DNA of 64,000 bases, taken from assembly GCA_022678445.1 (NCBI GenBank), contig JALBWU010000006.1:62001-126000 (forward strand), in the 5' to 3' direction. The stretch's first letter is position 1, and the number at the start of each line of letters is the position of its first letter. Under the pieces are notes generated by a model that worked only from the letters and a program-made list of their open reading frames with translations, was not told the DNA's origin and ran no database searches. The translations under genes were made by a program, and so were the position numbers. Shown here piece after piece: positions 1 through 64,000 of the stretch. Source of the DNA: Candidatus Aramenus sp. CH1 (GTDB taxonomy: Archaea; Thermoproteota; Thermoprotei_A; Sulfolobales; Sulfolobaceae).

Positions 1-264
1 ATCATGCCAGTCAAGGTCCCAAGGGTGATTGGGAAGAACAAGAGCATGTTAGAGGTCTTAACTTCTGAAACAGGATGTGAGATATTGATTGCACAGAATG
101 GAAGAATATGGGCAAACTGCCCATCTAAAGATAAGGAGAATATTTTAATCTTGGCAGTAAAGACAATTGAGGCGGAATCGCACATTAGAGGTTTAACAGA
201 TAGAATAAAAAGTTTGATTAAAGAAAAAATTGGTGAGAGTAATGATTCAAATACAAAAGCCTAG
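1..264 (+). CDS. rrp4: Exosome subunit Rrp4, C-terminal part (cut by window start)
   Basis: This is the C-terminal end of the RNA-binding cap subunit of the archaeal exosome, which feeds RNA into the Rrp41/Rrp42 ring for 3'-to-5' decay or tailing. The visible 87 codons hold a KH-type domain with [12 protein letters not shown] near the start, a GxxG-like loop around IGKNKSM, followed by beta strands ([15 protein letters not shown]) and a C-terminal helix. The reading frame is open from base 1, so the N-terminal and S1 domains lie before the window. It overlaps the start of rrp41, and the order rrp4-rrp41-rrp42 is the usual archaeal one. Identification rests on the KH domain plus context. Confidence 0.9.
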
Positions 265-976
265 ATTAATCTTGGACGACGGAAGGAGATTAGACGGGAG
301 AAAGCCAGACGAGCTAAGGCCAATGAAAATGGAGATAGGCGTCCTTAAAAACGCCGACGGGTCCTCGTTAGTTCAAGTGGGTAACACTAAGATAATTGCT
401 GCAGTATATGGCCCTAGGGAGATGCATCCTAGGCATTTGGCAATGCCAAATAGGGCAGTGTTGAGAGTCAGATACCATATGACTCCCTTCTCCACTGACG
501 AGAGAAAGAACCCGGCGCCGAGTAGAAGGGAAATAGAACTGTCAAAGGTAATCAGGGAGGCGTTAGAATCAACAATTCTAGTTGAGGAATTCCCAAGGTC
601 CTCCATTGACATATTCATGGAGGTCATACAAGCAGACGCGGGGACCAGACTAGCGTCTTTGATGGCGGCGTCTTTGGCGGTGGTCGATGCTGGTATACCG
701 GTTAGAGATCTCATAGCAGCAGTTGCAGTGGGTAAGGCTGATGGAGTGCTTGTACTAGATTTAAACGAGCCAGAGGACATGTGGGGAGAGGCAGACATGC
801 CGGTGGCGATGATGCCGGCGCTAGGCCAAATTAACCTCTTACAGCTTAACGGTAACATGACTCCAGAAGAGTTTAAGCAAGGCCTTGAGCTTGCAATGAA
901 GGGGATAAACATTATATATAATATGGAGAAGGAGGTCTTGAAGAGTAAGTATGCAGAATACAAGGAGGAGAGCTAA
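242..976 (+). CDS. rrp41: Exosome catalytic subunit Rrp41
   Basis: RNase PH-fold catalytic subunit of the exosome; with Rrp42 it forms the hexameric ring that degrades RNA phosphorolytically from the 3' end. The sequence shows the family start ([12 protein letters not shown]), the RNA/phosphate-binding stretch around HPRHL and [19 protein letters not shown], and the catalytic acidic segment [15 protein letters not shown]. Length (about 245 aa) is normal. The start is uncertain: TTG 230, GTG 233 and ATG 242 are all in frame; ATG 242 lies closest to where crenarchaeal homologues begin. It overlaps the end of rrp4 by about 23 bases and is followed two bases later by rrp42, implying one operon. 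Confidence 0.95.
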
Positions 977-978
977 AT

Positions 979-1809
979 ATGTCCATGACTCCTTCTAACG
1001 AAAACATTGTCCCACTAATAAAGAAAGAGAGCATATTGCACATGTTAGAGAGAGGTTTAAGGGAAGACGGTAGGAAGCTTAACGAGTACAGACCGCTAAG
1101 TATAACCTTAGACTATGCGAAGAAAGCTGACGGGTCAGCTTTAGTAAAGCTAGGAGACACAGCGGTATTAGCTGGAGTTAAGGTAGAAGAGGAAGAGCCA
1201 TTTGAGGACACCCCGGCTCAGGGGAACTTAGTTGTTAACGTTGAGTTACTTCCGTTGGCGTACGAGACTTTTGAGCCAGGGCCGCCAGACGAAAATGCGA
1301 TAGAACTATCGAGAGTTGTGGACAGGAGCTTGAGGGACTCTAAGTCGATAGATCTAGGCAAGCTGGTTATTGAGCCGGGTAAAATGGTGTGGACTGTGTG
1401 GGTAGACATATATGTCCTCGATTATGGTGGTAACGTTCTCGACGCTTCCACGTTAGCTGCAGTAGCAGCTTTGTACAATGCTAAACTCCCTAAGGTTGTT
1501 AATGAGAACGGAGAAATTAAGGTTGTGAAGGAAGAGAAGGGCGATAGACTGCCCATTCTTTTCCCGGTTGTCACAGTAACTGCAGCTAAGATAGGCAAAT
1601 ACATTGTAATAGACCCAGACTTAGAAGAAGAGGCTATAGCTGACGCTAAACTCTCGATATCCTACACGCCAGAGGGCAGGATAGTGGGGATGCAGAAGTC
1701 TGGAGCTGGCAGTTTTAGCGTTCAAGAGGTACTGTACATTGAAAATGCCGTAAGGGCAGCTGGGCTTAAGCTCCTAGAAGATTTTAAAAAGCAACTAAAT
1801 ATACAATAA
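979..1809 (+). CDS. rrp42: Exosome ring subunit Rrp42
   Basis: Second RNase PH-like subunit of the exosome ring; structurally required for RNA binding but not itself the main catalytic subunit in archaea. The protein (276 aa) has the typical REDGRKLNEYRP opening, the FEPGPPDENAIELSRVVDRSLR segment and the long C-terminal RNase PH domain ending in LKLLEDFKKQL. It starts two bases after rrp41 ends and is followed closely by the eL43 gene, so it is cotranscribed. Nothing unusual is seen. Confidence 0.95.
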   Translation: MSMTPSNENIVPLIKKESILHMLERGLREDGRKLNEYRPLSITLDYAKKADGSALVKLGDTAVLAGVKVEEEEPFEDTPAQGNLVVNVELLPLAYETFEPGPPDENAIELSRVVDRSLRDSKSIDLGKLVIEPGKMVWTVWVDIYVLDYGGNVLDASTLAAVAALYNAKLPKVVNENGEIKVVKEEKGDRLPILFPVVTVTAAKIGKYIVIDPDLEEEAIADAKLSISYTPEGRIVGMQKSGAGSFSVQEVLYIENAVRAAGLKLLEDFKKQLNIQ

Positions 1810-1819
1810 GGTGATCAAG

Positions 1820-2038
1820 ATGGCGAAGTATAAGGTAGTTGGGATAGCGGGTAGGTTTGGCGCCAGATATGGATCTACCTTAAGGAAGAAGTGGAAGGAA
1901 GTTATGGAGAAGAGGTACGCTGATTACCAGTGCCCCGTTTGTAAAACTACTGGAAAAGTAATTAGAGTGGCTTCCGGCATTTGGTACTGTGAAAAGTGCG
2001 GGAACAAATGGGCTGGACTTGCTTACACGCCGTATTGA
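1820..2038 (+). CDS. rpl37ae: 50S ribosomal protein eL43 (L37Ae)
   Basis: Small zinc-ribbon protein of the large ribosomal subunit. With the ATG at 1820 the product is 72 aa, typical for the family; it opens with MAKYKVVGIAGRFGARYG and carries two CxxC pairs (CPVC and CEKC) that bind zinc. An in-frame start at 1811 would add three residues and is less likely because the ATG is preceded by a purine-rich GGTGAT site. It sits in the usual Sulfolobales place between the exosome genes and a Brix protein. Confidence 0.95.
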   Translation: MAKYKVVGIAGRFGARYGSTLRKKWKEVMEKRYADYQCPVCKTTGKVIRVASGIWYCEKCGNKWAGLAYTPY

Positions 2039-2528
2039 AATCATACTCACGTCGTCTAGAGATGCGTCAGCAAGGACAAGGAGTTTTTTAAATGAGCTAG
2101 AGATAATCATACCCAATTCCTTAAAGATAAACAGGGGGAGAAGAAGCCTTATCGAAGTTTTTTCCCTGGCGTATAAGCTAGGTGCCAGGTCTGTCTTGTT
2201 GGTGTTGACAGATAAGGGAAATCCTTCTAAACTCGAGATATATTCCATAAGTCATAATATAGTTAATTTAGAATATAAGCTAAAAATTGAAAGTTTGTCA
2301 TTAATATCAGACGTTAAGCTAAAAAATGCGCCAAGAGCACCCTGTATAGACAAGTTCGAGTGCACAGAACTGACCGACTTCCTTTCTAGTCTAAATTTGT
2401 TGAGGTTCTCAAAGTGCGGATCATTTATGGATTTACTAAAACAGGGCAGTTCTTGTGAGATAACATTTAAAGACCTAAACGGGGAGAGATTAAATCCGAA
2501 GATGAGGCTCTCAATATGTTCCACGTAG
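2019..2528 (+). CDS. Brix domain ribosome-biogenesis protein
   Basis: Single Brix domain protein related to the eukaryotic Imp4/Rpf factors that bind rRNA during subunit assembly. Recognised by IEIILTSSRDASARTRSFLNELEIIIPNS, which matches the conserved TSSR..S.RTRSF..EL opening of the domain, and by SARSVLLVLT-like core strands. The most likely start is TTG 2019, inside the eL43 gene; GTG 1989 would add ten residues read from the eL43 zinc ribbon. It overlaps eL43 by about 20 bases and pcc1 by 13 bases. The cysteine-rich C-terminal half is less conserved. Confidence 0.82.
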   Translation: MLTRRIEIILTSSRDASARTRSFLNELEIIIPNSLKINRGRRSLIEVFSLAYKLGARSVLLVLTDKGNPSKLEIYSISHNIVNLEYKLKIESLSLISDVKLKNAPRAPCIDKFECTELTDFLSSLNLLRFSKCGSFMDLLKQGSSCEITFKDLNGERLNPKMRLSICST

Positions 2529-2740
2529 AAATAGAGATTTCTGGGCTTGACGACAAGACGAAGTCAATTATCTTCAATACTGTAAAGGTGGAGGAAATGG
2601 ACAGGAAATACGTGAGGATTGAAGAAGACCCATTCAAAATAACCATTAGTGCAGAAAGGCTAAGCAGAGGAAGGGCTATAATGAACTCTTATATATTCTG
2701 GTTATATACCATTTTGCGAATAGTAGAAGAGGTGAAATAG
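2516..2740 (+). CDS. pcc1: KEOPS complex subunit Pcc1
   Basis: Small dimerising subunit of KEOPS, the complex with Kae1/Bud32/Cgi121 that makes N6-threonylcarbamoyladenosine at tRNA position 37. The 74-aa protein has the Pcc1 pattern: two N-terminal strands, a basic [26 protein letters not shown] segment, and a C-terminal helix ([13 protein letters not shown]). It overlaps the Brix gene by 13 bases and is followed two bases later by prefoldin beta. In Sulfolobales this order is conserved, which supports the call beyond the weak similarity such short proteins show. Confidence 0.85.
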
Positions 2741-2742
2741 TT

Positions 2743-3126
2743 TTGGCAGAAAGGTTGCCCCCAGAAGTGCAAACCCAACTAGTAAAGCTCCAACAGTTAC
2801 AGAGCCAGTTGGAGAGGCTAAGTTACGAGAGAAGCGTCATAGACTCGGAGTTAAGGGAAATAAACAAGGTATTGGAGGAGCTGTCTTCCCTTCCTGCAGA
2901 CACTTCTGTGTATAAGGTCGTCGGTAACTTGCTGGTAAAGAAGGACAAAAGTAGCGTAGAGAAGGAGCTAAACGACAGGAAGGAGATATTGGAGCTCAGA
3001 TCTAGGACTTATCAGAAACAGGAAGACATACTGAAAAAGCAATTTGAGGAGCTTCAAAAGAAAGTAAATGACTTACTGCAGAAGTACTATCCGCAAGGTC
3101 CCTCAAGTAGTCCTCCAAAAGCTTAA
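2743..3126 (+). CDS. pfdB: Prefoldin subunit beta
   Basis: Beta subunit of the prefoldin co-chaperone, a jellyfish-shaped hexamer that hands unfolded proteins to the thermosome. The 127-aa product is mostly two coiled-coil helices ([22 protein letters not shown] and the mirror helix near residues 75-115) joined by a beta hairpin containing [13 protein letters not shown], the hallmark of beta-type prefoldins. It starts with TTG at 2743, two bases after pcc1. The C-terminus ends in a short proline/serine tail. Confidence 0.95.
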
Positions 3127-3153
3127 AGCTGATTTAAGGCTAGTAAATAGTGA

Positions 3154-3846
3154 ATGCTGAGAATTTACGTTGACGATAGAGAGCTCAACAGCGGAATTCC
3201 AGAAATTCTAAAGGAACTGGGTGTTGTGGTTATTACTAAGCAACTGAGCGTTGGGGATTACGTGATAAGTGAAGACACTGCAGTGGAAAGAAAGACTGTA
3301 AGTGATCTCGTAAACTCTGTTTTTGATAAGAGATTTTTTGACCAACTTGAGAGACTTTCGTCCACTTACACTAATCCCTTCTTAGTCATAGAGGGAAACA
3401 TTACGAGGATTAGGGAAATAACGGAAAGGTGGAAAGCCGTAAATTCCGCACTTGTGTCGGCTACTCTCTCGTTTAACGTAAAAGTTCTGTATTCGATAGA
3501 TAAACGGGAAACAGCAGAGATACTAAAGAAAATATCAGAGAAAGTGAGTTCAGAGCCCAAGAAGAGGGGAATAACCTTACACGACAAGCCTAAGTTCGAG
3601 AACATTAAGCAGGAGCAGGAGTACTTGGTGGAAGCTTTCCCACAAATAGGAGAGATTCTAGCTAAGAGGTTGCTCGAGTACTTTGGAACAGTGAGGAGTA
3701 TATGTAACGCCTCGATTTCGGAACTAGAAAAGGCAATAGGGAGCAGGAAGAAGGCAGAGGAGATTTTCAAGATAATCAATACCCCTTACAATACTCCTTC
3801 CGCAAACAGCGATACCAAAAGATCCCTTTTAGACTATTTCAAATAG
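3154..3846 (+). CDS. xpf: XPF/Mus81-family structure-specific endonuclease
   Basis: Short crenarchaeal XPF nuclease that cuts branched and flap DNA next to a duplex and works with the PCNA clamp. The nuclease domain (residues 1-135) has the GDYVISEDTAVERKTVSD segment with the ERKxxxD metal site. Helix-hairpin-helix motifs follow (FPQIGEILAKRLLEYFG; SRKKAEEIFKII). The last eight residues, RSLLDYFK, look like a PCNA-interacting peptide. Length of 230 aa fits the helicase-less crenarchaeal form. It is the last gene of the exosome/prefoldin run; the EF-2 promoter follows. Confidence 0.93.
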   Translation: MLRIYVDDRELNSGIPEILKELGVVVITKQLSVGDYVISEDTAVERKTVSDLVNSVFDKRFFDQLERLSSTYTNPFLVIEGNITRIREITERWKAVNSALVSATLSFNVKVLYSIDKRETAEILKKISEKVSSEPKKRGITLHDKPKFENIKQEQEYLVEAFPQIGEILAKRLLEYFGTVRSICNASISELEKAIGSRKKAEEIFKIINTPYNTPSANSDTKRSLLDYFK

Positions 3847-3875
3847 TGCGTAAATTAAGAGTCACATTTTAATAG

Positions 3876-3885
3876 TACTTAAGTA
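3876..3885 (+). promoter_or_regulatory. TATA box of the EF-2 gene
   Basis: TACTTAAGTA centred about 26 bases before the TTG start of EF-2 at 3906, in a 59-base gap that follows xpf. The spacing predicts transcription starting at or next to the start codon, that is a leaderless mRNA, as is common in Sulfolobales. Confidence 0.55.
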
Positions 3886-3905
3886 GAGTAGTAGTTAAGT
3901 CACGT

Positions 3906-6128
3906 TTGGTGAGATCGTTGCCTAGATTCAAGACTACAGAAGAAGTACTCAATTTAATGAAAAACAGAGAAAGGGTTAGGAACATAGGAATAATAGCCCA
4001 CGTAGACCATGGCAAGACTACCACCAGTGACCAATTGCTGGCAGCTTCCGGGATAATATCGCCTAAGGTAGCGGGCGAGGCCTTAGCGCTGGACTACCTC
4101 TCAGTGGAGCAACAGAGAGGTATAACGGTTAAGGCAGCCAACGTCAGCTTGTACCACGAGTTTGAGAACAAGGGTTATGTAATCAACCTAATCGATACGC
4201 CAGGTCACGTGGACTTCAGCGGAAGGGTTACGAGGAGCTTAAGGGCATTGGACGGCTCAATAGTGGTAGTAGACGCAGTTGAGGGAGTAATGACTCAAAC
4301 TGAGACCGTACTAAGGCAGAGCCTTGAGGAGAGGGTAAGGCCAATACTCTTCGTTAACAAGGTAGATAGGCTAGTGAAGGAGCTCAAGCTTGGGCCCCAA
4401 GAGATGATGCAGAAGCTCCTCGATATAATTAAAGAAGTGAACAACCTAATAGACATGTACGCGGAGCCGGAGTTTAAGGAGAAGTGGATGATAAATCCCA
4501 CTGCTGGAAACGTGGTCTTTGGGTCGGCTAAGGATAAGTGGGGATTCAGCATACCTATTGCCCAGAAGAAAGGAGTGAACATGAAGAACGTAATCGACGC
4601 ATATAGCATCACTGACAAGTCGAAGATCGAGGAGTTGGCTAATACTGTTCCCATCCACGAGGCTTTGCTGGAGACCGTCATAAAGTTCGTGCCTAATCCG
4701 ATTGAGGCACAGAAGTACAGGATACCCAAGATTTGGAAGGGCGACATGGACAACGAGTTAGTAAAGTCCATGTTGAACGCAGATCCGAACGGGCCAGTAG
4801 TGATGATGATAACTGACATGAAGGTAGATCCCCACGCTGGTCTAGTAGCTACTGGGAGGGTATTCTCCGGGACGTTAAGGCCTGGTGCAGAAGTATGGTT
4901 GGTAAACGCCAAGACCTCACAGAAGATCCTCCAAGTGAGCTTGTACATGGGGCAGTTCAGGGAGCTAGCTAACGAAATCCCTGCAGGTAACATAGCAGCA
5001 GTCTTAGGTCTTGATAAAGCCAGGGCTGGCGAGACCTTAATTGACCCACGCTTCAAGGATCTCCAGGGGAGCTTTGAGTCGTTACATTACGTGTCTGAGC
5101 CTGTAGTAACGGTAGCTGTGGAACCCAAGAATCCAAAGGACCTTACTAGGATGATAGACTCCTTGAGGAAGCTTAGCATAGAGGACCCCAACTTGCAGAT
5201 AAAGATCAACGAAGAGACTGGAGAATACTTGATATCGGGTATGGGATTCCTTCACGTGGAAGTCTCCTTACAGCTGCTCAAGGATTATTACGGAGTTGAA
5301 GTAATCACTAGTCCGCCAATAGTAGTATATAGGGAGAGTATAAGGGCAAAGAGCCAAGTGTTTGAGGGTAAATCTCCTAATAAGCACAACAAGTTCTACA
5401 TAAGTGTAGAACCCCTAAACAACGAGACCATTGAGCTGATTGCAAGCGGTACAATTAAGGAGGATATGGATGCAAAAGAGATGGCAAAGATACTGAGGGA
5501 TAAGGCTGAATGGGATTATGAGGAAGCTAAGAGGATAGTTGCAGTCGATGAGAACGTTAACGTGTTCGTCGATATGACTAGCGGAATACAGCATTTAAGG
5601 GAAATTATGGACACGCTACTTCAAGGCTTCAGGCTGGCCATGAGGGAGGGACCTCTAGCCCACGAACCTATAAGGGGACTAAAGGTAGTCCTACACGACG
5701 CCGTTATTCATGAGGATCCAGCTCACAGAGGCCCTGCTCAGATCTTCCCAGCAGTTAGGAACGCTATATTTGCCGGCTTCCTCACAGCGAGGCCAACGCT
5801 CTTGGAACCTATTCAGAAGCTAGACATAAGAGTGCCGATGGATCTAATAGGAAACGTCACAGCGGTTCTAACTAGGAAGAGGGGTAAGGTACTTAATATG
5901 TCACAAGTGGGTAATGCAGCTAGGATATTAGCCGAGATACCCGTGTCTGAATCCTACGAATTGGCCAGCGAGCTAAGAGGAGCCACAGGAGGTAAAGCGT
6001 TCTGGGGGACAGAGTTCAGCAGATGGGCACCTGTTCCTGACAGCATACTAGTTGACGTTATTATGAAGATAAGAGAAAGGAAAGGACTGCCGAAGGAGTT
6101 ACCAAAGCCAGAAGACTTCCTCTCGTGA
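3906..6128 (+). CDS. fusA: Translation elongation factor EF-2
   Basis: Archaeal EF-2, the GTPase that moves the ribosome along mRNA. The G domain shows AHVDHGKT (residues 31-38), the DTPGHVDF switch motif and NKVD; the C-terminal domain IV contains [11 protein letters not shown], where the histidine of the HRG motif is the diphthamide site. Length 740 aa is normal. The start is TTG 3906, which agrees with a TATA box at about -26; a second TTG at 3918 would also fit the usual archaeal N-terminus beginning with PRxKT. Its stop overlaps the start of the following HAD gene. Confidence 0.98.
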
Positions 6129-6859
6129 ATGCTATGGAGGAATTTAGCGAGTTTAGAAATATAAGGGCTATACTTTTTGATTTTGATAATACTCTTTTAA
6201 ATTTTGAGCCAAATTCACTTAAAGCGCTTCAGGAAGTCGCCAGGGAAATACACGACTACATAATAGATAATGGTTTCTCACTTTCCATTACACATGAAGA
6301 AATTTACAATACGTTGCTGTCTATTTCGTCTAAGTTTGATTCCGAGGGAGTATATGACAGAACCGTGTGGTTTAACACTCTCCTTGAGAAGATACACGTT
6401 AGTGCTAGTAAGGACCAAGTCCTAGAGTGGGTGTCGCTTTACTGGTCAATTGCCAGTATGGCAAGGCCGTTTGAGGAGGTACAAGACACGTTAGAATTCC
6501 TAAAGAAAAAGGGGTATAAGCTAGGGATAGTTACTAACAGCGATGGCGAAGGTGGGAACAAGCAAAAGAGAATGGAAAGATACGAGTTTACAAAGTTGTT
6601 TGACGTTGTTGTTATTGGAGGGGAAAACAACATAAAACCTAAGCCAAGTGTTCAGCCCTTTGTTTACGCCTGCGAAAGACTTGGATTCCAACCTTCTCAA
6701 TGTGCGATGGTGGGGGATGACCCCGTAAAGGACTGTCTTGCAGCAAAGAAAGCGGGAATGATGGCGATTTTAGTAGATCGTCAAGGTAAAGTAAAGTTTG
6801 CCGAACTCTACGCTGACTTTGTCATAGACGAAATGGAGGAGCTACAGGAAGTCTTTTAA
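6125..6859 (+). CDS. HAD-superfamily hydrolase
   Basis: Probable phosphatase of the haloacid dehalogenase superfamily. The nucleophile motif DFDNT is at residues 19-23, motif II at VTNSDGEG, the motif III lysine in NIKPKPS, and motif [10 protein letters not shown] near residue 200. The helical insert after motif I is a C1-type cap, as in phosphoglycolate-phosphatase-like and Ctdp-like members; the substrate cannot be told. The GTG start overlaps the EF-2 stop by four bases, with an alternative ATG at 6134. The 3' end overlaps the tail of the minus-strand M28 peptidase gene by 18 bases. Confidence 0.88.
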
Positions 6860-8263
6860 GATCTGATCTATGATATAATTATATATTTTTATGTATTCCT
6901 CTACCTTCGATGAGATATATTGTTCGTGAAAGTTGGATTGGACTATTTCCTCTGCAGGTGAACCCTCTATGTATACTTTTGGATTGGACCTCAAAAGGTT
7001 TATCGCAAAGAAGTGCGGGAAAGGCCTTACGATTGCGTAGGTATCACTTGAGCCCATAACACCTCCATACAACTTGAAAAGCCTTGTACCAAGAGGCTTC
7101 CAGATACTTATTGTGTTTAGTAAATTAACACTGTGGGACCTCAACGCTAAGGGTAACGAGTGCATGGCTTCAAGTAGGTCTTGTGATATCTCATTAACGC
7201 TTACCTCAATCTTATCGTTTAGCATTCTCCTCAATGTAGCGACTACGCTCAGGAACCCTTCCTCTTCTTCTTGTGTGACCAAGTCGGAATCGCTGTGGTA
7301 ATTCTCGTTAACTCCCTCAACTGTGATAGTCGGTACTCCTTTCTTAAAGAAACTGTAACCATCGCTGTATATTTCAACTTCCCCTTTCGCTTCAGTGAAG
7401 AACTTCCTAGCTAGGCCAATTACGCCAGGGGAAGCCTTTACTACTAGGCTTGAAGGTACGACGTTGTCTAGGTTAATATTGAGTGCGGCGTTTTCTACTT
7501 CCTTTATCTCTTCTACGAAACGCCTAGACCCATAGCTCCAAGAAAAGGAAGAGAAGTTAGGGGACCCACTTTCTTCCGCCGTAAAGCTAACAAGGTGTAT
7601 CTCGTATTTTTCGCTCTTGATTTCCTCCATTATTGGTATAGAGGCTAAATTGTCGTGCTCCCCGGCTAACCAGTGGTCGTGATGAGAGGTAACGTATATC
7701 TTCTCCTCGCCTCTAGAGTTCCTTATGGCCTCAAGGATGTACCCTGTAGACCTCCGCACTGTGGGGAAGTTCTTCACAGATAAACTTTCTTTTATGTGGG
7801 CAGAATCTGTCCTCCTGACGTAAAAGGCGGGAATTGGAGGAGGTGCAGAGGACGAGAGATTAAGTAGGGGAGGGTTATTTACGACAAATTTCCTTACCTT
7901 GTCATCTAAGGTAAAGACTACGAACTGACAACCCGAACGGACAGCCTCCAGGTAGTATTTGTTCACTTCGTAGAGGTTCTTTAGCTCTATTAACGCGCCC
8001 GAGTTCTTACATTCCTCTACGCTCCTGGAAATTCTACCGGAGAAGTCTATAGAGGGAGAGTAAGGAAATGCAACAGCTTCTATTTCCTTCTCTCCCTCGA
8101 TGAACGCCTTCGACTCGTAATGTAACACTTCTATGGGATAAACCCTCCTTTCGTCGACGCCGGTTAAGATGTCCTCTATCTTAGAGACGAGTTTTCTCTC
8201 TTTAGGATCTCCGGCTACTACTTCGCCAAGTCTAGAAAGATCTTTTACTCTTTCGTATATCAT
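6842..8263 (-). CDS. M28-family zinc aminopeptidase
   Basis: Co-catalytic zinc peptidase of the M28 type, likely cytoplasmic because no signal peptide is seen. Metal-binding motifs appear in order: SHHDHW, then EHDNLAS (bridging aspartate), FTAEES (general base and ligand glutamates), LDNV and NYHSDSD (last histidine). The N-terminal 190 residues contain an insert that may be a PA-type domain. The start is taken as ATG 8263 (MIYERVKDLSR); upstream in-frame codons up to 8281 would run into the start of the divergent DUF447 gene. An AAAATATC TATA-like element at 8290-8297 sits 27 bases upstream, within that gene's coding region. Confidence 0.85.
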   Translation of the reverse strand: MIYERVKDLSRLGEVVAGDPKERKLVSKIEDILTGVDERRVYPIEVLHYESKAFIEGEKEIEAVAFPYSPSIDFSGRISRSVEECKNSGALIELKNLYEVNKYYLEAVRSGCQFVVFTLDDKVRKFVVNNPPLLNLSSSAPPPIPAFYVRRTDSAHIKESLSVKNFPTVRRSTGYILEAIRNSRGEEKIYVTSHHDHWLAGEHDNLASIPIMEEIKSEKYEIHLVSFTAEESGSPNFSSFSWSYGSRRFVEEIKEVENAALNINLDNVVPSSLVVKASPGVIGLARKFFTEAKGEVEIYSDGYSFFKKGVPTITVEGVNENYHSDSDLVTQEEEEGFLSVVATLRRMLNDKIEVSVNEISQDLLEAMHSLPLALRSHSVNLLNTISIWKPLGTRLFKLYGGVMGSSDTYAIVRPFPHFFAINLLRSNPKVYIEGSPAEEIVQSNFHEQYISSKVEEYIKIYNYIIDQILKDFL

Positions 8264-8272
8264 GCACCTAAT

Positions 8273-8860
8273 ATGGCTCAAGAAATTAATGATATTTTCC
8301 CCGGAGAAGGGGTGTTTGAAGTAATTTTAGGTACTAATGGCGTTAAGCCCAACCTTTCTCCCATAGGAGTTATAAAAAAGGGCGAAGAGCTCATGTCCAA
8401 GATATACAGGGAAACTTTGACCTATTCCAACATCATGAAACTAGCCTTGTGTACTATCCACGTTACTGACGATCCTAGGGTCTTTTACTCAGCCCTCATG
8501 AAGAACTTAGAATTCGCGATACTCGAAGGATTACCTGTGCTTAGCTCTGGGGTTTACAGCATCATAAGGGCCAAGTGTGAGTACACTGAAGGGAACAACC
8601 CGGCCACCTTTAGACTAATCCCGGTAAGCGTCCAGGAATTAGGCAAGCGGAAAAAGGCTTTCAGTAGAGGGCATTCCCTTTTCATAGATGCCATGGTCCA
8701 CTTTACAAGACTGGAGATCTTACCTAAAGAGGAGGTTAAAGAACTATTAGAGGTGCTTAGCTACGAGCTAAAGACGTGTAGGAGAATATCTCCGGACATA
8801 CTAGATTTGGTGGAGGATCTAGAGAAGAGGATAGCATCTAAAGGTTTTAAGCTGGCATGA
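8273..8860 (+). CDS. DUF447-family protein (FMN-binding split barrel fold)
   Basis: Conserved archaeal protein of the DUF447 family. Recognised by the N-terminal pattern GVFEVILGTNGVKPNLSPIG followed by the strongly conserved NNPATFRLIPVS... region. Structures of the family show a flavin-reductase-like split beta-barrel with FMN; the physiological reaction is not established, so no enzyme name is given. Product 195 aa with a helical C-terminus. It starts only nine bases from the start codon of the divergent M28 gene and ends 13 bases before leuB, so it may be cotranscribed with leuB. Confidence 0.75.
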   Translation: MAQEINDIFPGEGVFEVILGTNGVKPNLSPIGVIKKGEELMSKIYRETLTYSNIMKLALCTIHVTDDPRVFYSALMKNLEFAILEGLPVLSSGVYSIIRAKCEYTEGNNPATFRLIPVSVQELGKRKKAFSRGHSLFIDAMVHFTRLEILPKEEVKELLEVLSYELKTCRRISPDILDLVEDLEKRIASKGFKLA

Positions 8861-8873
8861 GGGTATTCTCTCC

Positions 8874-9890
8874 ATGGGTTTCCTAATAGCCTTAATACCA
8901 GGTGACGGAGTAGGGCCTGAACTTGTTAATGCCAGCAAGAAAATAATCGGGAAACTCGTGGAGACTTATAAGCTCGATATTAACGTAACGGAGGTTGAGG
9001 CTGGAGATTCGGCCCTAGCTAAATACGGGTCCGCTCTCCCCCAGCAAACGCTGAACGTGATAGATAAGGCTGACGCGATATTAAAGGGACCAGTAGGAGA
9101 GAGCGCCATGGACGTGGTTGTCAAACTGAGGCAGATGTACGACATGTACGCAAACATTAGGCCCGCAAAGTCCCTGCCAAACGTGCAGTCAAAGTTCCAA
9201 AACGTCGATATCCTCATAGTCAGGGAGAACACCGAGGACCTTTACAAGGGCTTTGAGTACATGGCCAGCGAAGACGTAGCCATAGGAATGAAGGTAATAA
9301 CTAGGAAGGCTTCAGAGAGGATAGCACAGGTAGGCCTAGAATACGCCAGGAAGAGGAATAGGAAAGTCACTTGCGTTCACAAGGCTAACGTAATGAGGGT
9401 TACAGACGGACTATTTGCCAAGGCGTGCAGGGACGTGATAAAGGGTAAGGAAGTTGAATATAGCGAAATGTACGTAGACGCGGCCGCTGCAAACTTGGTC
9501 AGGAATCCCAACATGTTTGACGTCATAGTTACAACCAACGTTTATGGAGACATACTAAGCGACGAGGCAGCCCAAATAGCAGGAAGTCTAGGTCTAGCGC
9601 CTTCAGCTAACATAGGGGACAAGAAGGCGTTGTTCGAACCAGTTCACGGCGCAGCCTTCGATATAGCGGGCAAAGACATTGCTAACCCAACGGCCTTTCT
9701 GCTTTCCTTGGCAATGCTCCTAGAGTACTTATACGACAGATCGAAAGAGAAGAAGTACCTAGATGCCTCAAGGTCTCTCACTGAGTCAATACTCTCAGTT
9801 TACAAGGAGGGAACTCACCTAACTCCAGACATAGGGGGAACGGAGAAGCTAAGCGGAATGGCAGACGTAATATACCAAAGGATAACGTAA
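8874..9890 (+). CDS. leuB: 3-isopropylmalate dehydrogenase
   Basis: NAD-dependent oxidative decarboxylase of leucine biosynthesis. The 338-aa product has LIPGDGVGPEL at the N-terminus, the substrate loop LRQMYDMYANIRPAKS, the catalytic HKANVM lysine motif, the D..NVYGDILSDEA acidic metal site and GSLGLAPSANIGDKKALFEPVHGAAFDIAGK in the NAD region. It is very close to the characterised Sulfolobus tokodaii enzyme in all these segments. The dicarboxylate dehydrogenase family also contains isocitrate and homoisocitrate enzymes, but the substrate loop favours isopropylmalate. It starts 13 bases after the DUF447 gene. Confidence 0.9.
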   Translation: MGFLIALIPGDGVGPELVNASKKIIGKLVETYKLDINVTEVEAGDSALAKYGSALPQQTLNVIDKADAILKGPVGESAMDVVVKLRQMYDMYANIRPAKSLPNVQSKFQNVDILIVRENTEDLYKGFEYMASEDVAIGMKVITRKASERIAQVGLEYARKRNRKVTCVHKANVMRVTDGLFAKACRDVIKGKEVEYSEMYVDAAAANLVRNPNMFDVIVTTNVYGDILSDEAAQIAGSLGLAPSANIGDKKALFEPVHGAAFDIAGKDIANPTAFLLSLAMLLEYLYDRSKEKKYLDASRSLTESILSVYKEGTHLTPDIGGTEKLSGMADVIYQRIT

Positions 9891-9958
9891 TTAACGCCCC
9901 GTAGTAACGTTTTTTAATCGTAGCTAAAATACTAACGAGGTGGACTACATTATCCGTC

Positions 9959-12900
9959 ATAAAGCCTCTTGATAATAAATTCGACTTAAAAGCCATAGAA
10001 AGCGAGATAATCGAGTTTTGGGACAAAGAAAAGGTCTACGAAAAGTTAAAGGAGGAAGAGTCTAAGAGGCCTAAGAAATTCCTGTTCATAGATGGTCCGC
10101 CCTATCCATCAGCACCAGTACCACACATAGGGACAATATGGAATAAAGTGATAAAGGACTGCATACTGCGTTTTGAGCGTCTTAACGGTTACAGGGTCTA
10201 CGACCAGCCAGGCTACGATACTCATGGGCTTCCCATAGAGGTTGCAGTGGAAAAACAGCTCGGGATAACCAAAAAACAGGAAATAATAGACAAGGTAGGC
10301 GTAGACAAGTTTGTCTCGTTGTGTAAAGAGTTTGCTCTCAAGAACGCGTTGTCAATGACCCAGAACTTCATTAACGTAGGAGTCTTCATGGACTGGAAGA
10401 ACCCTTATTACACCCTTGACAACAAGTACATAAGCAACTCATGGGCCCTCATAAAGAGGGCACATGAAAAGGGGTTGCTTGAAAGAGACGTGGAGGTTCT
10501 TCACTGGTGCCCAAGGTGTGAGACTACCCTGTCAGACTACGAGGTCTCGGAGTACAGGGAGCTTGAAGACCCATCAATTTACGTGAAATTTAAGGTAAAG
10601 AACGAGCCTAACAAGTACCTAGTGATTTGGACTACCACCCCTTGGACCCTTCCCTCTAACGTTTTTGTCATGGTCAACAAGGACTACGACTACGCTGACG
10701 TGCAGGTAGGAAACGAGATATACGTTATAGCAGAGAAAAGGGTAAAGGACGTAATGGAGGAGTCCGGAATAAAGGAATATAAGGTATTGAGGGTGTATAA
10801 GGGTTCCGAGCTCTTAGGTGTTCAATACGAGCACCCGCTAAAGGACTTAGTTAAAGCCCAAGCTAGTTTGGACAATTACCACGTGGTCGTTGATGCAGGA
10901 GAGGCCGTGACGTTAGAGGAGGGAACGGGACTAGTTCACTCTGCTCCAGGCCATGGTGACGTGGACTTTGAAATAGGGAAGAAATTGGGTATGCCAGTGG
11001 TAATGCTAGTGGACGACAGGGGGAACTTCACAGACGACGCGGGAAAATACAAGGGCAAGTACGTAAGGGACGCCTCAGCCGAAATAGTCGAGGACCTCAA
11101 AAACAGGAAAGCCCTCTTGTACGCTGGTAAGATCGTCCACAGGTATCCCGTGTGCTGGAGGTGTAAGAGTCCCCTGATACTTAGGGCCATTCAACAATGG
11201 TTCATTAAGGTTACTAAGCTGAAGACAGATTTGCTGAAGGAGATAGAGAGGGTCAATTGGGTTCCAGAGTGGGGGAAGACCAGGATAGGGAACATGATAA
11301 AGGAGTTAAGGGACTGGGTAATAAGCAGGCAGAGGTTCTGGGGCAATCCATTGCCCATCTGGGTCTGCAGTAAGGGCCACGTCACGGTGGTGGAAAGCGT
11401 AGAGGAACTTAGGAAGATAGCTTTGAACGAAGTCCCAGAAGACCTCCATAAACCTTGGATAGACAGAGTTAAAGTGAGATGTAGCCAGTGCGGAGAAGAG
11501 GCTACAAGGATACCGGATGTAGCTGACGTCTGGTTCGACAGCGGAGTTGCCTTCTTTGCTAGCCTAGGAGACGACTGGGAGAAGAAATGGGCAGAGCTGT
11601 CTCCAGTAGATCTAGTACTTGAGGGTCACGATCAACTCAGGGGGTGGTTCTTTAGCTTGTTAAGGGCTGGTGTCATCTTAACGGGAAGAGTGCCGTATGA
11701 GTCAGTGCTGGTTCACGGCTTTATGCTGGACGAGCAAGGAAGGGAGATGCACAAGAGCTTAGGGAACTACGTTGAGCCTTCTGTTGTAATAGAGAAGCTT
11801 GGAAGGGACGTGCTGAGGCTCTGGCTTCTTAGAAATACCACGTGGGAGGACGCAAAGTTCTCCTGGAAGTCACTGGAATTGGCCAAACGTGACCTACAGA
11901 TCGCTTGGAACGTCTACGTTTTCGCTAGCATGTACATGAGCCTGGACAACTTTGATCCACAGAAGTACTCCTTTGGTGACGTTAGGAACGCCCTTAAGCC
12001 AGAGGACTTGTGGATACTCTCTAGGTTTAACAAGCTCTTAAGGGACGTTAAGGAATCGATGAAGAACTACAAGGTACACGAGCTTGCAAATAGGGTCATG
12101 CAATTCATAGTGGAGGACGTCAGTAGGTTCTACCTTAGGTTAGTAAGAAGCAGGGCTTGGGTAGAGGGTGACGACCCAAGTAAGATCGCCATGTATTACG
12201 TACTCTATTACGTGCTCAAAAACTGGGCTATCTTAGCTTCTCCTGTCATTCCTTACACCGCCGAGAGGATATACAGGAATTTCGTGGTAGGAGGAAAGCT
12301 CTCGGTGTCCATGGAGTTATTGCCAGAAGCAGATCAGACTTTCATAAACGACGAGCTGGAGAGGGCTTTTGACCTAGTTAGGGAAATAAGCGAGGCTGGG
12401 CTAAACGCTAGGGCTAAGGCTGGGGTAAAGTTAAGGTGGCCTCTAAAACACGCCTACGTTTTTCTCAAGTCAAGAGACGATATCAATACTTTGAGCCAAG
12501 TTAAGGAAGTACTAAGGACTACTCTAAACGCAAAGAACGTGGAAGTAATAGAGATCGATTCGTTGCACAAGTTCAGTAGAGTAGTCGCTGAACCTAACTC
12601 CGGGGCCATAGGGAAGGAGTTCAAGCAACTGACACCTAAGATAGTGTCCTACATCAACGAAAACAGGGAAGTTGTAGCTGAGGACGTCTTGGAGAAAGGA
12701 TCTCATAGGGCGATAATAGACGGGATTGAGATTGAGCTCAAAATAAACCATGTCAATATAAAGGAAGAGACAGCAGAGGGATATGCCATAGCTAGGTTCG
12801 ACAGTGGAGCCATAGCAATAAGCAAAGAGCTAAGCAAGGAAGAGGAAGAGGAAGGGCTAGTAAGGGACATAATAAGGAGGATACAGTTCATGAGGAAACA

Positions 12901-13102
12901 GCTCAACTTAAACGTAGTAGACAACGTAGTGGTCTCAATTATACCTCCTGAGGATAAAAAGGCGATAATAGAGAAATGGAAGGATTACATAAAATCCGAG
13001 ACTAGGGCTATCGAGATAGTCATGGATAGTGTAGAAGGAGATTTGGTTAACGAGTGGGAGATAGAAGAGGACAAATACGTAATAGGAATTAAGAGAGCGT
13101 AG
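9959..13102 (+). CDS. ileS: Isoleucyl-tRNA synthetase (start codon unresolved)
   Basis: Class I aminoacyl-tRNA synthetase charging tRNA-Ile. The ATP-binding HIGH-type motif appears as PVPHIGTIW just before base 10148 and the second signature as MHKSLGNYV; the CP1 editing domain ([12 protein letters not shown]), a zinc knuckle ([15 protein letters not shown]) and the C-terminal anticodon domain are present. The first ATG (10148) lies after the HIGH motif, so the gene must begin upstream. The frame is open from 9908, but no ATG, GTG or TTG exists between 9908 and 10144. The nearest plausible codon is ATA 9959, giving a product that begins [13 protein letters not shown] after the start; TTA 9950 and a mutated or misread base are alternatives. 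A TATA-like CTAAAATACT at 9924-9933 would start transcription at about 9955. Confidence 0.9.
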
Positions 13103-13104
13103 CC

Positions 13105-13842
13105 ATGTTTGAGTTCCCGAGAAGGAAAGATCTCAATGTTGTACTTTTTTCCTCTACGCTGGGCCTAGAGTCGTCGCTTGAGGAGATCACTCTCAAGCTG
13201 TCTGAGATATTTAGGTATCTTCTTCTGGCCAGGGTATCGAACCTTCTCGTAGTGGATGATTCAAATGGGCTCTATAAGCTCATCAAGGAGATTCATAGGT
13301 ACGCGTTAACCCCACCGTACCTAAAGAGGAAGATTCCGAAGAAAAAGGCATTAAGCAAAGTGGGATTACTGGCTCCAGTTAACGTGTACTATCACGTAGT
13401 TCACAAGTTTCCAGTAGAGGGAGAGGTGAGGATAGGGAAGAACGGGGATTTTGGCCTAAAGGGGCGTTTAGGAAAGGAATTTGATACAGTATTAATAACT
13501 GATTCTACAAAAATAAAATACGTACCGTATCAACGCGTTTACTACGGCGGATTTCAGCTGAGGAAGATAGAGCTCTCCGATGTAGAAAAGATGAGCAACG
13601 TTATAGTAGGCAGCAGGAGCGGAAAGGATCCATTTCTGCACTGCGAAGAGATCAGAAAGCTTTACGAGACAGGCGGCCTAACGCTAGTTCTAGGGCCACC
13701 CAAGGGAGAGCTCATCCGTAACCTAGGGGAAAAGTATATCTCAAGGTCTTATAACTTTGTTACTAGGCAAGGGGTATCGGATGTAAGGGTGGAGGAAGCG
13801 TTAGCGTTTTCCTTAGCGATTCTGAACTCTATTCTCAAATAG
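13105..13842 (+). CDS. SPOUT-superfamily RNA methyltransferase (DUF171 type)
   Basis: Putative SAM-dependent RNA methyltransferase of the knotted SPOUT class, in the family that includes human C9orf114/SPOUT1. The knot region is seen near the C-terminus: GGLTLVLGPPKGELIRNLG, then an LNSIL-type terminal helix. The N-terminal LNVVLFSSTLGLESSLEEITLKLSEIFRY is also family-typical, and the middle carries an OB-like insert (LAPVNVYYHVVHKFPVEGEVRIG). It sits directly upstream of uL3 as in other Sulfolobales, which suggests an rRNA target, though that is inference. It starts two bases after ileS. Confidence 0.8.
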   Translation: MFEFPRRKDLNVVLFSSTLGLESSLEEITLKLSEIFRYLLLARVSNLLVVDDSNGLYKLIKEIHRYALTPPYLKRKIPKKKALSKVGLLAPVNVYYHVVHKFPVEGEVRIGKNGDFGLKGRLGKEFDTVLITDSTKIKYVPYQRVYYGGFQLRKIELSDVEKMSNVIVGSRSGKDPFLHCEEIRKLYETGGLTLVLGPPKGELIRNLGEKYISRSYNFVTRQGVSDVRVEEALAFSLAILNSILK

Positions 13843-13846
13843 TTAC

Positions 13847-13856
13847 ATTTATAACC
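13847..13856 (+). promoter_or_regulatory. TATA box of the ribosomal superoperon (uL3)
   Basis: TTTATAAC in the 52-base gap between the SPOUT gene and uL3. Transcription would start near 13880, giving a leader of about 15 bases before the TTG at 13895. This would be the main promoter for the long run of ribosomal genes. Confidence 0.45.
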
Positions 13857-13894
13857 ACTGGCAATCATGAGTTAGAGAGATTAGGGGATAGACG

Positions 13895-14917
13895 TTGGGA
13901 CATCGTAAGCTTTCATCGCCTAGAAGGGGATCTTCGGGTCTAAGACCTAGAAAGAGGTCTAGTGAGCTCTTGCCTACTCCTAGGTCTTGGCCCGAAGTGA
14001 AAACTAGTTCGCCCACTCTTTTAGGTTTCATAGGCTACAAAGCGGGAATGACTCACGCTTTTATAATCGACAACATCAAGGGATCTGAGAACTTTGGAAA
14101 AGAGGTATTCACGCCCGTAACCGTAATAGAGACCCCGCCTATAATGCCCATTGCCATAAGGGCTTACGCGTTAGACTCCAAGGGAGAGCCCTCCACTTTG
14201 ACTGAATACTGGGTAGCTCCTCCAGCAGACGTAAAGCTAGAGAGAAGAATAAAGTCCCTGAAGATTAACCCTGAGAAGCAGGGTCAATTCCTAGACAAGA
14301 TAAAGAGCAACGCAAACAATATTCTGTATCTAAGAGTCATAGCAGCATCCCAGCCAAAGTTGATCCCGTCCCTAGGTAAGAAAACTCCGGACATCGCTGA
14401 AATACAGATAGGAGGGGGAGATGTAAATGCCCAGCTAGATTATGCCTTAAATCTCTTGGGCAAGCCTTTGGCAGTTAACTCAGTTTTCAAAGAGGGCCAG
14501 CTTATAGACATAATAGGAGTAACAAAAGGAAAGGGGTTCCAGGGCGTAATCAAGAGGTACAGCGTTCAAGAGTTACCTAAGTGGCACAAGCACAGGAAGG
14601 GCAGTAGAAAGGTTGGAACAAAAGGTCCCTCTTTGGGCACCCCAAGCTACGTCCCTCAACCAGGGCAGATGGGCTATCACCGCAGGACTGAGTATAACAA
14701 GCTGATCCTAAAGATTAGCACAAATCCAGATGAGATCAACCCCAAGGGAGGGTTTGTTAGGTACGGACTAGTGAGGAACGCTTACCTTTTGATTCAAGGC
14801 TCGACTATCGGCGTAAGGAAGAGACCCCTCTTCTTGCGTTACCCAATAAGGCCTTACACGTTAAACCCAATCACTCAGACTATCACGTATATAGACCTAA
14901 ATAGCAAGCAAAGGTGA
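13895..14917 (+). CDS. rpl3: 50S ribosomal protein uL3
   Basis: Large-subunit protein that helps shape the peptidyl transferase centre. The TTG at 13895 gives [21 protein letters not shown], the normal basic archaeal N-terminus; [11 protein letters not shown] and the [12 protein letters not shown] / [13 protein letters not shown] / PGQMGYHRR central extension are diagnostic. Length 340 aa is usual for the archaeal/eukaryotic type. First gene of the superoperon, followed seven bases later by uL4. Confidence 0.98.
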
Positions 14918-14924
14918 AAAGGTT

Positions 14925-15716
14925 ATGTACTATGAGGTTCAGTTAAAAAAGACGAATGTCCTTGATCTCAACGGTAACAAGGTAAAGGAGATCGAGCTCC
15001 CAGCGATTTTTAGCTACACTGTAAGAAAGGACTTGATAAGGAGGGCATTTCACGCGGAGTTCACAGCCTCTCTTCAACCAAAAGGAAGGGATCCAATGGC
15101 AGGTAAAAGGACAACTGCCTACAGCTTCGGAATCAACTTGGGACTAGCGAGAGTTCCAAGGATTAGGACATCAGGGGAGGCAGCTCTTGCCCCTAATACT
15201 GTAGGTGGCAGGGCAGCTTTTCCTCCAACTACTATTGAGAGGATAGTGGAGAGAATAAACGAGAAGGAGAAGAAGCTAGCCGTAATAAGTGCCCTTTCAG
15301 CTACCGCAGATAAGTACTTTGTCACCCTCAGGGGTCATAGGGCTACATTCGATGTTTTACCAATTGTTGTCTCTGACGATTTTGCTAACTTGGGAAAGGC
15401 GAAAGACGTTCTTGAGGCTCTCGAGAAGCTGAAGGTATCAGAGGAGTTGGAGAGGGTAAGGAACGGCATAAGGATAAGGGCAGGAAAGGGCAAGATGAGA
15501 GGTAGGAAGTATAAGGTTCCAGTAGGGCCTCTGATAGTGTCCCACGACGTTAAGAAATTATTGCCAGCAGCTAGGAACATCCCTGGAGTTGATGTAGTTG
15601 ACCCTATGCTAGTAAGCGTAATCCACCTTGCGCCAGGGGGGCATCCAGGAAGGTTAACTATATTCACTGAAAGTTCCATAGGCGTCCTCAACAAGAGATT
15701 AGGTGGTGTGTTATGA
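14925..15716 (+). CDS. rpl4: 50S ribosomal protein uL4
   Basis: Large-subunit protein lining the exit tunnel with a long loop. The loop is visible as [16 protein letters not shown]...[27 protein letters not shown]; the C-terminal globular domain includes [16 protein letters not shown]. 263 aa, normal for archaea. The stop overlaps the start of uL23 by four bases (ATGA), implying translational coupling. Confidence 0.98.
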
Positions 15717-15964
15717 CGATAATAATTCAACCTCTAGCCACCGAAAAAAGCACGAAGCTAATTGAGTCAACCAATACGATAGTCCTCATAGTGGACAAAA
15801 AAGCGACAAAGCCTCAAATTAAGTCGGAAGTTGAGAAGACATTTGGGGTAAAAGTGGAAAAGATAAACGTTGTAATTACGCCTACCGGTGAGAAGAAAGC
15901 ATACATAAAGTTAAAGCCGGAGTTCAAGGCCACGGATGTGGCCCATAAACTAGGCATATTATGA
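15713..15964 (+). CDS. rpl23: 50S ribosomal protein uL23
   Basis: Small rRNA-binding protein at the tunnel exit, docking site for SRP and other nascent-chain factors. The 83-aa product has the family pattern [31 protein letters not shown] followed by [28 protein letters not shown]. It overlaps uL4 by four bases and precedes uL2 by 12 bases. Confidence 0.97.
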
Positions 15965-15976
15965 AGGTGATTTGAG

Positions 15977-16696
15977 ATGGGCAAAAAGTTAATGCAGCAG
16001 AGGGCAGGAAGAGGAAATATAAACTTTAGAAACCCCGGATGGTTAAGGATCGGTAAGGTAAGGTATCCAAGTAACTTGACTTCCCATCACATAGGGAAAG
16101 TCTTGGATATACTCCACAACCCCGGTATGTTGGCCCCAGTGGCTAAGATAAAGATGGACGACGGAACTACTTTCTACACCCAAGCAGTACAAGGCCTAGC
16201 AATAAATCAGAAGATAGAAATTGGTGCAGGCTCCCCGCCTGTTATGGGCAACATAGTGGAAGTCGGTTCACTGGCAGAGGGTACAATTATTTCCAACGTA
16301 GAGAAATATAGAGGGGATGGAGGGCGCTATGCCAGGTCTGCCGGTAGTTATGCAATAGTTATAGGAAAAAGTGGAGATAAAATGCTAATAAGACTCCCCT
16401 CAGGCAAAATAGAGGAGGTCATGCCTAACGCTCTAGCAACTATAGGGACAGTTGCAGGAGGAGGAGTTACGGACAAACCGTTGCTTAAGGCTGGAAACAA
16501 CTACTGGAAATATAAAGTTAAGGCAAAGAAGTGGCCCACAGTTAGAGGAGTCGCAATGAATGTCGTTGATCACCCACATGGGGGAGGGCTCCACCAGAGC
16601 GTAAGCAGGTCCAGTACAGTGTCTAGGAACGCGCCTCCTGGTAGAAAAGTAGGTCACATAGCTGCTAGAAGGACCGGGAGAAGGGAGAGGAAGTGA
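15977..16696 (+). CDS. rpl2: 50S ribosomal protein uL2
   Basis: Core 23S rRNA-binding protein essential for subunit joining and peptidyl transfer. The C-terminal signature [22 protein letters not shown] contains the conserved histidine region; the N-terminus begins [13 protein letters not shown], which is typical of archaea. 239 aa. It is preceded by a purine-rich AAGGTGAT site nine bases before the ATG. Confidence 0.98.
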
Positions 16697-16706
16697 AATT
16701 TATAAG
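16697..16706 (+). promoter_or_regulatory. Internal TATA box ahead of uS19
   Basis: AATTTATAAG centred 27 bases before the uS19 ATG at 16729, in a 32-base gap. This spacing would allow a second, leaderless transcript to begin inside the ribosomal operon. Confidence 0.45.
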
Positions 16707-16728
16707 GCAATTGGGGGATTGAGATTTA

Positions 16729-17151
16729 ATGTCAGTTGAGATTCCTCCGGAATGGAAGAAGTTCACGTATAGGGGAAAGACTCTAGAGGAGCTTATGCAG
16801 ATGCCAATGGACGAATTTGTTAAGCTGTTACCCTCTAGGCAGAGGAGGTCTTTGACCAGAGGGTTCACTAACGCTCAACGTAGATTATTGGAGAAGATAA
16901 GGAAAATGAGGAGGCAGGGGCTATTTGACAAGACTATAAAGACCCATGTGAGGGACATGGTGGTACTGCCAGAGATGGTCGGGTTCAAGTTTGGCGTTTA
17001 CAACGGTAAGGAATTTGTAGAAGTCCAGATAGTTCCAGAGATGATAGGGCATTATCTGGGCGAGCTGTCTGTGACTACAAAGAAGGTAGAGCACGGTGAG
17101 CCTGGGCTCAAGGCCACTAGGTCGAGCCTCTTCCTAGCCATGAAGGGATGA
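16729..17151 (+). CDS. rps19: 30S ribosomal protein uS19
   Basis: Small-subunit head protein that contacts the ribosomal P and A site tRNAs with uS13. The 140-aa product has the archaeal N-terminal extension ([30 protein letters not shown]) and the conserved core [16 protein letters not shown] ... [20 protein letters not shown] box 27 bases upstream suggests an internal promoter. Confidence 0.97.
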
Positions 17152-17154
17152 CCT

Positions 17155-17625
17155 ATGGGATCCTGGAGATATCCTTTACTCAAAATCGACGATACCAAGC
17201 TAGGTAAAGCCGTGAGCAGGAACGTTCACGCGTCTATAAAGGATCTGTACAACGTCTGCAGGGCGGTGAGGGGAAAGAACCTGCAAGAGGCGAAGAAGTT
17301 CCTAGAGAACGTCATAAACATGAAGGAACCAGTTCCTTTCTGGAGGTACCAGTCAGGCGCCTCCCATAAGCCTGGTCTTGAGACCAAGTGGAAGATCAAA
17401 AGCGGAAGGTATCCAGTGAAGGCAGCCAAGTTTGTTCTTAAGGCACTTGAGAACGCTGAAGCCAATGCAGTAGCCAAAGGGCTCGATCCGGACAACCTTA
17501 AAGTAATTCATATTGCCGCACATAAGGGCATAACGCTAAAGAGGTTCATGCCTAGGGCGTTCGGAAGGGCTACTGCTAAGTACAAGAGAACTTCAAACAT
17601 TGAAGTGATAGTGGGTGAGGTTTGA
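17155..17625 (+). CDS. rpl22: 50S ribosomal protein uL22
   Basis: Large-subunit protein whose hairpin lines the exit tunnel. The 156-aa product shows [29 protein letters not shown] and the tunnel hairpin with [24 protein letters not shown]. It begins three bases after uS19 and ends six bases before uS3. Confidence 0.97.
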
Positions 17626-17631
17626 AGAACC

Positions 17632-18330
17632 ATGGTGAACGTAAAGAAGTATTTCCTCCAAAAGTCCATGGTAAGAGTGATGGTAGACGAATACTTGGCA
17701 AAGCAGTTCTACAACGCAGAGTATGCGGGAACCGATATTATAAAGACCCCAATAGGAACCAGGGTCATAATATACGCCGGAAGGCCAGCCATGATAATAG
17801 GTAAGGGAGGAAGGACCATAAAGCAGTTAGCACTTGTTTTGGAGAAGTACTTTAACCTAGAAAATCCGCAGATAACTATAACTAATGTTGAAAACCCTGA
17901 GCTTAACGCGAGAGTAATGGCATTTAGGTTAGCCGTTGCTTTGGAGAAAGGTTACCACTTCAGGAGGGCAGCGTTTATCACGATAAGGAGAATTATGAAT
18001 GCTGGCGCTTTAGGAGCTGAAGTGATAGTTAGCGGTAAGATAACTTCTGAAAGGGCTAAATACGAAAAGCTAAAGGAAGGCACAGTGTATAAGGCTGGAA
18101 ATAGTCTAGAGCAAATAGTAGATCGCGCAATTGCTATTGCCTCGCTCAAGATGGGTATCTATGGGGTGGAGGTTGTCATAGCCAAGCCAATGAGGCCAGT
18201 AGATAAGATAACCTTCAGAGAGGCTCCAAAGGCCCCTGAGGGTGGAGTCACGATAACGAATGTCAGATTTATAGAGGAGTCCGGGAACGTTAAACAGGAG
18301 GGTGACCAGAATGCCTCACAAGCGCAATGA
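17632..18330 (+). CDS. rps3: 30S ribosomal protein uS3
   Basis: Small-subunit protein at the mRNA entry site. A KH domain is seen ([21 protein letters not shown], with the GKGG loop), followed by the uS3-specific C-terminal domain ([26 protein letters not shown]). 232 aa, with an acidic/glutamine tail typical of archaeal forms. Its 3' end overlaps the uL29 start by about 20 bases. Confidence 0.98.
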
Positions 18331-18547
18331 GTTCTTAAAGAACATCAGAAACCTTGATGTAGCTGAACTACAGAAGCGGCTCCAAGATATTGAGATGGAC
18401 CTTGTCAAACTAAGGGCTGAGTCTAGGGTTGGGACAATCAAGGACACTGCTGCAATAAGAAATACAAGAAAAAATATAGCAAGAATTTTAACAGTTCTTT
18501 CGGAAAAAAGGAAGGCGTCAAATGCACAAAAATCTTCCCAAAAATAA
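18311..18547 (+). CDS. rpl29: 50S ribosomal protein uL29
   Basis: Short helical hairpin protein beside the tunnel exit. It has [51 protein letters not shown], the standard two-helix layout. ATG 18311 gives 78 aa; GTG 18302 is also possible. It overlaps the end of uS3 and the start of the Rpp29 gene. Confidence 0.95.
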
Positions 18548-18785
18548 AGCAGATTTTATAGGATTTTCGCTTAAGATTATAGGCAATTCGGATTCTAACT
18601 TGATAGGTCTCAAGGGCCAAGTTGTATTCGAAACAAAGAACACTTTCCTCGTTTACGTGGGTGGAAGAGTTAAGAGGATAATAAAGGCCAACGGTTTTTA
18701 TGAGTTAGATTTTAAAAGATCTCATATTACTATTTGTGGTTACAAGTTGGTAGATAGACCAGCCAAGAGGGTAAGTAGAGGGTGA
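18522..18785 (+). CDS. rnp1: RNase P protein component 1 (Rpp29/Pop4)
   Basis: Protein subunit of archaeal RNase P, which trims the 5' leader from pre-tRNAs. The 87-aa Sm-like barrel is recognised from SNLIGLKGQVVFETKNTFLVYVGGRVKRIIKANGFYELDF. It lies between uL29 and uS17, its standard place in archaeal ribosomal operons, overlapping uL29 by 26 bases and uS17 by four. Confidence 0.95.
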   Translation: MHKNLPKNKADFIGFSLKIIGNSDSNLIGLKGQVVFETKNTFLVYVGGRVKRIIKANGFYELDFKRSHITICGYKLVDRPAKRVSRG

Positions 18786-19126
18786 ATCGGATGAGTCAAG
18801 TGAAAAGTGTAGGAATTCCTGGTGTTAATCCACCTTCAACTACATGTGACGATAAGAATTGCCCATATCATGGCTCCTTGAGAGTTAGGGGTGCGATTTT
18901 TGAAGGGGTGCTGTTGAAGCTTAGGGCAAATAAAACTGGCGTATTAGTGAGGGATTACGTAATATACAACTCCAAGTATAAGAGGTATGAAAGGAGAAAG
19001 AGCAAGATCCACGTACATGTCCCTCCTTGTGTGAACGTTAAAGAAGGGGATAAAGTTATTATTGGTGAATGCAGACCAATTGCGAAGTCCGTCGCGTTTG
19101 TGGTACTAGGCAAGGTAGGTGAGTAA
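18782..19126 (+). CDS. rps17: 30S ribosomal protein uS17
   Basis: Small-subunit OB-fold protein. The archaeal-type N-terminus with [27 protein letters not shown] and the core [46 protein letters not shown] are diagnostic. GTG 18782 gives 114 aa; ATG 18791 is an equally good start. The cysteine-containing N-terminal loop is normal for archaea. Confidence 0.97.
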
Positions 19127-19128
19127 TC

Positions 19129-19545
19129 ATGCCGGAAAAACTTCAAATGTTAGGTTCAAGAAAGGCGAGAACGCCAGGCATACAAAATTACACTAGGGTA
19201 GTAGTTTCTGACAACAGCGGAGGTAAAGAGGCAGTTGTAATAGGAGTTTACGGTTACAGAGGTGTGCTCAGGAGGGTGCCCTTTGCTAACGTTGGCGATT
19301 TAGTAATGGTTTCAGTGAGGAAGGGCACTCCTGAGGTAAGGAAGCAGAAGTTCAAGGCAGTTGTAATAAGGCAGAGGATGCCTTTTAGGAGGCCAGATGG
19401 CACATGGATAGCTTTTGAAGATAACGCAGTGGTAATAGTGAACCCTGACGGTACCCCTAAGGGTACAGAAGTTAGGGGACCCGTGGCTAGGGAAGCTGCA
19501 GAGAGGTGGCCTAAGGTAGCCAGCCTAGCTACTTTAGTCATCTAA
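19129..19545 (+). CDS. rpl14: 50S ribosomal protein uL14
   Basis: Beta-barrel large-subunit protein at the interface with the small subunit. Signature segments are [69 protein letters not shown] and the [19 protein letters not shown] end. 138 aa; starts two bases after uS17. Confidence 0.98.
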
Positions 19546-19555
19546 GGTGAGAGAA

Positions 19556-19933
19556 ATGGTCTCGTCTAAGCCCACAAAGCAAAGGAAGTTTATCTATAAT
19601 ACGCCTAATCACCTTAGAAAGCTAAAGCTTGTGGCACCTCTTTCCAAGGATCTGGCAAAAGAGGTAGGAGTAAAGAGGCTCCCAGTTAGGAAGGGCGATA
19701 CTGTAAAGGTTATGAGAGGAGATCACGTGGGGTTTGAGGGGAAGGTTGCTGGAGTGGATACAAAATCTGGCAGGATAGCTATAGAAGGCCTTACCAGGAA
19801 AAAGGCAGATGGAACCCCAGTATACGTGTGGATACACGCCTCAAAGGTACAGATTACTAAGCTCGACTTGTCGGATCCCAAGAGAAAGGAAATGATAGAG
19901 AGGAAGTCAAAGGCAAAGGCTCAAGGTGAGTGA
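19556..19933 (+). CDS. rpl24: 50S ribosomal protein uL24
   Basis: Assembly-initiating large-subunit protein with a KOW motif (VRKGDTVKVMRGDHVGFEGKVAGVD). ATG 19556 is preferred over GTG 19547 because the sequence AAGGTGAG, a good ribosome-binding site, lies just ahead of it; the protein then begins MVSSKPTKQRKF, normal for archaea. The stop overlaps the region where eS4 starts. Confidence 0.96.
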   Translation: MVSSKPTKQRKFIYNTPNHLRKLKLVAPLSKDLAKEVGVKRLPVRKGDTVKVMRGDHVGFEGKVAGVDTKSGRIAIEGLTRKKADGTPVYVWIHASKVQITKLDLSDPKRKEMIERKSKAKAQGE

Positions 19934-19935
19934 AA

Positions 19936-20661
19936 ATGGTCCACGTAACTAGGTATTCGGCCCCTTGGTTCTTAAGGATAAGCAAGAAGGAGTACAAGTG
20001 GACTGTAAGGGTATCTCCAGGTCCACATAGTTTACAAGCCAGCATACCCCTTAGTCTATTCTTGAGGGATTACCTTAAAGTCGCCACTAACCTTAGGGAG
20101 GCTAAGAACATAATTTCGGCGGGGAAGATACTTGTTGACGGAAGGGTAAGAAGGGATTACAGATACCCTGTTGGGCTCATGGACGTAGTTTCAATACCGT
20201 CCGCCGACCTTTACTTCAGGATAGTGCCGGACAACGCCAGATACATGAGGTCTGTGCAGGTACAGAAAGAGGAGGCAGGCTTTAAGTTAGCTAGGGTTCT
20301 AGATAAGAGAATAGTGAAGGGCGGAAACATTCAGCTCAATTTGGACGGAGGGCGCAATATACAGCTGGCTAAGGACAAAGCCTCTGAGTACAAGTTCCCC
20401 ACCCTTACTACGCTTAAGATAGCCATTCCGAATCAGGAAGTCCTAGGATATTACGAAGTTAAGGAGGGCAACTACGCCATCATAATCGGCGGTAAGAACG
20501 TGGGAAGGCATGGTACTATAGCGAAGATACAGAGGGCAACTTACAAGACGAGAAGGTATAGTATAGTTACTGTTCAGACAAAGGACGATAAGACGTACGA
20601 AACCAACTTGGAGAACATTATGGTTATAGGAAATGAGCAGCCCGAGATAAAGGTGGACTGA
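19936..20661 (+). CDS. rps4e: 30S ribosomal protein eS4
   Basis: Archaeal/eukaryotic small-subunit protein with an S4 RNA-binding domain ([12 protein letters not shown]-type helix followed by [32 protein letters not shown]) and a C-terminal KOW-like part ([11 protein letters not shown]). The ATG at 19936 matches the normal start [14 protein letters not shown] 19930 overlaps the uL24 stop and would add two residues. Confidence 0.97.
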
Positions 20662-20662
20662 A

Positions 20663-21193
20663 ATGGCAGAGCAGGTTCAAGTTACTAAAAATCCCATGCA
20701 AGGGGTCAAGTTAGCCAAGGTCACTGTAAACATTGGCTTAGGTGAGTCTGGCGAAAGGCTAGAGAAAGCTTACAAGCTATTAGAAGAGCTTACGGGAGCT
20801 AAACCTGTCTATACAAAGGCCAAAAAATCAATCAAGGAGTTCAACATAAGGAAGGGACAGCCGATAGGCGTAATGGTAACATTGAGGGGAGAGAGGTCCA
20901 AAGAGTTCTTAAAGAAAGTGCTATCTGCAGTTAATTTCAGGCTAAAGGCGTCGAGTTTCGATAACGTGGGTAACGTTAGCTTTGGCATAGCGGAGCACGT
21001 GATTATTCCGGGGACTAGGTACGATCCTGAGGTAGGGATATTCGGAATGGACATAGCGATAACCCTTGAGAAGCCGGGCTATAGGGTTCAGAGGAGGAAG
21101 AGGAAGAGGAGTAAGATAGGCCCAAAGCAGAGGGTTAGCAAAGAGGAAGCAATGAACTTTTTAAGGGAAACTTTCGGTGTTACCATTATATGA
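20663..21193 (+). CDS. rpl5: 50S ribosomal protein uL5
   Basis: 5S rRNA-binding protein of the central protuberance. The product (176 aa) shows [56 protein letters not shown] and the C-terminal [38 protein letters not shown]. Starts one base after eS4 ends and overlaps nothing but the untranslated lead of uS14. Confidence 0.98.
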
Positions 21194-21206
21194 ATTGGTG
21201 AGGAGA

Positions 21207-21371
21207 ATGGGCAAGTACAAGCCACCGGCTGAGAGGAGGCATGGAAAAGGGGTTCAGGAGTGCAGGAGATGTGGGAGTAGGGATTCCGTGATCCAGAAAT
21301 ACGGTATTTACTTGTGCAGGCAGTGCTTTAGGGAAGTTGCATACCCCATGGGCTTTAAGAGGTTGAGGTGA
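21207..21371 (+). CDS. rps14: 30S ribosomal protein uS14 (zinc type)
   Basis: Small-subunit head protein with a zinc ribbon. With ATG 21207 the product is 54 aa, the standard archaeal length, beginning MGKYKPPAERRHGKG; the CxxC pairs are CRRC and CRQC. The longer frame from 21177 would overlap uL5 and is not needed: GGTGAGGAG stands directly ahead of the ATG. Confidence 0.96.
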   Translation: MGKYKPPAERRHGKGVQECRRCGSRDSVIQKYGIYLCRQCFREVAYPMGFKRLR

Positions 21372-21377
21372 TAGTCC

Positions 21378-21779
21378 GTGACAAATCTAAACAGTTTAGC
21401 CAACGCGTTAGTCAGCATAAATAACAACGAAGTAAGGAGGAATAAGCAGGCTATCATAATGCCTGCATCAAAGCTGATAGTTAACGTTCTTAGAGTAATG
21501 CAAAAGGAGGGTTACGTGGGGGAGTTCGAATATATAGATGATGGAAGGTGGGGAAAGGTCACAGTTCAGTTGTTGGGCAGGATTAACAAATGCGGTCCTA
21601 TAACTCCTAGGTTCTCCCTGACTTATAGGGACATGATAAACCTTCCGGATCACATTAGGAGATATCTGCCGTCAAAGGAAATAGGCATAATTATTGTCTC
21701 CACATCAAAGGGAGTAATGTCGCATAAGGAAGCGGCAAGGCAGAGGGTAGGAGGAATAGCCCTCGGTTACGTCTACTGA
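21378..21779 (+). CDS. rps8: 30S ribosomal protein uS8
   Basis: Primary 16S rRNA-binding protein of the platform. Recognised from [45 protein letters not shown] and the C-terminal [35 protein letters not shown] start at 21378; 133 aa, normal for archaea. Confidence 0.98.
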
Positions 21780-21796
21780 AAGGGGTGACATTTCAC

Positions 21797-22342
21797 ATGA
21801 TGGAACCTCTAATTTACGAGGAGCTTAAGATCCCTAGCTCGGTTAAGGTTGAGGTGCAGGATGGCAAGGTAATAGTTAAGGGCCCAAAGGGGCAAGTAGA
21901 GAAGGACATATCCCACGCTAAAGGTATCATAGTATCGGTATTCGGAGATAAGGTAACTTTTGAGGCTACCTTTTCCACTAGGAGGCAAAAGGCCACGCTC
22001 TACAGCCTAAAGAGGGAGATAGAAAACATGTTCGTTGGTGTTACTAAAGGCTATAGGTACTACCTAAAGATAATATTCACCCACTTCCCTATTTCGGTTA
22101 AGGTAGTAGGCAACGAAGTTCAGATCACCAATCTGATTGGCGAGAAAAACATAAGGAAGGCAAGCATATTGCCTGGAGTTAAGGTTACGGTAAAAGGGGA
22201 GGATATAGTCGTTGAGGGATCGGATCTAGAGAAGGTGGCGCAAACAGCTGCTAACATAGAATCCGCGTCAAAAATAAAAGGTTTTGACAGAAGAGTCTTC
22301 TCCGACGGCATATACATTTACAAGAAGGAGGTAGTTGAATAA
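21797..22342 (+). CDS. rpl6: 50S ribosomal protein uL6
   Basis: Large-subunit protein near the factor-binding site. The duplicated uL6 fold is seen: [27 protein letters not shown] in the first half and [28 protein letters not shown] in the second. The start is ATG 21797 or 21800 ([10 protein letters not shown]); the GTG at 21785 is also in frame but less likely. The last base is shared with the eL32 start codon. Confidence 0.97.
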
Positions 22343-22743
22343 TGGTCTCGACTGAACTGAAAAGGATACAGAGGCTTAGGGCTATTTACAAGTCTAGAAA
22401 ACCGAAGTTTCTAAGATACGACTGGGACAAGTACTTTAGATTAGAAAGACAAGAGACGTGGAGAAGGCCAAGGGGAATAGACAACAAGACCAGGCTTCAC
22501 TTAAAGGGATTCCCTAAGCTGGTATCCTCGGGCTACATAAAGCCAAAGGAGATAAGATATAGACATCCATCAGGATTAGAGGTAGTTTACGTTAGAAGTC
22601 TGAGTGACCTAGATAAAATACCCGCAGATAAGAGAAAAAGTGTAATAGCGATTTTAAGCGGTAGCATAGGGCTAAAGAAGAAAGCGGAAATTATAAAGAA
22701 GGCTTCTGAGTACGGCATAAGGGTAGCCAATGGTGGTGTATGA
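22342..22743 (+). CDS. rpl32e: 50S ribosomal protein eL32
   Basis: Archaeal/eukaryotic large-subunit protein. The 133-aa product has KPKFLRYDWDKYFRLERQETWRRPRGIDNKTRLHLKG followed by PKEIRYRHPSGLEVVYV, the eL32 signature. Start overlaps the uL6 stop by one base; end overlaps the eL19 start by four. Confidence 0.97.
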   Translation: MVSTELKRIQRLRAIYKSRKPKFLRYDWDKYFRLERQETWRRPRGIDNKTRLHLKGFPKLVSSGYIKPKEIRYRHPSGLEVVYVRSLSDLDKIPADKRKSVIAILSGSIGLKKKAEIIKKASEYGIRVANGGV

Positions 22744-23198
22744 TGCCGGATCTTTACTTACAAAGGAGATTAGCTGCGGACATTGCTAACGTTGGCCTAA
22801 ATAACGTAAAGTTTTTGCCAGATTACTTAGACGAGGTAAGGGATGCCCTTACTAGGGAGGACGTAAGAAAGCTAATCGAGGAAGGAAAGATAATAATAGA
22901 GGAAAAGAGGGGGATCAGCGGATCTAGAACCAAGGTTAGGAGGAAGAACAGGAGAGTAAAGGGAGAGGGCAGAAGAACTGGAAGCAAAAAAGGCGGGAAA
23001 AACGCTCGTTCGAATAAAAGGGATACGTGGATTGCGAGGATTAGGAAGATGAGAGAGTACTTGAGGGAGTTAAGGGATAGTGGGACCATAGACAGCTCAA
23101 CCTATAGGTTGTTCTATAGGAAAGCTAAGGGAGGAACGTTCAAGAGTCTGGCTGATTTAAGGAATGCCTTAAGGCAACAGGGCAAGATAAAGGGGTAG
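22740..23198 (+). CDS. rpl19e: 50S ribosomal protein eL19
   Basis: Large-subunit protein forming an inter-subunit bridge. The product (152 aa) has LQRRLAADIANVGLNNVKF, the strongly basic linker with RTKVRRKNRRVKGEGRRTGSKKG and the long C-terminal helix. GTG 22740 overlaps eL32 by four bases; ATG 22743 is the alternative. Confidence 0.97.
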   Translation: MMPDLYLQRRLAADIANVGLNNVKFLPDYLDEVRDALTREDVRKLIEEGKIIIEEKRGISGSRTKVRRKNRRVKGEGRRTGSKKGGKNARSNKRDTWIARIRKMREYLRELRDSGTIDSSTYRLFYRKAKGGTFKSLADLRNALRQQGKIKG

Positions 23199-23204
23199 GT
23201 TCAC

Positions 23205-23798
23205 ATGGTGTCTGGACCAAATTATAAGGTTAAGTTTAGGAGAAGAAGGGAAGGTAAGACAAACTACTACAGAAGGTATGTCTATGTATTGAATAAGGCA
23301 ACAAGGCTAGTGATAAGGATTACTAACAAGTACATAATAGCTCAGATAGTGAAGTTTGATCCAAAGGGAGATAAGACCGTTGTGATGGTCCACTCGATAG
23401 AGTTAGCTAAGAAGTTTGGGTGGAAGGGTGATACCAACAACACTTCAGCTGCCTATTTGACAGGCTACCTATTGGGACTAAGAGCTAGGAATGCTGGGAT
23501 AGACTCAGCTGTGCTAGACATAGGACTTTTCACTCCGACGGTTGGCTCCAGGATATTCTACGCAGCCAAGGGCGCTGTAGATGCCGGTCTTAAGATTCCT
23601 CTAGGTGAGGATCTGAAGTTTGACGAAGCTCGCATAAAAGGGGCGCATGTAGCGGAATATGCGTCAAAACTGGAGACGGAAAATCCGGACAAGTTTAATA
23701 GGATATTCTCCGGATACCTAAAAAGAGGTCTAAATCCAAAAGATTTAGTAGCCCATTTCGAAGAGGTCTTAAATAAGATAAAATCTGGTGAGAAATAA
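23205..23798 (+). CDS. rpl18: 50S ribosomal protein uL18
   Basis: 5S rRNA-binding protein of the central protuberance. Diagnostic are YKVKFRRRREGKTNYYRR at the N-terminus and AYLTGYLLGLRARNAGIDSAVLDIGLFTPTVGSRIFYAAKGAVDAGLKIP. 197 aa, the archaeal length. Shares one base with the uS5 start codon. Confidence 0.98.
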   Translation: MVSGPNYKVKFRRRREGKTNYYRRYVYVLNKATRLVIRITNKYIIAQIVKFDPKGDKTVVMVHSIELAKKFGWKGDTNNTSAAYLTGYLLGLRARNAGIDSAVLDIGLFTPTVGSRIFYAAKGAVDAGLKIPLGEDLKFDEARIKGAHVAEYASKLETENPDKFNRIFSGYLKRGLNPKDLVAHFEEVLNKIKSGEK

Positions 23799-24442
23799 TG
23801 GCAGAGGAAGTTCCTGTAACTAACGTAGAGGAGTGGAAACCCAGGACTAAGATAGGGCAGCTTGTAAAGGAAGGCAAGATCACATCGATGAAGGAGCTTT
23901 TTGAGAAAAACCTGCCTATAGTCGAGCCCGAAATCGTTGACGTACTTTTACCCAATCTTAAGTACGAGGTCATTGATATTAGGGTAGTACAGAAGCAGAC
24001 TGATGCAGGGGAGTTGTCTAGGTACAAGGTGTTAGTTGTTATGGGCAACTTCGACGGTTACGTAAGCATTGGGTTAGGAAAGGCTAAGCAGTTGAGGGTG
24101 GCAATACAGAAGGCTGTAAGAGATGCCAAGATGAATATTATCCCTGTTAGAAGGGGTTGTGGTAGTTGGGAGTGTACATGTGGAGAACCTCACAGTTTGC
24201 CCTTTACGGTAAGCGGTAGGGCGGGAAGTGTGGAAGTAGTGTTGAAGCCTGCTCCTAAGGGGACTGGTCTTGTCGTAGGGAGCGTTTTAAAGACGTTGCT
24301 ATCTTACGCAGGACTGAAAGACGTTTGGTCTTTCAGCAATGGGGAGACTAGGACAAAGGAGAACTTCATTAAAGCTGGCTATAACGCCTTGTATAACACT
24401 TATAGGTTCGTTACTCCCGCAGACTGGGCTAGGAAGAGGTGA
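23798..24442 (+). CDS. rps5: 30S ribosomal protein uS5
   Basis: Small-subunit protein involved in decoding fidelity and mRNA unwinding. Two domains are visible: the dsRNA-binding-like part (VLVVMGNFDGYVSIGLGKAKQLRVAIQKAVRDAKMNIIPVRRGCGSWECTCGEPHSLPF) and the C-terminal half with GTGLVVGSVLKTLLSYAGLKDVWSFSNG. The CxxC-containing loop is normal for archaea. 214 aa. Confidence 0.98.
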   Translation: MAEEVPVTNVEEWKPRTKIGQLVKEGKITSMKELFEKNLPIVEPEIVDVLLPNLKYEVIDIRVVQKQTDAGELSRYKVLVVMGNFDGYVSIGLGKAKQLRVAIQKAVRDAKMNIIPVRRGCGSWECTCGEPHSLPFTVSGRAGSVEVVLKPAPKGTGLVVGSVLKTLLSYAGLKDVWSFSNGETRTKENFIKAGYNALYNTYRFVTPADWARKR

Positions 24443-24450
24443 ATGCAGTC

Positions 24451-24921
24451 ATGCCTAGTCCAATCCTAGTTATAAGGATAAGGGGATCAGCTGGTGCTCC
24501 CTGGAATATAGAAGAGACTCTTATTATGCTAAGGCTAAGGAGGCCTTTCAACGGCATGATATATCCCAATACTCCCGCAGTAGTGGGTATGTTAAGGAAG
24601 GTTCAGTCCTATGTCACGTGGGGCGAGATAGATCAACAGACTTTAGAGCTAGTAATGGAGAGATTAAGGACTAGGAACGGCAAGAAGCTCAGTGACGACG
24701 TGGCCAAGAAAGTTTTGGGGATGAGCCTCGATGAACTAAAGAGAGGAATACTTGAAGGAAAAGTCTACGTGAACAAGTTAGATAATGTGTTAAGCCTTCC
24801 ATTACGTTTCCACCCGCCCAGAGGGGGGTTTAAGGGCAAAGTTAACGCTCCCTTTGGAGCAGGTGGAGAATTCGGGTATAGGGGAAGTAAGATATTAGAA
24901 CTCGTGAGGAGGATGGTGTAA
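24451..24921 (+). CDS. rpl30: 50S ribosomal protein uL30
   Basis: Large-subunit protein. ATG 24451 gives MPSPILVIRIRGSAGAPWNIEETL and LRLRRPFNGMIYPNTPAVVGMLRKVQSYVTWGEID, the archaeal uL30 pattern, with the long C-terminal domain (LPLRFHPPRGGFKGKVNAPFGAGGEFGYRG) that binds rRNA. GTG 24439 overlaps the uS5 stop and would add four residues. Confidence 0.97.
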   Translation: MPSPILVIRIRGSAGAPWNIEETLIMLRLRRPFNGMIYPNTPAVVGMLRKVQSYVTWGEIDQQTLELVMERLRTRNGKKLSDDVAKKVLGMSLDELKRGILEGKVYVNKLDNVLSLPLRFHPPRGGFKGKVNAPFGAGGEFGYRGSKILELVRRMV

Positions 24922-24922
24922 A

Positions 24923-25357
24923 ATGGTGGTAAGAAGGCAAAAGAAGACCAGGAAAATGAGAGGCCACAGGACTATGGGCTGGGGTGCAAAGACGCAGCAC
25001 AGGGACAGAGGAAAGGAAGGAGGAAGGCAAGTGGGTATGCACAAGCACAAGTGGTCTTGGCTAGTAAAGTACGGCAAGGACTGGTACGGTAAGCATGGAT
25101 TTGTAAATCCCACGTCAGCGGAGAAAACAGTTATAACGTTGAGGCAACTAAGCGAAATGATAACCAACGGTAAAATTCAAGTAGAGATGAAGGATGGAAA
25201 GATATACGTTGACTTGACTAAACTAGGGTACGAGAAATTGCTCGGAGGCGGGGGAGCAAGTATGCCCCTAGTTGTAAGGGTAGCAGAAGCCACTGAACTC
25301 GCTAAGAGTAAAATAGAGAAGGCAGGAGGCCAACTTGTCCTGGAACAAAAGGAGTGA
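24923..25357 (+). CDS. rpl15: 50S ribosomal protein uL15
   Basis: Large-subunit protein with a glycine- and arginine-rich, rRNA-embedded N-terminus (KKTRKMRGHRTMGWGAKTQHRDRGKEGGRQVG) and a C-terminal globular domain ending in ATELAKSKIEKAGGQLVLE. 144 aa. It is the last ribosomal gene before secY; a T-rich run right after its stop suggests that some transcripts end here. Confidence 0.98.
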   Translation: MVVRRQKKTRKMRGHRTMGWGAKTQHRDRGKEGGRQVGMHKHKWSWLVKYGKDWYGKHGFVNPTSAEKTVITLRQLSEMITNGKIQVEMKDGKIYVDLTKLGYEKLLGGGGASMPLVVRVAEATELAKSKIEKAGGQLVLEQKE

Positions 25358-25371
25358 TTTTTGTTTTAATC
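25358..25371 (+). terminator. T-rich terminator after uL15
   Basis: The bases immediately after the uL15 stop read TTTTTGTTTT. Short U-runs without a stem are the usual transcription terminator in Sulfolobales. secY has its own promoter about 80 bases downstream. Confidence 0.4.
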
Positions 25372-25447
25372 ACGGATAGTTTTGAAAAGGCCTTCTATTT
25401 TTATCTTACGTAAGCTTCTGCTATTAACGCGTTCTTTTGCGGGATAG

Positions 25448-25458
25448 AAAATATAAAC
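25448..25458 (+). promoter_or_regulatory. TATA box of secY
   Basis: AAATATAAACC preceded by purines (a BRE-like GATAGAA) in the uL15-secY gap. The predicted start of transcription is near 25480, giving a leader of only a few bases before the ATG at 25487. Confidence 0.5.
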
Positions 25459-25486
25459 CGGTTTTGCAAAGGATTGTTGAACATTT

Positions 25487-26887
25487 ATGTCATTTATGGA
25501 CTCTTTAGCGAAACTGGGGCAAGTACTGCCAGCAGTAACAAAGCCGTCTCAGAAACCTTCGCTAAACCAGAAGCTAATATGGTCTATTGTTGCAGTGGCC
25601 ATCTACCTCGTTATGTCATCCGTGCCCCTTTATGGCCTTCAAGTGTCTAACTCGTCTTTTTTCAGCAATTTCCTTCTTGAACAAGTTATATTCGCATCTA
25701 CTGCAGGGACATTAGCACAACTCGGCATAGGTCCCATCATTACCGCTGGTTTAATAATGCAGATCCTGGTAGGGTCCAAGCTCATTAACATGAACCTAAA
25801 TGACGAGGAGGATAGGGCTAAGTTTACGGAAGCGCAAAAAGGCCTAGCGTTCATATTCATAATTATTGAGGCTTTTCTATTTGGCTTCGCACTGGCAGGA
25901 AATTCTGGCCTCTCGAGGTTAGATTTTGCCTCTATTATAGCAGGCCAACTAATAGTTGCAACGTTCTTCATACTGCTTTTGGACGAGATGATCCAGAAGG
26001 GATGGGGGCTCGGATCCGGAGTTAGCCTATTCATATTAGCTGGAGTCATGAAGATAATGTTCTGGTACATGTTCGGAATCGTCACGGTCTCTTCTCAAAA
26101 CCTTCCAGTTGGTTTCTTCCCATCCCTTGTCTCTACCGTGGTTTCTCACAGTAATATCCTTGAGCTCGTAGTAAACACAACGAAGCCCTTCCAGCCCGAT
26201 TTAGTGGGATTGGTCTCTACTGTAGGGCTTACAATACTTATAATATACTTGGAGTCCATAAACATAAACATTCCAGTAACTTCTCAAAAGCTCAGGGGAA
26301 TAAGGAGGACCATTCCCCTAAATTTCCTATATGTAAGTAGCATTCCAGTTATATTCGTAAGCGTGTTAGGTGCAGACATCGAGCTTTTCTCCACCTTGGC
26401 CTCGTACGTTTCTCCAGGCGTGCAGAGGGTGCTAAATGCCATAGATTCTGCGTTTGTGTTCCCTCCGCCTAATACGACCATCCCGCATAGCGTTTACGCT
26501 CTTGTCGAGGATCCGGTAGGTGCGATAGTGTACGCTCTGGTGTTTCTAGTGTTAGGGATAATATTTGGGCTAGTGTGGGTGGAGGTTGCCGGCTTAGACC
26601 CGGCTACCCAAGCTAGGTCCCTAGTCGATGCTGGGATAGAGATTCCAGGAATGAGGAGCAATCCAAGAGTTATAGAGGGCATACTCGCAAGGTACATATA
26701 CCCGCTGGCCTTCTTCAGCTCAGTGATAGTTAGCCTCATCGCGGTAGTAGCCACATTCTTAGGAGTATACGGGACGGGTGTGGGACTTATACTTGCAGTG
26801 TCTATAGCCATGCAGTACTACAGCCTGCTAGCCTACGAGAGGTCGATAGAGATGTATCCTTTATTAAAGAGAATTATCGGTGAATAA
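25487..26887 (+). CDS. secY: Protein translocase subunit SecY
   Basis: Channel-forming subunit of the SecYEG/Sec61 translocon. The 466-aa protein has ten predicted membrane helices, the plug region after TM1 (SVPLYGLQVSNSSFF), the second signature around GWGLGSGVSLFILAGVM, and YLESININIPVTSQKLRGIRRTIPLNFLYVSSIPVIF leading to the cytoplasmic loops that bind the ribosome. It has its own promoter and is followed 13 bases later by adkA, the usual archaeal order. Confidence 0.98.
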   Translation: MSFMDSLAKLGQVLPAVTKPSQKPSLNQKLIWSIVAVAIYLVMSSVPLYGLQVSNSSFFSNFLLEQVIFASTAGTLAQLGIGPIITAGLIMQILVGSKLINMNLNDEEDRAKFTEAQKGLAFIFIIIEAFLFGFALAGNSGLSRLDFASIIAGQLIVATFFILLLDEMIQKGWGLGSGVSLFILAGVMKIMFWYMFGIVTVSSQNLPVGFFPSLVSTVVSHSNILELVVNTTKPFQPDLVGLVSTVGLTILIIYLESININIPVTSQKLRGIRRTIPLNFLYVSSIPVIFVSVLGADIELFSTLASYVSPGVQRVLNAIDSAFVFPPPNTTIPHSVYALVEDPVGAIVYALVFLVLGIIFGLVWVEVAGLDPATQARSLVDAGIEIPGMRSNPRVIEGILARYIYPLAFFSSVIVSLIAVVATFLGVYGTGVGLILAVSIAMQYYSLLAYERSIEMYPLLKRIIGE

Positions 26888-26900
26888 TAGTGGTGGGTGA

Positions 26901-27494
26901 ATGGAAATGAAAATGGGCATCGTAACTGGAATCCCTGGAGTGGGGAAGACTACTGTACTATCTACTGTGGCAGAAATACTTCAAGAGAAGAAGGTCCCGT
27001 TCAAGGTTATGAATTTTGGCGACTACATGTTAAGGACCGCAGTGGAGAAAAAATACGTAAATAACAGGGACGAAATAAGGAAGTTATCCCTGGAAAAGCA
27101 GAGGGAATTACAGCAGGAAGCTGCTAGGCAGATAGTTAAGGACGCGGAGGCCCTAGGGGAAAATGGGCTTAGTTTTATAGACACTCACGCAGTGATTAGA
27201 ACCTCATCAGGTTATTTGCCCGGATTACCTAAGCACATTATTGAAATACTATCTCCCTTGGTTATATTTCTGATAGAGAGCAACCCAAACGAGATTTTGA
27301 GAAGACAGCAAAAGGACTCGTCTAGGCAGAGGGCAGACTACAGTAGCGTGGATGTAATAAATGAAGTAATGGACTTCGCAAGATATGCTGCTATGGCTTC
27401 TGCTGTACTAGTAGGGGCTTCAGTCAAAATCGTGAATAACGTTGAAGGGGATCCAAAGGTAGCTGCGAACGAAATTATTAAGACATTGATGTGA
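26901..27494 (+). CDS. adkA: Archaeal-type adenylate kinase AdkA
   Basis: Converts ATP + AMP to 2 ADP. It belongs to the trimeric archaeal AdkA family, unrelated in detail to bacterial Adk: P-loop [11 protein letters not shown] near the N-terminus, [37 protein letters not shown] and [13 protein letters not shown] (lid arginines). Start ATG 26901 or ATG 26910. Length 197 aa is normal. It lies between secY and the DUF106 gene, with the stop two bases from the next start. Confidence 0.96.
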
Positions 27495-27495
27495 G

Positions 27496-27939
27496 ATGGG
27501 GTACCAAATCTTAGGTATCATTTTGTTATCTTTTTTGTCAAATTTTATAATATATATCATATATAGGAGTTTTATACAACGCAAACTATCGGACGCTATA
27601 AGGATGCTTGAATATTACAACTCGAGGCTGGAGAGGGTGGTCTCTCCCAAGAGAAAGGAAAAAGTGTATAAAAAGGTTTCATCGGAAATTAAGACCTACA
27701 ACTCTAGGTTGTATAAGTATTCTTTTGTCCAGTCTGTTCTTCTTATAGCTTTCTACATGATCGACCTCTTCGTTATATTGACATACTTTGTGGTCCCAGT
27801 CAGTTTTCCCTATTACGTCCCATACCTCACCCTCGAGAAAGATGGTCAGTACTATCTAGACCTGGGTTACCTACTCGTATTTATATTGTCGTTCATACTT
27901 TTCACGCCTATTTCGTTAAGACGCCCGAAGATTATTTAA
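27496..27939 (+). CDS. DUF106/EMC3-type membrane insertase homologue
   Basis: Membrane protein of the DUF106 family, archaeal relatives of YidC/Oxa1/EMC3/TMCO1 that help insert membrane proteins. Three hydrophobic segments are seen: residues 3-24, 77-100 and 123-140, with a basic, coiled-coil-like cytoplasmic stretch between the first two (IQRKLSDAIRMLEYYNSRLERV ...), as expected for the family. Placement right after secY-adkA is the conserved archaeal context and supports a job next to the translocon. Primary sequence is divergent, so the call leans on topology and position. Confidence 0.75.
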   Translation: MGYQILGIILLSFLSNFIIYIIYRSFIQRKLSDAIRMLEYYNSRLERVVSPKRKEKVYKKVSSEIKTYNSRLYKYSFVQSVLLIAFYMIDLFVILTYFVVPVSFPYYVPYLTLEKDGQYYLDLGYLLVFILSFILFTPISLRRPKII

Positions 27940-27969
27940 GCCATTAGAATTATCTAAAATTGGTCACTT

Positions 27970-28233
27970 ATGCCTAGACCCGCACTTAGGTCAAGGTCAC
28001 TTAGAAAGATAAGCGTTAAGCTACCAAGTGGTAGGTCTGCTACACACTACGAGAGGAGGAAGAACTCTGAGGCAGTCTGTGCAATGTGCAAAAGGCCTTT
28101 GAGGGGAGTACCCACCAATGGGGTAAACAAGCTGAGCAAGACTAAGAAGCGCCCTCAAAGGATGTTCGGAGGTTACCTCTGCCACTCTTGCCTGGAGAAG
28201 TTAATTAAGTCCTCCTTGAGAGGAAATTCATGA
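27970..28233 (+). CDS. rpl34e: 50S ribosomal protein eL34
   Basis: Archaeal/eukaryotic large-subunit zinc-ribbon protein. The 87-aa product begins [21 protein letters not shown] and has CxxC pairs CAMC and CHSC. The stop overlaps the cmk start by four bases. A TTTAAG element about 34 bases upstream, at the end of the DUF106 gene, may act as a TATA box. Confidence 0.97.
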
Positions 28234-28754
28234 TAGTTTTGATAAGTGGTCCTTCTGGTAGCGGAAAGACCACAGTTGCTAGGTCTCTTTCTGCAAAGCT
28301 AAACTTGGATTACGTCTCCGCAGGAGAACTATTTAGGCAAGTCGCTAAGTCTATGGGAAAGGACATCTTGGATCTAAACCTTGAGGCAGAAAAGGACTTT
28401 TCCATAGACAAGGAAATAGACAGGAAAATATTTGAAAGGGCACTTAAGGGTAACGTTGTAATAGAGTCCCATATTGTGGGTTGGCTTTTGAGGGACTTGT
28501 CTGACGTTAGCGTCTACCTATGGGCGCCTGTGGAGGAGAGGGCAAGGAGAATTTCTATTAGGGATAACCTTCCCTACCGGGAAGCCCTTAAAAAGGTTAT
28601 AGCTAGAGAAGACAGCCACGGGAGTAGGTTCTGGAAGTACTACGGTGTTGATTTTTCTGACCTTTCCGCTTACGATCTCACTCTCAACACCTTTGGGTTA
28701 ACGGCAGAAAAGGTAGTTGAAATAATCCTCCAATACATTCACTCCAAGAAATAG
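28230..28754 (+). CDS. cmk: Cytidylate kinase
   Basis: Phosphorylates CMP and dCMP. It is the short archaeal form: P-loop [13 protein letters not shown] at the N-terminus, the nucleotide-binding [24 protein letters not shown] and the arginine-rich lid region [26 protein letters not shown]. 174 aa. Overlaps eL34 by four bases, the standard archaeal pairing. Confidence 0.95.
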
Positions 28755-28774
28755 TTTTGTTAATCTCTCAACTG

Positions 28775-28784
28775 CTTTTAAACG
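28775..28784 (+). promoter_or_regulatory. TATA box of the ced operon
   Basis: CTTTTAAACG centred 28 bases before TTG 28808. This decides between the upstream in-frame TTG at 28757 and TTG 28808: only the latter is consistent with a leaderless transcript from this promoter. Confidence 0.5.
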
Positions 28785-28807
28785 TTAGAGAAGAACGGTG
28801 CGAGCAG

Positions 28808-29041
28808 TTGACCGTAGAGGCGCTTGTCCAACAACTTACTACTCAAGTCACCGAGATAGCGTGGAGCGTGTTTATACTGGCGTGGGCTGTTGGATGGGCT
28901 GTGAGGGGATCTCCTATACCTATATTCAAGGTAAAGAGGGCAGGGCAGGACATAATTGAGGACGCCATACTTGCGGCCTTCTGGCTAGCCGTTGGCACCA
29001 CCGTGTTCAGCTTGATCTCTTATATAGCGGGCCAAGTTTAA
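28808..29041 (+). CDS. cedA1: CedA1, pilin-like subunit of the crenarchaeal DNA-import system
   Basis: Small two-helix membrane protein (about 77 aa). Hydrophobic segments are AWSVFILAWAVGWAVRG and AILAAFWLAVGTTVFSLISYIAG, separated by a short basic loop SPIPIFKVKRAGQDIIED. From published work on the Ced system, CedA1 is homologous to conjugative pilins of the VirB2 type and forms a DNA-import pilus in Crenarchaeota. The call rests on the cedA1-cedA-cedA2 order next to cmk/eL34 as in Sulfolobus acidocaldarius and on topology. TTG 28808 is chosen because a TATA box lies 28 bases upstream; starting at 28757 would add 17 unconvincing residues. Confidence 0.78.
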   Translation: MTVEALVQQLTTQVTEIAWSVFILAWAVGWAVRGSPIPIFKVKRAGQDIIEDAILAAFWLAVGTTVFSLISYIAGQV

Positions 29042-29053
29042 AGGTGATCTCCC

Positions 29054-29839
29054 TTGTATAGCTCGTTCGAGTTTCTGGGGATAGCTTTCGACCTAGCTAT
29101 TCTCACGTACTTTATAGGAACCCTAATAATGGGCCTTCCTATACCCGTTTACGGCTTGAAGAAATGGGGTCCTAAGCTTATTTCTGATGGAATATACTCA
29201 GCTGTTCTAGTAAACCTCTTTGAGCTCATCCTTTACGTCTCACAGGAGATCTCGTTGGCTATTGGCGCTAGCTGGGCGAACTTCTACCAGTGGATATACG
29301 AAGTTATAGCTCAAGAGCTAAACATCTTCTTCTTAGTTAAGGTACTTTACGCTGTGGCCGCTGCGTCGGAAGATCCTGCACTGAACGTACTTATGTCTCC
29401 TCTGCTTTTCATTTTTTCCTTTCTAACTGGGCTTATAACAACAATGGAGACTATCCTCATAATATCTTACATAGTGTTGCAGGACGACGGGTTATTCATA
29501 GCCATGGGGATATTACTGATGGCTTTGCCTTTTAGAATCGGGAGGAGCATTGGTGGTGCCTTGATAGGATTCGCGGTAGTCTTTTACATAGGCCTCCCTT
29601 ACCTCCCAAACTTCTTGACTGGACTAGGCATGAATTTGCTCAACATGTCAAACGTGAACACCAATAACACTCAAGACGTTGTTACCTTCCTTATAACTTA
29701 TGCTATTCCTTACTTAATAGAGAGTACAGTAGTCCTTCCCACAGCGTATATTACGATACTCTCTGGACTCTCAATAGGCCTTGGTTCGGCAATAAGCGGG
29801 TATTCCTCTAGGTTGCCTATACCCATTGACATCTTCTAG
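29054..29839 (+). CDS. cedA: CedA, membrane channel of the crenarchaeal DNA-import system
   Basis: Polytopic membrane protein, 261 aa with six or seven hydrophobic segments. CedA with the ATPase CedB (not in this window) takes up chromosomal DNA from neighbouring cells after UV damage in Sulfolobales. The N-terminal helix-loop-helix (YFIGTLIMGLPIPVYGLKKWGPKLISDGIYSA) resembles CedA1 in layout and motif (xPIPxxxxKxxG), suggesting shared ancestry. The start is TTG 29054, 12 bases after cedA1; a GGTGATC site lies ahead of it. The stop is 14 bases before the small cedA2. Confidence 0.8.
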   Translation: MYSSFEFLGIAFDLAILTYFIGTLIMGLPIPVYGLKKWGPKLISDGIYSAVLVNLFELILYVSQEISLAIGASWANFYQWIYEVIAQELNIFFLVKVLYAVAAASEDPALNVLMSPLLFIFSFLTGLITTMETILIISYIVLQDDGLFIAMGILLMALPFRIGRSIGGALIGFAVVFYIGLPYLPNFLTGLGMNLLNMSNVNTNNTQDVVTFLITYAIPYLIESTVVLPTAYITILSGLSIGLGSAISGYSSRLPIPIDIF

Positions 29840-29853
29840 AAGGTGTAAAAGGA

Positions 29854-30012
29854 TTGAAGAGCAAGACCTTGGCTGTAGTGCTTATAGCTGTAAACATGGT
29901 GATAATGTCGTTATCCACAAAAAACGTCGTTTACTTAGTCTTCAACGCCATTCTAATTGTAGTAATTTACGTTGTTGTGACCCTTATTTCGAAGAGGTTT
30001 GCTGAGGGTTAG
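29854..30012 (+). CDS. cedA2: CedA2, small two-helix membrane protein of the Ced system
   Basis: A 52-codon gene starting with TTG 29854. The product begins MKSKTLAVVLIAVNMVIMSL and is followed by a short TKN turn and a second hydrophobic helix (VYLVFNAILIVVIYVVVTLI), ending KRFAEG. Two membrane helices and position directly after cedA match CedA2. An AGGTGTAAAAGG purine-rich site lies just upstream. A T-run (CTTTCTCTCCTTTTTT) after the stop probably ends the operon. Confidence 0.7.
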   Translation: MKSKTLAVVLIAVNMVIMSLSTKNVVYLVFNAILIVVIYVVVTLISKRFAEG

Positions 30013-30013
30013 A

Positions 30014-30027
30014 CTTTCTCTCCTTTT
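30014..30027 (+). terminator. T-rich terminator after cedA2
   Basis: Pyrimidine run ending in six or seven T residues directly after the cedA2 stop codon; no stem is needed for termination in these archaea. Confidence 0.4.
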
Positions 30028-30088
30028 TTACCTCCTTAGTCATAAATATAGTAGTTCTTTGCCTTCCACCCATATTAGGTCAAGTAAA

Positions 30089-30097
30089 GTTAAAAGG
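30089..30097 (+). promoter_or_regulatory. TATA box of the archease gene
   Basis: GTTAAAAGG centred 26 bases before the ATG at 30119, predicting a leaderless transcript. Confidence 0.45.
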
Positions 30098-30118
30098 CGA
30101 TAATAAAAAGCCTTACCT

Positions 30119-30538
30119 ATGAAAAAGTTTGAGTTCTTCGATCACACTGCCGACGTGGGGATAAGAGCTTACGGAAGGACGCTTGAAGAGGCCTTTGAGA
30201 ACGCAGCGTTAGCTGTCTTTGAGGTAATGACCGACACCTCTAAGGTCGAGGGAAGGGAATGCAGAGATGTAGAAATAGATGGTTATGACCTCGAAAACCT
30301 GCTCTATAGGTGGATTGAATCCCTACTTGTGTTTTATGACTCCGAGCTTTTGCTCTTTAGTAAGTTCTCCGTTAAAATAGATCAAGATAACTTTAAGCTC
30401 AAGGGTAGGGCTTGTGGGGAAAAGTTTGACGAGAGCAAACACGAGAGGAGAACTTTGGTGAAGGCTATGACTTACAGCGAAATGAGGATAGAACGGAAGG
30501 ACGGCACTTACGAGCTAATCTTCGTCGTTGATATTTAA
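30119..30538 (+). CDS. Archease
   Basis: Protein chaperone/activator of the RtcB tRNA ligase in archaea and animals. Identified by FEFFDHTADVGIRAYGRTLEEAFENAALAVFEVMTD, the family hallmark with its metal-binding aspartates, and by the C-terminal RTLVKAMTYSEMRIE ... FVVDI. 139 aa, full length. It is convergent with the archaemetzincin-like gene, the two ends overlapping by 24 bases. Promoter at 30089. Confidence 0.95.
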   Translation: MKKFEFFDHTADVGIRAYGRTLEEAFENAALAVFEVMTDTSKVEGRECRDVEIDGYDLENLLYRWIESLLVFYDSELLLFSKFSVKIDQDNFKLKGRACGEKFDESKHERRTLVKAMTYSEMRIERKDGTYELIFVVDI

Positions 30539-31015
30539 CCTCGCCTTACAATCTTCACAGTAGTAGTTTGGAAGCAAGTCCAGCTCATGGACGTCTTTAA
30601 ACCCTCTCATGACGCACTGGTTTTTACAACCTTCTAAACTCGCTATTTTCCCGATAGCAAAGAGCGACCCCTTCTTAACCCTCTCTACAGTTTTATCCAT
30701 AGATGCGTCTTCAAGGTTTCTGACGAAAAGTAGGGCTAATTTGTCCTTAGTTGCGAAAAGGCTAGGCGTTATGATAGGCACGTCGGCTATTCCCAGCACT
30801 ACGTCGTACGGATAACCGTAGAACCTCTTGGCGAAGCTGTCGAGAAGGCTAGACGAGTTATACCCGTTCTTGTCCCACTCGTAGCTAGTTACAGAGACGT
30901 GGAATATTTCGGGATACGTCTTCACGTCGAAGCCGTTCTCTGTCAGGAATGAGGAGACGGCATTAAGCAAGCTTTTGTCTACTTTGTTGACTTGAACCAA
31001 TAGGACTTTCTTCAT
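30515..31015 (-). CDS. Archaemetzincin-like protein lacking the catalytic zinc site
   Basis: The C-terminal part has the structural zinc pattern of archaemetzincins: CKNQCVM, then 16 residues, then CEDC. In active archaemetzincins this follows HExxHxxGxxxC. Here the aligned stretch reads FAIGKIASLEGC, so the three metal histidines and the catalytic glutamate are all replaced. The rest (166 aa in all, with a Rossmann-like N-terminal half: LLVQVNKVDKSLLNAVSSFL and YDVVLGIADVPI) fits the family. It therefore looks like a pseudoenzyme that kept its fold and its structural zinc knot. It is convergent with archease, with a 24-base overlap. Confidence 0.65.
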   Translation of the reverse strand: MKKVLLVQVNKVDKSLLNAVSSFLTENGFDVKTYPEIFHVSVTSYEWDKNGYNSSSLLDSFAKRFYGYPYDVVLGIADVPIITPSLFATKDKLALLFVRNLEDASMDKTVERVKKGSLFAIGKIASLEGCKNQCVMRGFKDVHELDLLPNYYCEDCKARLNINDED

Positions 31016-31105
31016 GTGGGGAGCCCTGGAGACCCTATCTCATTGAGCCCTTTTAAGGGCATCTCCTAGAGAGTCGCCAAGCCCCCACCTCTAATACTTT
31101 GACAA

Positions 31106-31115
31106 AAATTTTAAG
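31106..31115 (+). promoter_or_regulatory. TATA box of tRNA-Phe
   Basis: AAATTTTAAG centred about 30 bases before the first base of the tRNA, in the gap after the divergent archaemetzincin-like gene. Confidence 0.45.
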
Positions 31116-31140
31116 TTTGAGACCATACATAAATATGATT

Positions 31141-31214
31141 GCCGTCGTAGCTCAGCCCGGGAGAGCGCCCGGCTGAAGACCGGGTTGTCCGGGGTTCAAG
31201 TCCCCGCGACGGCA
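31141..31214 (+). tRNA. tRNA-Phe (GAA)
   Basis: Complete cloverleaf without intron: acceptor GCCGTCG pairs with CGACGGC, D arm GCTC, anticodon stem with loop CTGAAGA (anticodon GAA), T arm with GGTTCAAGTCC, discriminator A. No CCA is encoded. It has its own TATA box and faces tRNA-His. Confidence 0.96.
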
Positions 31215-31287
31215 CTCTGATTTTAGCTCATTTATGCGCTATTGTTCTAGTCCTCGAATAAACCACTAAAATTTTGCAGAACTGAGG

Positions 31288-32607
<1,320 letters not shown>

Positions 32608-32623
32608 AAGGTTCTTTATTCAT

Positions 32624-32633
32624 CTTATATAAG
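32624..32633. promoter_or_regulatory. Palindromic TATA element between coaBC and the acetyltransferase gene
   Basis: CTTATATAAG is a perfect palindrome in the 49-base gap between two divergent start codons. It is 28 bases from the plus-strand ATG (32657), a good fit, and about 22 from the coaBC ATG (32607), a poorer one. It may serve both directions or only the plus strand. Confidence 0.4.
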
Positions 32634-32656
32634 CCACTAATAAAAACATTATATCT

Positions 32657-33196
32657 ATGGAACAGTCGGTAAAAGGCAAAAGAGTCCCCTTTACTATAAG
32701 AAACGTAAGACTGGACGATGTAGACTCAATAATAAAGATAAACAGACTGACTCTGCCAGAGAATTATCCCTACTACTTTTTCGTGGAGCACGTAAAGGAG
32801 TACGACAAAGCCTTCTATGTGGCTGTTGTAGACGGAGAGGTCGTCGGGTACATTATGCCCAGGATAGAGTACGGGTTTAGTAACTTCAGGGCGATACCGA
32901 CGTTAGTTAAGAAGGGACACGTAGTTTCCATAGCCGTATTGGAGAAGTTCAGGAACCAGGGAATAGGGAGCTCCTTGTTGGGCGCTTCCATAAAGAGCAT
33001 GAAGGAGGACTACGGCGCAGAGGAAGTGTACCTTGAGGTTAGGGTGACCAATTACCCAGCAATATCGCTTTACGAGAAATTCAGTTTCACGAAGGTTAAG
33101 GTTCTGAAACATTACTATGCAGACGGAGAGGACGCCTACCTCATGGCAAGTCTCTTGAAAGAGAGCTCCAAGGTATCCGGCGATAACTCCACGTAA
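32657..33196 (+). CDS. N-terminal acetyltransferase (Ard1/NaaA-like GNAT)
   Basis: GNAT-fold acetyltransferase resembling the Sulfolobus Ard1 enzyme that acetylates protein N-termini and also the chromatin protein Alba. Motifs: TIRNVRLDDVDSIIKINRLTLPENYPYYFF (substrate side), VSIAVLEKFRNQGIGSSLL (acetyl-CoA pyrophosphate loop RNQGIG) and YLEVRVTNYPAISLYEKFSF. 179 aa. The 3' end overlaps the convergent phosphoesterase-like gene by 61 bases. Confidence 0.9.
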   Translation: MEQSVKGKRVPFTIRNVRLDDVDSIIKINRLTLPENYPYYFFVEHVKEYDKAFYVAVVDGEVVGYIMPRIEYGFSNFRAIPTLVKKGHVVSIAVLEKFRNQGIGSSLLGASIKSMKEDYGAEEVYLEVRVTNYPAISLYEKFSFTKVKVLKHYYADGEDAYLMASLLKESSKVSGDNST

Positions 33197-33624
33197 AACC
33201 CCTTAAGCACCGACCCCACAGAGACCACGGTCGTCTCATCCTTCTTCACAACCGATGGATAATCCGAGTGACCGTGGAGGACAAGCACTTTTCCTCCCCT
33301 AGGTATTGGTACGTCTTTTCCCACCGTAAAGCCTCCAATAGTTCCCGTACCGTAGCCCTTTGGAGGAAAGTGGGTCATAAAGACCTTTAGCCCTAGGTTA
33401 AATGACCGTTCGAAAGCGTCGGAGTCTATTAGCCTACTGGTGCTTTTTAAGTACTTCATTACAAATACGCTTTCCATCTCGCCCAAGATGCCGTAGAAGT
33501 TTTCTAAATACTGAGGACACTCCACGTCTCCGAGTCCTATAATTGCGTCATATCCTTGGGAATTAAAGTAGTCTACTGCATCCACGAGGCAGGGGAAGCC
33601 TGACACTAGAGCGAGTTTTCTCAT
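33136..33624 (-). CDS. Metallophosphoesterase-like protein with degenerate metal motifs
   Basis: Small (162 aa) calcineurin-fold-like protein. The order of motifs resembles YfcE/MJ0936 phosphodiesterases: LGDVE, then MTHFPP, then LHGHSDYP, then SVGSV in place of NPGS. The first DxH motif is replaced by VSGFP and the GNHD motif by GEMES, so at most part of the two-metal site remains; activity is doubtful. It is the last gene of a minus-strand operon, overlapping the CitG-like gene by 62 bases, and its tail overlaps the convergent acetyltransferase gene. Confidence 0.6.
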   Translation of the reverse strand: MRKLALVSGFPCLVDAVDYFNSQGYDAIIGLGDVECPQYLENFYGILGEMESVFVMKYLKSTSRLIDSDAFERSFNLGLKVFMTHFPPKGYGTGTIGGFTVGKDVPIPRGGKVLVLHGHSDYPSVVKKDETTVVSVGSVLKGFYVELSPDTLELSFKRLAMR

Positions 33625-34477
33625 ACCACTGCTCCAAGCGATACAAAGAAATACCCAAAGCTATAATGTCTGCGGTCGAGCCAGGGTTGTAGCCCTTTGA
33701 AGTTAAGTACTCATTAAACTCCCGAAGTTCCGCGTCAGTGGGACACTCGTGGAGCCTCCCAGCGTAAGCCGAGACTTCTAACGCTGCCCTCCCTCCGTAC
33801 TTTCTATATATTAGGCCATCAGGGTTCTCTCTGAGCACTCGTATAAACGCGCTTTGAATGTCCTTTTCTAAACTACCGCACTTACCTTCCTTGAGCATCT
33901 CGTAGACCTCCACGCTGTACTTATAGTTATTAGTAATGTTTCTCATTAAGCTGTCCTCCCTAGCAGAGTAGAGGAACACGTCCCAAAGCCTCTCCCTCAT
34001 TTCCCTGAAGTCCATACTTTCAAGCCTACCCAAATACGATGGAGTCTGGAGGAAGAGTGCCTTAGAGAACCATTCAGTCTCCTTTTCGTCCAAGCTCCTT
34101 AGTACTTCGCTAGCCTTTCCAACTAGAGCACTCACACTATCAGAGAGAGTTATGGAGTACGCCAAGGGAAGGTGGGCTAGAGCTGTACCGAAGATGGCGA
34201 AGTCTATCCCCATTTTCTTTGCAGTTGAGACGGAGGAGTAGAGGAGGTCGTAAATGGGCCTCTTAGAGTTGTATCCCCTAATACAAGCTTGAGCATAGCT
34301 GTCCACTGATATTAGGGCGGAGAGTAACAAGTCAACGTACTTAACTCCCCTAATATCCTGGTACAGGGAAGCGTTTCCCGGTTTAAACACGCTGGCCTCT
34401 ATCACGGTTGAACTGGATAGAACCACTGAAGCCTCTCTACATATCCGGCGCAACGTATCCTCCAACTTTCCTGTCAC
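33563..34477 (-). CDS. CitG/MdcB-like triphosphoribosyl-dephospho-CoA synthase family protein
   Basis: Resembles enzymes that make 2'-(5''-triphosphoribosyl)-3'-dephospho-CoA, the prosthetic group precursor of citrate and malonate lyases. Seen: VIEASVFKPGNASLYQDI near residue 25 (family PKPGLVD region), FAIFGTALAHLPLAYSI, and the C-terminal YNPGSTADIIALGISLYRLE, matching the NPGGSADLLA signature. No citrate or malonate lyase gene is nearby, so the archaeal function is probably different. 304 aa. It overlaps the nucleotidyltransferase gene upstream by 41 bases and the phosphoesterase-like gene downstream by 62. Confidence 0.7.
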   Translation of the reverse strand: MTGKLEDTLRRICREASVVLSSSTVIEASVFKPGNASLYQDIRGVKYVDLLLSALISVDSYAQACIRGYNSKRPIYDLLYSSVSTAKKMGIDFAIFGTALAHLPLAYSITLSDSVSALVGKASEVLRSLDEKETEWFSKALFLQTPSYLGRLESMDFREMRERLWDVFLYSAREDSLMRNITNNYKYSVEVYEMLKEGKCGSLEKDIQSAFIRVLRENPDGLIYRKYGGRAALEVSAYAGRLHECPTDAELREFNEYLTSKGYNPGSTADIIALGISLYRLEQWYEKTRSSVRLPLPRGCSRLL

Positions 34478-35339
34478 CTACTACTATTACCTCCTTATCG
34501 TCGCACTGCATTAGTGCCCCCTTTACGCTAACTTTACGGGCACCGTACATGACCGAGCTAAATATTCCCTCAAAGGAAATAACTTCGTACTCCTTTTCCG
34601 CCTGCAGTACGGCTAAAGAGGGATAGTAGAGGGCCTTAACATCCCCGTAAACGGTTCCCTTAGTTTCTATTTCTCCTGCTTGTCTGCAAACCATTTCGCA
34701 GTGCCTTCTCGGCTTCTCGTGGACAAATAGTACTGAGAACTTAACTCCTTTGTATATGCCTCTCGTCTTATTGTTGTAAAGTCTTTTGGCCACCTCCAGG
34801 GAAAGGCCATAGTTCCTGGACGTCTCCAGTACCCAGTCGTCGTCTCTCTGAAAGCCTGGGAAACTGTGTAGGAAATCCTCCGTGCTCTTGTCCCCGTAAA
34901 TCACGAGGTCTACATCGGAGTTCTCGTGGGCTATGCCCAGTAGAAGTGAGCCCGTGACCCCCGCGTTTCTAACGTCTATGTCGTAGGCGTAGATAAAGTC
35001 GATTAGAGCTTCAGTAGCCTTGTCCTTTGGGCTCTCATGGACTATTTTTTCTAATCCCTCCTCTGGTCTAAGGTGCTCCTTAACCTCTGATAAGTAGACA
35101 ACCGGGTAGGTGACGCCATAGCACGGTTCGTATTCAAACCTTTGAGGCAACTTGACCAGCCTTTTGACGCCGTAATAAGGCAGGATCCTTTCGTAACCCT
35201 TCCAAAGTCCCCTGGAGGTGTAGACGTACTTGAGGTACGCGAAGACGTAACCGGGAGGGTTGTAGTTTGTGAAAACAAAATAGATATTCCCCTGCTTGTC
35301 TACTAGAGCGTCCTTATCAAGGAAGTAATCTCTTCCCAT
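34437..35339 (-). CDS. Nucleotidyltransferase-domain protein
   Basis: 300-aa protein with the polymerase-beta-type signature VTGSLLLGIAHENSDVDLVIYGDKS (GS ... SDxDL metal site) near residue 125 and a following helical domain. The N-terminal 100 residues (FVFTNYNPPGYVFAYLKYV) and the C-terminal part are conserved in archaeal homologues of unknown job. A C-terminal CxxxC/H group (HCEMVCRQAGEIETKGTVYGD) is visible. The substrate is unknown. It is cotranscribed with DUF1464 upstream (37-base overlap) and the CitG-like gene downstream. Confidence 0.72.
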   Translation of the reverse strand: MGRDYFLDKDALVDKQGNIYFVFTNYNPPGYVFAYLKYVYTSRGLWKGYERILPYYGVKRLVKLPQRFEYEPCYGVTYPVVYLSEVKEHLRPEEGLEKIVHESPKDKATEALIDFIYAYDIDVRNAGVTGSLLLGIAHENSDVDLVIYGDKSTEDFLHSFPGFQRDDDWVLETSRNYGLSLEVAKRLYNNKTRGIYKGVKFSVLFVHEKPRRHCEMVCRQAGEIETKGTVYGDVKALYYPSLAVLQAEKEYEVISFEGIFSSVMYGARKVSVKGALMQCDDKEVIVVGDRKVGGYVAPDM

Positions 35340-36199
35340 CCCTTTAGTCTCACAAATGATATAGGGGTATTTGAGCTCTTAAGCATATCAGCGTAAACCC
35401 TGTAAATCCCTCCTCCTAAGGCGTTGGCTATTAAAGAAGCCCCAACAGACGCTTCCTTGAACTTCACGTTGAGCTTTATGCCCCAGTCGATTTCGTCTTT
35501 TCCCCTGCCTGAGACTATTATGGGTATGCCGTACTTTTGACTGTACCACTCCGAGATCATCCTGGCTATCTCCTTTGCCCTCCTCTCACTACCCCCTGTG
35601 TATATGGTCTCCTTGGTAATCCTAGAGTACTTGGAGAGGAGATAAGCCACTTCGCCGTCAATTGCCCCAGGGGATACGGGGCCGGGTATGTAGGTACCCC
35701 CAAACCCGTCTACGACCTTTCCATCCACCACCACCAAGATGGAGTAGAAGTGTCTTCCTGCTTCAAGCAGAACGAAGCTATCGTACAAGGTTCTGTAGAA
35801 GAAGGCAGAGGCAACCTTGTCCGCAGTACCCATGTCCACTACGTTGACCTTCCTGTACTCAGGGACGCTGTCGAGCTCAATAGCTGAGGGAATTGTGACC
35901 CCCTCTCCTCTAAAGCTCTTCAGGAACGAGTGTAGAGGGCCCTCCTTATCTGGGTCGCTCAAGGTAAGCAAGAATATCTCCCTAGCCCCTATTTCCCTGG
36001 CCTTGACCAACGGGAGTCCGTGACCCGAAGGTAGAGCTACGAGCTTTGGCTTCCAAGCTAGTATGTAGCTAACTAACGTGGGAGAGGCTTTTACCACAAG
36101 TGAGGTAGGTACCTCTAAGTACTTCACTACCCTGCCGAGTTCGTCCACCGTAGATATTGCGTAACTTTCGCTACCCGGGTCAACGCCTACGAATAGCAT
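35303..36199 (-). CDS. DUF1464-family ASKHA-fold protein
   Basis: Conserved archaeal protein of the DUF1464 family, related to sugar kinase/Hsp70/actin-fold ATPases. The phosphate-1 loop is VGVDPGSESYAISTVDE at the N-terminus; further motifs are NVVDMGTADKVASAF and the glycine-rich FGGTYIPGPVSPGAIDGEVAYLL. The function is unknown; the neighbouring CitG-like and nucleotidyltransferase genes hint at a shared cofactor or nucleotide pathway, which is inference. First gene of a four-gene overlapping minus-strand operon. Confidence 0.78.
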   Translation of the reverse strand: MLFVGVDPGSESYAISTVDELGRVVKYLEVPTSLVVKASPTLVSYILAWKPKLVALPSGHGLPLVKAREIGAREIFLLTLSDPDKEGPLHSFLKSFRGEGVTIPSAIELDSVPEYRKVNVVDMGTADKVASAFFYRTLYDSFVLLEAGRHFYSILVVVDGKVVDGFGGTYIPGPVSPGAIDGEVAYLLSKYSRITKETIYTGGSERRAKEIARMISEWYSQKYGIPIIVSGRGKDEIDWGIKLNVKFKEASVGASLIANALGGGIYRVYADMLKSSNTPISFVRLKGWEEITSLIRTL

Positions 36200-36302
36200 A
36201 ATAAGACTTTTAAATTCAGGGGAAATAAATCAAATTGAATGATGACACAAAAGAAATCCGAGTAGTGAGGTTAGTGGGCAGCCACTGAAGATTTATTATT
36301 AC

Positions 36303-36318
36303 GTATACAAGTGTATAC
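36303..36318. promoter_or_regulatory. Palindromic operator ahead of the RHH-type gene
   Basis: Perfect inverted repeat GTATACA-AG-TGTATAC ending four bases before the ATG at 36322. Two 7-base arms with a two-base spacer are typical of ribbon-helix-helix operators, and the gene that follows encodes such a domain, so autorepression is likely. Confidence 0.5.
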
Positions 36319-36321
36319 ACT

Positions 36322-36882
36322 ATGTCTCCGAGTAGGCACTCCTGTTTCATGGAGAATGGAGTGTACAATAGGCTAGTGGAAGCCGCTAAAAAGAGGAACA
36401 TGTCAGTATACAAGTACACTAATGAGTTGGTATCTCGTGCACTGGATCTGGAGGAGTCCGGCATATTCTTAGAGAACGTTAGGAGCTACGCGTTAGTGTT
36501 GGAGAGCCTTTCAAAGTATAAGGGAAGGATAGCAGTATTGCCCTTCGACGCGGTACTTAATACGGAGGTCTCCCATTGGGAAGGTCTAGGTAGGGGATTG
36601 GGGCTACTTTTGAGGCAAATGGGCAGAACAAAGGAGGAACTAGCTAGTTTAGCCGCTTCGGCGATCAAGTTCGTGTTCCAGTTTATGGGGGAAGTGAGCT
36701 ATGGAGAAGGGGTGAGCATTTCGTTTCCGTTCTTACACGCCGAGATGCAGAAGAGGTTAGTCCAGTTCGCGAAAGCTTTTGTGACCGCCTTAAGTAACGC
36801 TATGGGGATAGAGGTCGAGGTAAGGGAAGAGGAATCAGGGTTAGAGGCCAAGTTCAAAGCGTCCCGAGAAACGATGATATAA
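36322..36882 (+). CDS. Putative ribbon-helix-helix regulator with a C-terminal helical domain
   Basis: 186-aa protein. Residues 10-48 (GVYNRLVEAAKKRNMSVYKYTNELVSRALDLEE) look like a ribbon-helix-helix DNA-binding domain. The remainder (LGRGLGLLLRQMGRTKEELASLAASAIKFVFQFMGE ... LVQFAKAFVTALSNAMGIEVEVR) is helical and matches no family I can name. A perfect palindrome sits directly before the start codon. No obvious cotranscribed partner; an isolated gene between the DUF1464 operon and the initiator tRNA. Confidence 0.6.
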   Translation: MSPSRHSCFMENGVYNRLVEAAKKRNMSVYKYTNELVSRALDLEESGIFLENVRSYALVLESLSKYKGRIAVLPFDAVLNTEVSHWEGLGRGLGLLLRQMGRTKEELASLAASAIKFVFQFMGEVSYGEGVSISFPFLHAEMQKRLVQFAKAFVTALSNAMGIEVEVREEESGLEAKFKASRETMI

Positions 36883-37079
36883 ACGATGTCCCTGTCCTAA
36901 GACACAAAATAGCGTATAACGCCCTTGCTAGGATTAACAGCGTTCGCATTGCTAGCCAATCTCGACATTAATTTGCCAGACCAACGTTCACTTTTGTCTC
37001 CAAAAACACGTCGTCCTCCTCATTTCTATCTTTGCGATTAAGGTAACTGATTAAGTAAATGCCAGACCCATAAGTTAGC

Positions 37080-37090
37080 TTTTTATAGAC
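37080..37090 (+). promoter_or_regulatory. TATA box of initiator tRNA-Met
   Basis: TTTTTATAGAC centred about 38 bases before the tRNA; transcription would start about 11 bases ahead of the mature 5' end. Confidence 0.45.
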
Positions 37091-37122
37091 GTGGGACAAA
37101 TGAATTGTAGGCGGGATAACGC

Positions 37123-37494
<372 letters not shown>

Positions 37495-38789
37495 ATGAAA
37501 ACGATTTCCTTTTATGGCGCTTTCTTTGGCGAACTAAAGATGAGGAGCCCCGATTGCTCCCGCAATGCCGGAAGCGTCAAAACCGCAGTTGTGAGGCTAT
37601 TTCCTAGTGGGTAAACAGAGGAAATTGAGGAAGTTGGCGGACGTGACTGAAAAGCTGTGGAACGAGACAAACTACGAGAGACAACAATTCTTTCAAGAAA
37701 AGAAAGTGGACCTCAATGACACGTGGAGGAAGTATTAGAAGAACAAGAAGGTTCTAGGAGTTAACGCTCAAGCTGTTTTCAGAAGAACAACTTGGTCTTC
37801 TTTCTTCTCGTTACTAAAGCAAAGGAAAGACCTACCATTTATCAACCACGTTTCGCCACCAGGCTATTGGAAGGCGGTAAGAGGAGGCTAATCCTAGTCA
37901 TTAGGCAAGATCGCTACGAAGTTAACGAAGAAAAACGCGTCATCTCTCTGAAGGATTGGGAAATGAAGATGCCCTTTGTAGGTTAAGGTGGTTTGGTGCA
38001 CAAGGTAGGCTGGAGATTCACATTGAAGATAACAAGTTTTACGCTTGTATTCCCGTTAACGTTGGTAGGACTACTTCTAAGAAAAGCGTAAGCCAATGAA
38101 GGACTCTCTCGTCGTCCACGGTTTGAGGAGAGAGATTCAGTTGAAAAGCCTAAAGGTAACAAGGTTGCGTCAATTGACATTGGTATAAACGCGTTGGCTA
38201 CTGTCGTTGTTGACGATGGTACCATTCTATTTTACCGCGGTTCCATCGTTAAGAGCGATTACTTCTACTTTGAGAAAAAGATTGCTGAACTCGACAAGTT
38301 AAAAAGCGAGACAGAAAAGGTTCAAGAACAAGAAGCTAAGGATGAGGTGTTGAGGGAAAGGGAAAGAGTCACTAAGCTTTACCGTGGGCTTCTTCATTTA
38401 CAGAACTTTAGCCTCTCACCTCACCAAGACTTTGTGGAATCTTGGCGTTTCAACAGTGTATTTGGGCTATCCTAACTTCATTTCTCAGGATAAGGGTAAC
38501 AAGCTCACTTCAAATTTGGTCTTATCGCAAGTTGGCGCATTAGCGAACAAGTTTTACGAGTACGGCGTAAAGACGTTTCTAGTTGTTGAGTACAATACTT
38601 CGCGTTTCTGCGCTTACCATAACGTTAAGGTTGACAGAAATTCCAAGGGGTGTCGATAGCTGTCCTCTTGGTCGTAAACTTCACAGCGACGTCAACAGTG
38701 CGTTAGACATTATAATAAGGAAGATTATCAACGCTTTGGCTCTTTCCTTTCTCTTCACATCACGGAGTATCTCCCTTAAAGGGGAGTAA
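37495..38789 (+). pseudogene. tnpB: Decayed TnpB (IS200/IS605-family OrfB)
   Basis: RNA-guided nuclease of the TnpB type, broken in several places. In order: an N-terminal piece ending VKTAVVRLFPSG then a frame change; KQRKLRKLADVTEKLWNETNYERQQFF; a TAG stop after DTWRKY; LPFINHVSPPGYWKAVRG; a TAA after MPFVG; RuvC-I ASIDIGINALATVVVDDG with YRGSIVKSDYFYFEKKIAELDK; RuvC-II VVEYNTSRFCAYHNV; zinc-ribbon remains SCPLGRKLHSDVNSALDII (RuvC-III). The key acidic residues survive but the frame changes at least four times. No adjacent tnpA. A CTCCC/GGGGAG hairpin at 38771-38786 may be from the guide-RNA/right-end region. Confidence 0.85.
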
Positions 38790-39232
38790 CGCCTTAGACC
38801 TATGCAAAACCCTCGCAGGGCTGGGAGTAAGTCAGACAAATATAAAGGCTCTCTAGACCTATATTACGCTAGCGCTCAGGATTATTCATAATACCATTAT
38901 ATAGCGGTTGAGCTAGTGAAAGCCTAGGCGTCCAGTCCCGTAAAAGTGTTGGGATAACGCTGAACCTATGGCGCTGTCCCTTAGTCTTCTAACCGCTCCT
39001 AGTTAGCGCGCCTCTAGTTGTCCTAACGTGTCAACTCGAGGAATAAAGCATCGTGGTCTGTACTTGTGTGTTGTTGTCTGTACAAGGGATAACTCGGTCA
39101 ACTTTTCCAGAATTCGAGGTCTTTAGGTGAATCGGGAGTCAAAAAGTAGAAAATGCTCCTTCGATGGTCGTCCAGCTTCTCCTTGCCCACAAGAAAGGGC
39201 AGTGCAGGAGCTACGACAATAAGGAGGACTGG
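38790..39232. other. Intergenic stretch after the TnpB remnant
   Basis: About 440 bases without a supported gene. The first 50 bases (CAGGGCTGGGAGTAAGTCAG at 38815-38834) probably form the right end of the TnpB element. The rest contains only short open frames with no recognisable product. Confidence 0.3.
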
Positions 39233-40372
39233 TCAAGCCCTAGCCACCTCCTTGAATGGCTTCCTCTCCTTCAAAAGCAAGTAGAAGGCAGACGCCAACA
39301 TCCTCAGCACGGCTATGACTGCGAAGAGCCACCTTATTGCCCCCACGCCGTAGGCTGACATCACGTCGTCTGCAACTAGGGACCCAACGCTCGAACCGAC
39401 GAGGTCGCCCATTGCCACCACAACGCTGTAGGCCCCAATCCCCCTCCTCACGTCTCTTGAGGAGTCGAACAAGTAAGCCATGTAGGCAGTAGAGCCCACA
39501 GAGTTGGTGAAGCCCGCGACTACTTCAGCCAAGTAGATCTCGTACACGGAGGTAGAAAGGGCGTAGGCTAAGGGGAAGGTGGAGAGGGCGAACCTACCGA
39601 GGAACATCATGAGCCTCCTGTGCTCGTCCACTAGCTTCCCTACTTTCTTCTGCATGGAGAGCGTTGAGAGTCCGGAGATGACGCTCATTACGGCTAAGTT
39701 AATGAAGTCCATGTGGAATATGTAGACCTGGGCTACGGGGAAGAGGGGCCACGCCATGGACCAGACCACGTTAAAGAGGAAAGTGATGAGAAGGTAGTGC
39801 ATGACCTCGAGTTCCAGGGGAGGGCTCCTCCCCTCCAAGGGTAGGGAGTCCACGTCGAACTTCATCGCAATTAGGCCGTCAGCTAGCAGGAGTACGCCGG
39901 AGGCAAGGAAGAACAGCCTCACCAGGGAGAAGTTGTCCCCCACCACGAAACCGGTGACCACGGTCGCTACGAGCCCACCTATGGTTGCGTAGAATGAAAA
40001 ATGTGCCAGCGTCCTACCTCTCGTGGTCGCGCTCACCGTCTCCATGAGTAGGTACCACCCAAAGGAGCTGACGCCCAGGGACACCTCAAGAGCCAGATAG
40101 AGGGAGGTGAAGGTCCAGTTGAAGGGCGAGAAGGAGAGGGCAATCCAGAGGAGGCCGGTGAGGGCGGTGCCGTAGGTAACTAGGGTCTTTGCCCTGACCC
40201 TGAGGAAGCCCAAGGCGAACTGGGCCAAGGATGGCAGAACTGTGCTGGCTGAGGAAATGAGTGCCAACTGTTCCCCCATTATGCCGTTAGCAGCTGAGAC
40301 AAAGGAGATGAAGGGCTGTACGAGCTGGAGGGCGAAGTTCTTGAGTAGAGTATAGGTACGCAGTGACTTCAT
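39233..40372 (-). CDS. MFS transporter
   Basis: Major facilitator superfamily protein, about 379 aa with 11-12 hydrophobic segments; substrate unknown. The loop after TM2/3 (FLRVRAKTLVTYG) and the mirrored loop in the second half (MQKKVGKLVDEHRRLMMFLG) fit the MFS layout, and ETVSATTRGRTLAHFSFY resembles the second loop of bacterial drug/metabolite members. ATG 40372 is chosen over TTG 40393 because a TTTAAAAG box at 40397-40404 lies 28 bases before it. The gene is alone, convergent with the transposon remnant. Confidence 0.8.
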   Translation of the reverse strand: MKSLRTYTLLKNFALQLVQPFISFVSAANGIMGEQLALISSASTVLPSLAQFALGFLRVRAKTLVTYGTALTGLLWIALSFSPFNWTFTSLYLALEVSLGVSSFGWYLLMETVSATTRGRTLAHFSFYATIGGLVATVVTGFVVGDNFSLVRLFFLASGVLLLADGLIAMKFDVDSLPLEGRSPPLELEVMHYLLITFLFNVVWSMAWPLFPVAQVYIFHMDFINLAVMSVISGLSTLSMQKKVGKLVDEHRRLMMFLGRFALSTFPLAYALSTSVYEIYLAEVVAGFTNSVGSTAYMAYLFDSSRDVRRGIGAYSVVVAMGDLVGSSVGSLVADDVMSAYGVGAIRWLFAVIAVLRMLASAFYLLLKERKPFKEVARA

Positions 40373-40396
40373 TTTCTTTGGCTGTTCGCTCAAGAA

Positions 40397-40404
40397 TTTA
40401 AAAG
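40397..40404 (-). promoter_or_regulatory. TATA box of the MFS gene
   Basis: On the minus strand CTTTTAAA, centred 28 bases before ATG 40372, supporting a leaderless start at that codon. Confidence 0.45.
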
Positions 40405-40851
40405 TAACTGGAAGAGCGTCGCTGGGACCAACGTGGAGTCCTCACTAGGGAACAGGTTAAACGCCAATGGGTAGAGGCCAGGGGATCTCCTACGCTAGTC
40501 TAAAATTCAGGAGATGCTTGGGCGCTATTAGGAAAAGGAGGTGTAAGCAGCCTCCCAACAATTCCCGTGAATTAAGTGCTGCGATGGGATAGGGAGGGTA
40601 TTCGAGGGTGAGGAAATGTAATTCTATATCTAGGAAAATCGCTGTTTTCCCAGTTTTAGTTGGGAAGAGGTGAAAACCAAGGAAAGGTTCAAAATGGGGC
40701 AATGATAGCGAAGACGCAAAACTTACGTAAGGCAAAGCTTATTAAGAAGGGTAGATTAGAATAATTACATGGTAAATAAACATTCAGTTGATCTTCAATA
40801 GAGTTGAAAGTAACTGTGTTGAATGCTCCTTCAAATTAGTCCAACGTAAAA
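40405..40851. other. Intergenic stretch, no gene seen
   Basis: About 450 bases between the divergent MFS gene and the U32 operon. Reading frames are short and none looks conserved. It may hold a decayed element, but nothing in it is identifiable by eye. Confidence 0.3.
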
Positions 40852-40861
40852 CCCTTAAGAA
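40852..40861 (+). promoter_or_regulatory. TATA box of the U32/heme operon
   Basis: CCCTTAAGAA centred 26 bases before ATG 40883, predicting a leaderless operon transcript. Confidence 0.45.
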
Positions 40862-40882
40862 CTTCGACGACAACATACCTAT

Positions 40883-42019
40883 ATGAGACTCGTTGTCGGG
40901 ACAAACTTCGACGACGCCCTCCTAGAAAAGTTGAAGGGCTACCCCGTTAAGTACCTCTTTGGGAGCAAGACCAGGACGCTTACCGGCCACGGCAGGGCCT
41001 CCTTTGTCCTACCGCAAGTAGACGACGAGAGGCTCAAGGAACACGTCTCAGTCGCCCACTCCTACAACGTCAAGTTCCTTTACACAATGAACTCCGCTAA
41101 CCTCTTGGGCAAGGAGTACTCCGAGAAGTTCCACGAGGCCCTCAAAAAGGAGGTAGACTCCTTGGTGAACTTAGGCGTTGACGGCTTTATCGTAGCCCTC
41201 CCCTTCCTGGTACGCTACGTTAAAAGGGAGTACCCTTGGACTGAAGTCTCCATTTCCTCCTTCGCGAGGGTGAGGAACATAAGGGAGTTCGAGAACTACG
41301 TCAACATGGGGGCAGATACCGTCATCCTGCACGAGGACGACAACAGGAACTTCAAACTGCTTCGCTCCTTGGCTCAGTTCAGGAAGAAGGTGGACATAGA
41401 GCTCATCCTCAACAACTCCTGCCTCTGGGGTTGCCCCTATAGGCTCACCCACGATCAAGTCTCTTCCCTCACCTCTTCGGAGGACGGCGTAAAGGACGCG
41501 TGGTTCGAGTACCCCCTCCTCTTCTGCGCCACAGACGTGAGGAATGACTTGGCAAACTTGGTTAGGATGAGGTGGATAAGGCCAGAGGACCTCTCGCACT
41601 ATGAGGAGATAGGCATAGACAGGTTCAAAATAGCTGGGAGGAACAAGAAGACGGACTGGATAGCGGGGGCAGTCAAAGCATACTCCGAGAGGAAGTACGA
41701 AGGAAACTTGTTGGACATAGTCAGCTACCCCCAGGGGAGGGCTGTGCCAAAGGTAATGAGGATGGTGGGCGGGCCCTCTTACTACGACGTGCTTGAAAAC
41801 GTTTACGTGGACAATACCAAGTTCCCACCTCAGTGGCTAAACTACTTCGAGACCAACGACTGCGACACTAGGAGTTGCGAAGAGTGTAGGTACTGCGACG
41901 TGGTGGCGATGAAGGTGATTACTGTTAACGGAAAGCCCCTGTCTGACGTCAAGTTAGAGAAGGTCGTCCCTCCAATAGAACTCATACCGAGGTTTACCGG
42001 AAATGGTCACCGTAAATAA
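40883..42019 (+). CDS. U32-family (UbiU/UbiV-like) iron-sulfur protein
   Basis: Member of the so-called peptidase U32 family. Its best-studied members, UbiU/UbiV, TrhP and RlhA, carry a 4Fe-4S cluster and help in oxygen-independent hydroxylation rather than proteolysis. The 378-aa protein has a TIM-barrel-like N-terminal part ([23 protein letters not shown] ... [29 protein letters not shown]) and cysteines placed for a cluster: [18 protein letters not shown] and [12 protein letters not shown]. First gene of a four-gene operon; its end overlaps the MBL gene by 17 bases. The substrate is unknown. Confidence 0.8.
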
Positions 42020-42680
42020 CAAGGTAAAAGTAATAGAGCTTTTGGAGCCGGACTTCTTTGGCTTCACTCTTAATCATAACGTGGTCGTGTCCAAGAACGC
42101 CCCAGGGGGTGGGCTCTTGCTAATAGACACTAGCCTCCCGGAGAACTTGGACGAGCTTGAGAGGAGACTGAAAGCGTGGGGGTACTCTATTGAGGACGTG
42201 TCCGACGTAGTTGTGACCCACTTCCACCCAGACCATTACGGCAACGCCGAGGAGATAAGGAGGAGGGCGAAGGCCAAGGTCTACGCCCACTACCTAGAGG
42301 ACGTGGTGGAGGGGGAGATAACCTACTCCCAAGCAAAGGAGGAGTTCAACGTAAGCGAGGAGGACTTCGAGAGGACTGTAAAGAGGATATCCGCCTACAA
42401 GTTGCCAAAGCCCACAGTTGACGTGTCCTTGAGGGGAGGGGAGAGGATAGGCGACTTCCAAGTTATACATACGCCGGGCCACACTAAGGGGCACGTAGTC
42501 CTCTTCGACGGCCAAGTGCTCGTAACAGGGGACGCCGTGAGGAACTACAACGGGCTCAGGCCCCCGGTGAAGTTCTTCTGCTGGGACTATCAGAAGGCTG
42601 TGGAGCAGTTCCACTTCCTCTTGAACTTGCCTTACCGCTTCCTCATACCCTATCACGGAGAGGTGGTGACCAAGTGTTAG
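42003..42680 (+). CDS. Metallo-beta-lactamase-fold hydrolase
   Basis: Binuclear zinc/iron hydrolase of the MBL fold. Metal-binding motifs: [13 protein letters not shown] (HxHxDH), [14 protein letters not shown] and a final PYHGEV histidine. 225 aa, close to the glyoxalase II / hydroxyacylglutathione hydrolase-like group; the substrate cannot be inferred. It overlaps the U32 gene by 17 bases and the AhbD-like gene by 7 bases, so it is translated in step with them. Confidence 0.88.
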
Positions 42681-43729
42681 CCCCCTACATAGTTGTGTGG
42701 GAGAGCACAAAGGCCTGCGACTTTGCATGTAAGCACTGTAGAGCAAAGGCCATACCAAACAGGCTACCCGAGGAACTCACGAAGGAGGAGGTGTTCTCCC
42801 TGATTGACGACCTCTCCAGCTCAGGAGTGAGGCTGTTCGTGATAAGCGGAGGAGATGCGCTGAAGAGAGACGACATCTTCGAGATAGCGGAGTACGCCTC
42901 AAAGAGGATAACCACCGCAATCTCGCCCAGCGGCAGTAAGATTGACCTGCAGGTGGCAAGGATGTTAAAGGAGAGCGGAGTCGCAATTGCCTCAATAAGC
43001 ATAGACGGCCCTGAAGAGGTGCACGACAAGTTCAGGGGCGTGAAGGGGGCCTTCGCAATAGCCAAGAAGGCCATAGAGTCCCTGCAACGGGCTGGCATAC
43101 CGGTTCAAGTAAACACCACCATAAGCAAGCACAACGTGGGCAGGCTAGAGGAGGTTAAAAGGACTGTGCTCTCCTTCCATCCAGTGAGCTGGGACGTCTT
43201 TGTCCTCATTCCGACGGGGAGGGCGACGAGGGACATGATGATCTCCCCAGAAGAGAACGAAGTAGTGATGAGGACTGTGTACAAGTGGAGGCACGAGGAG
43301 GGGATAAACGTGAGGATGACTTGCAACCCCTACTACGTGAGGGTGTCAAACGAGCTGGGTAGTAAGGCTTTGCCCCCGGACCGGAAATATGGGAGGAGAA
43401 GCGTTGAGGGGGCAAGGGGATGCATGGCGGGCAACGGTTACGCCTTCGTTGCCTACGACGGCACAGTCTACCCCTGCGGTTTCCTCCCAGTCCCTGCAGG
43501 TAACGTCAGGGTAAAGAAGTTTAGCGAGATCTACAGCGATTCCCCCGTGTTTAAGGCTTTGAGGGGACAGCTTAAGGGCAAGTGCGGGGTCTGCGAGTAC
43601 AGCACCGTGTGCGGTGGGTGTAGGGCGAGGGCGTACTCCTTGACGGGGGACTTCCTCTCGGAAGACCCCTTCTGCACTTACGTTCCCCTGAGGGTGAGGT
43701 TGAGTGATAAGCGTGTCCAGGCTAGTTAA
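42674..43729 (+). CDS. ahbD: Radical SAM/SPASM protein, AhbD-like (heme synthase)
   Basis: Radical SAM enzyme with the cluster motif CDFACKHC near residue 15 and a C-terminal SPASM-type domain: GCMAGNGYAFVAYDGTVYPCGFLP, then CGVCEYSTVCGGCRARAY and a final C. This layout matches AhbD, which oxidatively decarboxylates Fe-coproporphyrin III to heme b in the siroheme-dependent route, and the closely related NirJ group. GTG start overlapping the MBL gene by 7 bases; overlap of 26 bases with the AhbC-like gene. AhbD is preferred because the partner gene is clearly AhbC-like; a peptide-modifying role cannot be excluded. Confidence 0.72.
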   Translation: MLAPYIVVWESTKACDFACKHCRAKAIPNRLPEELTKEEVFSLIDDLSSSGVRLFVISGGDALKRDDIFEIAEYASKRITTAISPSGSKIDLQVARMLKESGVAIASISIDGPEEVHDKFRGVKGAFAIAKKAIESLQRAGIPVQVNTTISKHNVGRLEEVKRTVLSFHPVSWDVFVLIPTGRATRDMMISPEENEVVMRTVYKWRHEEGINVRMTCNPYYVRVSNELGSKALPPDRKYGRRSVEGARGCMAGNGYAFVAYDGTVYPCGFLPVPAGNVRVKKFSEIYSDSPVFKALRGQLKGKCGVCEYSTVCGGCRARAYSLTGDFLSEDPFCTYVPLRVRLSDKRVQAS

Positions 43730-44837
43730 CGGGAAAAGGGAGAGGTCAGACGAGATAAGGTTCCCCACCTCCAGGGACGTCTACCCAAAGGTGTTGGTGT
43801 TTAACGTAACTAGGAACTGCAACTTGAGGTGCGTCCACTGCTACTCCAACTCCGGGCTGGGCAAGTTCCAAGACTTGCCCCTCTCAACGTGGCTAAATGC
43901 GGTAAAGCAGGCAACGGAGATGGGGGTTAGGCACATCTTGCTCTCTGGAGGGGAGCCCCTAGCAAGGAGGGACTTGGCGGAGATAGCCAAGGAGGCCCAC
44001 GACTTTGGGATTTCGGTGGAGCTGTCCACAAACGGCACAATGCTCACAAGGGAGAGGGTGGAGGAGCTCAAGAGGTACGTTAGCTACGTTGGGGTGAGCG
44101 TAGACGGCCCTGAAGAGGCGCACGACAAGTTCAGGGGAGTACAGGGCGCCTTCAGGAAGGCATTGGAGGGAATAAGGACCGCAAAGGAGGCCGGTGTAAA
44201 GACGGGGCTGAGGTTCACCCTCACCAGGCTAAACTACCAGTACGTCGACTTCGTCTTCGACTTGATGGAGAAAGAGGGGATAGACAGGGTGTGCTTCTAT
44301 CACTTAGCTTACGCAGGAAGGGCTGACGTAAAGCTGGACATAGACAATTGGACTAGGCTGAGCGTTATCGAGAGGATAGTGGAGAGGACTAGGGAGAACA
44401 AGGAGATCGAAGTCTTGACTGCAGACAACCCTGTGGACGGGGTGCTTATATACGCAATGACCAGGAACGAGGAAGTGCTTAGACTCTTGAGGAGGAACGG
44501 CGGGAACAGGTCGGGAGAGAGGATAGCCGACGTCAGCCCAGAGGGCGTTGTGTACCCAGACCAGTTCACCCCAATACCCATAGGAAGGATAGAGAGGCTG
44601 AAGGAAATATGGGATGAACCAAACGAGGTGGTGGACAAGCTGAGGGTAAGGAAGAACTACTTGAAGTGCTCCTCCTGTCCCTTCTTTGACGTGTGCAACG
44701 GAGGGCTCAGGGGGAGGGCCTTGGCGGTAACTGGTGACCTCTGGGGTAAGGATCCTTCCTGCTACTTGGAGGAGATAGCGAAGAAGTACGACCTCAAGCT
44801 TCACGACTTCAAGCACCCAGAGGCTGAGTCTAAGTAA
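43704..44837 (+). CDS. ahbC: Radical SAM/SPASM protein, AhbC/NirJ-like (didecarboxysiroheme deacetylase)
   Basis: Radical SAM enzyme that in the alternative heme pathway removes two acetate side chains from 12,18-didecarboxysiroheme. The SAM cluster motif is CNLRCVHC (residues 37-44). AhbC/NirJ hallmarks follow: GLRFTLTRLNYQY, RVCFYHLAYAGRA, EVLTADNPVDGVLIY, LLRRNGGNRSGERIADVSPEGVVYPDQF, and a C-terminal cluster CSSCPFFDVCNGGLRGRA with a last C. 377 aa. Last gene of the operon, overlapping the AhbD-like gene by 26 bases. AhbA/AhbB, which act earlier, are not in the window. Confidence 0.82.
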   Translation: MISVSRLVNGKRERSDEIRFPTSRDVYPKVLVFNVTRNCNLRCVHCYSNSGLGKFQDLPLSTWLNAVKQATEMGVRHILLSGGEPLARRDLAEIAKEAHDFGISVELSTNGTMLTRERVEELKRYVSYVGVSVDGPEEAHDKFRGVQGAFRKALEGIRTAKEAGVKTGLRFTLTRLNYQYVDFVFDLMEKEGIDRVCFYHLAYAGRADVKLDIDNWTRLSVIERIVERTRENKEIEVLTADNPVDGVLIYAMTRNEEVLRLLRRNGGNRSGERIADVSPEGVVYPDQFTPIPIGRIERLKEIWDEPNEVVDKLRVRKNYLKCSSCPFFDVCNGGLRGRALAVTGDLWGKDPSCYLEEIAKKYDLKLHDFKHPEAESK

Positions 44838-44857
44838 ACCCTTCAAGTTTTACTTAA

Positions 44858-44866
44858 GTTTAAAAT
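44858..44866 (+). promoter_or_regulatory. TATA box of the small ORF at 44887
   Basis: GTTTAAAAT centred about 25 bases before the ATG, which supports the 63-codon frame as a real, separately transcribed gene. Confidence 0.4.
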
Positions 44867-44886
44867 TCCCTACTTCTATTTAAATA

Positions 44887-45078
44887 ATGGGAGATGACTT
44901 TAAAAATACTCAGGAAAATATATACTCGGTGATGGAGTTGAGGAGCAAGGTTGAGGAAGCAAAGATCACTGACCTACCGGAGGAGTACCTAAGGCTGGAA
45001 TACCCTGAAGAGTGGAAGATGATCCAGGAGACAAAGGACAGGGACTTGAGGATTGCCCTTATCTTCTTCAGGAACTGA
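44887..45078 (+). CDS. Small hypothetical acidic protein
   Basis: 63-codon ORF with its own TATA box 25 bases ahead of the ATG. The product is charged (many K/E/D), begins MGDDFKNTQENIYSVMELRS, contains LPEEYLRLEYPEEWKMIQ and ends ALIFFRN; it is predicted helical, without cysteine, membrane segment or signal. No family is recognised. It follows the heme operon by 49 bases but its promoter suggests separate expression. It could be a small regulator. Confidence 0.5.
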   Translation: MGDDFKNTQENIYSVMELRSKVEEAKITDLPEEYLRLEYPEEWKMIQETKDRDLRIALIFFRN

Positions 45079-45142
45079 TAAATACAAGTCCTTTAGGGCT
45101 GGGAGTAGCTCAGTTTTGCGAACGCTTTCCTTTTCTGTCCTT

Positions 45143-45532
45143 TCACTGTCCCCCTATTTCCTCCTGTTTCTTGGGCGGGAAGTAGGAGACGTTGGGCCCA
45201 AGCTCGTCCTCCATTGCCCTCCCTAGGTAGAAGGAGGAGTTCTGCAAGTTGAGGAAGTACCGCCTCACGTCTTCTTTACTAGCGTAAACGCTAGCCTCCA
45301 TGGACGCGAGGGCGTTCATTACCTCCTCCCCGGCAACTGCCCTCAAGTCCTCCCTCATGACCTCGAATTGGCTGGCCAAGTAGGAGAACACGTCATCAAC
45401 TCCCAACGCCTTGTTTAAGTCGTCAAGGTTAAGCCCCTTGTCCAAGAGGAGGAGGGAAAACCTAGCTATGTTTTCTAACCTCTCCAAGTACCTCCCAGCC
45501 CAGTAGACCTTGTACGCCGTGCTCTTAATCAA
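45143..45532 (-). CDS. Alpha-E domain protein, short form
   Basis: Short (129 aa) version of the helical alpha-E domain (DUF403), usually around 300 aa in bacteria. The signature is AYKVYWAGRYLERLENIARFSLLLLD at the N-terminus; DVRRYFLNLQNSSFYLGRAMEDELGPNV follows. Alpha-E proteins are encoded beside circularly permuted ATP-grasp and transglutaminase-like genes in a proposed peptide or amide-bond forming system, exactly the set found here. It overlaps the transglutaminase gene by 8 bases. The small size suggests a minimal archaeal form or loss of the second half. Confidence 0.78.
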   Translation of the reverse strand: MIKSTAYKVYWAGRYLERLENIARFSLLLLDKGLNLDDLNKALGVDDVFSYLASQFEVMREDLRAVAGEEVMNALASMEASVYASKEDVRRYFLNLQNSSFYLGRAMEDELGPNVSYFPPKKQEEIGGQ

Positions 45533-46322
45533 CCCTTTTCACCTCCACCTTTAGCTTGGAGAGCCAACCCCTCCCCCTACTCACGAAAGTCCCGACCACT
45601 GGAGCAACGTCCTTGTAGTCCCTGCCCACCGCGAACTTCACGTAGGCTAGGTCGTAGAACCTGTGCCTCGTGGGGTCTATGGGAACCCACCCGTTCCTCG
45701 CCTTCACCTCAACCCAAGCGTGGGTGATCCTAGGGTTGTCGTTAACTAGTCCCATGACGTACCTAGCTGGGACCCCCGCAGACCTGAGTATTCCAATGGT
45801 TATTTGGGCTATGTCCTGGCACACTCCTAAACCCATGGTGAAGCTCTCGTGGGCCTTGGTCCATACGTTGGTCACCCCTTCCTTGTACTTCACCCTTTCC
45901 CTCACAAGCTCCACAGTCCTCCTCACCAGCTGGTCTAGTGTCTCGCTACTCCTCAGCACCTCCTTAGCAACCCCCCTGAAGAACTCCACGTCTATTAGGC
46001 TTGAGGAGGAGGTGAAGGCGTCGTCCTCTGTGCAGGGTAACTTGCAGTCCTCGAATTCCCTCACGTCCACCTCTACCACCCCTTTACTCGTGATGGTAAA
46101 GGAGGTGTGGGGCTCCATTACCTTCACGTGGTATATGATGTTGCCGAACCTGTCCCTGAACTTGTCCACGTATCCCTTGGGCGTTGTGTTGAGGCCCTCC
46201 TCTAGAACCCTCTGGTTATCCCCGTCGTATGGACTAACCCTCAGCACGTTGTCGTTCAGCGTTACCACGTCTTCGTACTCGTACACAGCCTCGTAGAGCG
46301 TGGAGTACTTCACAACACCCAT
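45525..46322 (-). CDS. Transglutaminase-like cysteine protease-fold protein
   Basis: 265-aa protein with an N-terminal beta domain common in this group (YSTLYEAVYEYEDVVTLNDNVLRVSPYDG) and the papain-like core: catalytic Cys in MGLGVCQDIAQITIGILRSAGVPARYVMG, His in THAWVEV and Asp in WVPIDPTRH. All three catalytic residues are present. It lies between the alpha-E and ATP-grasp genes and overlaps both (8 and 13 bases), so the three are one translational unit. It may cut or form isopeptide bonds. Confidence 0.88.
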   Translation of the reverse strand: MGVVKYSTLYEAVYEYEDVVTLNDNVLRVSPYDGDNQRVLEEGLNTTPKGYVDKFRDRFGNIIYHVKVMEPHTSFTITSKGVVEVDVREFEDCKLPCTEDDAFTSSSSLIDVEFFRGVAKEVLRSSETLDQLVRRTVELVRERVKYKEGVTNVWTKAHESFTMGLGVCQDIAQITIGILRSAGVPARYVMGLVNDNPRITHAWVEVKARNGWVPIDPTRHRFYDLAYVKFAVGRDYKDVAPVVGTFVSRGRGWLSKLKVEVKRVD

Positions 46323-47623
46323 ACCGGCTTCACCAATCCTCCAGAGGAGTTATTGGTCACCCTAGTGCCAAGGGGGGCCACCCTGCTCAGCACGGTATTT
46401 GAGGTATCCCCTAGGAAGACGAAGAACCTAAGGTCCGCGTAGGCCTCGTAGAAGTTATCGTTCATTGTTGAGAGCACAGTGTCGAAGTCGAGTAGCTCTT
46501 GTACCATGAAGTCCTCTGGGTAGCTCATTGCCTCTCTTATCACCTTAGCCCTTTCCTCCTCCTTCATCTCCTTTAACACGAAGGTCTCACCTCCTCCGTA
46601 CCCCTCTCTCCTCTTGAGGACTAGGTTCTCGAACTTCTTCATAGCCTGTTCCTTAGACGTCCCAAGGGGGATGGAGAAGGGCTGTTTTACCCCAACTTCC
46701 TTTAGCCCGTACTGCTCCATGATCTGTGGAATGAAGCAGAACGTGACCTTGTCGTCAGCGACCCCAGTGCCAGGGGCGTTAACTAAGTTGATCCACCCCC
46801 TTAAGTAGGCCTTGGTCAACCCTGGAGTCAGCAAGTCGAGGTCCTCAATCCTCCTGTATATGACGTCTAGATGCACCTCCCCCTTCGTCGTCTTCGCTAC
46901 TACCTCCTTTTCCCTCACAGCTAGGTCTGATGGCTCCACCAGGAGGAGGTCAAGTTTCTCAGAATAGAACTTGTGCTCGAAGTAGGCGGAGTTGAGCGTG
47001 CCGTCGGTTAGGATAGCAACTACGGGATCCCTCGTGTCGGAGGCATACTCCAGAGTCTTCCTCAGCTTCTCAAGTCCGTCCAGCTTCCCCCTCCTCAGGG
47101 GAAGGAAGGAGCCTAAGACCCTGTCGACGAGCTCGTTGGCCTTTATGGCGTAGCTCATCCCAGAGGGTACCCTAACGTTGTCCTCCAGAATGTAGGGCAT
47201 CCCACCAACCTTGACCACGTCCTCTCCCATGATGTGTATGTAAACTCCCTTGGGCGGATCAAAGTACATCATCTCGGGCCTAAAGTAAGGGGAGGAGTGA
47301 ACTAGGTCCCGGGGGACTGGAGTGTCCTCGTTGTGGTAAACGGAGTAGAGGAACTTGTTTATTGCAATTGCCCTAGTCCTGAGCCCCTCTGCAACCACCT
47401 CCAGTTCCTCCCTCTTCAGTATCCTTGGTATGGGGTCTACCTTTATGCCCCTGTAGTATCCCCTAGTGTAGAAGGTGAACCCCTCCCGGTACGCCAGTTC
47501 GTTGATGAGGTCGACGTAGCGGAAGAAGTTGGGAATCTTCTCTAGATAGGAGAGCAACTCAGCGTAGCGGGGGTCGAGGTACTCGTAAAAGGAAGAACCT
47601 CCCTGTTTTTTAGGTTTTATCAT
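46310..47623 (-). CDS. Circularly permuted ATP-grasp protein
   Basis: ATP-dependent carboxylate-amine ligase of the circularly permuted ATP-grasp type 2 group. Start ATG 47623 gives 437 aa beginning MIKPKKQGGSSFYEYLDPRY and is backed by a TATA box at 47643-47652; the frame open to 47854 would add 77 unlikely residues. Core motifs: ILEDNVRVPSGMSYAIKANE, VAILTDGTLNSAYFEHKFYSEKLDLLLVEPSDL, INLVNAPGTGVADDK, FENLVLKRREGYGGGETFVLKE and a C-terminal DLRFFVFLGD segment. Usual partners (alpha-E and transglutaminase) follow in the operon. The substrate is unknown; glutamate-like or peptide ligation has been proposed for relatives. Confidence 0.88.
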   Translation of the reverse strand: MIKPKKQGGSSFYEYLDPRYAELLSYLEKIPNFFRYVDLINELAYREGFTFYTRGYYRGIKVDPIPRILKREELEVVAEGLRTRAIAINKFLYSVYHNEDTPVPRDLVHSSPYFRPEMMYFDPPKGVYIHIMGEDVVKVGGMPYILEDNVRVPSGMSYAIKANELVDRVLGSFLPLRRGKLDGLEKLRKTLEYASDTRDPVVAILTDGTLNSAYFEHKFYSEKLDLLLVEPSDLAVREKEVVAKTTKGEVHLDVIYRRIEDLDLLTPGLTKAYLRGWINLVNAPGTGVADDKVTFCFIPQIMEQYGLKEVGVKQPFSIPLGTSKEQAMKKFENLVLKRREGYGGGETFVLKEMKEEERAKVIREAMSYPEDFMVQELLDFDTVLSTMNDNFYEAYADLRFFVFLGDTSNTVLSRVAPLGTRVTNNSSGGLVKPVWVL

Positions 47624-47642
47624 AAGTAGAGATCTGTTGAGA

Positions 47643-47652
47643 TAATATAAAA
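47643..47652 (-). promoter_or_regulatory. TATA box of the ATP-grasp operon
   Basis: Minus-strand TTTTATATTA centred 25 bases before ATG 47623. It settles the start of the ATP-grasp gene. Confidence 0.5.
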
Positions 47653-47891
47653 GTTTTTTAGAGAGAAAAAGTAAGAAGATTGACTGTTTACAACAATTAA
47701 AGTGAAAAGAATTTATGATGCGAGAACAGTGAGGAGGACGAGGAATGAGGGTGAAAAGTCCGCGAAGGCATCGTGAGCTTGAAGTAACCTTAAAAATATT
47801 GAATTTAAGGACGTATAACTTGAATTCCTTTTTGAATACATTAGTATAACTCATGTAAAGTTTCCATATTTTTAAATAAATACTCCAGAAA

Positions 47892-47901
47892 GCTTATATA
47901 G
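47892..47901 (+). promoter_or_regulatory. TATA box of the gene at 47925
   Basis: GCTTATATAG centred 28 bases before the ATG. Confidence 0.5.
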
Positions 47902-47924
47902 AATATCAAAGAAAAGAAGGTGAA

Positions 47925-48404
47925 ATGTCCGACGAGTTCGAGGAGGAAAGGCTAATAAAAACAAAAAAGGCTTACCTAGTATACACCCTCTCAGATCCCT
48001 ACGTGTTCGCGGGAATCTCAGGTCACATGACAATTTACAGGGTGTTCGACCAAAAGCTAGGTTATTTCGTCCCACCCGCAGACGCCCAATACCCTGCAAA
48101 CAAGTACAAGGCTAACGTGATCGTCAGGGAAGAAGGAGACAACGTCAAGGTAGTTGACGCTGTGCTGGAAGGACCTTACTTACTCCCGAACTTCGTGAGT
48201 TACAAGATCACAGGAGACAAGGTAATGGGCTCCTTTGAGTTCACGTTCAAGCAGAGGGAAGAGGGGGTATTGGTGGGGATTAGAGTTGAGGTCGACTATA
48301 AAGGGTGGTTCACCTCGAGGAGCGACAGGCTGGCGGAGCACTTGGTGAGGAAGCACTTTCTCTATCAGCTTTCAAAGGTCTCAGCTATTGAGGTCGTGAG
48401 GTAG
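47925..48404 (+). CDS. STK_08120-type (DUF3211) SRPBCC-like protein
   Basis: 159-aa protein that resembles the Sulfolobales-specific STK_08120/DUF3211 family with an SRPBCC (START-like) fold: strand-rich N-terminus (KAYLVYTLSDPYVFAGISGHMTIYRVFDQ), central strands (YKITGDKVMGSFEFTFKQREEGVLVGIRVEVDYKGWF) and a long C-terminal helix (RLAEHLVRKHFLYQLSKV). Such folds bind hydrophobic ligands; none is known here. Single gene with a good promoter, divergent from the ATP-grasp operon. Confidence 0.6.
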   Translation: MSDEFEEERLIKTKKAYLVYTLSDPYVFAGISGHMTIYRVFDQKLGYFVPPADAQYPANKYKANVIVREEGDNVKVVDAVLEGPYLLPNFVSYKITGDKVMGSFEFTFKQREEGVLVGIRVEVDYKGWFTSRSDRLAEHLVRKHFLYQLSKVSAIEVVR

Positions 48405-48495
48405 GGGTTCTAGTGACCGCAGAGGGCTAATCTATTTTCCCTGCTCTCGCCTTGTCGCGGGTTTTAGTAAGTTTACACGATTTTTTCCTAGAAAA

Positions 48496-48505
48496 TGCTT
48501 AAATT
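48496..48505 (+). promoter_or_regulatory. TATA box of the MFS gene at 48529
   Basis: TGCTTAAATT centred 28 bases before ATG 48529. Confidence 0.45.
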
Positions 48506-48528
48506 GTGGTGCAATTAGATAACTTGCC

Positions 48529-49704
48529 ATGAAGCAATACGTTCATGCCACCGTTGCCTCCACCCTTGCTTGGGCCGGCAACATATACGACCTTCTCCTC
48601 CTAACCTACGTTTACCCTGAACTGATGAGGGCGTTCTCCCTCAACTACCTCCTCATCTCCGTGCTCTTTGCCTTAGGCCTCATAGGCAGGGTGCTCGGAG
48701 GATTTGCGTTTGGCAAGTACGCCGACTCAATTGGCAGGAAGCCAGTCCTCTTGCTTGGAACAAGTGGTTACGCGGTGTTCCAAGGGGTCATGGCCTTCTC
48801 TCCCTACGCCCCTCTTCTCTTCGCGTCCCGTTTCCTTGAGGGTGTGTTCATGGGAGCCCAGTGGACTGCCGGGACAGTAATTGCCTACGAGCAAGCCCCT
48901 CCGTCAATGAAGGGGGTAGTCACAGGGATTGTGCAGACTGGGTACGGTATAGGCTACGCCCTAACTGGGGTCTCGTACTTGGTATTCCTGCCTACGATAG
49001 GGGAGAGCTGGAGGTACTTCCTCCTGGTTGGCTCCCTACCCTTACTGGTTGTGCCCTACGCCCACCTCAAGGTAAAGGAGTCTAGGACACCATTGACCGA
49101 GAAGGCTAAGGTAAAGTACAAGGACTACCTGCCAGTGTTGGTAAGGGCTACTGCCGGAATGTCGGGAATGTTTGTCGCGTACTTCTGTTTCTTCGGCAAC
49201 TACGAGACCGTAGAGGAAAAGTTCTTCGGCGTTCCCCCTTCGACTGTTGGAGAAATACTCACGGTGGCAAACGTGGTCTTGGCCCTCTCTTTCCTCCTCT
49301 TTGGCAGGCTAGCCGACTACCTGGGTAAGAGCAGGCTCATCTACGCGGGGCTAGCCACTCTTACTGTCTCCACTCCCTTCGCCATACCCCTCTTCCTGCC
49401 CTACAACAGCCTCTCAGTGCTAATAGGCACAAGTGTTTATTCCTTTTCAGATGGCTTCTGGCCCCTCATGCCCCTCCTAATAGCCGAGGCTGTGCCCATG
49501 GAGGTAAGGGGAGCCCTTGCGGGTCTCTCATATAACTTGGGAGGGCTTGTGGGAGGGCTGGCAGACGTTGCGTTAGGTGTGGTGGACTCACTTTACGGCC
49601 TCTCCGCTTTAGTCGACGCTATGTTTGTACTACAGTTTGTGGCGATCCTCGTGGTCTTAGTGAGCGTAATAACTTGGCCAAAGAGCGGGACTAAGGTAGC
49701 CTAG
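48529..49704 (+). CDS. MFS transporter (metabolite:H+ symporter type)
   Basis: 391-aa major facilitator of the sugar/organic-acid symporter type with 12 predicted membrane helices. The loop between TM2 and TM3 has the canonical GKYADSIGRKPVLLLG (G-x-x-x-D-x-x-G-R-K/R), and the equivalent in the second half is FGRLADYLGKSRLIYAG. RFLEGVFMGAQWTAGTVIAYEQAPPSMKGVVTG is the family TM4-TM5 segment. The substrate is not predictable. Monocistronic, with its own TATA box. Confidence 0.9.
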   Translation: MKQYVHATVASTLAWAGNIYDLLLLTYVYPELMRAFSLNYLLISVLFALGLIGRVLGGFAFGKYADSIGRKPVLLLGTSGYAVFQGVMAFSPYAPLLFASRFLEGVFMGAQWTAGTVIAYEQAPPSMKGVVTGIVQTGYGIGYALTGVSYLVFLPTIGESWRYFLLVGSLPLLVVPYAHLKVKESRTPLTEKAKVKYKDYLPVLVRATAGMSGMFVAYFCFFGNYETVEEKFFGVPPSTVGEILTVANVVLALSFLLFGRLADYLGKSRLIYAGLATLTVSTPFAIPLFLPYNSLSVLIGTSVYSFSDGFWPLMPLLIAEAVPMEVRGALAGLSYNLGGLVGGLADVALGVVDSLYGLSALVDAMFVLQFVAILVVLVSVITWPKSGTKVA

Positions 49705-49858
49705 GCTAGGTAACGAGAGATTTTGCAGACTTCCCGCCATAAAGGACGAGTCATTTTGTAATCTCCCTACGTTTTCGCTCTTCTCTTACGCCTTGAAATA
49801 ACGCAAAACAGCGCGTTCTCTGGTAAATTTCTCTTTACTAGGTTTCAATTTACGAAAT

Positions 49859-49868
49859 CCTTAAATAT
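49859..49868 (+). promoter_or_regulatory. TATA box of the ABC exporter operon
   Basis: CCTTAAATAT centred 26 bases before ATG 49890; a GGAGGAGG site also lies between them. Confidence 0.45.
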
Positions 49869-49889
49869 TGGAGGAGGTCAACTTGACCT

Positions 49890-50720
49890 ATGACATGCGT
49901 CCTGGAAGTAAGGCACGTGTGGAAGTCCTACGGCAACTTAACTGCTAATGAGGACGTAAACCTCCACGTCTCCACGGGAGAGATAGTGAGTCTCTTGGGA
50001 CTCAACGGGGCAGGTAAGACTACCTTGGTGAGGCAGGTCTACGGCGAGCTCCTCTCCGACAAGGGAGAGATAGTTGTCCTAGGCAAGAAACTAACAGACA
50101 AGGGAGTAAAGAAATTGATGGGCGTCGTTCCCCAAGAGGTAAGGCCTTTCTCTAACCTCACAGTGTGGGACAAGGTATACTACATAGGCAGGATAAAGGG
50201 AGTCGAAAAGAGGGCAATTTCCGAGAGGGGAGAGGACCTCCTCAGGAAGCTAGGTCTTTGGGAGAAGAGGAACACCTACCTCTACGAGTTGTCTGGAGGT
50301 ATGAAGAGGAAACTGCTCATAGCTATTGCGCTAATAAACGACCCAGATTTCGTCGTGTTAGACGAGCCAACCACTGGCCTAGACCCAGAGGCAAGGAGGG
50401 AGGTCTGGGACACGGTGCTGAAGTTCAAGGGAGAGGGGAAGAGCATATTGCTCACTACCAACTACCTCGAAGAAGCGGAGAAGCTGTCCGACAAGGTTTA
50501 CTTCCTCTACAGGAGGGTGGTAATGGAGGGTTCACCCGCAGATGTGAAGAAAAAACTAGCAGATTAGTACGAAGTAGAGGACTACAAGTCTGGAAGGAAG
50601 ATAAGGGTTAAAGGAGAGGAAGAGGTAAAGAAAGTAATAGCCACGCTTAGGGGAAAGTTAGAGGTAAGGTTACCGTCATTAGAAGAGGTCTACTTGGAGG
50701 TGTTCAAGGACGCTGCGTGA
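49890..50720 (+). pseudogene. ABC transporter ATPase interrupted by an in-frame TAG
   Basis: ATP-binding subunit of an ABC-2 type exporter. Walker A is GLNGAGKTTL, signature LSGGMKRK, Walker B FVVLDEPTTGLDPEARR with the H-loop replaced by TTNYLEE. The frame stops at TAG (50565-50567) after KKKLAD, then continues in the same frame with YEVEDYKSGRKIRVKGEEEV ... LPSLEEVYLEVFKDAA to TGA at 50718-50720. The downstream part is the normal C-terminal tail of these ATPases (the LEEVYLEV motif), so a single base change created the stop. The 225-aa product may still bind ATP. The partner permease is also broken. Confidence 0.85.
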
Positions 50721-50733
50721 GTTCCTTTACCTC

Positions 50734-51419
50734 TTGGCCATGGAGTTCAAGAGCGTCAAGGTCGAACTCCCGTTTACAATCTTCTTCTCGATTTTGCTCC
50801 CCATAGTCCTCCTAGTATCGCTGGGCAACGTGATCTCCAGAGATTACGAGGCCTACATAATCTCAGGGACTATAACCTTTCACGTGACCCTGAGCGCAAT
50901 GCTTGCGATTGCCCAAAGGCTCGCCTACTATAGGGAGTCTGGAATGATGTCCCTTTTGCTGGCAGCGGGAATCTCTAGGGGGATGTACGCTGTGAGGACA
51001 GCGCTATCTGAGGGACTGTCTACACTGTTGGTAGTGCCTTTGCTTTTGATCTTCGGCGTCCTCTTCTTCCACTTAAGCGTTGCCTCCCCTCTAATGTTGG
51101 TAATAGCGTCGTTTCTGCAATCTTCATGGGGACCGCTATGGGTATGATGATAGCGTTCGAGTTCAGGACTTACGCTATGGTAAACCAGATGTCCCAGTTG
51201 CCTTTTCCTTGTCCTTTTTTCGCGCCAGTTTACTTTCCGTTCAATTTAGTCCCCCTTCCCTTTAGGTACTTGACGTTGCTTGAACCAACCACCTACGCCT
51301 CTCAGTCCATGTCCATGGCGATAGTAGGCAATGCGTCATCGCTGTTATGGGTTCTTGGAGACCTAGTGTACGGCCTAGTTTTCTTTATTGCCGCTAGCTA
51401 CTGGGTTAAGAGGAGGTAA
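50734..51419 (+). pseudogene. ABC-2 type permease broken by a frameshift
   Basis: Membrane subunit of the exporter. The first open part (50734-51147) has helices FTIFFSILLPIVLLVSLG, ISGTITFHVTLSAMLAIAQRL and LLVVPLLLIFGVLFFHL; it ends in an out-of-frame tail after VIASFL. The true continuation is in another frame from about 51118: AIFMGTAMGMMIAFEFRTYAMVNQMSQLPFPCPFFAPVYFPFNLVPLPFRYL, to 51419. One extra or missing base in the TTTCTGCAATC stretch explains it. An upstream in-frame segment LREFLYLL before TTG 50734 suggests the original start overlapped the ATPase gene. Confidence 0.82.
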
Positions 51420-51589
51420 ATGAAAGTTGCGTAGGGTTATCTACAATCGGGTATGGTTGCCTTTAGGAAACTTCTACCTCTTAACGCGTCCCTCACAATA
51501 ACATACGTCAGCGCCAGAGCAAAGACGAGAGCTTTTGCGTTTAACGTCATTTAAAGAAAAAAGACATAACGTCTTGTAAGGGATATGCG

Positions 51590-53389
51590 TCAGCCGGAGT
51601 AGTCGTAGTATAGTAGGAAATCGTGCACCATCCCATAGGCGTTGTAAGTTCCAGGCCCCGTCACGAAGTTCCAGCCGTAGTGGGCTGGCGTTGGGTTGGC
51701 CCCTACAGTTATTGGGATCCACGCTTTATACCCTTGTACAATACCCTGTGGCGTCAGAATGTAACCGGAGTAGGAGATATGATAAAGTATGTAGTTGAGG
51801 GCTCCTAGCCTAACTCCAGAAAGGGAGACCATTGCTGCAGTCATTGGAGCCGCACCGCTAGTTCCATACCACAGGAATAGTTGTCCTTGGAAGATCAAGG
51901 GCAGGCCGAAGCCGAACTCGGGTATGTTGAAACCTCCTGCAGACACGAAGGCTATATCAGGGTAAGTCCTCGGGGTTGGCGGAGTGTCTGGAATTAAGGA
52001 GGTCTGCTCGTAGCTAGCACCAGGAAACACTACGCTGAACCCTCCCGTGCTGTAGTCCCAGCCTGTGACGCTTATTATCTCCCCTTTAGAGTCGGCCATG
52101 ACGAATACTCCACCTACTGAAGTCACCAACGGGTCGGACTCGGGGTACCAGATGGTGTTGTAGATGCCTATCCTGAAGTTGGGCGGAGGGTGGTCGCTCT
52201 CGAAGCCCCAGTCCCCTGCTGCAGCTAGTACTGACACCCCTTCCACCGCAGCCTGAACTAGCACGTTGTGTATCATGTAGAGCATTGCTGGGTAGTAAGC
52301 AGCCAAGTAAGACTCTGGCACAGTGACGGAGATGGAGACTACCTGCGGGTCCAAGTAGTTAGCCATGTAGTACAGTTCATAGTAGTAGTTCAGCAAGTTC
52401 CCGACCAATACTCTCCCTCCCACGTAGCCGTTTGAGAACACTAAGGCGACGTTGGCGGAGGGGGCGAAGACCCCAGACCACTCGGCGTCTAGCTCGTTCT
52501 CCCCTGATTGGCCAGAGGAGGTGTCGTTGCCGAAGTAGATAAGCTGGAGTTCTCCAGTCCTAAGCACTACAGCGAAGTCCTTCCAGAAGGCGTAGATGTC
52601 ACTTGCGTTAACGAAGGACTCGGGAACGCCCTCTATGGCTATGGTCTCCCCTTGGCCTAAGTACCCCTCGGAGTAAAGGGAGGTGAAGTTGAAGTAGCTA
52701 GCTATGGTAGATGGGGTCACGAGCACTTTGGAGATTAGGGGTGAGGAAGAGGAGGCGTTATATTCTACCTTCCAGACAGCCTGTATTGCTGGGTAGACGT
52801 GCGGGTCAACGCTGTCTATCCCGACTATGCCCAACACGTACTTGCCAACTGAGTAGGGCAGGGAAGGCGTGACGTTGTTGGAGAAGTAATAGAAGGGCCC
52901 AACGTTTGTGATGCCTACTTGTCCAAACCAGTATATGTCCTTAAACGGGTAGTAGTATATGTTAATGTAGGTATTGAAAGCCTTCTCTATCTGGTACACC
53001 GTGCCGTTGAAGGTCAAGATTAGCCCGTAGTTGCCTGTGTACTTTATGCCGAAGGACTCCAAGTAGCTCACTAGGGAGTCTATGTAGGCGTTCCCCGGGT
53101 AGTAGTACTCCCTAAACTGAGACGGCGAGAGGAAGTGGGACGTTCTGCCGAGTATTGAGAATGTTGCAGACAGGAGGGAGGAGTAGTTAGTGAAGTTGAG
53201 GAGGACGGCAAAGGGTAGCGTGTAATTGAGAGGCATAGGCTCTACGAAGATTGAGCCAGGCAGAATGGAGTACTTGGGGGAGCTAGTCCAGACGTAGTAT
53301 GTGGAAGAAGATGAAGAGGAGGCGTAAAGCGTTAACGCTTGTATTGTCATGAGTAGTAGGAATATCACGGCTACCAGAGACGACTTCAT
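51590..53389 (-). CDS. Secreted S53 serine-carboxyl peptidase
   Basis: Acid-active endopeptidase of the sedolisin/physarolisin family, fitting an acidophile that digests protein outside the cell. Residues 1-23 form a signal peptide (KSSLVAVIFLLLMTIQALTLYA). A pro-domain occupies roughly residues 25-215 (FREYYYPGNAYIDSLVSYLESFGI). Catalytic residues are visible: Glu297 and Asp301 in GENELDAEW, Asp393 in AAGDWG (oxyanion) and Ser511 in YGTSGAAPM. 599 aa with a tyrosine/serine-rich exported composition. TATA box 26 bases upstream. Monocistronic. Confidence 0.92.
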   Translation of the reverse strand: MKSSLVAVIFLLLMTIQALTLYASSSSSSTYYVWTSSPKYSILPGSIFVEPMPLNYTLPFAVLLNFTNYSSLLSATFSILGRTSHFLSPSQFREYYYPGNAYIDSLVSYLESFGIKYTGNYGLILTFNGTVYQIEKAFNTYINIYYYPFKDIYWFGQVGITNVGPFYYFSNNVTPSLPYSVGKYVLGIVGIDSVDPHVYPAIQAVWKVEYNASSSSPLISKVLVTPSTIASYFNFTSLYSEGYLGQGETIAIEGVPESFVNASDIYAFWKDFAVVLRTGELQLIYFGNDTSSGQSGENELDAEWSGVFAPSANVALVFSNGYVGGRVLVGNLLNYYYELYYMANYLDPQVVSISVTVPESYLAAYYPAMLYMIHNVLVQAAVEGVSVLAAAGDWGFESDHPPPNFRIGIYNTIWYPESDPLVTSVGGVFVMADSKGEIISVTGWDYSTGGFSVVFPGASYEQTSLIPDTPPTPRTYPDIAFVSAGGFNIPEFGFGLPLIFQGQLFLWYGTSGAAPMTAAMVSLSGVRLGALNYILYHISYSGYILTPQGIVQGYKAWIPITVGANPTPAHYGWNFVTGPGTYNAYGMVHDFLLYYDYSG

Positions 53390-53410
53390 ATAAAGTTTTT
53401 GGTGAAGGTC

Positions 53411-53420
53411 TTTTTAAACT
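53411..53420 (-). promoter_or_regulatory. TATA box of the S53 peptidase gene
   Basis: Minus-strand AGTTTAAAAA centred 26 bases before ATG 53389; predicts a leaderless mRNA. Confidence 0.5.
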
Positions 53421-53494
53421 CGTTTTATAAACGCGGAGTCCCTTCGCAGGGAAAGACTCTCTGCACGCTAAAGAGATGTGAGGACGCAGACAAG

Positions 53495-53504
53495 AGTATT
53501 TATC
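53495..53504 (+). promoter_or_regulatory. TATA box of the gene at 53526
   Basis: AGTATTTATC centred about 27 bases before GTG 53526. Confidence 0.4.
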
Positions 53505-53525
53505 CCTGGACTGAGAGAGTAAAGT

Positions 53526-53963
53526 GTGTGGGTGTACGTAAATTCGTGGGATAGATGCGAGGAGTGCTGGCTTTCCTACAAGAGGGGAATTCAGCACCCC
53601 AACTCCCTCTCCTGCTACAAGGTGGGGATTCCAGTCTCTTCCCTTAAGGTATCCCTGGACGAGTTCGTGGGGGAGGTTAAGAGGAGAGGCTACGTGGCCA
53701 AGTACGGGCTCTTCCCCTTTCCCGTTAGCCTCACGTCAAAGGGGGTTGTAATCCTCTACTTCACGAGCAGGGAGGAGATGGAAAAAGCAATGGAGGAACT
53801 GAGGGAGTTCGTCAAGGAACCCAGCTTTAAGGAAAGGGCGTTCTTCAACGTCTTCGTCAACGTGGACTGGGAAGGAGGGTTCAACTATAGGCGGGGTTGC
53901 CCCGAGTTCGACGAGAAGTTCGGAGACTGGAGGAAGTGGGCAAACGGGAGAGCCGTTAAATAG
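53526..53963 (+). CDS. Hypothetical protein with N-terminal cysteine pair
   Basis: 145-aa protein of no recognised family. Visible features: WDRCEECWLSYKRG with a CxxC pair, a further cysteine in SLSCYKVG, mixed alpha/beta content and an FxxRRGCPEFDEKFGDW motif near the end. No signal peptide or membrane helix. GTG start at 53526 fits a TATA box 27 bases upstream. Divergent from the S53 peptidase, 136 bases apart; downstream is a small membrane protein gene 60 bases away. Confidence 0.6.
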   Translation: MWVYVNSWDRCEECWLSYKRGIQHPNSLSCYKVGIPVSSLKVSLDEFVGEVKRRGYVAKYGLFPFPVSLTSKGVVILYFTSREEMEKAMEELREFVKEPSFKERAFFNVFVNVDWEGGFNYRRGCPEFDEKFGDWRKWANGRAVK

Positions 53964-54022
53964 GGAGCAACAGCATGGTACTCACGAAAACTTTCATAAC
54001 CCTTGGTTTACCCGCTATTTTC

Positions 54023-54466
54023 ATGGAGTGGAAGTACTTAGCTCTCCCGGCGCTGTTGGTGTCCCTAGTAGTTGGCCTCCTCCTGGCGAGCTATGCCCTG
54101 CCATACCTCCAAAACCCCGCCATAAAGGTCGTCAACTCGTATCTGAGCGACAATTCTCTAATTCTAGAAGTAGAGGTCTCAACTCCCTTGGCCTTAGGAG
54201 CCCACTACTACTTTTACGTGATTGGACTGAGGGTGTTCAATAAAACAGTGAGGTTCTCTAGCCCTCCTTCTTTCTTTAACTTTGGCGGAAACACCCAGAC
54301 CTACGCTGTCCGCTTACCCTTGCCCGGAAGTCTTGCGGGCGAGTTAGATGGGATCAACGCCGTTAAAGTGGAGGTCATGTTCAAGGTAAGGGTGGAGTCG
54401 AGCGTTAACACGTACGTCACCAAGTGCTTCAACGTCAGCGCGTCGTTGACTGGGAACACTTACTGA
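54023..54466 (+). CDS. Hypothetical membrane-anchored extracellular protein
   Basis: With ATG 54023 the 147-aa product begins MEWKYLALPALLVSLVVGLLL, a single membrane anchor or signal, followed by a strand-rich domain (IKVVNSYLSDNSLILEVEVSTPLALGAHYYFYVIG ...) that resembles a beta-sandwich with NxS/T sites, suggesting exposure outside the cell. The frame is open from 53975, but the earlier part is not needed. No family recognised. Possibly linked to the upstream gene (60 bases). Confidence 0.55.
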   Translation: MEWKYLALPALLVSLVVGLLLASYALPYLQNPAIKVVNSYLSDNSLILEVEVSTPLALGAHYYFYVIGLRVFNKTVRFSSPPSFFNFGGNTQTYAVRLPLPGSLAGELDGINAVKVEVMFKVRVESSVNTYVTKCFNVSASLTGNTY

Positions 54467-55039
54467 GCTACTTGAACCTCTCTGGAAGGCCAGCCTCCTT
54501 TACTTTTGATGTTGCAACAGAATCCCCATAAGGCTGCGCAAAAAACACCTCCTTCTACGTGTGTTTGCAAAGACTCGTTGACGGTTGTTTCCAAAGGCCC
54601 TCTAGTTTGCGTATATTATCATGTGAACGCGATACCACATTCTACTGAAATGGTTAGAGGAGAGTTAGACAAGCCTCCTATAGGCAGACAGTAGTAATTA
54701 CGCCGTTGCACAGTAATCGGAGGAGCGTTGAAGAGATCTGTCGTTGGCGTAGTAGAGGACCATGAAGGAGGAATAGCGAAGTACAAGGTGCGAAAATATG
54801 AGATACAGGCTGTTAAGGCAGGGAGATGCACCTAAGCCTACTACAGTTGCCTTTAAGGTAGAACTAGGGTCAATGGAGGAAAACTCTTCCCAAACCTAAT
54901 TGGGGAACGTCGTCGCTAGTGTTTCCGGAAGAGCTAATAAAGCGAAGAGTAACTATTGGCGAGGCTCATAGAGTTTTGCTAGCTCAAAAGCATAACAAAG
55001 GGTAGCGTCAATTACTACGAAATTCTAGGGAAGAACTCT
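54467..55039. other. Non-coding or decayed stretch
   Basis: About 570 bases without a supported gene. Short frames with protein-like composition occur on the plus strand, for example GGALKRSVVGVVEDHEGGIA near 54720-54830, but they are cut by stops and match nothing I recognise. It marks the start of the decayed accessory region. Confidence 0.35.
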
Positions 55040-55820
55040 TTACAATGACTCCTTAAACTCTGTGAGGTTCCTGCTGCCAGTTGTTAGGTACACTTTGTTC
55101 TCCTTGCAAGCTTGAATTAAATCGTAGGTGGGGCTCAAAGTAAATATTACGGGAACCGTCTTCTTGTCCTTGAAGAGCTCTGGTTTAGCCATCTTGAGCT
55201 TCTCCACCCTCCTCACTAAATCGTTCAGCACGTTTCTGTTTGCCCTACTTTTTACCTCTCCTAGTAACACGTAGTTGCCAAATTCAGCAAAGAGGTCTAT
55301 CTCAACAGTCCCCTCTACCTCTAGTCTACTGATCTTCACAGAAACGCCCACCTCCTTCTGTATAAGCCACTCTAGAAATGACTGAGCGTCGTCTTCAATG
55401 GTTGTGGTTAAGTTCTCCACCATCGAGGCGACTTGCTTAAAGTGATTGTTCATTTCTTGCCTTAGTTCCTTTACCTCACTGTTGAAGTCCTCCCTCAACT
55501 TCAATATTTCTGCGTTGAAGTCCTCCCTCAACCTATTTTGCTCTATCTCAAGTTTTTCTATGCGTTTAGCAAGCTCACTAAAGGCCTTGTTTTGGTCCTC
55601 CCTCAAACCTCACTATCTCTGCAGAAAAGTCAGCCCTCATCTTCTCCATTTCCTTCGCAAAGTCCTCCCTCATTTTGTTCTGATCTTCCCTCATCCTGGC
55701 TATCTCTACTATAAGCTCCTCCAGTTTCTTCACCACGACCTTATCTACCAGTGCGTCAGCTAACTTCTGTACGAACTCTGGGTCGTTCCTTAGCTTGTTG
55801 TAGATTTCCTCAGCGCTCAC
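55040..55820 (-). pseudogene. Coiled-coil plus PD-(D/E)XK nuclease-like protein, frameshifted
   Basis: One gene split by a single extra T. The first 80-codon frame has MSAEEIYNKLRNDPEFVQKLADALVDKVVVKKLEELI and coiled-coil repeats MREDQNKMREDF. At about 55607 the frame changes (AGGTTTGAGGGAG; removing one T gives VRLREDQNKAF). The second frame continues the heptads and ends in a nuclease-like domain, EGTVEIDLFAEFGNYVLLGEVKSRAN, with the ID ... ExK pattern of DUF3782-type proteins common in Sulfolobales. Separate translation from an internal TTG (55606) is possible, but fusion is the more natural ancestor. Confidence 0.75.
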
Positions 55821-56078
55821 ATCTTAATCCTCTGAAAAAGTGAATTAATAAGTATTTTTAGGTGGAAGGGCACTACTCGGTGAGGGCCTTGTTCCTAGAA
55901 GGTCGCATACTTTCCAGAGCGTGCCATAGAGACGCTCCAGAGACTTGTGAAGAAGGCGCTGAGATCACGCGTAAAGGAGATCTTGGGGTAGGAGGTGAGG
56001 AAATTGCGAACTCAGCAACGGCTAGGAGTTAAGCTCAGATTAACGCACCAATTTTACCTTGGTAAAAGACAAGTGTTT

Positions 56079-56624
56079 ATGGACTCGAGAAATCTCTACG
56101 CTGGTAATCTAGTAAGCTTTGTAGCCTCCCTTGTTATCTTAAGCGAGCTTGTTCTTTTAGAACGTTTAGGTTTAAGCTTCATCTCTTCCCCTCTTTCGCT
56201 GGCAATTCTCTGGGCAATATGGGCAATGGCAATACCGTCTGTGTTAAGTTACCATAAGGCAAGGCTAGAGAAGAATTGGATGCTTGACGCCTTTGGGATT
56301 TTAGCTGTGGCAATAGCGGGAGTGGGATTAGCAGTTCTCTCTCTAGGGAAGCTGTATGGAGTAGACCTAATACTGTTGGGCTACGCCTTTGAGCCAGTAG
56401 CTGGAATTCCCATATACTTGACCGCAAAGAATCTCCTTCCCCTCTACACGTCTCTCTTCTTCTGGGGGGCCGTGGCGTTCACAGCTGGGTTGCCCCTTTA
56501 CTTGGTCAACCTAGGAATATTGGCCATTGCAGGCGACGTGGTGAAGATTGCGGGATTGGTTGGACTCCTAGCTGGCCTTAGGGGCGTCAACGCGAAGAAA
56601 GGCAAGGCGCAACTGAGAAGTTAA
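56079..56624 (+). CDS. Hypothetical polytopic membrane protein
   Basis: From ATG 56079 the 181-aa product has five or six hydrophobic helices (LVSFVASLVILSELVLLERL, LAILWAIWAMAIPSVLSY, FGILAVAIAGVGLAVLSLG, LYTSLFFWGAVAFTAGLPLYL, LGILAIAGDVVKIAGLVGLLAGL) and a basic C-terminus. No transporter or enzyme motif is recognised. The frame extends back to 55995 but those residues are charged and less likely. Base composition is like the surrounding core genes, so it may be functional. Confidence 0.5.
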   Translation: MDSRNLYAGNLVSFVASLVILSELVLLERLGLSFISSPLSLAILWAIWAMAIPSVLSYHKARLEKNWMLDAFGILAVAIAGVGLAVLSLGKLYGVDLILLGYAFEPVAGIPIYLTAKNLLPLYTSLFFWGAVAFTAGLPLYLVNLGILAIAGDVVKIAGLVGLLAGLRGVNAKKGKAQLRS

Positions 56625-56794
56625 GTTGTGGATTTCTAGTTAAGTGGAGTCGTAGGACGCAGAAATCGCTGACAAGAATTTTGTTATTTTAATTTAAATT
56701 GAATTTTTGTATTGAAAAACATTTTAGGTGAGTTATTTACGGGCGAGGAGGCGATAGATTTCCTTGATAGTTTCCCTTCTTCAGCCTCTCTCCG

Positions 56795-57480
56795 AGGTTG
56801 GGATTTACTCGACTAGTCCCATCTTTGCTAGCTTGTTCACCATTGAGGGAATCGTTGACTCTCCTCCGTAATATCCCAGAAATCTCAGAGGTCGACTCCT
56901 TCTCCTAAAAGCAATTGTGGTAAATTTCCGTTACCTCCTCTTTGAAGACCTCCCCTGTCAGTCCCTTTGAAACCGGATTCCTTCTTTGCTCAAACTCTTC
57001 GTAATTATCGACGAAGGGAATTATTCGTGTCTTGAAAAAGGTTGAAAGAATCGATCGCGAACCTGAACAAAAACCTCTTGGATCAAATCGATTTCCATTG
57101 GGAATAAACCAAGGAGGGGCTGTTTTGTCGAAAACTTCGTTAACTATCCCAAGGCTCGAGCCTACAGCAACCATAAACTCGTGAGGAGCTTGCTTATAAT
57201 GTTTCAGTAAACTTTTAGCAACCTCTGAAACTCATTACAGCAACGCCTTCCTTACAAGGTTTCCTTTACCTTGTTGCATCAACGCTGACTACCCTGTTGC
57301 CTAAAATTAAAAGTAGGCCACAAGAGCGTAAGAATTCAACTTGCTCTTAAACAAAGTTGTCTTTCCAGCAGTGAATAGGGTGTTCTTGATCTTCTTTATT
57401 TTCTCCTCAGCCTGTCCTCTGATGTATTCTCATGAGACTAGTATGAGAGGACTAGTATGAAACCACATTTCTAAACTCAA
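56795..57480 (-). pseudogene. Decayed archaeal-type ATPase
   Basis: Minus-strand remains of an AAA-like ATPase of the kind frequent in Sulfolobales. In order: LFTAGKTTLFKSK (Walker A remnant, near 57370); then, after frame changes, an 89-codon piece (56905-57174) with GSSLGIVNEVFDKTAPPWFIPNG and NYEEFEQRRNPVSKGLTGEVFKEEV; and finally RFLGYYGGESTIPSMVNKLAKMGLVE near 56800-56890, the usual C-terminal winged-helix end. At least three frame changes separate the pieces. Confidence 0.6.
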
Positions 57481-57581
57481 ATGACGCGTTTGTCCAATTT
57501 CAAGAAACTAAAGGCTTATGAGGTCGAATAGCTTCAAGTTGTAATTCAAGGTTTTGTCGAATAAAACAAGATCCTAAAAAT

Positions 57582-58085
57582 TCAAGAAGCCTTTCCCAAA
57601 AGTTCGTCGTAAGCTTTCTTAACCTCTTTCAAGAAGTCCTCAAATGGAATTAACTTTACGCTTTTTTCGTCGTTTTTGTCCCTAACCGGAATCAGTACTT
57701 GAAGTTTATCGTACTCCTCGAGAGTAAGGAGTCCAGCAACGCTCTTGGTGTAGAGTAAAGCAGGCAAAGGTCTAAGGACCACCCACACCTCGTCCTCACA
57801 CTCGAAATACTTCCTGTACGCGTCTTTTATTTCAGATATGGGATCTTTATGGAAGCTTGTCTTACCGTCAATAGCCACACGTTTTCCTTCAACGGTAGCT
57901 TGCACGTCAGGCTTATTGCCGCACTCCGAGAATTGCTCTACCTTTATATCCTCCAAGTTTAGTCCTTCGTTTTTGAGTAAGTAGTAAACAATAACGTCTT
58001 TCAACCTTTTATGATGTGAGCTTTCTATGCCATCTGGCGAGTCTTCGCTCAAGCTTGCGTCGTAGATAGGGCCGTTTTTCTTCAA
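57582..58085 (-). CDS. PD-(D/E)XK-like nuclease domain protein (possibly truncated)
   Basis: 167-aa frame with a restriction-endonuclease-like pattern: SSHHKRLKDVIVYYLLKNEG (helix), then NKPDVQATVEGKRVAIDGKTSFHKDP, where PD ... DGK is a variant of D ... ExK, then a helix DAYRKYFECEDEVWVVLR. Upstream another open stretch (EIKELLTALAYGASELDTDFIRGKSYEALGG, about 58080-58203) ends in a stop just before, so the original gene may have been longer. It lies beside the decayed ATPase, with which it may once have formed a unit. Confidence 0.5.
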   Translation of the reverse strand: MKKNGPIYDASLSEDSPDGIESSHHKRLKDVIVYYLLKNEGLNLEDIKVEQFSECGNKPDVQATVEGKRVAIDGKTSFHKDPISEIKDAYRKYFECEDEVWVVLRPLPALLYTKSVAGLLTLEEYDKLQVLIPVRDKNDEKSVKLIPFEDFLKEVKKAYDELLGKAS

Positions 58086-58456
58086 ATACCTAGAAAAGAA
58101 GCATCTATACCCCCTAGTGCCTCATAGGACTTGCCTCTTATGAAATCTGTATCTAATTCAGAAGCTCCGTAAGCTAAAGCAGTTAATAGTTCCTTAATCT
58201 CGCTGTTTTATTTGCAAGACTGCCACTAATTCTCGCAAAACGCTACTGAGTGGTTAAGAAGTTTAATCCATCTTAATGTGGCCTAGCATTAATCCCTACA
58301 CTTAAATTAAGGCACTTAGCGTTTGGATAAAACGGAGGAAGTGAAAAACCTCTGAGAGCGCTTTGGCTAAAACATCTTAATTTTGACCAATCCTACGGTA
58401 AGGCAGGAAGGTTATTTTAGGCTTTGCAAGAGCGCTCCACGCAAGTCAAGGAATTA

Positions 58457-59030
58457 TTACAAATTCCTCACATTTTTGTTTGAGTTTATTATAGGACTTT
58501 AAATCGGTAGTCAAGAGATTGTCCTTGTTCATCACGGCTAGTTGTAAAAGGGCCATGTTGTAAAATGAAGCTCCAGCGCTTATCTCCAGCTCCACGGTTT
58601 CGCCTATTATCCCCCTTTATTTAGTTATTTCACACATATTGTCCATAAAGTCTGTCGCCAGTCTAATCTTCAACGCAAATTTCTCGTTTTCCCCAAACCT
58701 CTTCCAGGCTACGTTTGTTATATCCGCGTTAAGTCCAGCGTTCTACGCTTTTCGATATAGTTGGCAACTAGTTTTCTTACCTTCTCAGTGTGATCCCTGA
58801 AAAACATTGAGGCTATTGCTGAGGACTTAAGTATCAACTGTTCTCCTCCCTTTCTTCTCTTATATTCAGCGTTATCTATGACCTTCATTTTGTCTAAGTT
58901 CTGCTCGGAGCTTTCGAGGTAGTGCTTCAACAGCTCCTCTCCTGCCCTTCGCGGATATCTGTCTGCCGGTCCACGTTTACCTCTTCCATTAATCGCTTTA
59001 GCTCCTTACGTATACGCATGCTAATAACTG
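58457..59030 (-). pseudogene. Broken VapBC-type toxin-antitoxin pair
   Basis: Antitoxin remains: MRIRKELKRLMEEVNVD (ATG near 59019), a frame change, then EELLKHYLESSEQNLDKMKVID. Toxin (PIN domain) remains: LILKSSAIASMFFRDHTEKVRKLVANYIEKRRTLDLT, frame change, NADITNVAWKRFGENEKFALKI, stop, then GETVELEISAGASFYNMALLQLAVMNKDNLLTTDLKSYNKL ending near 58457. PIN features include the first strand (where the catalytic D is now K in LILKSS) and the LLTTD motif. Two or more frame changes and the lost aspartate make it non-functional. Confidence 0.7.
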
Positions 59031-59177
59031 TAAACGCAACATCAAAGAATTCATGACATAATATATTGCTTTTTTTCCCCTCAGTGTTTACGAGCCTGGA
59101 GTTTTCCTGCTTTGCCCTCCTAACGATCTCCTCATATATTTTTCCTCATCCCGTGCGAAACTAATTTATCAACATGC

Positions 59178-59727
59178 TCATATTTTGGCAGCCTCTAACT
59201 GTTCATGCTTCTCCTTTTCTAATAAGGTACTAATTCTCTGCTCAATTTCTTTAGGAAGCTTCTCTTCTACGATTTCCCTAACTTTACTTGTAGGTCCGTA
59301 AGTGCTCTCCCTTAATGTCTCGTATATCCTTGGATACTTCTTGTTAAACCTTATGAGCTCCCTTAACTCAGCGTCCTGCGGTATGTACGTGTTAAATACA
59401 ATGTCCGGATAGAACTAATCAATCAATTGCGGATACGCAGTTAAGGCATCTTTCATGTAGTCGTTTAGGTCGTACTTTACGTCCCTTATTAACTTCTCTG
59501 GGTTTCTCACGTTCACGTTATTTATCAGAAAACCGAGGACCTTGACCTTTTTGTTTGGAATTATCCTCGGCAATATGTCCTTAAGTAGAATGTACGAGGA
59601 GTATTGCGAATAGTCGGTGGCGTTTATTGGAACGATCATGAAGTCAGAAACGAAGAGACCCCATTGACTGCTAGCGAGAAACACTGGAGGGAGATCAAGA
59701 AGGATGTAGTCGTATTTGTCTTGACGA
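59178..59727 (-). pseudogene. ParA-type partition ATPase, N-terminus lost, internal TAG
   Basis: C-terminal two-thirds of a ParA/SIMIBI ATPase: KYDYILLDLPPVFLASSQWGLFVSDFMIVPINATDYSQYSS with the Walker B-like LLDLPP, then VKVLGFLINNVNVR. A TAG stop at 59415-59417 follows AYPQLID, but the same frame continues FYPDIVFNTYIPQDAELRELIRFNKKYPRIYETLRESTYGP ... EQLEAAKI to TGA at 59178. The Walker A region is gone: the gene begins abruptly at a junction with a TnpA fragment at about 59727. ParA points to a former plasmid or virus. Confidence 0.75.
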
Positions 59728-59922
59728 AGACATGGATATGGTCTGGCATTACTTCTAACGCTAAGATTCCACAACCTAGTTCTTCTGCAATGTTCTTAAA
59801 GACCTCTTTAGTGCATTCAGATAAATCCCCAGTTAGAATTGGTTTTCTGTACTTCGGTATCCATACGAAGTGGTAGTTGGATAAATATTTAGTGTGTCTT
59901 GTTGACTTATATTGTACACTTT
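59728..59922 (-). pseudogene. IS200-type TnpA fragment
   Basis: N-terminal half of a Y1 (HUH) transposase: QYKSTRHTKYLSNYHFVWIPKYRK, then LSECTKEVFKNIAEELGCGI and MPDHIHVFV with the HUH histidines (HIH). The catalytic tyrosine helix, the C-terminal half and a proper start codon are missing (a TAA precedes the first codons). It is fused at base level to the ParA remnant. Confidence 0.75.
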
Positions 59923-60008
59923 AAAGTATTCCAATTGAACATAAAAATCTTACTCCGCCTTGAAAGACGAAGCTTAATCTTTCTTTGTCAGTATAAAAGA
60001 CTTTATCG

Positions 60009-60371
60009 CTATTTATACTTCTTTTTTAATCTTTCATCATAAGTAAATACATTTAAATTCAACCTTTTAGCAGTAGAAATTATCAGATAATCGTTGAAGT
60101 CATCATACCTTCTTGGGCTACTATTTATAGCATAATACACATCTTCAAGTGTGTTTTCTACAACTTCAATTTTAGGATCATTAAGTATTTCCTCTATAAC
60201 GTTCTTAACTTCAATATTATTCTTTATTAGAAAATACACTATTTCGATTATGCTGATTAATGGGAGGTAAGCTTTCTCTATCTTTTTCCATTCCTCTAAT
60301 GCCCGCTCATGAAACAGGTGATCTTTAAAGATTAGTGCTATAACGAAGTTTGTATCAACTACTCCTTCCAA
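60009..60371 (-). CDS. PIN-domain toxin (VapC type)
   Basis: Probable RNase toxin of a type II toxin-antitoxin pair. The 120-aa PIN domain has VVDTNFVIALIF (Asp6), LISIIEIVYFLIK (glutamate), and DDFNDYLIISTAKRLNLNVFTYDERL (acidic residues near 93-97 and 112). All expected acidic positions are present. The TTG start overlaps the antitoxin gene by 17 bases. Confidence 0.88.
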   Translation of the reverse strand: MEGVVDTNFVIALIFKDHLFHERALEEWKKIEKAYLPLISIIEIVYFLIKNNIEVKNVIEEILNDPKIEVVENTLEDVYYAINSSPRRYDDFNDYLIISTAKRLNLNVFTYDERLKKKYK

Positions 60372-60597
60372 TTTCCTCTCCAGCCTCCTCTATTACCTTA
60401 TTGACCTCCTCATCAGAAAACTTCTTACCCAACTCTAGATTTAGGGAAGTTATGTCACCTTTCTTCTTATATATAATTATCTTATCATTCTCTACGTAGA
60501 TCAATAGCTTATCACCTACCTTTATACCAAGCTTTTGTCTAATAGTAGCAGGTAACGTTATTTGATAATTCCTAGTTACCTTTACCTCTTCTTTCAT
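60355..60597 (-). CDS. AbrB/MazE-family antitoxin
   Basis: DNA-binding antitoxin, 80 aa. The swapped-hairpin AbrB domain is at the N-terminus (VKVTRNYQITLPATIRQKLGIKVGDKLLIYVENDKIIIYK), the toxin-binding tail at the C-terminus. Leaderless: a TTTATATATTA box at 60619-60629 lies 27 bases upstream. A perfect palindrome CTAGTAACTAG (60600-60610) sits between the box and the start codon and is a likely autoregulatory operator. Confidence 0.9.
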   Translation of the reverse strand: MKEEVKVTRNYQITLPATIRQKLGIKVGDKLLIYVENDKIIIYKKKGDITSLNLELGKKFSDEEVNKVIEEAGEEIGRSS

Positions 60598-60599
60598 AA

Positions 60600-60610
60600 C
60601 TAGTAACTAG
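60600..60610. promoter_or_regulatory. Palindromic operator of the AbrB/PIN pair
   Basis: CTAGTAACTAG, a perfect palindrome with one central base, located 3-13 bases upstream of the antitoxin start. The same 11-base palindrome occurs again at 60890-60900. Confidence 0.45.
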
Positions 60611-61264
60611 GCATAGTAATATATAAATTTTTTCGTTGAAACGTGTGGACAAAAATTTCATGTAGAATCTTGTCTAATTCGCTTATGTATTTATTAACAA
60701 GTATATTTTCAACTATCGAATTGCCTAGTTCCTCTCTAGTATACGCTAATATTCCCTTTTCGACTAGTTACCCTTAAAAATTTTCATTACAACTAAATTA
60801 ATAGCTACACTTCACTGTTAAGAAGATTCCAAAAAGGATTGAAAGTTAGATTTCTACTTCCTCTTCGGATGGCCACTTTTTGAAGTATCCTAGTTACTAG
60901 TATTATAGATGAGGATGAATACGATAAGATTAGGAAGAGATATTACGAGATAAAGGATAAGGCTTTAAGTATCTACAACAAGGCGCAATGTATAAGTTAT
61001 TTATGTGATCTGTATACAAGTAAAGCTAGAACAATAGTTTTATTTTAAGCTAGTGTGGTAATATTTTCGTGGTAATATTACCAGGAAAATACATATAAAA
61101 TGTTAGCAAAAAAGGGGAAATCTGACAGAAGACGCGGGACTAACTTGTTTCAAGAGAAACAACTTCGTCGGCTCACTTGAAGCTGAGTAGTAGACAAAAA
61201 GAAAGAGGGCGCTCATCTCTCCTCTAAAACGCGTCAACGCTTTAGCTTATCCAAAAAGAAGAGA
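60611..61264. other. Gap with TATA box, repeated palindrome and remnants
   Basis: About 650 bases without an intact gene. It holds the antitoxin promoter (60619-60629), a CRISPR-repeat-like sequence (60821-60845), a second CTAGTTACTAG palindrome (60890-60900) and, directly after it, a startless open stretch of 50 codons (DEDEYDKIRKRYYEIKDKAL ..., to 61048) of unknown origin. Confidence 0.4.
60821..60845 (+). repeat. Solitary CRISPR-repeat-like sequence
   Basis: A 25-base stretch containing CCAAAAAGGATTGAAAG. Sulfolobales CRISPR repeats are 24-25 bases and end in ATTGAAAG, the 5' handle of their crRNAs; a known type carries CCCAAAAGGAATTGAAAG. Only one copy is seen, so this would be a relic or an off-array repeat rather than an array. 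Confidence 0.35.
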
Positions 61265-62620
61265 TTACCCAGATATTAATTCCTTCAAAATTCTCCTCAA
61301 CTCTTGAAGCAACAAGTCGTGGTCGCCGTCAACTATCTTGTTAATTTTATAGTTGTCTATTTCGAACACCTTCACCTCGGACGGAAGGTCAAGGTTTTTA
61401 ACGTTCGATATAACGAATTTCACCACGTCTTTGTCTTCTAACTTACCTATATTCGCGAAATTCCAAACGTTGCTTAACTCCTTTTTGCTTAAACCCTCTT
61501 TGTTGGTAATCTTAATGTCCCCTATGTACACTTTTTCCTTGGTCTTAAAGAAAACGTCTGGAGTAACCCCCCCTTCCAACCTTTTCCCGCTTGGATGTAC
61601 GTATTCGATGTCAAATTCTTTCTGTTTCTGTAATTCCCTCAATCCATCTCTAATTGAGCGCTCTAACCCTCTTGACAAATCCTGAGGATTTTTTATCTGT
61701 GAGGCGCCGCTCAAGAATCTCGCTATACAATCTGACGAAGAACCCACGCAGTTCTCCTTAGCTTTATTGTAAAGTTCTCTAGCCTTTATCAGAATATCGT
61801 TAACCTTTAGCTTATTAGAATCAGAGGACTCGTTTACAGCCTTAGCCAACGCATCAGCGAACTCTGGGCAATAGACTTCAATAATTCCCTTTTCCTCCTC
61901 TTCAGTTATTGGAGTGGAGAGTTCTATCCTTAAGGCGTCCTCAAGCCTTCTCCTAATGGCGCTGTCTTTAATGGACGTGAGGACATCTGGAATTAAAGTG
62001 AGGATAAGCTTGAACTCTACATCAGAGTTAAGCAACCTATGTAAAGGTCTAATTATTCCATCAGCGTTTCTCATTTCGTCTATAAGCAAAACAACTTCCT
62101 TTCCCAACCTCCTCACGTCGGCAATGAAATTAGACACGTCGTCTAGGGTTTTGGAATAGGAGTTGCAGTAAATCCTAAAGGCGTAAGCGAAGTCGTCCCC
62201 GTAGTCCTTTTTCTTGCACTTTTGTTTTAGCCACGTTTTAAACTCCTTTGAGAGCAGCGTTAATCCCGTGTAACCGACGTTCTTCTTGTTCCTCTCCAGT
62301 ACCTTGTAAGCTTCTTCCTTGAGCTTTTCAACGTTAGCGTTTTCCCAAAACTCTCCAACGAAATCGTCTTTTCCAGCCAAGTCTAGGAAAATAACGTGAA
62401 ATTCGCCATCAGTAGAAAGTCTTTCCTTAAGGTAGAGAATTACTGCGGTTTTCCCCATTCCAGGCTCTCCGACAATTACTCCAGCCTGGAAGCCTTTCTT
62501 TGACGCGACGGCCCCGTGTAGCTTGTTTGCTGCATCTATCCACCTCTTTCCCCCTAGCCTTGGCTTGCTGCCCCACCTAGTTACCGTGTACCCCGGAAAG
62601 TCGCAATCCGTTATTATCAC
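61265..62620 (-). CDS. AAA ATPase fused to a PD-(D/E)XK nuclease-like domain
   Basis: 451-aa protein. The ATPase part has Walker A GEPGMGKT (51-58) and Walker B VVLLIDE (176-182), followed by a sensor-like LILTLIPDVL and a helical region; it resembles Cdc6/STAND-like archaeal ATPases. From about residue 340 a second domain shows PDVFF (D355) and YIGDIKI (D368, K370), the PD ... DxK pattern of PD-(D/E)XK nucleases. GTG start overlapping the upstream winged-helix gene by four bases (GTGA). No named family is recognised. The context (cas3 next door, decayed mobile genes behind) suggests a defence or mobile-element role; this is inference. Confidence 0.75.
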   Translation of the reverse strand: MIITDCDFPGYTVTRWGSKPRLGGKRWIDAANKLHGAVASKKGFQAGVIVGEPGMGKTAVILYLKERLSTDGEFHVIFLDLAGKDDFVGEFWENANVEKLKEEAYKVLERNKKNVGYTGLTLLSKEFKTWLKQKCKKKDYGDDFAYAFRIYCNSYSKTLDDVSNFIADVRRLGKEVVLLIDEMRNADGIIRPLHRLLNSDVEFKLILTLIPDVLTSIKDSAIRRRLEDALRIELSTPITEEEEKGIIEVYCPEFADALAKAVNESSDSNKLKVNDILIKARELYNKAKENCVGSSSDCIARFLSGASQIKNPQDLSRGLERSIRDGLRELQKQKEFDIEYVHPSGKRLEGGVTPDVFFKTKEKVYIGDIKITNKEGLSKKELSNVWNFANIGKLEDKDVVKFVISNVKNLDLPSEVKVFEIDNYKINKIVDGDHDLLLQELRRILKELISG

Positions 62621-63183
62621 CTCTTCTTCACAATTCCGTATAAGGTCCCATGAAGGACTATTCCCTCAGAGCCTCCTTCTATCAGCTGATAGTTTTTCAA
62701 TATGTAATTCCTAAATTTTCCGTAAAACTGCTCCTCGCTCATTCCTAGCTGTTTCCTTATTTCTTCCAACTTTGCGTACCCGAAGGAATCCTTAACTTCG
62801 TCGTAAACCCTGTCGAAGTCCTTTTCGCTCTTTGAATCTCCAAAGTAACTCTTGAACGCCTCTAGTACTGCCCTTTTTACAATTGCCTCTATTTCCTTTT
62901 CTAAGCTCGACAAGTCAAATGTTTGCTGAGAGGTTTGAATTTGCGAGTTGGACTTGACTGTTGCGGGTTTTACTTCATTAGCATAGTACCTGTTCTTCTT
63001 CATCTTTATCTTACGCGAAGAGAGCAAGTTGTCCAAGAGCTTCTTTACTTCCTCTCTCCTGTCTTTGTCCTTCGAAGACTTGGGTCTTATGCCCAATTTT
63101 TCGTAAATGTCCGAAATTAAAATTCCCTGTTGGCTAGAGGCGATTACGATTTCCAGTATCTTTTCCTCAGTAATCTCGGCCAT
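62617..63183 (-). CDS. Two-winged-helix protein paired with the ATPase-nuclease
   Basis: 188-aa protein with two winged-helix-like segments joined by a polar linker: residues 5-65 (EEKILEIVIASSQQGILISDIYEKLGI ... KKLLDNLLSSRKIKMKKNRYYA) and 110-188 (FDRVYDEVKDSFGYAKLEEIRKQLGMSEEQFYGKFRNYILKNY ... GTLYGIVKKR). It probably binds nucleic acid and delivers it to the ATPase encoded by the next, four-base-overlapping gene. No family name can be given. A TTTAAAATTTTTAATTTTGA-rich promoter-like stretch lies just upstream. Confidence 0.65.
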   Translation of the reverse strand: MAEITEEKILEIVIASSQQGILISDIYEKLGIRPKSSKDKDRREEVKKLLDNLLSSRKIKMKKNRYYANEVKPATVKSNSQIQTSQQTFDLSSLEKEIEAIVKRAVLEAFKSYFGDSKSEKDFDRVYDEVKDSFGYAKLEEIRKQLGMSEEQFYGKFRNYILKNYQLIEGGSEGIVLHGTLYGIVKKR

Positions 63184-63554
63184 TAAAATCTATAAGTTTT
63201 TCAAAATTAAAAATTTTATGCTTCTAAGCAATATGCCAAATAAGTGAGATCTTGTGGAAAATCTCGGATCATCTGTGAGCGTAGGTTTTCTCAAAGTCAT
63301 TGGCGAGTAAATTTCAATTTCTTTGCTTTTTACGTACGCGTGAAGATATTGTAGTTATTAAGAAGATGTACTTTTAATCCACAAGGGGGTTCTTCGGGTA
63401 AATAACGGTTTGAACAGCGTCTCTTTCACCGTATTTCACTCCCGTGGAGGGTCCTGCTTGAGACTAATAATAGTATGAGAGACCTTCATAAAATCCTTTG
63501 AGGTTGAAGTTGAGGCTCAAAGGGCCTTTGAGGTGGGCGGGGAATACGTCGTCG
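63184..63554. other. Gap with a possible cas5 remnant
   Basis: About 370 bases between the divergent winged-helix gene and cas3. Nothing intact. At 63488-63561 an open stretch on the plus strand reads KSFEVEVEAQRAFEVGGEYVVVA and stops just as the cas3 frame begins; such an ending, directly before cas3, would fit the C-terminus of Cas5 in type I-A loci. Too short to be sure. Confidence 0.3.
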
Positions 63555-64000
63555 TTGCTTAAATATTACCATGAGGTGATCAAGGCGTTAAACTATGAGC
63601 CTAGAAAGGGCATAGAGGATACTCTCCGCTGGCTAGAGCAAGGCGAAAACGTAGTTCTTACCGCTCCAACTGGTTACGGGAAGACTACACTAACCAAAGT
63701 GCTAGGAAAGGCAGCATCTAAGGGCAACAACCTCTTCGACAAAGTTATTCACGTCCTCCCGTATAGAGCAATTGTCCAAGACTTGTACTTAAGGCTTCTT
63801 GCCGAGAAAGAAAAGCTAGAAATTGAGAGCGTTGGAGCTCAAGACATGGACTACCACGACGCTCCCTATTACCTAAAGAAAGTGAATATAACAACCTTGG
63901 ACTCCTTTGTGCTGAACTTATTTAAAGTTCCAGTTGACGAGTTCGCCAAAGTAATAAAGGGAAACGGCTCCCACTTTGAAGTCCCTAGAGGGATGATCTA
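63555..64000 (+). CDS. cas3: CRISPR helicase Cas3, N-terminal part (runs off the window)
   Basis: Start of the Cas3 helicase of a type I (probably I-A) CRISPR system, which unwinds and degrades DNA marked by Cascade. From TTG 63555 the product begins MLKYYHEVIKALNYEPRKGIEDTLRW; helicase motif I is VVLTAPTGYGKTTL, motif Ia VIHVLPYRAIVQDLYLRLL, and KKVNITTLDSFVLNLFKVPVDEF is typical of archaeal Cas3 around motif Ic. The DEAH box and the rest lie beyond base 64000. No HD domain precedes the helicase, as expected for split archaeal Cas3'. GTG 63576 is an alternative start. Confidence 0.85.
   Translation, partial: MLKYYHEVIKALNYEPRKGIEDTLRWLEQGENVVLTAPTGYGKTTLTKVLGKAASKGNNLFDKVIHVLPYRAIVQDLYLRLLAEKEKLEIESVGAQDMDYHDAPYYLKKVNITTLDSFVLNLFKVPVDEFAKVIKGNGSHFEVPRGMI

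Follow-up and report, generated by a model that had tools for sequence, protein, structure and literature searches.

A single-repeat alpha-E protein in a compact ATP-grasp/transglutaminase-like gene trio of Sulfolobaceae, with a possible use in nitrogen scavenging

The 64,000-nucleotide stretch of Candidatus Aramenus sp. CH1 DNA analysed here (the window) carries on its minus strand, at 45143-47623, three overlapping genes in the order ATP-grasp, transglutaminase-like (TGL) and alpha-E, the last encoding a single copy of a unit that bacterial alpha-E proteins hold twice. We regard it as an even call whether this single-repeat archaeal system, with its putative amide chemistry, is used in nitrogen scavenging. 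The features discussed are the following.

46310..47623, minus strand: leading gene of the operon, encoding a 437-aa circularly permuted type 2 ATP-grasp protein (PF14403)
45525..46322, minus strand: transglutaminase-like cysteine enzyme (TGL), 265 aa (PF01841 and PF08379)
45143..45532, minus strand: alpha-E protein of one repeat, 129 aa from a TTG start (PF04168, above the cut-off)
45146..45196, minus strand: residues 113-129 of alpha-E, a C-terminal tail in which Q123 and E125 do not vary across the Sulfolobaceae alignment
47643..47652, minus strand: TATA-like stretch TTTTATATTA, as read from the sequence

As the initial annotation had claimed, all three genes are present, each with a Pfam match, and all three overlap: the TGL gene starts at 46322 and the ATP-grasp gene stops at 46310 (13-nt overlap), and alpha-E starts at 45532 with the TGL stop at 45525 (8-nt overlap). 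The first overlap is found in all 12 relatives fetched and the second in 11 of them, the exception (L022) having a broken TGL frame. That the trio sits in an archaeon also holds, its relatives including Sulfolobus sp. UBA167 (L047), and the available part of PMC5666114 already places these genes in archaea. The outer limit of 47652 has to be moved, as there is no in-frame start there; the start conserved among relatives is the ATG at 47623 (L015, L016 and L017 likewise encode 437 aa), and 47652 is the upstream end of the TATA-like stretch, the centre of which lies ∼25 nt upstream of that ATG. On the plus strand, two overlapping radical SAM genes (42674-44837) match TIGR04053 and AhbD (heme b synthase) in the first case and NirJ1 and AhbC in the second, strongly and below the curated cut-offs, and are possibly a heme-biosynthesis or related pair; right after them comes an open reading frame of 63 aa (44887-45078, plus strand) with no convincing family match. 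A 159-aa protein encoded divergently from the trio (47925-48404, plus strand) has no Pfam or NCBIfam match.

The first product is a circularly permuted type 2 ATP-grasp protein, matching CP_ATPgrasp_2 (PF14403) at E 1.3e-77 and the solved structure 3n6x at E 1.1e-57 with residues 14-437 aligned. Each of its residues K337, G343, G344, Q375, D397, R399 and N424 is shared by at least 97% of 110 aligned proteins from archaea and bacteria; we take these to be putative ligase residues, presumably including those that bind ATP. A Yersinia ATP-grasp protein frees phosphate from ATP, according to the accessible part of PMC6376114. The TGL matches Transglut_core (E 5.7e-20) and Bact_transglu_N (E 4.2e-16), with 3isr as solved relative (E 5.9e-14), and has the Cys-His-Asp residues of a transglutaminase-like enzyme. 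That these catalytic residues are intact had been stated before and is borne out by the invariance of C168, H201 and D216 in 12/12 intact Sulfolobaceae copies (alignment A3, in which 12 of 13 rows were kept and the broken TGL of L022 was left out). When archaeal and bacterial TGLs are aligned jointly, D170, H201 and D216 occur in 59/59 rows and C168 in fewer than 95% of them. The TGL frame of L022 (9290-9907, plus strand, genome G021) stops at 205 aa, as either a pseudogene or a sequencing error would produce, and the ATP-grasp and alpha-E genes of that locus are intact.

The third product is a member of the alpha-E family by the PF04168 cut-off (28.6 bits against 20.8, E 1.5e-6) and by its ER motif, E17 and R18 being invariant. 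The match runs over profile positions 5-71 of 294; the full-length two-repeat architecture is lacking, and we therefore file the protein as a single-repeat variant. WAGRYLER is invariant in the Sulfolobaceae alpha-E alignment. With 129 aa, where the bacterial median is 318 aa, the protein is indeed less than half the usual length, as noted earlier, and comparison of the two domains gives 129-181 aa for 18/18 archaeal copies and at least 310 aa for 61/62 bacterial ones. The bacterial genes were found by motif (62 genes) in 79 further loci, comprising 78 bacterial loci and L050; the search of named genomes behind them retained the best 80 out of at least 590 relatives. Clustering detects alpha-E in 70/79 loci and the motif in 62 places, leaving about eight outside the length count. 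The 61 genes kept encode 310-357 aa, counted from just upstream of the motif. The remaining one, in L106, was dropped from the counts as apparently frameshifted: its frame (6648-7049, plus strand) has 133 aa, and by eye the second repeat seems to run on in another frame. On 16 plasmid loci, picked for diversity out of 117 records, every alpha-E protein also has at least 310 aa, one of them being fused to ATP-grasp (L174).

A remnant of a truncated gene would be just such a protein, far below the bacterial lengths, and the broken TGL frame of the relative L022 would be in keeping with decay of the operon. We nevertheless consider decay highly improbable, as all 18 archaeal copies are short and have a glutamine-bearing tail at their end, the ER motif is invariant across the 17 rows of alignment A6, and in an ATP-grasp tree a single branch (SH-aLRT 100) parts the 18 archaeal rows from the 93 bacterial ones. 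The sign of decay named in the initial annotation, a longer alpha-E gene in relatives with a frameshift here, is absent: ATP-grasp occurs in 13/41 genomes of the order (the window's included), the same 13 have an adjoining short alpha-E, and no two-repeat alpha-E was seen at this locus in close relatives among the genomes searched. The alpha-E matches in the 13 genomes are open frames of 131-157 aa, of which 11 exceed the Pfam cut-off and two fall below it yet are detected by blastp. Frameshift decay of alpha-E is thus rejected.

Across the phylum the trio is patchy, 12/398 sampled genomes having ATP-grasp, and the window's congener G001 is without it. The archaeal set of 18 consists of the 13 genomes, the Sulfolobaceae G281 and G305, G154 and G358 from another order, and the Desulfurococcales locus L050. 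The tree is unrooted, and long branches were flagged by the tool; without a root, the single repeat as ancestral state and the single repeat as result of loss look alike in it. Its bacterial rows exclude L047 and the archaeal L050, and the fused L174 protein was left out. Weak PF04168 matches in G228, G268 and G293 are all below the cut-off, and an HMM scan of loci from these three genomes gave one weak match (L141, E 4.6e-4); among viruses, 18 pattern matches included no relative. On a Sphingomonas plasmid, a gene annotated as arginyltransferase adjoins the trio (L165:7795-8592, minus strand), and a urea carboxylase-associated gene lies in the same stretch.

The bacterial protein itself bears on the relation between the short and the long form. 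Its N- and C-terminal halves match each other by HHalign at E 2.8e-26 with a score of 155 (the best of 50 column shuffles reached 19.4), an HMM of the N-half matches 61/61 C-halves at E <1e-3, and a predicted bacterial model (mean pLDDT 93.3) contains an eight-helix series twice in the same order. The AlphaFold2 model of the window alpha-E is one helical bundle of five helices (mean pLDDT 89.8). With extension forced, the alignment of an L139-based archaeal profile spans 132 columns of the bacterial N-half (E 4.7e-10) and 133 columns of the C-half (E 1.3e-8); at default settings, archaeal and bacterial profiles align over 22 residues at the ER motif only. The alpha-E of G358 retains a stretch resembling the second bacterial motif (SSISSCLKMAREN), and by its sequence it bridges the one-repeat and two-repeat forms. 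Taken together, the half-to-half matches, the models, the forced alignment and the G358 stretch lead us to read the archaeal protein as one repeat, the bacterial alpha-E being an internal tandem duplication. What had been called a minimal functional core can accordingly be described more sharply, as one of the two tandem bacterial repeats. The archaeal protein probably forms a homodimer that imitates the bacterial two-repeat protein. In searches for fold relatives, the bacterial profile had no sequence relatives in the PDB up to E 1, Foldseek returned no match at E ≤1e-3 for either the short or the long model, and VIA-align listed assorted helical bundles and membrane proteins, with best Z of 11.4 (short) and 9.3 (long), levels that according to the tool are common for helical bundles. 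KslB, a weak match for the short model and absent among the long-model matches listed, was dropped as a fold relative. Our searches of open-licence papers turned up no description of an internal duplication in alpha-E, of a one-repeat form in archaea or of glutamine tails.

In the archaeal set, such tails end the alpha-E proteins. The last 17 residues of the window protein are predicted with low confidence (pLDDT 65 and 57 in the final two blocks) and, to judge from the model, are probably disordered, while Q123 and E125 within them do not vary across 13 Sulfolobaceae (alignment A2), in which identity to the window alpha-E is 34-55%. In the final 20 residues, a Q precedes another Q or an E in 18/18 archaeal and 15/61 bacterial alpha-E proteins. 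Bacterial glutamine-rich tails, often alternating as QxQxQ, sit on alpha-E or on TGL; the aligned archaeal TGLs end without one. By a rule set after the tails had been seen (at least two Q in the last ten residues, or Q last), tails are present on 21/61 alpha-E proteins and on 23/47 members of the TGL cluster, one of which is archaeal (L050) and some of which do not adjoin alpha-E, against 3/78 ATP-grasp proteins, 4/27 Anbu-like proteins and 11/278 other plausible genes of the same loci. At least three Q in the last ten residues are found in 13/61 alpha-E proteins, 14/47 TGLs and 0/278 other genes; Fisher p values on such counts ignore relatedness. The same rule applied to the 16 plasmid loci picks out 6/16 alpha-E proteins, two of them (including the fused L174 protein) only through a Q in last position, and 5/10 adjacent TGLs, with adjacency counted by hand. 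Over 43 bacterial rows of the ATP-grasp tree, the trait changes seven times for alpha-E and six times for TGL. An either/or swap of the tail between the two proteins gave a raw Fisher p of 0.03 (34 loci) and a median p of 1 over six independent tree pairs, too few informative pairs to reach significance; the pattern finds no support on the tree, and complementarity is therefore not claimed. Where the initial annotation had found no substrate gene evident, a candidate now lies within the trio, namely the conserved glutamine-bearing tail of alpha-E itself, which we propose from its sequence as a candidate substrate or docking strand.

A setting for such a system is suggested by its neighbours. 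In 5/15 Sulfolobaceae loci, from three genera, the trio adjoins nitrogen-acquisition genes; in the remaining loci, the neighbours were read mainly by eye. L016 has amidohydrolases, a carbon-nitrogen hydrolase, a xanthine-dehydrogenase-like subunit and an AsnC-type regulator on one flank and, on the other, a class-I glutamine amidotransferase, a nitrite/sulfite reductase and a urease cluster (UreAB, UreC, UreE-like, UreG-type and UreD by family search, UreF by eye), and L017, of the same genus, is laid out similarly. Urease genes (UreD) and an arginine deiminase lie beside the trio in L025 and also in L143, together in the latter with a nitrite/sulfite reductase, a molybdopterin oxidoreductase and an MFS transporter, and L024 has hydantoinase A/B, an AsnC-type regulator and a cytosine/purine permease. 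Phosphoesterase-like genes also adjoin the trio (L016:9552-10529, L025:4586-6779, L143:4766-6961), in the same two genera as the trio-adjacent urease. In the 64 kb of the window, no nitrogen genes are obvious by eye, as in several other Sulfolobaceae loci, and the urease of the window's genome is on another contig. Eight genomes have the trio and a strong urease match, within 10 kb of each other in three (two of five genera), a proximity with a chance of ∼7e-4 by a rough, post hoc estimate. Co-occurrence of trio and urease is not claimed, as urease is present in 8/13 genomes with the trio and 3/12 without it among 25 genomes of the family (Fisher p 0.11). In bacteria, the portions available of three papers connect these genes with nitrogen: a Burkholderia cenocepacia cluster (DUF404/407, DUF403, transglutaminase-like) belongs to an NtrC/sigma54 regulon with urease genes (PMC5491218), P. 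putida PP_2686-2688 are induced under nitrogen limitation with urea transporters, in a putative NtrC/sigma54 regulon (PMC7801951), and DUF403/404/407 abundances in marine metagenomes correlate with those of urea genes (PMC3597751). We infer that PP_2687 and PP_2688 are the alpha-E and ATP-grasp genes. The nitrogen neighbours of the Sulfolobaceae trio agree with what these papers say of the bacterial trio and its links to NtrC and urea.

ATP-grasp folds are known for ligase chemistry and Cys-His-Asp enzymes for amide chemistry, and we infer peptide or amide ligation by the trio. In the mechanism we favour, the ATP-grasp protein would activate a carboxylate as acyl phosphate and couple it to an amine, the TGL would reverse or transfer the amide bond via a Cys168 acyl-enzyme, and alpha-E, probably as a homodimer, would be a scaffold offering its C-terminal glutamine tail to both enzymes, such that ATP-driven amide formation and its reversal would take place on or beside this scaffold, within nitrogen acquisition when nitrogen is scarce. 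A more far-reaching and doubtful extension is that the glutamine-rich tail, on alpha-E in archaea and many bacteria or on TGL in many Pseudomonadota, could be the missing substrate of Anbu operons, a protein-borne amide carrier on which ATP-grasp loads, and TGL unloads, nitrogen-bearing groups under nitrogen limitation, with the archaeal one-repeat alpha-E as the unduplicated state of the bacterial scaffold. For the archaeal member, the open-licence papers searched yielded no enzymatic activity, partner or substrate. Also against the favoured mechanism, the part available of PMC6376114 reports that Yersinia Anbu showed no specific interaction with other operon proteins and that none was detected among these proteins.

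The nearest rival to the favoured mechanism is that the product of the trio would be a metabolite, either a soluble small peptide or a modified amine, with alpha-E a mere structural adaptor and its tail a docking peptide. The structure 3n6x, a relative of the ATP-grasp protein, bears the name of putative glutathionylspermidine synthase, and the QxQ spacing of many bacterial tails would suit an extended docked strand; however, no transporter or further biosynthetic gene is conserved with the trio, whose three clusters are the only ones common to all 13 loci compared, and we consider this reading rather unlikely, though not far behind the favoured one. Less plausible still is a link to proteolysis, in which the tail or tagged proteins would be fed to a proteasome-like protease. 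Available parts of PMC5666114 and PMC6376114 contain proposals of this kind for Anbu operons, and Anbu-like genes occur in 27/79 loci (by eye, from N-terminal sequence), but the archaeal flanks compared contain no gene conserved beyond the trio, and the Anbu proteins of PMC6376114, in the part available, did not cleave the substrates tried.

We retain as favoured the amide chemistry on or beside an alpha-E scaffold. The Anbu-operon system is spread over many bacterial phyla and reacts to nitrogen starvation in the species cited, and its substrate was not found in the literature searched. The compact one-repeat form is a simpler object for structural work and reconstitution and shows which part of alpha-E is sufficient, and with the recurring glutamine tail there is a candidate substrate that is specific, open to mutation and testable in archaea and bacteria alike.

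Akin to the archaeal trio, the bacterial Anbu operon has the same three families in tight order with catalytic residues in common, but its alpha-E has two repeats instead of one, and an adjacent bacterial TGL gene (34 loci) follows alpha-E, as opposed to the Sulfolobaceae order of ATP-grasp, TGL and alpha-E. No Anbu-like gene is among the clusters common to the archaeal flanks, where no fourth ORF cluster occurred in all 13 loci compared. Two further systems are comparable in how they work only. The LysW/ArgW systems of Sulfolobus and Thermus employ a small amino-group carrier with a C-terminal acceptor residue, the LysX ATP-grasp ligase and a releasing enzyme, whereas the window trio has a circularly permuted ATP-grasp protein and a helical protein. 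Pupylation (Pup-PafA-Dop) uses a disordered Gln-bearing tail, a ligase and an amide-cleaving partner; GGQ, the chance ending of the window tail, is not conserved in relatives. RloABC, described in the part available of PMC12239564, was not considered further, being a different system. Finally, the same part describes RimK, an ATP-grasp enzyme that extends the C-terminus of RpsF and thus acts, as we propose for the trio, on a protein C-terminus, from a rim locus described there without alpha-E or transglutaminase.
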